The notes under the pieces were generated by a model that worked only from the letters and a program-made list of their open reading frames with translations, searched no databases and was not told where the DNA came from. 21,088 bases of DNA, taken from the IMG/VR virus record IMGVR_UViG_3300023196_001718, positions 1 through 21,088 of that record; one strand, written 5' to 3'. A program made the position numbers and the translations under genes. This document shows, one piece after another, positions 1-21,088 of the stretch (within the stretch, counting starts at the first letter, position 1; each line of letters opens with the position of its first letter). The stretch is from a virus.

Positions 1-2
1 AT

Positions 3-110
3 ACTAGCTGTCGTGGCTAGTTAATATTAGTTAAAATAACTAAGGGATTACTATTATTCGTCCCTTAGTTCACAATCTTTGTGTGGAAAGATTCAAGGAG
101 TCAAACCTTG
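3..110. other. Cluster of four consecutive stem-loops
   Basis: Four perfect inverted repeats lie one after another: 3-8 with 16-21 (6 bp, 7-nt loop), 38-47 with 61-70 (10 bp, 13-nt loop), 74-80 with 87-93 (7 bp, 6-nt loop) and 94-98 with 106-110 (5 bp, 7-nt loop). They sit just beyond the stop codon of the leftward 70-aa gene, so they could form the 3' end of its transcript. None is followed by a convincing T run on either strand, so I do not call an intrinsic terminator. A tRNA was considered and rejected because there is no acceptor stem or T-loop. Confidence 0.5.
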
Positions 111-142
111 GCTTCTACTTTCATGCCCATATTTTAATAAGT

Positions 143-355
143 TTAAGCAACGCTACTCCAATCAAACTCCATTTCACTCTTAGCTTTTGATATTTTATCA
201 ATTGCAATAGAGATAGCATTTATTTTAGAGCTTGCTGATATTATTAACACCTCACCATTGTTAGTAGTAAATAAAGAATCAGTACAATAATCAATGTTAT
301 AAGCCATTACTGAATCTGCTTCAGAGTCCAGTATTATTAAGTATTTTCTTACCAT
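143..355 (-). CDS. Hypothetical protein, 70 aa
   Basis: This is a small leftward gene of unknown function. The protein begins MVRKYLIILDSE and ends FDWSSVA. It has a short beta-like start, a polar middle with YCTDSLFTTNNGEVLIIS, and a lysine/serine-rich helix-like stretch (INAISIAIDKISKAKSEMEF). There is no signal peptide, membrane segment or recognised catalytic motif. The pattern of a short strand, a turn with NNGE, a strand and an amphipathic helix suggests a compact alpha/beta fold, but this is only a visual impression. The leader is AT-rich without a Shine-Dalgarno sequence, and no exact TAnnTTTG box was seen upstream. It is the last leftward gene in the window and is followed by the hairpin cluster at 3-110. 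Confidence 0.6.
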   Translation of the reverse strand: MVRKYLIILDSEADSVMAYNIDYCTDSLFTTNNGEVLIISASSKINAISIAIDKISKAKSEMEFDWSSVA

Positions 356-460
356 AATTGTAAGTTTAAGCTATTATTAATAGTTAGTTAGGAATTTATT
401 TTTGAGTGCGCAAAGTTTAATATTAGTGGTGATGTTTGTGGACACACTTTTAATATACAC

Positions 461-586
461 TTAGACTGATGCCACGCTGGACACCACAGCACAAGAACAC
501 AACAGCTTCACGTGTTTAGTTTCTTGCACATTTTTGGTTGCTCTCTTTTTGCGAGAAAACAACAAACAAATTTTAAATCTTTTCAT
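461..586 (-). CDS. Small basic/hydrophobic protein, 41 aa (candidate)
   Basis: A leftward ORF starts with ATG at 586 and stops with TAA at 463-461. The product begins MKRFKICLLFSRKKR, has a basic N-terminal third, and ends in a hydrophobic Val/Ser/Cys stretch (LLCSCAVVSSVASV). Three cysteines are present. The short hydrophobic C-terminus might contact a membrane, but it is near the lower limit for a transmembrane helix. An AAAGAG purine run sits just before the ATG, and a perfect TAACTTTG (-7 type) box lies 25 nt upstream of the start (612-619, leftward). The gene lies between two genes read in the same direction. Codon use is richer in GTG than the neighbours. Function is unknown, and the gene could be a chance ORF in a structured intergenic region. 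Confidence 0.4.
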   Translation of the reverse strand: MKRFKICLLFSRKKRATKNVQETKHVKLLCSCAVVSSVASV

Positions 587-599
587 CTCTTTAGGAATT

Positions 600-680
600 A
601 ATGCAAAAAAGCAAAGTTAAAAAAAAGCAAGTGCAAAAAAAACACAAGCAACAACAAAAAAAGCACCTAGTTAAAAAAAA
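600..680. repeat. Series of five oligo(A)/oligo(T) tracts
   Basis: On the + strand there are A runs at 605-610, 619-626, 635-642, 656-662 and 673-680 (6 to 8 A each), separated by GC-containing spacers such as GCAAGTGC and CACAAGCAACAAC. Read leftward this is a run of T6-T8 tracts ahead of the 41-aa gene. Centre-to-centre spacing is about 15-20 bp, so the tracts are not phased to the helical repeat as in classical bent DNA. The last tract is the T run of the terminator at 673-706. Confidence 0.6.
612..619 (-). promoter_or_regulatory. Possible -7 box for the 41-aa gene
   Basis: Read leftward, this is TAACTTTG, an exact match to the Bacteroidota -7 consensus TAnnTTTG, 25 nt before the ATG at 586. 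No T(A/T)GG or TTTG is found 19 nt further upstream. The nearest TTTG is only 14 nt away and the upstream DNA is a series of T tracts, so the -33 element is missing or atypical. Confidence 0.3.
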
Positions 681-706
681 GGAAGCACCCAATTAAGGAT
701 GCCTCC
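673..706 (-). terminator. Intrinsic terminator of the 195-aa gene
   Basis: Read leftward, GGAGGCATCC (706-697) pairs with GGGTGCTTCC (690-681) in a 10-bp stem with two G-U pairs and a 6-nt loop, followed at once by eight T (680-673). This is a textbook rho-independent terminator about 24 nt after the stop codon of the 730-1317 gene. Confidence 0.85.
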
Positions 707-729
707 AATGTTTCTAATTACAAATGTAA

Positions 730-1317
730 TTAAGCTAGGGTTTTGCGAACTGCTCTACGGTTCTTTCTAACTTTAGGAGCTTCAGCAACAGCTTTCACTT
801 TGTCGTGTGCTACTAATTTGTGCTCTAATTCATCCAAGAACACCAACTCTGTGTTTTTGTAGATTAACTCTCCGTCAACAGTAAGTTCTTGCTGACCTTT
901 AGGCAAAGAGGGATTAATTTTCACGTCGCACATTCTTTTGAAGAAGCTGTCCTCCATTTCATCGTACTCTGATTGAGTGAACTCCATTACTTGGATAGTA
1001 CGCTCACGTCTTTCTTCCACAGGTAACTCTGTGTCAAGTACATCAATGATGAAATCCTCTGCTTGAATACCAAGCTCCTTGAAAGATGCTGTTGGCATAG
1101 AGATGATGTGGCTTAATGGTTTAACTGCATAGTTGCTGTTAGTCCAAAAAGCTGAGGTAGCATCCTCTTTGTAATCTCCTCCTCTGTCAAGGTCAATTGG
1201 TAAGCACTTAACAATGATAGAGGTGTTCTTGCTCCCTTTCTTTTGTGGGAGAATAGATGCAACTTCAAGTTCTTCAGTGTAAACTTTTTCTACGGATTTT
1301 TTCTTAGCTACTGCCAT
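730..1317 (-). CDS. Hypothetical protein, 195 aa, charged
   Basis: This is a leftward gene ended by a strong terminator. The product is soluble-looking and highly charged. It starts with a lysine-rich tract (MAVAKKKSVEKV) and ends with a basic tail (KVRKNRRAVRKTLA), both compatible with nucleic-acid binding. The middle is acidic and mixed, including FTQSEYDEMEDSFFKRMCD. There is no signal peptide, membrane segment or recognised enzyme motif. Basic ends around an acidic core could suit a single-stranded DNA binding or recombination accessory protein, but that is inference from composition only. Its codon use is visibly less AT-rich than the rightward genes, which may mean strong expression. 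It is the first leftward gene from the divergent switch, so it is probably transcribed from 1318-1480. Confidence 0.75.
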   Translation of the reverse strand: MAVAKKKSVEKVYTEELEVASILPQKKGSKNTSIIVKCLPIDLDRGGDYKEDATSAFWTNSNYAVKPLSHIISMPTASFKELGIQAEDFIIDVLDTELPVEERRERTIQVMEFTQSEYDEMEDSFFKRMCDVKINPSLPKGQQELTVDGELIYKNTELVFLDELEHKLVAHDKVKAVAEAPKVRKNRRAVRKTLA

Positions 1318-1352
1318 AATTCTAATTTTTAAGTTTTGTTTTAAGATTTAAG

Positions 1353-1360
1353 TAAATGTA
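1353..1360 (-). promoter_or_regulatory. Weak -7 box candidate for the leftward unit
   Basis: Read leftward, this is TACATTTA, seven of eight matches to TAnnTTTG (final G missing), 36 nt before the start at 1317. No matching -33 element is seen at 19 nt. I list it as the best candidate in this leader, not as a firm promoter. Confidence 0.2.
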
Positions 1361-1376
1361 CCAAAAAAGTTCATCA

Positions 1377-1428
1377 GGTAGCTCTGCTATCACCTAGGCT
1401 ACGATGTCAACAGGGGGTACAAGCCTGT
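1377..1428. promoter_or_regulatory. Two adjacent dyads in the divergent region
   Basis: GGTAGC (1377-1382) faces GCTATC (1386-1391): 6 pairs with a 3-nt loop, one being G-U. ACAGG (1410-1414) faces CCTGT (1424-1428) with a 9-nt spacer. Read leftward, the second dyad lies between two TTGACA hexamers. The position between divergent transcription units suggests operators or leader hairpins, but no factor can be assigned. A tRNA was considered and rejected. Confidence 0.35.
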
Positions 1429-1480
1429 CAATTATTAGTGAGGGTCTTGTTTTGTTGGTGGTATAACCTGTGACATCCAT

Positions 1481-1556
1481 AAATTTTTTTGACTATGGGG
1501 GTATGGCTTATTACGCTTATAAAAATTTTTTTATATAGGGGGAGTAAATTTTTTTT
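1481..1556 (+). repeat. Direct repeats AAATTTTTTT...GGGGG before the first rightward gene
   Basis: AAATTTTTTT at 1481-1490 is followed 6 nt later by GGGGG (1497-1501). The same ten bases recur at 1523-1532 followed 5 nt later by GGGGG (1538-1542). A third A3T8 tract is at 1547-1557. The two full copies are 42 bp apart, four helical turns. They lie just upstream of the 1572 start, where no TAnnTTTG box exists, so they are candidates for a phage-specific promoter or activator site. Confidence 0.4.
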
Positions 1557-1571
1557 AGAATATATTAGGAA

Positions 1572-1874
1572 ATGTCAAATATTTATTGTATGTTTGCGTT
1601 TAAATATAATGATATGGCATGTGGAACAACAACTGCAGTAGCAGTAATAACAGAAGCGGAGTTTAATTCTTTGGGTTTCTTTAAGGTATTAGAGATAGGT
1701 ACGACAACAACTTATGTTAAGGAACAATATAAACTTGTGTATGAAAGTGTGACTATGAAAGTTACAGTTACGTATACAGCTGGGACATCTATAGTGGATT
1801 ATATTCTTGTAGGGATATATAGTAATTTTAGTTCTCTAGAGACAGCTTTAAGAGCTAATGGCGTAATAGTTTAA
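1572..1874 (+). CDS. Hypothetical protein, 100 aa, beta-rich
   Basis: This is the first rightward gene after the divergent switch. The product (MSNIYCMFAFKYND...) is rich in Thr, Val and Tyr, with alternating hydrophobic/polar stretches such as TMKVTVTYTAGTSIVDYILVGIY, typical of a small beta protein. It contains two cysteines near the N-terminus (C6 and C17). There is no signal peptide or clear membrane helix. An AGGA lies only 1 nt before the ATG, too close for a normal ribosome binding site. No TAnnTTTG promoter precedes it. It stands alone between the switch region and promoter P1, and no terminator follows. I do not recognise the family. Confidence 0.6.
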   Translation: MSNIYCMFAFKYNDMACGTTTAVAVITEAEFNSLGFFKVLEIGTTTTYVKEQYKLVYESVTMKVTVTYTAGTSIVDYILVGIYSNFSSLETALRANGVIV

Positions 1875-1892
1875 AAATAATTGGTAAAACAT

Positions 1893-1923
1893 TTGGATAA
1901 GTCATTTATTTGTTTTATATTTG
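1893..1923 (+). promoter_or_regulatory. Promoter P1 (Bacteroidota type)
   Basis: TTGG at 1893-1896, 19 nt spacer, then TATATTTG at 1916-1923, an exact TAnnTTTG -7 box. The spacer shares TTATTTGTTTTAT with promoter P2. A transcript would start near 1928-1930, at the first paired bases of the structured RNA. Confidence 0.75.
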
Positions 1924-1927
1924 CATC

Positions 1928-2124
1928 TGGTTGTTAGTCCTCCAAGTATTACCACAAGGGTAGTTTAAATTGAGCTTGGGGGCGGCCTATAACTTCAGTA
2001 ACCTAATGAAAGGAGGAAGACTGTTGGAACAGGTAAATATTCTTTTAAGAATATGAGAACAACAAAAACATTTATAGGAATTATGGAATGTTTTACTGGT
2101 GTATGAAACTTACAGCAGTTTTTT
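1928..2124 (+). ncRNA. Candidate structured RNA, about 200 nt
   Basis: No credible ORF fills this stretch, yet it has its own promoter (1893-1923) and ends in an intrinsic terminator (2095-2124). Pairings visible by eye: CCTCCAAG (1939-1946) with CTTGGGGG (1975-1982), 8 bp enclosing a 6-bp hairpin (1948-1953 with 1959-1964, loop ACAAG); the alternative AGTC (1936-1939) with GACT (2019-2022) plus CTCC (1940-1943) with GGAG (2012-2015); CTG (1927-1929) with CAG (2030-2032); and a perfect 7-bp hairpin 2037-2043 with 2048-2054. Known riboswitches, tmRNA, 6S, SRP and self-cleaving ribozymes were considered, and no consensus core was recognised. It could act as a phage small RNA or as a leader controlling the 55-aa gene downstream. 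Confidence 0.55.
2095..2124 (+). terminator. Intrinsic terminator ending the structured RNA
   Basis: ACTGGTGTA (2095-2103) faces TACAGCAGT (2111-2119): eight pairs with one G-G mismatch and a 7-nt loop, followed by TTTTT (2120-2124). Confidence 0.6.
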
Positions 2125-2150
2125 AGGCGACAATTATTAGCAAATTACAC

Positions 2151-2172
2151 AGGGGAGAAAATTGCTCCTTTT
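2151..2172 (+). other. Hairpin before the 55-aa gene
   Basis: AGGGGAG (2151-2157) pairs with CTCCTTT (2165-2171), 7 bp including two G-U pairs, loop AAAATTG, then TTAATT. It ends 25 nt before the ATG at 2197. It may be a second, weak terminator or a leader hairpin for the next gene. Confidence 0.4.
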
Positions 2173-2196
2173 AATTAAAATAAGTAAAATAAGAAT

Positions 2197-2364
2197 ATGA
2201 AAGCAGATAATAAAGTGTTAGGAGAATTTAGTGAGGTATTAAGGAAATTATTTAATCCAGATTTAAGTGATATATATGAACTAATAGAGAAGCATCCAAT
2301 TAAAGATGAAAAGAAAGTATATACATGGAATATAAAAGGGAAAGAAATAAAAGGTAAGGGGTAG
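2197..2364 (+). CDS. Small charged protein, 55 aa
   Basis: The ORF runs from ATG 2197 to TAG 2362-2364. The product begins MKADNKVLGEFSEVLRKLFN and continues with an acidic/aromatic segment (PDLSDIYELIEKHPIKDEKK) and a lysine/glycine-rich tail (KGKEIKGKG). It is probably helical, soluble and without cysteine. The start is preceded by an A-rich leader (AAATAAGAAT), usual for this window. It is the only sizeable ORF in the P1 unit and can be reached only by reading through the hairpins at 2095-2124 and 2151-2172, so its expression may depend on the upstream RNA. The stop codon lies inside the loop of the terminator hairpin at 2356-2373. No family is recognised. Confidence 0.5.
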   Translation: MKADNKVLGEFSEVLRKLFNPDLSDIYELIEKHPIKDEKKVYTWNIKGKEIKGKG

Positions 2365-2373
2365 CCCTTTTTT
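2356..2373 (+). terminator. Short terminator overlapping the stop codon
   Basis: AAGGG (2356-2360) and CCCTT (2365-2369) form a 5-bp stem whose 4-nt loop GTAG contains the TAG stop of the 55-aa gene, followed by TTTT. The stem is short, so efficiency may be modest. Confidence 0.5.
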
Positions 2374-2426
2374 GATATATACTATAATATAAAAAATAAT
2401 AAATTAAAAAATAATTACAAATATAT

Positions 2427-2457
2427 TAGGATATTTCAATTATTTGTTTTATCTTTG
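2427..2457 (+). promoter_or_regulatory. Promoter P2 of the packaging operon
   Basis: TAGG at 2427-2430, 19 nt spacer, TATCTTTG at 2450-2457 (exact TAnnTTTG). The start codon at 2476 lies 18 nt further on. A CTATAAT box occurs upstream at 2382-2388, as near P3 and P4. Confidence 0.8.
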
Positions 2458-2475
2458 TAAAAATAATTAAATAAG

Positions 2476-2712
2476 ATGTTAAAGATAGATTTTGATACAG
2501 TAGCAGAAAATGTAGAGCTACCAGAAGTAACTGGAGCTATTGATAGGGTAATAGAGACTCTAGATAGATTAGCACCAAAAGAAGTATTAGTAATAATCAA
2601 CGAAAGGGGATTAGAGTTTACGATTAGTAGAGAGAATGTAGATGACTACTGGGAAGTAGACAGTGTAACAAAAAGTAAAGATGGACATACCAGTAGCAAT
2701 ATCAAAGCATAG
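2476..2712 (+). CDS. Hypothetical protein, 78 aa, first gene of packaging operon
   Basis: The gene starts 18 nt after promoter P2, so the mRNA leader is very short. The product is acidic: MLKIDFDTVAENVELPEVTG, a helix-like segment AIDRVIETLDRLAPKE, a strand VLVIINERGLEFTIS, and an acidic turn NVDDYWEVDSV. This order (helix, strand, strand) suggests a small alpha/beta fold. No motif is recognised, and no signal peptide or membrane segment is present. Its last 32 nt overlap the start of the next gene in another frame, which suggests coupled translation. Being the first gene of the operon, it could be an early-made regulator or assembly factor, but nothing in the sequence proves it. Confidence 0.75.
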   Translation: MLKIDFDTVAENVELPEVTGAIDRVIETLDRLAPKEVLVIINERGLEFTISRENVDDYWEVDSVTKSKDGHTSSNIKA

Positions 2713-3088
2713 TTACTTTAGTACATATGTAGAGGTGTTAAACCCTATATTAAAACTAAAGAAAAGAGAGAAGGAATTATTAGTAGAATATCTTAAGTTA
2801 GCTCATAAGCATAAAGATTATAATGAGTTACAATTAAAAAGTATGTTCTCAGACCAAAGTATTAAATGGGATATAAGAAGGGCTCTAGGGATGTCAGAAC
2901 CTTCCTTTAATAACCATATTAAACAGCTTAGAGATAAGGCAGTATTTGTAAACGGTTTGTTAAACCCATTGGTTAATGCTGGTTTATCAGGTATAGATAA
3001 CAACTTTAATTTAAACTATAAGTTAATGATAAAAGTAGATGGACAGGCAAATAAAGAAACTAATAGAGAAAACAGCACAGAAACATAA
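2681..3088 (+). CDS. Helix-turn-helix protein, 135 aa
   Basis: A DNA-binding protein is likely. After an N-terminal segment (MDIPVAISKHSYFSTYVEVL), residues 25-45 read like a regulator helix (KLKKREKELLVEYLKLAHKH), and residues 63-86 form a helix-turn-helix pattern (IKWDIRRALGMSEPSFNNHI, followed by KQLRDKAVF). The LGMSEPSFNNHIKQLRDK stretch has the small-residue turn and polar recognition helix expected of winged-helix regulators. The C-terminus is polar and probably disordered. It overlaps the preceding gene by 32 nt and the following gene by 50 nt. The placement between promoter P2 and the packaging genes suggests a regulator of virion gene transcription or a DNA-packaging partner. The exact family is not known to me. 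Confidence 0.75.
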   Translation: MDIPVAISKHSYFSTYVEVLNPILKLKKREKELLVEYLKLAHKHKDYNELQLKSMFSDQSIKWDIRRALGMSEPSFNNHIKQLRDKAVFVNGLLNPLVNAGLSGIDNNFNLNYKLMIKVDGQANKETNRENSTET

Positions 3089-3263
3089 TCTTTCTGTAGC
3101 TAAGGCAGAACTAATAGTATTATCACAATTTAAATTTGTTAGAACTATTATGGAGGACGGAGAGTATAAGTCTATAAGACTAATGCATCTGGGTAAGTTT
3201 GTAGCCTCACCAAAGAGAATTAAACAGAGAGAAGATAAGAAGAAGAAAGATGGATTATTATAA
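3039..3263 (+). CDS. HU/IHF-like DNA-binding protein, short form, 74 aa
   Basis: The pattern matches the N-terminal body of HU/IHF proteins: IKKLIEKTAQKHNLSVAKAE (residues 5-24) resembles the first two helices, with the LS.A.A signature between them. FKFVRTIMEDGEYKSIRLMH (31-50) then LGKFVASPKRI matches the long helix, the GD/GE turn and the strand around the HU core GFGTFEVRERAAR. The usual beta arm with its RNP motif is missing: the chain ends in a lysine-rich tail (QREDKKKKDGLL). It may bind or bend DNA during packaging or act as a small nucleoid-type protein. The start overlaps the HTH gene by 50 nt, and the end overlaps the next gene by 14 nt. Confidence 0.6.
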   Translation: MDRQIKKLIEKTAQKHNLSVAKAELIVLSQFKFVRTIMEDGEYKSIRLMHLGKFVASPKRIKQREDKKKKDGLL

Positions 3264-3459
3264 CACAGAGGAAGAACAGAGGCAGGCTATTTATATTAGC
3301 AAACTAGAAGAAGCTATAGAGGAGTATAATAACTTAACTCTTAAAGAAGATAGAAGATATATAATAGAAGTAGCTAATGTAATAGCTAAAAACAAAGAAC
3401 ACGGCTTTACTAAGGCTGAATTAAAAGAAATAAATAAACAACTAATAGAATTAATATAA
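3250..3459 (+). CDS. Hypothetical helical protein, 69 aa
   Basis: A small acidic protein with almost no Cys, Trp or Gly, dominated by Glu, Lys, Ile and Asn. The first half (TEEEQRQAIYISKLEEAIEE) and the last part (TKAELKEINKQLIELI) look like amphipathic helices with heptad-like spacing, so a helical hairpin or coiled-coil dimer is plausible. There is no signal peptide or membrane segment. It starts inside the HU-like gene (14-nt overlap) and ends in a TAATG overlap with the GroES-like gene, so all three are likely co-translated. Function is unknown. A structural adaptor or chaperone role would fit the surroundings but is not shown. Confidence 0.7.
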   Translation: MDYYNTEEEQRQAIYISKLEEAIEEYNNLTLKEDRRYIIEVANVIAKNKEHGFTKAELKEINKQLIELI

Positions 3460-3743
3460 TGAATAAATTAGAATGTATAGGAGATAATATCATGTTTGAA
3501 TTGCCTGATATTGAAGAAAGAACTGAAGGGGGTATTATTAAACCTGAAGAAGTAATTATAGACGAAGCAGCCAAGCAAGAAGACTTAGAAATTGTAAAAA
3601 TTATTTCTGTAGGTAAAAATGTTAAAACAGTAAAGATAGGAGACAGCATCTTTTTATCTTCGCCTAGAGTAGCTATTTACACCTTTGAAGGTAAGCGTTA
3701 TGGAGGCATTAAAGAATATGATATATTTGCTAAAGTAGTATAA
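3459..3743 (+). CDS. GroES-like co-chaperonin (Cpn10 family), 94 aa
   Basis: The protein follows the Cpn10 layout along its whole length and is about the family size (95-100 aa). Near the N-terminus GDNIMFELPD (8-17) replaces the usual RVLVKP strand. ERTEGGIIKPEE (20-31) is the mobile loop with the GGI hydrophobic triplet that contacts the chaperonin. VGKNVKTVKIGDSIFL (51-66) matches the VG.G....V..GD.VLF core, and YGGIKEYDIFAKV (81-93) matches the conserved C-terminal Y.I..E.DIL..V. No GroEL gene is in the window, so it presumably works with the host chaperonin, as T4 gp31 does in capsid protein folding. It is joined to both neighbours by TAATG overlaps and lies just ahead of the terminase genes. 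Confidence 0.85.
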   Translation: MNKLECIGDNIMFELPDIEERTEGGIIKPEEVIIDEAAKQEDLEIVKIISVGKNVKTVKIGDSIFLSSPRVAIYTFEGKRYGGIKEYDIFAKVV

Positions 3744-4279
3744 TGAACCCATTTGTAGACTATAAACCAGGTTTAAGTTATTGGGACATAGACCCACAAT
3801 TAAAAGGTATAGCACCATTTAAATCTTTATATAGTGATGACAAATCTAAAAAGAAAGTAAATAGTTCACAAATAATGTGGGCTATTGCTTTTTTTATTCA
3901 CCCTGAATCTAGATTAGATAAGTTTTCTTCTGTAGAGAAGTGGGAAGTGATAGAAGAGGATATAATTACTTTTAAAGAGTATAAAAGAGAAATGCTAACA
4001 CGTCCAATTAAGATGTATAAAAAGATGTTCCTTACACAGGCACAGCGTTCATTAGTTAATTGGAGAGATAAATTAGAAGAGAGAGATGCTTACCTTATTA
4101 GTATACCGTATAACCAACTAGAGTTATCAGAGGCTGAGAAGCTTGATAAGTTATTAGCGGGAACACCTAAACTGTATCAACAGTATGAGGCTATATTAGA
4201 CAGTATACAAGAGGAAGAATCAAAAGGTAGAACTAAAGGAGGCAGAGCAGAATCTGCTTCTGAAAAAGGAGAAATGTAA
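3743..4279 (+). CDS. Probable terminase small subunit, 178 aa
   Basis: The assignment rests mainly on position: it lies two genes before the large terminase in the same tightly coupled operon. The protein begins MNPFVDYKPGLSYWDIDPQL, has a mixed N-terminal region with KKVNSSQIMWAIAFFIHPES, then a long charged helical middle (KMYKKMFLTQAQRSLVNWRD) and a second helix (QLELSEAEKLDKLLAGTPKL). The C-terminus is polar (EEESKGRTKGGRAESASEKG). An N-terminal fold plus a helical oligomerisation region and a charged tail is the usual plan of small terminase subunits. However, no clear helix-turn-helix was seen, so other packaging or neck roles remain possible. Both ends are TAATG overlaps. Confidence 0.5.
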   Translation: MNPFVDYKPGLSYWDIDPQLKGIAPFKSLYSDDKSKKKVNSSQIMWAIAFFIHPESRLDKFSSVEKWEVIEEDIITFKEYKREMLTRPIKMYKKMFLTQAQRSLVNWRDKLEERDAYLISIPYNQLELSEAEKLDKLLAGTPKLYQQYEAILDSIQEEESKGRTKGGRAESASEKGEM

Positions 4280-4509
4280 TGACTGCAAAAATGTATTTAA
4301 TGTTGGTAGACCCTGAAAACGCAGAGTTTGGAGAGGCCCCAGAATTGGAAAAGAAAATAACAGATTTCGTATTTGACTCACTTAAAGTGACAGGTATATA
4401 TAAACAAGATGAAGAGATAATGCTTATCTTTTTAAACGGTGTTGATATACCTTTAGTATATGATGAGTATACTTATGAATGTATAGCTGAAACATTAAGA
4501 GATAAATAA
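4279..4509 (+). CDS. Hypothetical acidic protein, 76 aa
   Basis: A small acidic protein (MTAKMYLMLVDPENAEFGEA...) sits between the probable small terminase and TerL, with TAATG overlaps at both ends. It shows a strand-like start (KMYLMLVD), a helix (PELEKKITDFVFDSLKVTGI), a strand pair around EEIMLIFLNGVDIPLVYDEY and a short terminal helix, so a compact alpha/beta fold is likely. There is no membrane segment and no known motif. Its place suggests a role in packaging, or that it is a translational spacer that couples TerL synthesis to the upstream genes. I do not recognise the family. Confidence 0.7.
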   Translation: MTAKMYLMLVDPENAEFGEAPELEKKITDFVFDSLKVTGIYKQDEEIMLIFLNGVDIPLVYDEYTYECIAETLRDK

Positions 4510-6848
4510 TGAGTTTTATTAGGATTAACAATAGGAATAACTTCCTAATAAAAAATATAAAAAACTATAATCCAGAATCTAGTTCCTATAATAGATACTG
4601 GCGGAACCATAAAAAGCTTTCTATTGAGGGCTTATGGTCGTTAGATAATGCAGATATAAATATAGACTTAGATGACTATAATAAAGATGCATTGACTAAG
4701 AAGCATAAAGAAGGGTGGCGATGGATGCCGCCTAATCTTTATTTTTATTGTAACTTAGGTACTATACTTCACAATGAAGATGGTGCACCTAAAACAGCCC
4801 CAAAGAAAAAAATAAGACCATACTTAAGAGATATTGAGTGGGAGTTCTTTTATAATTGGATGGAGGCTAGAGGTTTCTCTGGCTTTGAAGGGGATACAGA
4901 AAATACATGTTATAGAGAAGTACTTAAAGAAGACTTTATTTTAGATGACTACAGGCTTACTTGTTATGACGGCAATAAAAAGTTCATAGACAAGAAATGG
5001 TTAAATGTAGCTAAATGGTCTGAAGAAGAAGATAGTTGGGTAATTAAAAATTATGTACCAGCTAGAGAATATCTTAGAAAACTGTATTCACAACCATTAG
5101 GGTTAGCAATGTGGGAAAACGGTGCACAAAACTTATTTATGTTAGGTGCTAGGGGTTTTGGTAAAAGTTTCATGGTAGGGGTTGGCGTAGTCCTGCATGA
5201 ACTTTTATTTGACGGAGCAAGAGAATATACGCAAGAATCTATAAGTAATCCTTATACAGTAGAGATACTAGTAGGGGCTGCTATTGCAGGTAAATCTGCA
5301 GATATGCTTTCTAAAACTACAGATGCTTTAGATAATTTACCAGGTAACTGGGGTAAAGGAGAAGACTATTTACCGTCTCCTTTTTATAAACAAATGATGG
5401 GTTCTATTAAACCTAACAATGTTAAAAATCCTTATATACATTGGTATGAAAAAAATATTGGTGGACAATGGAGGAAGATAGGTACTAAGTCTAATGTTAA
5501 GCATGTTACATTTACTATAGAAAATCCAGAGGCTGCCGCAGGTACTAGACCTGGTATTATCATTGTAGAAGAGGTAGGACTTGCTCCTAATATACTTACT
5601 ATACATGGTTCTAATGCTGCTTGTCAAATGGAGGGGTCTATTAAGTTTGGTTCTTCTATTTACTTGGGTACGGGAGGTAATATGGAAAAGATTATAGAAT
5701 CGGAACAAATTTTTTACGACCCAGAAGGATTTGATTTTTTAGCGTTTGACAACGAATGGGAAGAAAATGATTTAAGAAAGATTGGTTGGTTTGTACCCGC
5801 TATATACGGACTGAATAGATTTAAGGATGAAAACGGTAATACTGATGTTGAAAGGGCCTTAAAATATAAACAGGACGAAAGGCATAAAAAGAAAAGAGCT
5901 AAGAATACATCTGCTATTGATTTAGAGATGATGAATTATCCTTTAGTTCCTTCAGAGATGTTTTTAAGTAAGTCAGGAAATATGTTTCCTATTGCACTTA
6001 TGACAGAACGTAAAGGAGAACTAGAAGGAAATGATACTTATCTTAATGCTGAATATATAGGAAGGTTAGACATTAACCATACTACAGACAGAATAGACTG
6101 GAAGTTAGACCCTAAACAAAGACCTATTAGAACTTTCCCATTGAGGGAAGCGGATGATAAAGAAGGGTGTGTAGTTATATATCAACATCCTTATGAAGAT
6201 GCTGATGGTGATGTTATGTATGGTAGGTATATTGCAGGGTGTGACCCTTATGACCACGATGGGGCAGGAACTACCTCTTTAGGTTCTACTATAGTATATG
6301 ATAAACTTACTAAACAAGTTGTAGCAGAATATACAGGCAGACCTAAAACAGCTAAAGAATACTACGAAAATGTAAGGAAACTTGTAAAGTATTACAACGG
6401 TAAGTTATTATATGAGAATGAACGTAAAGGTATTTACGATTATTTTGAAGCTAAAAATAGTGTACACTTACTACAAGAACAACCAGAGATTATTAAAGAT
6501 GTGATACAGTCTTCTAAAGTACAACGTAAGTATGGAATGCATATGACCACGGCTTTAAAGAGGTATGGAGAAGAGTTAATTAAGACATGGCTTCTAGAGT
6601 CTTATAATGATGAAGAAGATTCAGAAAAACTTAATGTACATGAATTAAGATGTTTACCATTACTTAGTGAACTTATTAAGTATAATACTGTAGGCAACTT
6701 TGATAGAGTTATGGCTTTTATGATGGTAATGTATTTTATACAAGAAGTACGTAAGATAGAAATAAAAAGTGAAAGAAAAGCAGAGAGTACTTATATAGGT
6801 AATGCTTCATTTTTTCAAAAAGGAATTAGCGTAAAGCCAAGAAGGTAG
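4509..6848 (+). CDS. terL: Terminase large subunit (packaging ATPase/nuclease), 779 aa
   Basis: The motor that pumps DNA into the prohead and cuts it. The ATPase domain has a Walker A-like loop LGARGFGKS (212-220), a second typical terminase segment EILVGAAIAGKSADML (252-267), a Walker B with catalytic Glu in IIIVEEVG (350-357), and a coupling motif YLGTGG (385-390). The C-terminal RNase H-like nuclease shows GCDPYDHD (Asp579), LLYENERKG (Glu636) and NFDRVMAF (Asp732), the expected acidic triad. The protein is longer than many terminases (often 450-650 aa), with an extended N-terminal region of about 200 residues before Walker A. It starts in a TAATG overlap and is the last gene of the P2 operon. 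Confidence 0.95.
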   Translation: MSFIRINNRNNFLIKNIKNYNPESSSYNRYWRNHKKLSIEGLWSLDNADINIDLDDYNKDALTKKHKEGWRWMPPNLYFYCNLGTILHNEDGAPKTAPKKKIRPYLRDIEWEFFYNWMEARGFSGFEGDTENTCYREVLKEDFILDDYRLTCYDGNKKFIDKKWLNVAKWSEEEDSWVIKNYVPAREYLRKLYSQPLGLAMWENGAQNLFMLGARGFGKSFMVGVGVVLHELLFDGAREYTQESISNPYTVEILVGAAIAGKSADMLSKTTDALDNLPGNWGKGEDYLPSPFYKQMMGSIKPNNVKNPYIHWYEKNIGGQWRKIGTKSNVKHVTFTIENPEAAAGTRPGIIIVEEVGLAPNILTIHGSNAACQMEGSIKFGSSIYLGTGGNMEKIIESEQIFYDPEGFDFLAFDNEWEENDLRKIGWFVPAIYGLNRFKDENGNTDVERALKYKQDERHKKKRAKNTSAIDLEMMNYPLVPSEMFLSKSGNMFPIALMTERKGELEGNDTYLNAEYIGRLDINHTTDRIDWKLDPKQRPIRTFPLREADDKEGCVVIYQHPYEDADGDVMYGRYIAGCDPYDHDGAGTTSLGSTIVYDKLTKQVVAEYTGRPKTAKEYYENVRKLVKYYNGKLLYENERKGIYDYFEAKNSVHLLQEQPEIIKDVIQSSKVQRKYGMHMTTALKRYGEELIKTWLLESYNDEEDSEKLNVHELRCLPLLSELIKYNTVGNFDRVMAFMMVMYFIQEVRKIEIKSERKAESTYIGNASFFQKGISVKPRR

Positions 6849-6850
6849 AA

Positions 6851-6873
6851 AAGCTATAATTTAGATTTATAAT
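6851..6873 (+). repeat. AAGCTATAATTT element upstream of P3
   Basis: AAGCTATAATTT begins 2 nt after the terL stop and continues to TTATAAT (6867-6873). Over about 23 bases it matches 9288-9311, which lies in the same position after the portal stop and before P4, with two substitutions and one inserted base. Confidence 0.5.
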
Positions 6874-6885
6874 TACAAAAAAAAA

Positions 6886-6916
6886 TAGGAATATATAAAC
6901 ATTATTTATATATTTG
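6886..6916 (+). promoter_or_regulatory. Promoter P3 of the portal gene
   Basis: TAGG at 6886-6889, 19 nt spacer, TATATTTG at 6909-6916 (exact -7 box). The expected start of transcription, about 6920-6924, excludes the TTG at 6914 as start codon and supports ATG 6932. Confidence 0.85.
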
Positions 6917-6931
6917 CGAATATTTCATAAT

Positions 6932-9289
6932 ATGGACAATAATTTCATAAGGTTTCCCAAGCAAAAACTACCTCTCTCTAAGAAGAATAAAAGTTGGGTA
7001 GAAGATTGTATAGATGCGGGACTGCATATGACCACAGTGTATGATAACACTAGAAGGTCTCCTCGTTATAAAAAAATTAGAAACTACAATCTTTACAATG
7101 GTAAATTTGATAAAGAAGATTTGGCGTATGTCTGTAATCCTCTTGGGTTATCAGATGAAGGATACGACTTTCCTGCAAATATGCAGTATTATCCAGTTGC
7201 AACTCCAATATTTGACCTTTTATTTGGTGAAGAGTCAAAAAGAGCTTTTTCTTATATTGTTAAATCTATTACCCCAGAAGCGATTACGGAAAAAGAAAAA
7301 GCAAGAAAAGAAGAAATCATACAAGCAGTCAAAGAAAAACTTGCGGTAGCAGTTGACCCAAGTCAACTTAAAGAAGGGGAAGAACCTAAAGAGCCTGAAG
7401 AAGTTATTAAGTATTATAAGTATTCTTATCAAGATATTAGAGAATCAACTGCAACAAAAACATTAAACTACTTAACAAGGCAATTAGACATTAAATATAT
7501 ATTCCAAAAGGGATGGGAAGATGTTTTATTAGCAGGTGAAGAAATATATAAAGTAGAGGTAATTGCGGGGGAACCTGTAGTAGCTAGATGTAATCCTATA
7601 GAAATTTACGCACTATTACCACATAATAAAGATATATTAGATGAGGCAGAAATTGTAGTAGAAGAAACATGGATGTCTGTATCAGAAATTGTAGATAATT
7701 ATTATGACGAATTAACACCAGCAGAAATTGATAGATTAGAAGATGTAGAAACTACTATAGACACTCTTGGTGGTTCTGCGTTTGTTGCCCCAGAACAAAG
7801 TTCTATACAACTAAAAGAACAAGGCTCTCTTATTGACTCTACTATATATGACCCTGAAGGAAATGTAAGAGTTTGTAATGTAACATGGAAATCTAAAAAG
7901 AAAGTAGGAGAACTTATTTATACAGACGAACTAGGTAACGAGCAAAGTATTACTGTAGATGAAGGGTATAAAAAAGAAGAAGGAGAAACTATTAAATGGT
8001 TTTGGATTAATGAATATTGGGAGGGGATTAAAGTAGCAGATGATATTTATTTAAAAACAGGTCCTAAATCTTTACAGTTTAGAAGAATGGAAAATATCTC
8101 TGCTTGTAAGTCTGGTTATATAGGAACCGTTTATAATGCTAATAACTCTCAGTCTGTATCTTTAATGGATAGGTTAGTCCCTTGGATATATATGTATATA
8201 ACAATGTGGTACAGGACTGAATTACTTATTGCAGCTAACCAAGGTAAAATAGCTCTTATTGATTTAGCCCTTATTCCTGAAGGATGGGAAATTGAAAAAT
8301 GGTTATACTACGCACAAGCAATGAAGTTTGGTTTTGTTGATTCTTTTAACGAAGGAAGAAAAGGACAATCAACTGGTAAGCTTGCTGGAAATATTTCTAC
8401 ACAAAATAAAACATTAGACCTTGAAACAGGGAACGCTATTAATGGTCATATTCAACTTATAGACTTTATAGAGCAAAAGATAAAAGAGTTAGCAGGAGTT
8501 ACAGACCAAAGACTTGGTTCTATATCCGCTTCTGAAACTGTAGGTAATGCTAAAGGTGCTATTGTACAGTCTTCTCACATTACAGAGAAGTGGTTTATGT
8601 TACATAACTGGACTAAAAAAAGAGTATTATCAGCATTAGTAGAAGGAGCAAAAGAAGCTTGGAAAGAAGGTGGTAAAAAATTACAGTATATTACTGACGA
8701 CCTAGCTACAGAGTTTTTCAGAATAGATGATAATACTTTTATAGATTCTGAATACGGAGTTTTTGTATCAGATTCTGCTAAAGATATAGAAGCATTAAAT
8801 GCTTTAAAAGAGCTTACACATGCAGCTATGCAAAATGATAGAATAATGTTATCGTCTGTTGCTGATGTATATGCTTCAGACTCTTTAGCTGATGTTAAAA
8901 CTAAATTATTGGAAGTTGAAGAGCAAAGTATGCAACGCCAAGAACAGCAACAAAAATCAGCAGAAGAGTCTCAAATGAAAATGGAACAACTTAGAAAAGA
9001 AACTGAAGACGCTAAGATACAACAAGAGTATTATAAGATTGATAAAGACAGTGAAACTAAAATTACAGTTGCTGAAATTAATTCTTTTAAGAATCAAATG
9101 GACCAAGACTCTAATGACAATGGAGTACCTGACCAGCTAGAAATAGAAAAACTAAAAATACAAGTGCATCATAACCAACAAAAGATGGACTTAGAAAATC
9201 GTAAATTAGACGCTGCAGAAAGTAAACATAAAGAAGAAATTAAAATAAAAGAAAAACAAATAAAAAGTAAATCAAAAAAAGATAGTTAA
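6932..9289 (+). CDS. Portal protein, 785 aa
   Basis: The dodecameric gate for DNA entry, identified by position after TerL and by a portal-like N-terminus: helix WVEDCIDAGLHMTT, then RRSPRYKKIRNYNLYNGKFD (46-65) and FPANMQYYPVATPIFDLLFG, a pattern of stem/wing domains in Bacteroidota phage portals. The middle has long beta-rich and helical segments, including TSIYDPEGN-like turns. The C-terminal 150 residues are Gln/Lys/Glu-rich and coiled-coil forming, interrupted by DQDSNDNGVPD (724-734), which matches the calcium-binding loop of thrombospondin type 3 repeats. A longer frame begins at a TTG at 6914, but that codon lies inside the -7 box of P3, so I place the start at ATG 6932. The size is large for a portal. 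Confidence 0.85.
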   Translation: MDNNFIRFPKQKLPLSKKNKSWVEDCIDAGLHMTTVYDNTRRSPRYKKIRNYNLYNGKFDKEDLAYVCNPLGLSDEGYDFPANMQYYPVATPIFDLLFGEESKRAFSYIVKSITPEAITEKEKARKEEIIQAVKEKLAVAVDPSQLKEGEEPKEPEEVIKYYKYSYQDIRESTATKTLNYLTRQLDIKYIFQKGWEDVLLAGEEIYKVEVIAGEPVVARCNPIEIYALLPHNKDILDEAEIVVEETWMSVSEIVDNYYDELTPAEIDRLEDVETTIDTLGGSAFVAPEQSSIQLKEQGSLIDSTIYDPEGNVRVCNVTWKSKKKVGELIYTDELGNEQSITVDEGYKKEEGETIKWFWINEYWEGIKVADDIYLKTGPKSLQFRRMENISACKSGYIGTVYNANNSQSVSLMDRLVPWIYMYITMWYRTELLIAANQGKIALIDLALIPEGWEIEKWLYYAQAMKFGFVDSFNEGRKGQSTGKLAGNISTQNKTLDLETGNAINGHIQLIDFIEQKIKELAGVTDQRLGSISASETVGNAKGAIVQSSHITEKWFMLHNWTKKRVLSALVEGAKEAWKEGGKKLQYITDDLATEFFRIDDNTFIDSEYGVFVSDSAKDIEALNALKELTHAAMQNDRIMLSSVADVYASDSLADVKTKLLEVEEQSMQRQEQQQKSAEESQMKMEQLRKETEDAKIQQEYYKIDKDSETKITVAEINSFKNQMDQDSNDNGVPDQLEIEKLKIQVHHNQQKMDLENRKLDAAESKHKEEIKIKEKQIKSKSKKDS

Positions 9290-9311
9290 GCTATAATTTG
9301 AAATCTATAAT
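9288..9311 (+). repeat. AAGCTATAATTT element upstream of P4
   Basis: This is the second copy of the element at 6851-6873, starting inside the portal stop codon. It contains CTATAAT twice (9291-9297 and 9305-9311) with 7 nt between them. It may be a promoter accessory site or an mRNA end feature. The region is AT-rich, so chance similarity is not excluded. Confidence 0.5.
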
Positions 9312-9333
9312 GTATTTCGTTACAGAAAAACAC

Positions 9334-9364
9334 TAGGATTTCTCGTTTATTGTTTATATATTTG
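9334..9364 (+). promoter_or_regulatory. Promoter P4 of the scaffold/capsid genes
   Basis: TAGG at 9334-9337, 19 nt spacer, TATATTTG at 9357-9364 (exact -7 box). The scaffold start codon at 9389 follows 24 nt later. No other promoter is seen before the capsid gene, so P4 probably drives both. Confidence 0.85.
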
Positions 9365-9388
9365 TAAATTAGAAAAACTAAAATTAGT

Positions 9389-10510
9389 ATGGACCCATTA
9401 GAAGGATTAGATTTAAGCTCAATAAGTAATATTGGAAGCTTAGGCGCACCTGGTTTTGATGTAAGAGACGGTGTAGAAGAGGGAGAGGGAGATACAGTTG
9501 GAAAGGAAGAAACTGCTGAATTAGCAAGTAAACCTGAAGGAAGTATCGAAGACCCGCAAGAAACTATTGTTAATAGCATAGGTTTTAAAGACGGTGAAGG
9601 AAATGAATTAGACCATGACGGAGGAGTAATAGATGAAGATGGTGAGGGTGAAGAGCCTAGCATCTTATCTACATTTACTGATATGGGAATTATAGACCTT
9701 AATGAAGAAGAATTAAAATCTGATGAAGAACGAGACCTTGAATGGTTTGCGAGTAAAGCATTAGATAAAGTTAATAAAGGAGTAGAAGAAGGAGTAGAAG
9801 AATACAAAGAATCTTTGCCTGACGCTATTAAAGCTCTTTTAGATGACTATGAAGAAGGGGTTCCAATTGGAGCATTACTTCAAGGTGAAAAAAAAATATT
9901 TGATATTGCTTCTATCACTGAAGAGAAATTAGAAGGAAGTGAAAGCCTTCAAAAGAAAATGATTGCTGAGTTATTGTCTTTACAAGGAGAATCTAGAGAA
10001 GATATCGAAGACAGAATTACTGATTACGAAGACTCAGGTTTATTAGAAAAATACGCTAAGCGTTCTCAATCTAAACTTGTAAACTTTAGAGCACACCAAA
10101 AACAAGAAGGTATTAAAGCGGCTAAAGCACAGGAAATAGAGAGACGTGAAACATATAATAGTTGGCTTACTGATTTAAAGGCCGATATTGATAAAAGGGA
10201 TGAAATTATTCCTGGTGTTATTCTTAACGATAAACAAAAAAAAGAATTATACAACGGTATTACCAAACAAGATAAGAATGGTAAAAATGCAGTTGCTAAG
10301 TATAGAGAAGCTAATCCTGATTTTGATTTACAGGTTGCTTATCTAGCTACAGTGTTAAAAGGAGATTTCTCTGCTTTGGAGGCTGCTGCTAATACTAAAG
10401 CAACTAAAAAGCTTAAAAACCAAGCTTCAAGTGGGGGTGGGTCAAGTATCTCTAAGAAAAGAAGCAGTTTAAAAGGAGTAGATTTAAATATTATGAAAAA
10501 GTTTGCTTAA
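9389..10510 (+). CDS. Capsid scaffolding protein (probable), 373 aa
   Basis: Assigned from its position between portal and major capsid genes and from composition. Residues 1-125 are very acidic and low in complexity (VEEGEGDTVGKEETAEL, DHDGGVIDEDGEGEEP), and the middle 130-290 is charged and helical (EEGVEEYKESLPDAIKALLD, AHQKQEGIKAAKAQEIERRE). The C-terminus is basic and glycine/serine-rich (KKLKNQASSGGGSSISKKRS, then LKGVDLNIMKKFA). An acidic helical body with a basic C-terminal tail that docks to the coat protein is the classic scaffold plan. No protease motif was seen. The leader is A-rich, and the promoter P4 lies directly upstream. Confidence 0.75.
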   Translation: MDPLEGLDLSSISNIGSLGAPGFDVRDGVEEGEGDTVGKEETAELASKPEGSIEDPQETIVNSIGFKDGEGNELDHDGGVIDEDGEGEEPSILSTFTDMGIIDLNEEELKSDEERDLEWFASKALDKVNKGVEEGVEEYKESLPDAIKALLDDYEEGVPIGALLQGEKKIFDIASITEEKLEGSESLQKKMIAELLSLQGESREDIEDRITDYEDSGLLEKYAKRSQSKLVNFRAHQKQEGIKAAKAQEIERRETYNSWLTDLKADIDKRDEIIPGVILNDKQKKELYNGITKQDKNGKNAVAKYREANPDFDLQVAYLATVLKGDFSALEAAANTKATKKLKNQASSGGGSSISKKRSSLKGVDLNIMKKFA

Positions 10511-10539
10511 AAATTTAAAATAAATAAAAACAATTAAAA

Positions 10540-11991
10540 ATGCCAAAACAAACAATTAATACTTTACAAGTATACGAACAAAAAAGTTGGTCGGGCTTGA
10601 CTAAAGATAATCACTTAGGTTCAGTATTTAATGAACAACCTACGATGGTTTCAGGAATCATGTCTAGAGTATTTGGAATGTACGCACATGCAGGTATGGA
10701 TGCACTTTTCACTATGATGGGTGCTGACGAAGAATTAGCTTCTGATGCTGATTTTGAGTGGTACTTAAAAGGCGATGATGAAAAAGCTATTCAAATTATT
10801 AGCTTTAACGCAGTAGACGCTCTAAGACCAGGTGTAAATAACACTACTTTTGAAATAACATTAGCAGAAAAGTATTTTGCTATGACAGATAAGTTAATTT
10901 TTGACGACAGAGCTTTTGCTGTAAGAGTTATGGAAGACCCATTTAGTAATGGAACTGACTGGACTTACCGTGTAAGACTAATGTCAGGAGACCCTACATC
11001 ATTTGTACCACCTACTTTATTAGCAGCTGGACGAAGAATGTCTAAAGAGTACTCTCCACAAGAAAGAACACTTTCTAAAACTGCAGGTGAAACAACTTTC
11101 ACTTCTCCATTTAAAATGCGTAACTCTTTCTCTACTTTGAGAAAAACTTACACTATTCCTGGAAATATGCATAATCGTCCATTAGTTATTGAGATGTTAG
11201 ACCCTAAGTCTAATAAATCAACTAAAATTTGGACACAGTATGCTGAATGGGAATTCATGGTACAATGGTACAAAGAAAAAAACAGAAACTGTTTATATTC
11301 TGAATCAAATAAAGGAGCAAGTGGACTTTATAACATGAACGGTGCTACAGGTAATCCAATTATCGAAGGTGCAGGTTTACGTCAACAAATTTCTCCAGCT
11401 TACAAATTCTACTACACTACTTTCTCAATTGATTGGTTAGAAGATGTATTATTGAATTTATCTATTAACATCTTACCAGAAGACCAAAGACACTTTGTGG
11501 CTTTAACAGGTGAGAGAGGAATGGTTCAGTTCCACAGAGCTTTAGAGAACCATGCTGCTAGATTCCAACCTTTGGATTCAAAAAGAATTTCTGGTTCAGG
11601 TCAGAATTTAGGATTTCAAGGACAGTACAGAGAATATATGGGACCTCAAGGTGTAAGATTCACATTAGTGCACTTACCAGAGTATGATAACCCAGTAAGT
11701 AACAGATTGCAACACCCAGATGGTGGACCAGTTGAGTCTTACAGATATACTATCTTGAACTTTGGAACACACAAAGGGAAAAAGAATATCAGAAGAGTTT
11801 ATCCAAAAGGAAGAAAAGAACTTATGTGGCATATTGCTGGTTCTACTTCTCCATTAGGACCAAACATGAGCTTTGCAAAAGGCGGTTCTTCTGCAGTAGA
11901 TGGATATGAATTACACTGTTTAAGTAACCAAGGGATTATCATTGAGAATCCAATGTCTTGTGCAGAGTTGATTTATAATTCTACATATTAA
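10540..11991 (+). CDS. Major capsid protein, 483 aa
   Basis: The main shell subunit, called from position (after portal and scaffold), size and the sequence style of an HK97-fold coat. The N-terminal region MPKQTINTLQVYEQKSWSGL is followed by helices around VSGIMSRVFGMYAHAGMDAL, and the middle and C-terminal parts are beta-rich with many Pro/Gly turns (for example PGNMHNRPLVIEM, GQNLGFQGQYREYMGPQG). Codon use favours a restricted set (AGA, TTA, GAA, CCA) with fewer ATA codons than neighbours, as expected for the most abundant protein. There is a 29-nt A-rich leader with no Shine-Dalgarno sequence. The exact fold family is inferred, since no single diagnostic motif exists. Confidence 0.85.
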   Translation: MPKQTINTLQVYEQKSWSGLTKDNHLGSVFNEQPTMVSGIMSRVFGMYAHAGMDALFTMMGADEELASDADFEWYLKGDDEKAIQIISFNAVDALRPGVNNTTFEITLAEKYFAMTDKLIFDDRAFAVRVMEDPFSNGTDWTYRVRLMSGDPTSFVPPTLLAAGRRMSKEYSPQERTLSKTAGETTFTSPFKMRNSFSTLRKTYTIPGNMHNRPLVIEMLDPKSNKSTKIWTQYAEWEFMVQWYKEKNRNCLYSESNKGASGLYNMNGATGNPIIEGAGLRQQISPAYKFYYTTFSIDWLEDVLLNLSINILPEDQRHFVALTGERGMVQFHRALENHAARFQPLDSKRISGSGQNLGFQGQYREYMGPQGVRFTLVHLPEYDNPVSNRLQHPDGGPVESYRYTILNFGTHKGKKNIRRVYPKGRKELMWHIAGSTSPLGPNMSFAKGGSSAVDGYELHCLSNQGIIIENPMSCAELIYNSTY

Positions 11992-12015
11992 GAATATAAT
12001 TAATAATTGATAACG

Positions 12016-12810
12016 ATGTTAAAGTTAAGAGAAGAAAAGGTAGAGGTGAAGCAGTTCCGTAAAAATGGCTGGCTTCCAGAGGGACACGATGGTGAACTTC
12101 GTTATAGTAGATGTGCAGTAGAATTACTACCACAAGTAGACGCTTCAGGATATCCTATTACAGGACTAACGGAAGAAGCAGAAAGATTTTTTGAAGAAAA
12201 AATGAGCTTGAATACAGGTACACTGTCCAGATACAATAAAGATTATTGGTCAAAATATAGAATAAAAATAGGAAAAGAAGGGTTGTTCTTGCATCTTATG
12301 ATGCCAAGAGACCTTCTTACCTATGAATTATTAAAGGTTCATACTAAAATTGCTAATTCTGAAGCTGAAAAAAAAGATTCTCCATTTGCGGAATATGTAC
12401 TTACAAGTAAGACACAAGAAGCAAAAGCAGAAGCAGTTACTGTAAAAGAAAAAAGAAAGGCCTACAAAGTATTTGGTGCAATGTCTACTAAAGAAATGGC
12501 AGGATTCTTAAAAGTTTATGGTAAACGTCCTGGGAAAGACACAACTTCAGATTTCTTAGAATCAGAAATCGGTAAAATAATTGAAAACAGTCCAAAAGAA
12601 TTTATCACAGTTGCAGAAGACCCTTCGTTAAAAACAAAAATCTTTATTGATGATTGTCTAGTAGCAGGTGCTTTAGTTAAAAGTGGTTCTAAATATTTAC
12701 TTAAGGGCGGAGATGTAATCGGTTATTCTTTAGATGAAACTATAGCTTACTTGAATGCTCCTGAAAATCAGGAAGTTCTTATCTCACTTAAAAGTAAAGT
12801 TAAGGTCTAA
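12016..12810 (+). CDS. Structural protein of unknown role, 264 aa, after capsid gene
   Basis: The gene follows the capsid gene by 24 nt and ends in a TAATG overlap with the connector-like gene. I choose ATG 12016 (MLKLREEKVEV); a TTG three codons upstream (12007) is in frame but less likely. The N-terminal half is mixed (KQFRKNGWLPEGHDGELRYS, GLTEEAERFFEEKMSLNTGT), the middle is Lys/Glu/Ala-rich (AEKKDSPFAEYVLTSKTQEA), and the C-terminal half is alpha/beta with a VYGKRPGKDTT turn. No catalytic motif or membrane segment was found. Neighbours suggest a head-completion or neck component made together with the connector. I do not recognise the family. Confidence 0.75.
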   Translation: MLKLREEKVEVKQFRKNGWLPEGHDGELRYSRCAVELLPQVDASGYPITGLTEEAERFFEEKMSLNTGTLSRYNKDYWSKYRIKIGKEGLFLHLMMPRDLLTYELLKVHTKIANSEAEKKDSPFAEYVLTSKTQEAKAEAVTVKEKRKAYKVFGAMSTKEMAGFLKVYGKRPGKDTTSDFLESEIGKIIENSPKEFITVAEDPSLKTKIFIDDCLVAGALVKSGSKYLLKGGDVIGYSLDETIAYLNAPENQEVLISLKSKVKV

Positions 12811-13529
12811 TGACAGTAGCTCAAATGCATAATGAATTTAAAATAGGGTTAGACAAAGTTGATTCTTTGGCTGCCCCTAATTTTCTTGTAACAGAGATTG
12901 ATATTTTCTTAAATAATGCACAAGAGCAATTTGTTGAACAAAGGGCTGGTAAAACTAATTTTAAGAGAGAGGGATTAGAGGAAACTCAGAAAAGGGTGGA
13001 TGATTTAAAAAACATTATAGAAAACTATGAAACTACTACTTTTACAAATACAACGTCTAATAAACCTAACGGTGTCTTTATAGACTTACCAACAGATTAT
13101 AGACGGGCTATTGAAGAAGAAGTTAGTATTTCATATTTAGACTGTAATGGGGTTGAAACAACAGGGAGACCTAATGTTACACCCACAACACATGATAGGT
13201 ATAATAGAGTTGTTAAAAAAGACCCTTTTAATAAGCCTGATAAAACAGAAATATATAGACTAGCTTTTAGTAAGCAAGGAGGTAATGAAACTTTTGAGTT
13301 AATTACATCAGCTAATGAAACTATAACTAACTATTATTTACGTTACCTTAAAGACCCAGCATCTATTACTTATGGCACACAGTATGTACCACCAGTAGCA
13401 GACGTTGATTGTGAATTATCTAATCACACACATAGAGAGATAATCGCATTAGCGGTTAAAAATGCTCTTGAGGACATACAATCCCCAAGATATCAAACAA
13501 GTAAAATAGAACTTAACGAAATAGAATAA
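12810..13529 (+). CDS. Head-tail connector/adaptor-like protein, 239 aa
   Basis: The N-terminal half is helical and resembles head-completion adaptors: MTVAQMHNEFKIGLDKVDSL, then FLVTEIDIFLNNAQEQFVEQ, where the LNNAQEQFVEQ pattern is common in portal-bound adaptor proteins of tailed phages. A coiled segment (LEETQKRVDDLKNIIENYET) follows. A beta-rich insertion contains DLPTDYRRAIEEEVSISYLD and a long Thr/Pro region, and the C-terminus returns to helix (HREIIALAVKNALEDIQS). This helix, beta insertion, helix plan suits a ring between portal and tail. It starts in a TAATG overlap and is followed by a 74-aa gene after 1 nt. The family name cannot be fixed from sequence alone. Confidence 0.6.
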   Translation: MTVAQMHNEFKIGLDKVDSLAAPNFLVTEIDIFLNNAQEQFVEQRAGKTNFKREGLEETQKRVDDLKNIIENYETTTFTNTTSNKPNGVFIDLPTDYRRAIEEEVSISYLDCNGVETTGRPNVTPTTHDRYNRVVKKDPFNKPDKTEIYRLAFSKQGGNETFELITSANETITNYYLRYLKDPASITYGTQYVPPVADVDCELSNHTHREIIALAVKNALEDIQSPRYQTSKIELNEIE

Positions 13530-13530
13530 A

Positions 13531-13755
13531 ATGCCAAAATTAAAATTAATATCAGGAACACTGAGACAGGATAATATTCCACAAGGAGTGGATGAAAATA
13601 TCTTTGCCCATGCGTTTGATGTAAATCCTTTAATATCTTTATTTAAAGATTTAGAATTAAAAGATTTTGCAGATGATGCTGCGGCTGCTACAGGTGGTGT
13701 AAAATTATATGATTTTTATCATACTAGCGGTACTGTAAAGATTAGAATAGCATAA
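13531..13755 (+). CDS. Small structural protein, 74 aa
   Basis: A small protein starts 1 nt after the connector-like gene stop. It begins MPKLKLISGTLRQDNIPQGV, continues with a hydrophobic segment around ANPL-type turns (FDVNPLISLFKDLELKDFAD), an alanine run (DDAAAATGG) and a beta end (TSGTVKIRIA). No signal peptide or membrane helix was found. Its place between connector-like and Ala/Gly/Thr-rich genes suggests a minor virion part or assembly factor. Function is unknown. Confidence 0.65.
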   Translation: MPKLKLISGTLRQDNIPQGVDENIFAHAFDVNPLISLFKDLELKDFADDAAAATGGVKLYDFYHTSGTVKIRIA

Positions 13756-13778
13756 TTACAAAATAAAAATAAATAACA

Positions 13779-14768
13779 ATGTTTAAAACAGATAACACAA
13801 TTAATGTACTTATAGGTAAAGATATCGCTTCTACAGCAGGTGTTCAGATTACTGACGCTGCTACTGCGGGTACTTATATTGCAGACGGAGAATTGACTGT
13901 ACTAGGAGCTAATGACGGTGTTCTAGGTGCAGGAGATACAGTTGTAGACTCTCCTAAAATTAAAATAGTACAAGGAAGAGGTGCAGCGACTAATGGCTTA
14001 AAATGGTCAGTAGATATTGACGGAACTAATGTTCTTAAAGCTACAGCACTTTCTTATAGAGCACCAGTAGAACAAGTATCTTTCGTAGGATATGACACAG
14101 TAGCTGCTGCAGGTGATATTGAAGTATTACCTTATACAGACTATAAAATGACAATCATTTATAAAAATGATGTAGAAGTATTTTCAGAACAATTATTAAA
14201 AAGAACTTACTACTATACAACAGGAGCATCAGACACAGGAGCAACAGTAGCTGCTGCATTTGTTGCCTTGATTAATGGTGATGAGTTTTATGGACCAGTT
14301 GCTGCAGTTACTAATGCAGGTCTTTTATATGGAATCAGTCTTACTGGTCAACCATTAGACTTTGTATTAGGAGATTTCAAATACAATAAAATGTCTTTTG
14401 ACATTCAATTATCAGGATTTGGAACTACAGGAACAACTACTCCTACAGCTGCTGACAAAGGTTCAGGAACATATGAAGAAGTAGCAGAACTAGAATGGTT
14501 TGCAAATGGAGAAGACGGAGCAATTAACCGTATATGGCATCCAGCACCAGCAGGAACTTCAGATGCTACATCAGGAGTAACTTATGATGTAATTGCTATT
14601 GAGAGTTTTGATAGTTCTGAAGCTTATGCTGTTTCAGGAACTAAACCTTCTAGAAACTTAATTTATATTATGCTTCCAGTAGATGCAGGACAAGCAGCTA
14701 CCCTATTAGGGCAGTTGAATCCTTGGTTAGCTTCAGCTACCGCACCACAAGCTGTATTAGCAGTATAA
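13779..14768 (+). CDS. Ala/Gly/Thr-rich structural protein, 329 aa
   Basis: Probably an abundant virion protein. The chain is beta-rich, with many Ala, Gly, Thr and Asp and only acidic/polar turns (GKDIASTAGVQITDAATAGT, GAGDTVVDSPKIKIVQG). It has no Cys in the parts inspected and few Lys/Arg. A Tyr-rich strand RTYYYTTGASDTG lies in the middle, and an FGTTGTTTPTAADKGSGTYE linker divides it into two regions. The leader is A-rich and the gene is followed 12 nt later by the strongest rightward terminator of the window, which would set its transcript apart from the fibre and lysis genes. Candidates are a tail tube, neck or capsid decoration protein. I cannot decide among them from sequence. Confidence 0.7.
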   Translation: MFKTDNTINVLIGKDIASTAGVQITDAATAGTYIADGELTVLGANDGVLGAGDTVVDSPKIKIVQGRGAATNGLKWSVDIDGTNVLKATALSYRAPVEQVSFVGYDTVAAAGDIEVLPYTDYKMTIIYKNDVEVFSEQLLKRTYYYTTGASDTGATVAAAFVALINGDEFYGPVAAVTNAGLLYGISLTGQPLDFVLGDFKYNKMSFDIQLSGFGTTGTTTPTAADKGSGTYEEVAELEWFANGEDGAINRIWHPAPAGTSDATSGVTYDVIAIESFDSSEAYAVSGTKPSRNLIYIMLPVDAGQAATLLGQLNPWLASATAPQAVLAV

Positions 14769-14779
14769 TTAAACTAAAC

Positions 14780-14809
14780 AAGGGGGCGTAAAAACCCCCT
14801 TTATTTTTT
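14780..14809 (+). terminator. Strong intrinsic terminator between head and fibre genes
   Basis: AAGGGGG (14780-14786) pairs with CCCCCTT (14795-14801), 7 bp with five G-C pairs, 8-nt loop CGTAAAAA, then ATTTTTT (14803-14809). The next start codon follows at 14813, only 3 nt after the T run, and no promoter box lies between. Confidence 0.9.
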
Positions 14810-14812
14810 CCT

Positions 14813-15403
14813 ATGGCATTAGCATTAGACTTTACAGTAAAACAACAAACTAGTTGTACAGAAATATTATTTACAGATTTAACTGGAGATTATGATGTAA
14901 CTACCAACCCTGGAGGTTGGGGAGCTCCTAATACAAACAGAGCTAGTGTTACTTCAAGTACTTTAACTATTACAACGCCTTCAGGCGTTACTTATGTAAT
15001 AGATATTACAGCAGAAGTAATTGCTGATAGTCCTATTATTATTACTAATGACCAACTAGGAGGCACTGCAGGTTCATGTGTTCCTGACGGACAGTATTAC
15101 ATCCTTTGGGGTGTTACGGATATTATTGCTCATGCGCCAACTACTTACACTAAAGAAATGTATTTTTTCTTTGATTGTGTAATAGCTTGCAAGGTTGCTA
15201 GTTTATTTACTAGTTTAGATTTAACTAGTTGTAATCCTTGTAATGAAACATTAACTTCTAAGATTAGCAACGCACTTCTTGCGTGGGCATATCTAGAAGC
15301 TCTAAGAAATGCAGCTTGTTGTGGTAAAACAGAACTATTTGCAAATATTTTAACTACGCTAGAAAGAATGGTTGACGATAGTCAATGTACTTCTTGCGGA
15401 TAA
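14813..15403 (+). CDS. Cysteine-rich virion protein candidate, 196 aa
   Basis: A two-part protein. Residues 1-120 are beta-rich and Thr-rich (STLTITTPSGVTYVIDITAE, GQYYILWGVTDIIAHAPTTY), like phage structural domains. The C-terminal third is helical with many cysteines: FFDCVIACK, LTSCNPCNETLTSK, AACCGKTE, and a terminal CTSCG. I count ten Cys in all, several as CxxC pairs, which could bind a metal or form disulfides in the virion. It starts directly after the terminator at 14780-14809 with no promoter in between, so it depends on read-through or an undetected promoter. The following genes (collagen-like, then another Cys-rich protein) suggest a shared assembly. Family not recognised. Confidence 0.7.
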   Translation: MALALDFTVKQQTSCTEILFTDLTGDYDVTTNPGGWGAPNTNRASVTSSTLTITTPSGVTYVIDITAEVIADSPIIITNDQLGGTAGSCVPDGQYYILWGVTDIIAHAPTTYTKEMYFFFDCVIACKVASLFTSLDLTSCNPCNETLTSKISNALLAWAYLEALRNAACCGKTELFANILTTLERMVDDSQCTSCG

Positions 15404-15425
15404 CTTTTAAAAACTTTTTATAATT

Positions 15426-15899
15426 ATGGCTTGCACTAACGGAAATGCAACATGTATTCCTATAGGACCTACAGGTGCTACTGGAGCAGATGGCGCAGCA
15501 GGGGCTGACGGTACTAATGGTTCTGTATTTGAACACTTTGATACAAACTCACCTGATTTTGGATGGGTTAATGGAGTAGACACTCTTGTAACAGGAATGA
15601 CTCACACTCTTACAGGGCCTACAGGAAATTACGCAGTTCAGTTTAATTTACTAAATAATAAAAAAGCAACTTCTTCTGGAAGTATAAAATTATTTGTAAA
15701 CGGTGTTAATGTACATACATGGGGGCCTATAATTCAAGGCACATTATCTGGTAGTCCAGACCAAATTAGAGGCACAGACAGCTCTATATGGAGAGGAAGT
15801 ATAACAAACGGAGATGTTGTAGAAGTTAAAACAATTAAAACTACAGACGCATCTATAACTACTGTACAATATTCTTGGATGATACAAAAGCTTGACTAA
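15426..15899 (+). CDS. Collagen-like fibre protein, 157 aa
   Basis: The N-terminus MACTNGNATCIPI has two cysteines. Residues 14-31 then hold six Gly-X-Y triplets (GPTGATGADGAAGADGTN), the signature of a short collagen-type triple helix. The rest (from about 33) is a beta-rich globular domain with GDVVEVKTIKTTDASITTVQ near the end, like the trimeric heads of phage fibres and C1q/TNF-type jelly rolls. A short homotrimeric fibre on head or tail is likely. It overlaps the next gene by TAATG and follows the first Cys-rich gene by 22 nt, so these three probably assemble together. Confidence 0.75.
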   Translation: MACTNGNATCIPIGPTGATGADGAAGADGTNGSVFEHFDTNSPDFGWVNGVDTLVTGMTHTLTGPTGNYAVQFNLLNNKKATSSGSIKLFVNGVNVHTWGPIIQGTLSGSPDQIRGTDSSIWRGSITNGDVVEVKTIKTTDASITTVQYSWMIQKLD

Positions 15900-16240
15900 T
15901 GGCTGCAATAAAATTACCTAAAGCAAATTTTGAATTAAGACTACAACATATAGGTTGCTGTTTAGCGGACAAAGCTGAAGCACTTAGAGTACAATTAGCA
16001 TTAGGATTTGCTTGTTCAGAGTCTACTATATTATTTCAATACTATAGTGTGATGTATGAATTACTTAAAGACTATACAGTAGATGATAGTCTCACTTGCG
16101 AAGAGCAAGAATTAATAAATTGTTTAACTGCAGAAGAACTTGAAACTATATTTGCACATTTCTCTGATTACTGTACTCACTGTTATCCTTTAGAGACTGT
16201 AGACATAGCAACTTTAAATAACTGCCCAACCTGTTCATAA
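15899..16240 (+). CDS. Cysteine-rich helical protein, 113 aa
   Basis: A mostly helical protein with nine cysteines in 113 residues: HIGCCLADKAEALRVQLALG near the N-terminus, GFACSE, LTCEEQELINCLTAEE, DYCTHCY (CxxC), and a terminal NNCPTCS (CxxC). Its C-terminal CxxC followed by one residue parallels the CTSCG end of the 14813 gene, so both may use the same metal-binding or disulfide chemistry. There is no signal peptide or membrane helix. It lies between the collagen-like fibre gene and the lysis cassette, joined on both sides by TAATG overlaps. A virion minor protein or a fibre assembly factor are possible. The family is not recognised. Confidence 0.7.
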   Translation: MAAIKLPKANFELRLQHIGCCLADKAEALRVQLALGFACSESTILFQYYSVMYELLKDYTVDDSLTCEEQELINCLTAEELETIFAHFSDYCTHCYPLETVDIATLNNCPTCS

Positions 16241-16434
16241 TGACAATATTTAACAACACAAAGAAAACAAGATTTAAACTGGCTATTTTTGGTTCAGTAT
16301 CTTTACTAGCTATTACAATAACAGGTATGATAGTACCTGATATGAAAGATATAGCAGAAACTGCTTTAGCAGGCTTTTTAACTATCCTTTCTTCTTATAT
16401 ATTAAGTGACGGATACAGAAAATCTTCAAAATAA
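16240..16434 (+). CDS. Putative holin, 64 aa
   Basis: A small membrane protein directly ahead of the endolysin gene. It has a basic start (MTIFNNTKKTRFK), a first hydrophobic stretch (LAIFGSVSLLAITITGMIV, about 14-32), a short acidic loop (PDMKDIAE), a second hydrophobic stretch (TALAGFLTILSSYIL, about 41-55) and a charged tail (SDGYRKSSK). Two membrane segments and the charged tail fit a small holin that opens the inner membrane at lysis. Sequence alone cannot exclude an antiholin or another membrane protein. It starts in a TAATG overlap and ends 5 nt before the endolysin. Confidence 0.65.
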   Translation: MTIFNNTKKTRFKLAIFGSVSLLAITITGMIVPDMKDIAETALAGFLTILSSYILSDGYRKSSK

Positions 16435-16439
16435 GTATA

Positions 16440-16883
16440 ATGGCTTATAGGTTCAGCAAAAGGAGTAAAGAAAGAATAGAAGGAATAAATCCTTTATTAA
16501 TTAGTATTCTTTTAGACGGCATTAAAGACTCGCCTTATGATTTTGGTATACCTAGAGATGGAGGTTTCAGAACCTTACAAAGACAGAAAGAATTATATGC
16601 AAAAGGAAGAACTACTGAAAAATTACGTTCTAAAGGCATAGAAGACATTGAAGGAAGGCCTAATGCAAGTAAAATAACGTGGACTCTTAATTCCTATCAT
16701 AGAACTGGTAACGCATTTGACATATACGCATATGTAGGTGGAAAAGCTAGTTGGAGTATGAAATATTTAGAACCTATTGCTAGACACTTACAAAAGATAG
16801 CTTTAGAAGAGTTTAACACAGACCTTGAGTGGGGTTACGACCTTTGGAAAAAAGACGGAGCACATTTTCAAATAAAAGAATGA
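16440..16883 (+). CDS. Endolysin, M15-family L-Ala-D-Glu/D-Ala peptidase, 147 aa
   Basis: A zinc peptidase that cleaves the peptide side of peptidoglycan, similar in size to T5 endolysin. The key motif SYHRTGNAFDIY (85-96) supplies zinc ligands His87 and Asp94. LEWGYDLW (129-136) supplies the likely catalytic Glu130, and DGAHFQI (139-145) supplies the third ligand His142. The preceding DGGFRTLQRQKELYAKGRT (40-58) is the usual Arg/Gln substrate-binding stretch of the family. There is no signal peptide, so it needs the holin to reach the wall. Its stop overlaps the next start as ATGA. Confidence 0.9.
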   Translation: MAYRFSKRSKERIEGINPLLISILLDGIKDSPYDFGIPRDGGFRTLQRQKELYAKGRTTEKLRSKGIEDIEGRPNASKITWTLNSYHRTGNAFDIYAYVGGKASWSMKYLEPIARHLQKIALEEFNTDLEWGYDLWKKDGAHFQIKE

Positions 16884-17473
16884 ATAATAACTTCTCTAAT
16901 TTAAAATCAATAGTAATACTAGGTCTTATAGTTATTATTATAGTGTTACGAGGATGTAATAGACATACTATTATTAAAAATGGGGCTAAACAAATAGAAA
17001 TACATACTGTAGTAGACACTGTTCGTGAATATACTACGCATATAGATACAATTCCTTTTATAGACACTATTAAAAGATATGTGAGTATAAACATCAACGA
17101 ACCAGAAATAATGCCTGAAACAGGCTTAAATGAATATTCAGAGGCTTTTAACGACTCTTTATTAAGTGGGGAAATAAAAAGTGTAGTAAAAGGTACTTTA
17201 ATAGAACAATCTTTTACATACACTACTAAATTTCCACAATACATAGTAAAAACTGATAGTATTTTTACTACTATAGAAAAAACAAATACTATTATAGAAA
17301 ATAAAAGAGAACTATATTTAGGTTTTGAATTAGGAGGAAATATGACTAAATTCAATATATCGCCTATAATTAGTTTAAAAGATAAAAATCATAATTTGTA
17401 TTCCTTTAGATACAATGTTATTAACAAAACATTTAATATAGGATTACAAAAACAAATAAAATTTAGACAATGA
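16880..17473 (+). CDS. Spanin-like membrane protein candidate, 197 aa
   Basis: The start is taken as ATG 16880, overlapping the endolysin stop (ATGA); a longer frame from GTG 16829 lies inside the endolysin gene and is less likely. One N-terminal membrane segment (SIVILGLIVIIIVLRGC, about 10-26) ends in a Cys, followed by a periplasmic-type stretch with repeated Asp-Thr units (VVDTVREYTTHIDTIPFIDT). The C-terminus has alternating beta strands (LYLGFELGGNMTKFNISPII ... KTFNIGLQKQIKF) ending in Phe-Arg-Gln, reminiscent of outer-membrane strands. Position after the endolysin suggests a spanin that links or fuses inner and outer membranes. Whether it is a lipoprotein or a membrane-anchored type is uncertain. 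Confidence 0.6.
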   Translation: MNNNFSNLKSIVILGLIVIIIVLRGCNRHTIIKNGAKQIEIHTVVDTVREYTTHIDTIPFIDTIKRYVSININEPEIMPETGLNEYSEAFNDSLLSGEIKSVVKGTLIEQSFTYTTKFPQYIVKTDSIFTTIEKTNTIIENKRELYLGFELGGNMTKFNISPIISLKDKNHNLYSFRYNVINKTFNIGLQKQIKFRQ

Positions 17474-17844
17474 GCAGCAGACCAACAATGACAACTACTC
17501 TTAATGAGAAAAGAAACCTCATTCTTGTTGAGGTTCTTAACGCAATTAAATCTGGCGGAGGCGGTGGGCCAGCAAAAGCTACTGAAGCAACACTAATAGA
17601 AGTTAGAGATAATACTGCTGCAGATGCTACAACATTAACCTCATCTTCTACTACGGGAGCAGGAACAATACCTGCTTTAAGTAAAGCTGCAACTATCTTT
17701 ATTGATGGTACAGGGGGAGAAATAAATGGTGTAGTAAGACCAGATGGTTGGTCACAATCTTTTGAATTTAACAATGATACATTGCCTGCTATACCTTACG
17801 ATGGTAACGGTTCTGCTACAATGTATGTAGATATACTAACGTAA
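17470..17844 (+). CDS. Fibre-associated protein, Gly/Thr-rich, 124 aa
   Basis: The protein begins with a helical start (TTTLNEKRNLILVEVLNAIK), then five glycines in a row (KSGGGGGPAKATE), a Thr/Ala/Ser-rich linker (ATTLTSSSTTGAG) and a beta end with IDGTGGEINGVVRPDGWSQS. Such low-complexity Gly/Thr/Ser chains are usual in tail-fibre or baseplate appendages. The segment AKATEATLIEVRDN resembles linkers found near phage tail parts. It overlaps the previous stop as ATGA, and 1 nt separates it from the next gene. The domain family is not identified. Confidence 0.65.
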   Translation: MSSRPTMTTTLNEKRNLILVEVLNAIKSGGGGGPAKATEATLIEVRDNTAADATTLTSSSTTGAGTIPALSKAATIFIDGTGGEINGVVRPDGWSQSFEFNNDTLPAIPYDGNGSATMYVDILT

Positions 17845-17845
17845 T

Positions 17846-18226
17846 ATGTTTGGAACAGTAACAAGAACAAATACAACTATAGCTCTAATAACTAAAGTTG
17901 CACATGGGTTAACGATTCCTGTGGGAGATAAGTTAATGGCTATTTATGTTGATTCTGGTACGGGTAATTTATTACCTTCAGATGCAACAGACTCTAATAA
18001 ACAGAAAGCCTTATTTGTAACTGAAATAGTTAGTGTTGATGCTATAAGAGCTCAAACTACTGGATTCCTTACATCTACTGCACATGGTTATACGGTAGGA
18101 GAATACTACTATGTAACAGATGCTGGTGATGGTGGTTTTTCAACTACGCCAGGTACATTAAATGACGTAGGATTCTTAGTGCTTGATGCAAACACCTTGA
18201 TATTAATGGATAATAGAGAATTGTAG
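17846..18226 (+). CDS. Beta-rich tail/fibre accessory protein, 126 aa
   Basis: A beta-rich protein with two similar phrases: KVAHGLTIPVGDKLMAIYVD near the start and STAHGYTVGEYYYVTDAGDG in the second half. The AHG(L/Y)T.(P)VG core is repeated, so it may be built of two related domains of about 50-60 residues. AHG.. phrases of this kind occur in many phage structural proteins. It probably sits on the fibre or the tail tip. It ends in a TAGTG overlap where the GTG begins the large repeat protein gene, which suggests translational coupling. Confidence 0.65.
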   Translation: MFGTVTRTNTTIALITKVAHGLTIPVGDKLMAIYVDSGTGNLLPSDATDSNKQKALFVTEIVSVDAIRAQTTGFLTSTAHGYTVGEYYYVTDAGDGGFSTTPGTLNDVGFLVLDANTLILMDNREL

Positions 18227-20112
18227 TGAAGATAGTTGGAAACTTATATAAACCACTTGAATTTGAGATTCCTAATCTTATAGACCCTCTATTCAAAATG
18301 ACTATTGATACTACCCAAGCAGGTAGTGCTTCAGATACATTTATTTTACGTTTAGGAAACGGAGCTACTAATATGACTGTATATTGGGGTGATGGAAATA
18401 GTGATGTAATAACTGCATATAACCAAGCAGAATTAACACATGTCTATGCTTCAAGTGGTAGTTATCAAATTAGCTTAAGTGGTTCTTTTGTAGGTATTGC
18501 TTATGGTAATCTTGGGGATAAATTAAAAGTATCTTCAATAGATAATTGGGGTACTAACCAATGGACAAGTATGAATGGTGCATTTAGAGGTTGTACTAAT
18601 CTAGTTGCTAATTATAGTGACTCACCCGATACTTCATTATGTAGTGTTATGGCTTACGCATTTGCTTTTTGTCCAAATTTTAATGGAGCAGTTAATTTTG
18701 ATACAACTAGTGTAACAAGTATGAGTAATATGTTTAATACTTGCACAGTATTTAATCAGCCTATAACATTTGATACACAAAGTGTAACTACAATGGATTT
18801 AATGTTTAGGAGATGTGATGCGTTTGACCAAACTATTAATTTTGACGGAAGCGCATTAACCAATGCTTACCAAATGTTTATGATGTGTTCAGCATTTAAC
18901 AGTTCTGTCACCATTACTAACTCTACTCTTTTAACAAATTGTGGATATATGTTCTATCAATGTTTGGTATTGGATGCACCTATTGAGATAAATACTACAA
19001 GTTGTACTCGTATGGATTATATGTTTCAACAATGTTGGGTATTTAATTCTTCAATAACTTTTAATGGTGGTACGGGTTCTGTAACCAATATGTCTAGAAT
19101 GTTCTATGATTGTCCTTTATTCAATCAGCCTATAACAGCTATAAATGATACATCAAGTGTTACTAATATGTCCTCAATGTTTGAGCATTGCCGCAAGTTC
19201 AACCAAACTGTTGCATTTGATACATCTATTGTAACTACTATGAGTGCAATGTTTAGTAATTGTAGGGAGTTTAATCAACCTATAACATTTAATGCTCCGT
19301 TAGTTGCTAATATGTATGTAACATTTAATGCTTGTTGGCTTTTAGACCAACCAATTAGTTTAACAACTACATCAGCATTAACAAGTTTATATTTAACATT
19401 CCAAGATTGCTTCGTGTTAAACAGTTCTGTTACTATTAGTGATACTTCGGGAGTAACTACTATGAGAGGAATGTTCTTTGATTGTCTTTTGTTTAACCAA
19501 CCATTAACATTTGATACAACATCTTGTACCAATATGCAGGATATGTTTAGAGCTTGTGCAGTTTTCAATAGCACTCTTAGTTTAAGTGATACTTCTCTTG
19601 TTACTACAATGGGTCAAATGTTTAGTGGTTGCTTAGTATTCAATCAACCTATTAATTTTAATACTTCAAGTGTTGGTGTAAGTGGATTTATTGCAATGTT
19701 TTATAACTGTAGAAAGTTTAACCAACCAATAGCATTTACTACACCTCTATTATCGGGGTTATTAAATTCAATGTTCAATAATTGTTTTGAATTTAATTCA
19801 ACCATATCATTATCTGATACATCAAATGTAACAAGTATGTCCACAATGTTTTATAATTGTTTCCTATTTGACCAAGATATTAGTGCATTTCAAATAAATT
19901 CTCTGACTAATGCAAGTCAAATGTTTCAATTTTCAGCATTAAGTAAGGTTAACTATGACCCACTATTAGTAGCTTGGGAAGCATACGGAACAAATAATGT
20001 TACACTCCACGCAGGAACAGCTCACTATTCAGCAGGTGCTCCAACAACAGCACATGATGCCTTAACAAGTGTAGGAAGGGGATGGACAATAACTGATGGA
20101 GGTACACCTTAA
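18226..20112 (+). CDS. Large repeat adhesin (PKD-like plus BspA/DUF285 repeats), 628 aa
   Basis: The start is GTG 18226 within a TAGTG overlap. Residues 25-90 look like a PKD/immunoglobulin-like domain (VYWGDGNSDVITAYNQAELT then HVYASSGSYQISLSG). About 18 repeats of roughly 24 residues follow, with consensus T-S-x-V-T-x-M-x-x-M-F-x-x-C-x-x-F-N-Q-P-I-x-F-D, the DUF285/BspA leucine-rich-type repeat. The MFxxC cysteine recurs in nearly every repeat, giving a ladder of about 17 Cys. The last 30 residues (GRGWTITDGGTP) close the domain. BspA-type repeats act in adhesion, so receptor binding or fibre function is inferred. There is no signal peptide. Confidence 0.9.
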   Translation: MKIVGNLYKPLEFEIPNLIDPLFKMTIDTTQAGSASDTFILRLGNGATNMTVYWGDGNSDVITAYNQAELTHVYASSGSYQISLSGSFVGIAYGNLGDKLKVSSIDNWGTNQWTSMNGAFRGCTNLVANYSDSPDTSLCSVMAYAFAFCPNFNGAVNFDTTSVTSMSNMFNTCTVFNQPITFDTQSVTTMDLMFRRCDAFDQTINFDGSALTNAYQMFMMCSAFNSSVTITNSTLLTNCGYMFYQCLVLDAPIEINTTSCTRMDYMFQQCWVFNSSITFNGGTGSVTNMSRMFYDCPLFNQPITAINDTSSVTNMSSMFEHCRKFNQTVAFDTSIVTTMSAMFSNCREFNQPITFNAPLVANMYVTFNACWLLDQPISLTTTSALTSLYLTFQDCFVLNSSVTISDTSGVTTMRGMFFDCLLFNQPLTFDTTSCTNMQDMFRACAVFNSTLSLSDTSLVTTMGQMFSGCLVFNQPINFNTSSVGVSGFIAMFYNCRKFNQPIAFTTPLLSGLLNSMFNNCFEFNSTISLSDTSNVTSMSTMFYNCFLFDQDISAFQINSLTNASQMFQFSALSKVNYDPLLVAWEAYGTNNVTLHAGTAHYSAGAPTTAHDALTSVGRGWTITDGGTP

Positions 20113-20122
20113 ATAAGAAGAT

Positions 20123-20422
20123 ATGTTAAAAAGTGTAAATCAAATATCAAAAGATAATCCTAATAGATGGTTTCTTGTCTATGACAATGATTCAGGTGAG
20201 GCATCATTTGTATTATTTGGATACTTAGGAGCAATAAATGAAACTGAACTATCAACAGGACAACCTAATATATTAGCTTTTTTGACTGAAGATGAGTTAG
20301 AGATATACTTGGATACCATTGCAGGAGAAAATTATTACAAGGATGCTGTAGAAACAGAGTCTCCAAAGTTTCAAGGCCCATCAGGGAAGTATGAGCCAGT
20401 AGTAATAGAAGAAATAGATTAA
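20123..20422 (+). CDS. Hypothetical acidic protein, 99 aa
   Basis: The gene follows the repeat adhesin by 10 nt. It is acidic with alpha/beta character: NRWFLVYDNDSGEASFVLFG (14-33) looks like strand-turn-strand, FLTEDELEIYLDTIAGENYY is helical, and a proline-containing acidic tail (GKYEPVVIEEID) ends it. No membrane segment or motif was recognised. Small proteins just after a fibre gene can be fibre assembly chaperones or fibre-tip parts, so that role is possible, but there is no direct support in the sequence. Confidence 0.6.
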   Translation: MLKSVNQISKDNPNRWFLVYDNDSGEASFVLFGYLGAINETELSTGQPNILAFLTEDELEIYLDTIAGENYYKDAVETESPKFQGPSGKYEPVVIEEID

Positions 20423-20432
20423 AAATAAAATT

Positions 20433-20981
20433 ATGAGTGAAAGAAATCAACCAATATTAAGTATACTAAACACATCACTGTATGTAGGCTTATCTGATAG
20501 TGCTACTTTAACTGGAGGAACTGAACAGAGTTTATTACCAGCTACAGGTCAAGGTTCTTTATCTGTTCCTGGAAACGCATTTAAAGTTGGAGATAGTTTC
20601 CATCTTGTAATGGCAGGAGAGATACCAGTAGGAGATAAGTTAGATGATTTCACATTTAAAGTGTATCAAGATGGTGTAGTTTTAGGAGAGATAACAGTAA
20701 AGCTTGAAGATATAACTGTTGCAGGTGAAAGTTTCTGGGAGGGAGAAGTAGATTTTACTATTAGAACAATAGGAGTTGGAGGTACAGTGTGTTCTAATAT
20801 TGATTGGACTTTCAATAAGAACCTTACAAAAGACTTTAAAGGAAGTAGAAGCGTTACAGTTACCACAATAGATACAACAACAGCAAGTGCTTTAACTGTT
20901 ACAGGACAAGTAGTTGGAGGAAATGGCTCTGAATTAGTAACTAAACTTATGACTCTACATAAAGTGATTGCAGGAGTTTAA
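20433..20981 (+). CDS. Beta-rich structural/fibre protein, 182 aa
   Basis: A soluble beta protein: SLSVPGNAFKVGDSFHLVMA (42-61), then TFKVYQDGVVLGEITVKLED, WEGEVDFTIRTIGVGGTVCS, and a helical end (ELVTKLMTLHKVIAGV). The LGGT...G(N/D)AF..GD.. style is common in phage fibre tip and virion appendage proteins. One Cys is seen. The gene starts 10 nt after the 99-aa gene. Its function is unknown, but the block of fibre genes makes a virion role likely. Confidence 0.65.
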   Translation: MSERNQPILSILNTSLYVGLSDSATLTGGTEQSLLPATGQGSLSVPGNAFKVGDSFHLVMAGEIPVGDKLDDFTFKVYQDGVVLGEITVKLEDITVAGESFWEGEVDFTIRTIGVGGTVCSNIDWTFNKNLTKDFKGSRSVTVTTIDTTTASALTVTGQVVGGNGSELVTKLMTLHKVIAGV

Positions 20982-21000
20982 TTAATAAAGAATAAGAAAA

Positions 21001-21088
21001 ATGGAGGCAGAAGGACTAACATTCGGATTAAATGCAATAGTAAGTATATTATTTGCAGCAGCAGGAGCACTTGGTTTTTGGTACACAA
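21001..21088 (+). CDS. Small membrane protein, partial (runs past window end)
   Basis: The ORF starts at ATG 21001, after an A-rich leader, and is open to the last base, so at least 29 residues are seen. It begins MEAEGLTFGLNAI followed by a hydrophobic stretch (VSILFAAAGALGFWYT), one clear membrane segment. It lies 19 nt after the previous stop in the same operon. A second holin, a small membrane protein or the start of a longer one is possible. The end must come from the neighbouring sequence. Confidence 0.6.
   Translation, partial: MEAEGLTFGLNAIVSILFAAAGALGFWYT

Follow-up and report, generated by a model that had tools for sequence, protein, structure and literature searches.

The question raised by this locus is what kind of RNA a phage makes from a host-type promoter that is followed by a structured region without a conserved ORF. 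The locus belongs to G000, an IMG/VR record of 21,088 bases which was analysed over its whole length and is called the window here. The large terminase of the window is 45% identical to that of Cellulophaga phage phi14:2 (Crassvirales, Steigviridae), which identifies the window as a genome fragment from a crAss-like phage. Up to ~1317 the genes are on the minus strand, from 1572 onwards the plus strand carries the structural arm, and the RNA gene sits in this divergent region. A preliminary description had proposed a promoter-driven, non-coding and structured RNA of no known class, and this proposal was upheld by the blank Rfam result, by covariation and by the absence of a conserved ORF, as presented below. 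Two neighbouring features were also observed. The long non-coding divergent region at 1318–1560 carries AAATTTTTTT-N-GGGG blocks repeated at 1481–1500 and 1523–1542, together with inverted repeats, and may form another structured or origin-like element; the structural arm contains a gene for a GroES-like co-chaperonin (3459–3743; phrog_3188, E 8e-8).

Promoter, extent and coding content

The TAnnTTTG box that had been taken as the promoter is present as an exact TATATTTG at 1916–1923 on the plus strand, and the full element is a 54-nt repeat at 1870–1923 that ends in this box. The 54-nt element recurs upstream of two neighbouring genes, at 1543–1596 (65%) and 2404–2457 (80%), and all three diverged copies in the window end in TAnnTTTG. 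Boxes of this type are by themselves no commoner in the window than expected by chance (24 found and 31 expected). Related copies of the element were seen in crAss001 at 626–660 and 1604–1660, the latter directly before its tRNA array. The housekeeping promoter of Bacteroidota has a −7 box of the form TTTG/TAnnTTTG (PMC6847099, PMC9723704), which the −7 box of the window matches exactly, whereas the upstream part in the window is the phage-specific 54-nt repeat. Because published mapping places the box at −12 to −5 relative to the transcript start (PMC9723704), the RNA is predicted to start near 1928. Its 3′ end was set by the end of conserved structure, giving a structured non-coding RNA on the plus strand from ~1928 to 2166 (to ~2172), and the coordinates of the whole unit should be about 1870–2172. 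Hence the length of ~200 nt given previously was too short, since conserved structure continues to ~2166 and the RNA measures ~240 nt.

Relatives of the window were gathered via the terminase, and the identity over the RNA region was 100% for L003, 92% for L004 and ~77% over the central part for L005 and L006. Comparison with L004–L006 confirmed that the RNA region holds no ORF, because stops are present in all frames or frames are shifted in these relatives, and no small protein gene is kept among them. A short ORF in the core, MKGGRLLEQVNILLRI, was considered and rejected, as it is not conserved and has no start codon in L004. The first downstream ORF (2197–2364, plus strand, 55 aa) is not conserved among the relatives of the window either, and a hairpin with a T-run at 2356–2373 overlaps its end. 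The predicted folding energy of 1927–2124 is lower than that of shuffled sequences (z = −2.7; 2 of 200 shuffles as good), and that of 1929–2172 is similar in this respect (z = −2.5; 1 of 200 shuffles as good).

Helices of the window's subfamily

The window belongs to a subfamily of eight loci, and the parts downstream of the core are common to L004, L005, L006, L046, L086, L198 and L202. The three stems listed in the preliminary description (1939–1946/1975–1982, 1948–1953/1959–1964 and 2037–2043/2048–2054) are exact, and the hairpins formed by them, P0 and P3, are kept with changed bases in relatives. P0 (1939–1982, plus strand as for all features below; the first of these stems is its outer stem and the second its inner stem) is restricted to the window, L004, L005 and L006, which are closest to one another and among which its pairs covary. 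In L046, L086, L198 and L202, P0 is absent and the core follows the promoter directly. The core itself (1992–2035) consists of ACUUCAGU, a loop with a CC/GG inner stem, and ACUGUUGGAACAGGUA, with the stem P2 formed by 1996–1999 and 2020–2023; the preliminary description was right about the stems on both sides and overlooked this segment, which is the core of a widespread family.

Downstream of the core, three further hairpins covary in the subfamily, in agreement with the expectation that relatives of the window would show covariation. For P3 (2037–2054, loop UUUUAA), 33 of 35 pairs are kept in seven relatives. For P4 (2067–2092, paired as 2067–2072/2087–2092, with a conserved GG-N-GG in the loop), 34 of 35 are kept with six different helix sequences, and for P6 (2139–2166, paired as 2139–2143/2162–2166, with the G-rich loop AGGGGAGA, GGGGAG-like among relatives), 35 of 35 are kept with six of the seven helix sequences different. 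The helix arms thus differ among relatives yet remain complementary, and swapping arms between relatives destroys the pairing: only 8 of 5040 permutations were as good for P3, and 2 of 5040 for each of P4 and P6, in a test for which the arms were placed by eye beside conserved landmarks and which is therefore not blind. An automatic consensus fold from a plain alignment recovered the core, P4 and P5, and did not recover P3 and P6.

The hairpin P5 (2095–2119) and the U-run behind it had been read as a rho-independent terminator at 2095–2124. The hairpin is conserved in all eight relatives and the U-run is not, being broken in L005 (UCUUUUGG), L086 (UCGUUUU) and L202 (UUUGUGG), and a terminator scan did not list 2095–2124. 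Because the U-run is not conserved and the structure continues to ~2166, P5 is probably an internal stem. The segment at 2119–2134 combines the U-run with a conserved GGCGACAAU (GGYGA in most relatives), and the U-run may pair with 1985–1992 in a putative closing helix P1. The arm-swap result for this helix was not significant (417 of 5000), and a role of the U-run in it is a possibility. In L086, a TATATTTG box stands right after the P6 hairpin, and the start predicted from this box falls on the ATG of the gene that follows, which is possibly expressed as a leaderless mRNA.

Distribution of the core and comparison with known classes

We scanned IMG/VR with two core patterns and one pattern for a long-loop form, and obtained 49 sequence clusters of noncoding matches to the core hairpin, ACUUCANU-loop-N′UGUUGGANCAGNUA; clusters were built by shared 8-mers, gene calls were simple ORF calls, and most records are contig fragments. 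Matches located in a long stop-free frame were classed as coding (40) and the others as noncoding (76). The bases at the free position of the pattern can pair in all 76 noncoding matches, part of which are partly constrained because the first pattern limited these bases to purine and pyrimidine, and in 22 of the 40 coding matches, a class that was split off by frame length alone and may hold a few true members. These ~40 matches in long stop-free frames were set aside as mostly chance matches in coding sequence. When 59 members were aligned with a model, the variable stem pair was AU in 32, GC in 19, CG in 3, GU in 3 and UA in 2, so that none is unpaired (59/59); the pair next to it is UA (48) or UG (10). 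Covariation scored 0.209, higher than in any of 500 shuffles (0/500), and slid versions reached at most 0.064. Moreover, the U-G and G-U pairs would be A-C on the other strand, which fixes the strand of the RNA, and the promoter also sets it.

Conserved single-stranded sequences flank the core, with ACUU before and UUGGAWCAGRUA after it. The 30-nt core is also present in more distant relatives of the window, and it lies near the RNA 5′ end in nearly all members, usually starting 8–75 nt past the promoter box. The sequence before the core was long enough for a promoter search in 47 clusters, and in 35 of these a TAnnTTTG box stands no more than 120 nt upstream of the core, compared with 4.4 expected from shuffles. 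The 3′ part is lineage-specific. The siphovirus-like form of ~155 nt comprises the promoter, a GUAG...CUAC hairpin, the core, a hairpin, a G-run and a nearly invariant pyrimidine tract, at the end of which conservation stops abruptly. In the L128/L130 group this tract is CTTTTTCTTTTCTTTCTTTTT, with nearly invariant C positions, a pattern that makes sequence-specific binding to it likely. Other crAss-like phages (L013, L015 and L023) have a third type of 3′ part. In L063, L068 and L072, a region of ~150 nt downstream of the core shares motifs, differs from the window type and looks like another structured 3′ domain.

The core was found in crAss-like phages and in unrelated siphovirus-like phages, thus the family occurs in at least two unrelated virus groups, which probably all infect Bacteroidota, a host assignment that we infer from the promoter type and the phage relatives. 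No protein common to all carriers tested was found; eight protein clusters unite seven crAss-like carriers, and a different set unites four siphovirus-like ones. Nearly every contig checked, including all of those >90 kb, has one clear copy of the RNA, and G008 has two. Among isolated phages, no core was found by blastn, and phi14:2 and crAss001 gave only chance-level model matches. The four pattern matches in GTDB were a phage-like contig (L093), a chromosome-like contig of Bacteroidetes (L091) and two apparent chance matches. Within the order of L091, 2 of 296 genomes had a match, one of them false, and the core is otherwise all but absent from bacterial genomes. In L091, a contig of a Bacteroidetes single-cell genome, the core RNA (4306–4365, minus strand) lies between host-type genes near tRNA-His, and an ORF reading like a tyrosine recombinase is 1.7 kb away; this copy is perhaps a remnant of an integrated element.

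Comparison with known classes gave no match. Rfam 15 returned no hit in the window at curated thresholds, the best sub-threshold matches reaching 17.7 and 15.6 bits where 52 and 75 are required; only a tRNA was found in 14 related loci, and ARAGORN found no tRNA or tmRNA fold in the window. GOLLD and ROOL resemble the present RNA in being phage- and prophage-encoded, structured, non-coding and of unknown function, and no protein partner of ROOL is known (PMC12286853). However, GOLLD is much larger (many >800 nt), GOLLD and ROOL are often near tRNA islands, and their Rfam models have no match in the window or the 14 related loci. Our literature search found no paper on the RNA family, which does not prove that none exists. 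The best reading is that this is a new, previously unlisted family of phage RNAs.

Possible functions of the RNA

A host-type promoter, a defined structure and strand, the absence of an ORF and, in part of the family, stand-alone placement are features that can be read from the sequences. For the function, our proposal, whose chances we put at about even, is that the RNA of the window and the other members of this new non-coding phage family act in trans, with a host factor as their target. According to this model, host RNA polymerase would make the RNA during infection, the RNA would act as a separate molecule, its core would bind a host factor (RNA polymerase, the ribosome or an RNA-binding protein), and the 3′ part, that is the G-rich P6 loop in the window and the pyrimidine tract in siphovirus-like phages, may serve as a second contact or tail. 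The model is supported by the single copy, the variable first downstream gene, the separate promoter copy of the next operon in the window and L006, and the lack of a common protein in unrelated groups; a host partner is suggested by the fact that no phage protein which could serve is common to the carriers. It is doubtful, though conceivable, that the RNA is a portable module passed among unrelated Bacteroidota phages to take over RNA polymerase or the ribosome without a phage protein. A possible lead in this direction is the conserved single-stranded UUGGAWCA, which resembles the UGGAWCA that immediately precedes the anti-Shine-Dalgarno in the 3′-terminal part of 16S rRNA. A search of the pyrimidine-tract subfamily for antisense targets was negative, since the complementarity of the tract to translation starts of the phages did not exceed that of a reversed control, which counts against the trans-acting model.

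The genomic context bears on the trans-acting model and on a second explanation, in which the nascent core would change how the downstream operon is terminated or translated. The put RNA of phage HK022, short and structured, is located close to the start of a phage transcript and needs no phage protein, and put sites act in cis on downstream operons. This likeness, drawn from descriptions and not from sequence, fits the leader explanation, as do the position of the core 8–75 nt after the promoter box in most members, which would suit a cis-acting element of nascent RNA and to that extent weakens the trans-acting model, and the terminator-like hairpins or U-tracts often located between the core and the first gene. 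In 29 of the 44 clusters with a scorable downstream side, the gene that comes first behind the RNA shares its strand, and a co-directional operon begins with the RNA in the window and in most crAss-like phages. In the other 15 clusters, however, an antisense gene comes first and there is no sense gene to lead, so the RNA is stand-alone in about one-third of the scorable clusters, as the sharp end of conservation in the siphovirus-like group also suggests. The siphovirus-like RNA is antisense to genes on both sides, with a holin-like gene on one and a peptidase M15/ERF/SSB-like/AAA module on the other, and in G003 it is antisense inside the right arm. The description of the unit as self-contained is borne out best by related phages in which no sense gene follows; in the window an operon of the same direction stands behind the RNA. 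The suggested switching role found no support. Moreover, put RNAs would precede an operon in cis in all carriers and riboswitches would lie upstream of functionally related genes, whereas the genes downstream of this RNA are diverse or antisense and each genome has one copy despite the many operons of these phages. We therefore regard a leader, of the put or riboswitch type, as unlikely though still a serious contender.

A third explanation, which we hold to be unlikely though it keeps real weight, is that the RNA serves a replication origin as a primer or as an R-loop transcript. The replication primer RNA II of ColE1 is a promoter-driven structured RNA with a G-rich stretch near the origin, and the present RNA is comparable in its promoter, structure and G-rich stretch, with the difference that a putative origin here is placed by GC skew alone, that no initiator or RNase H dependence is known and that G-runs are not universal. 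The distance between the RNA and the cumulative GC-skew minimum is at most 3.7 kb in each of the 14 contigs with two gene arms, and at most 1.5 kb in 11 of these (using the raw skew minimum for G001); the siphovirus-like RNA adjoins ERF/SSB-like/ATPase replication genes; and of 46 clusters, 15 have GGGGG in the stretch of 200 nt that follows the core, compared with 4.4 expected. On the other hand, the gene arms diverge at the same place as the skew minimum, so that its location does not by itself prove an origin and replication and transcription are inseparable there. Most unidirectional phages of 30–37 kb carry the RNA at a long distance from any extreme of the skew, and the RNA of G003 is 3 kb from the minimum and faces against the right arm. 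G-runs of at least four are absent from about half of the clusters; a Shine-Dalgarno-like or G-rich element is enriched and not universal across clusters. An RNase H gene was observed in G003 (19003–19464), ~1 kb from the RNA. The location at the skew minimum, and the fact that hairpins fold in single-stranded DNA too, would equally suit an element working as folded DNA, for example a priming or packaging site whose transcription is incidental; this is very improbable given the correctly oriented promoter before 35 of 47 clusters and the wobbles at the outer-stem variable pairs, which occur only in the RNA sense (U-G 10, G-U 3, A-C 0). The unenriched boxes of the window would suit a chance meeting of functionless parts, with a site that merely looks like a promoter, a terminator-like hairpin and an AT-rich spacer between them, and conservation and covariation over many phages refute this for practical purposes.

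Few conserved RNAs are carried by unrelated phages, and this one is present in crAss-like phages, a very abundant group, outside the known RNA families. With its core, strand, promoter, covarying helices and 49 clusters, the family is defined enough for RNA databases and for testing. Because its carriers share no protein, the partner of the trans-acting RNA that we favour is probably a host factor, and such a target would be searchable by pull-down in Bacteroidota.
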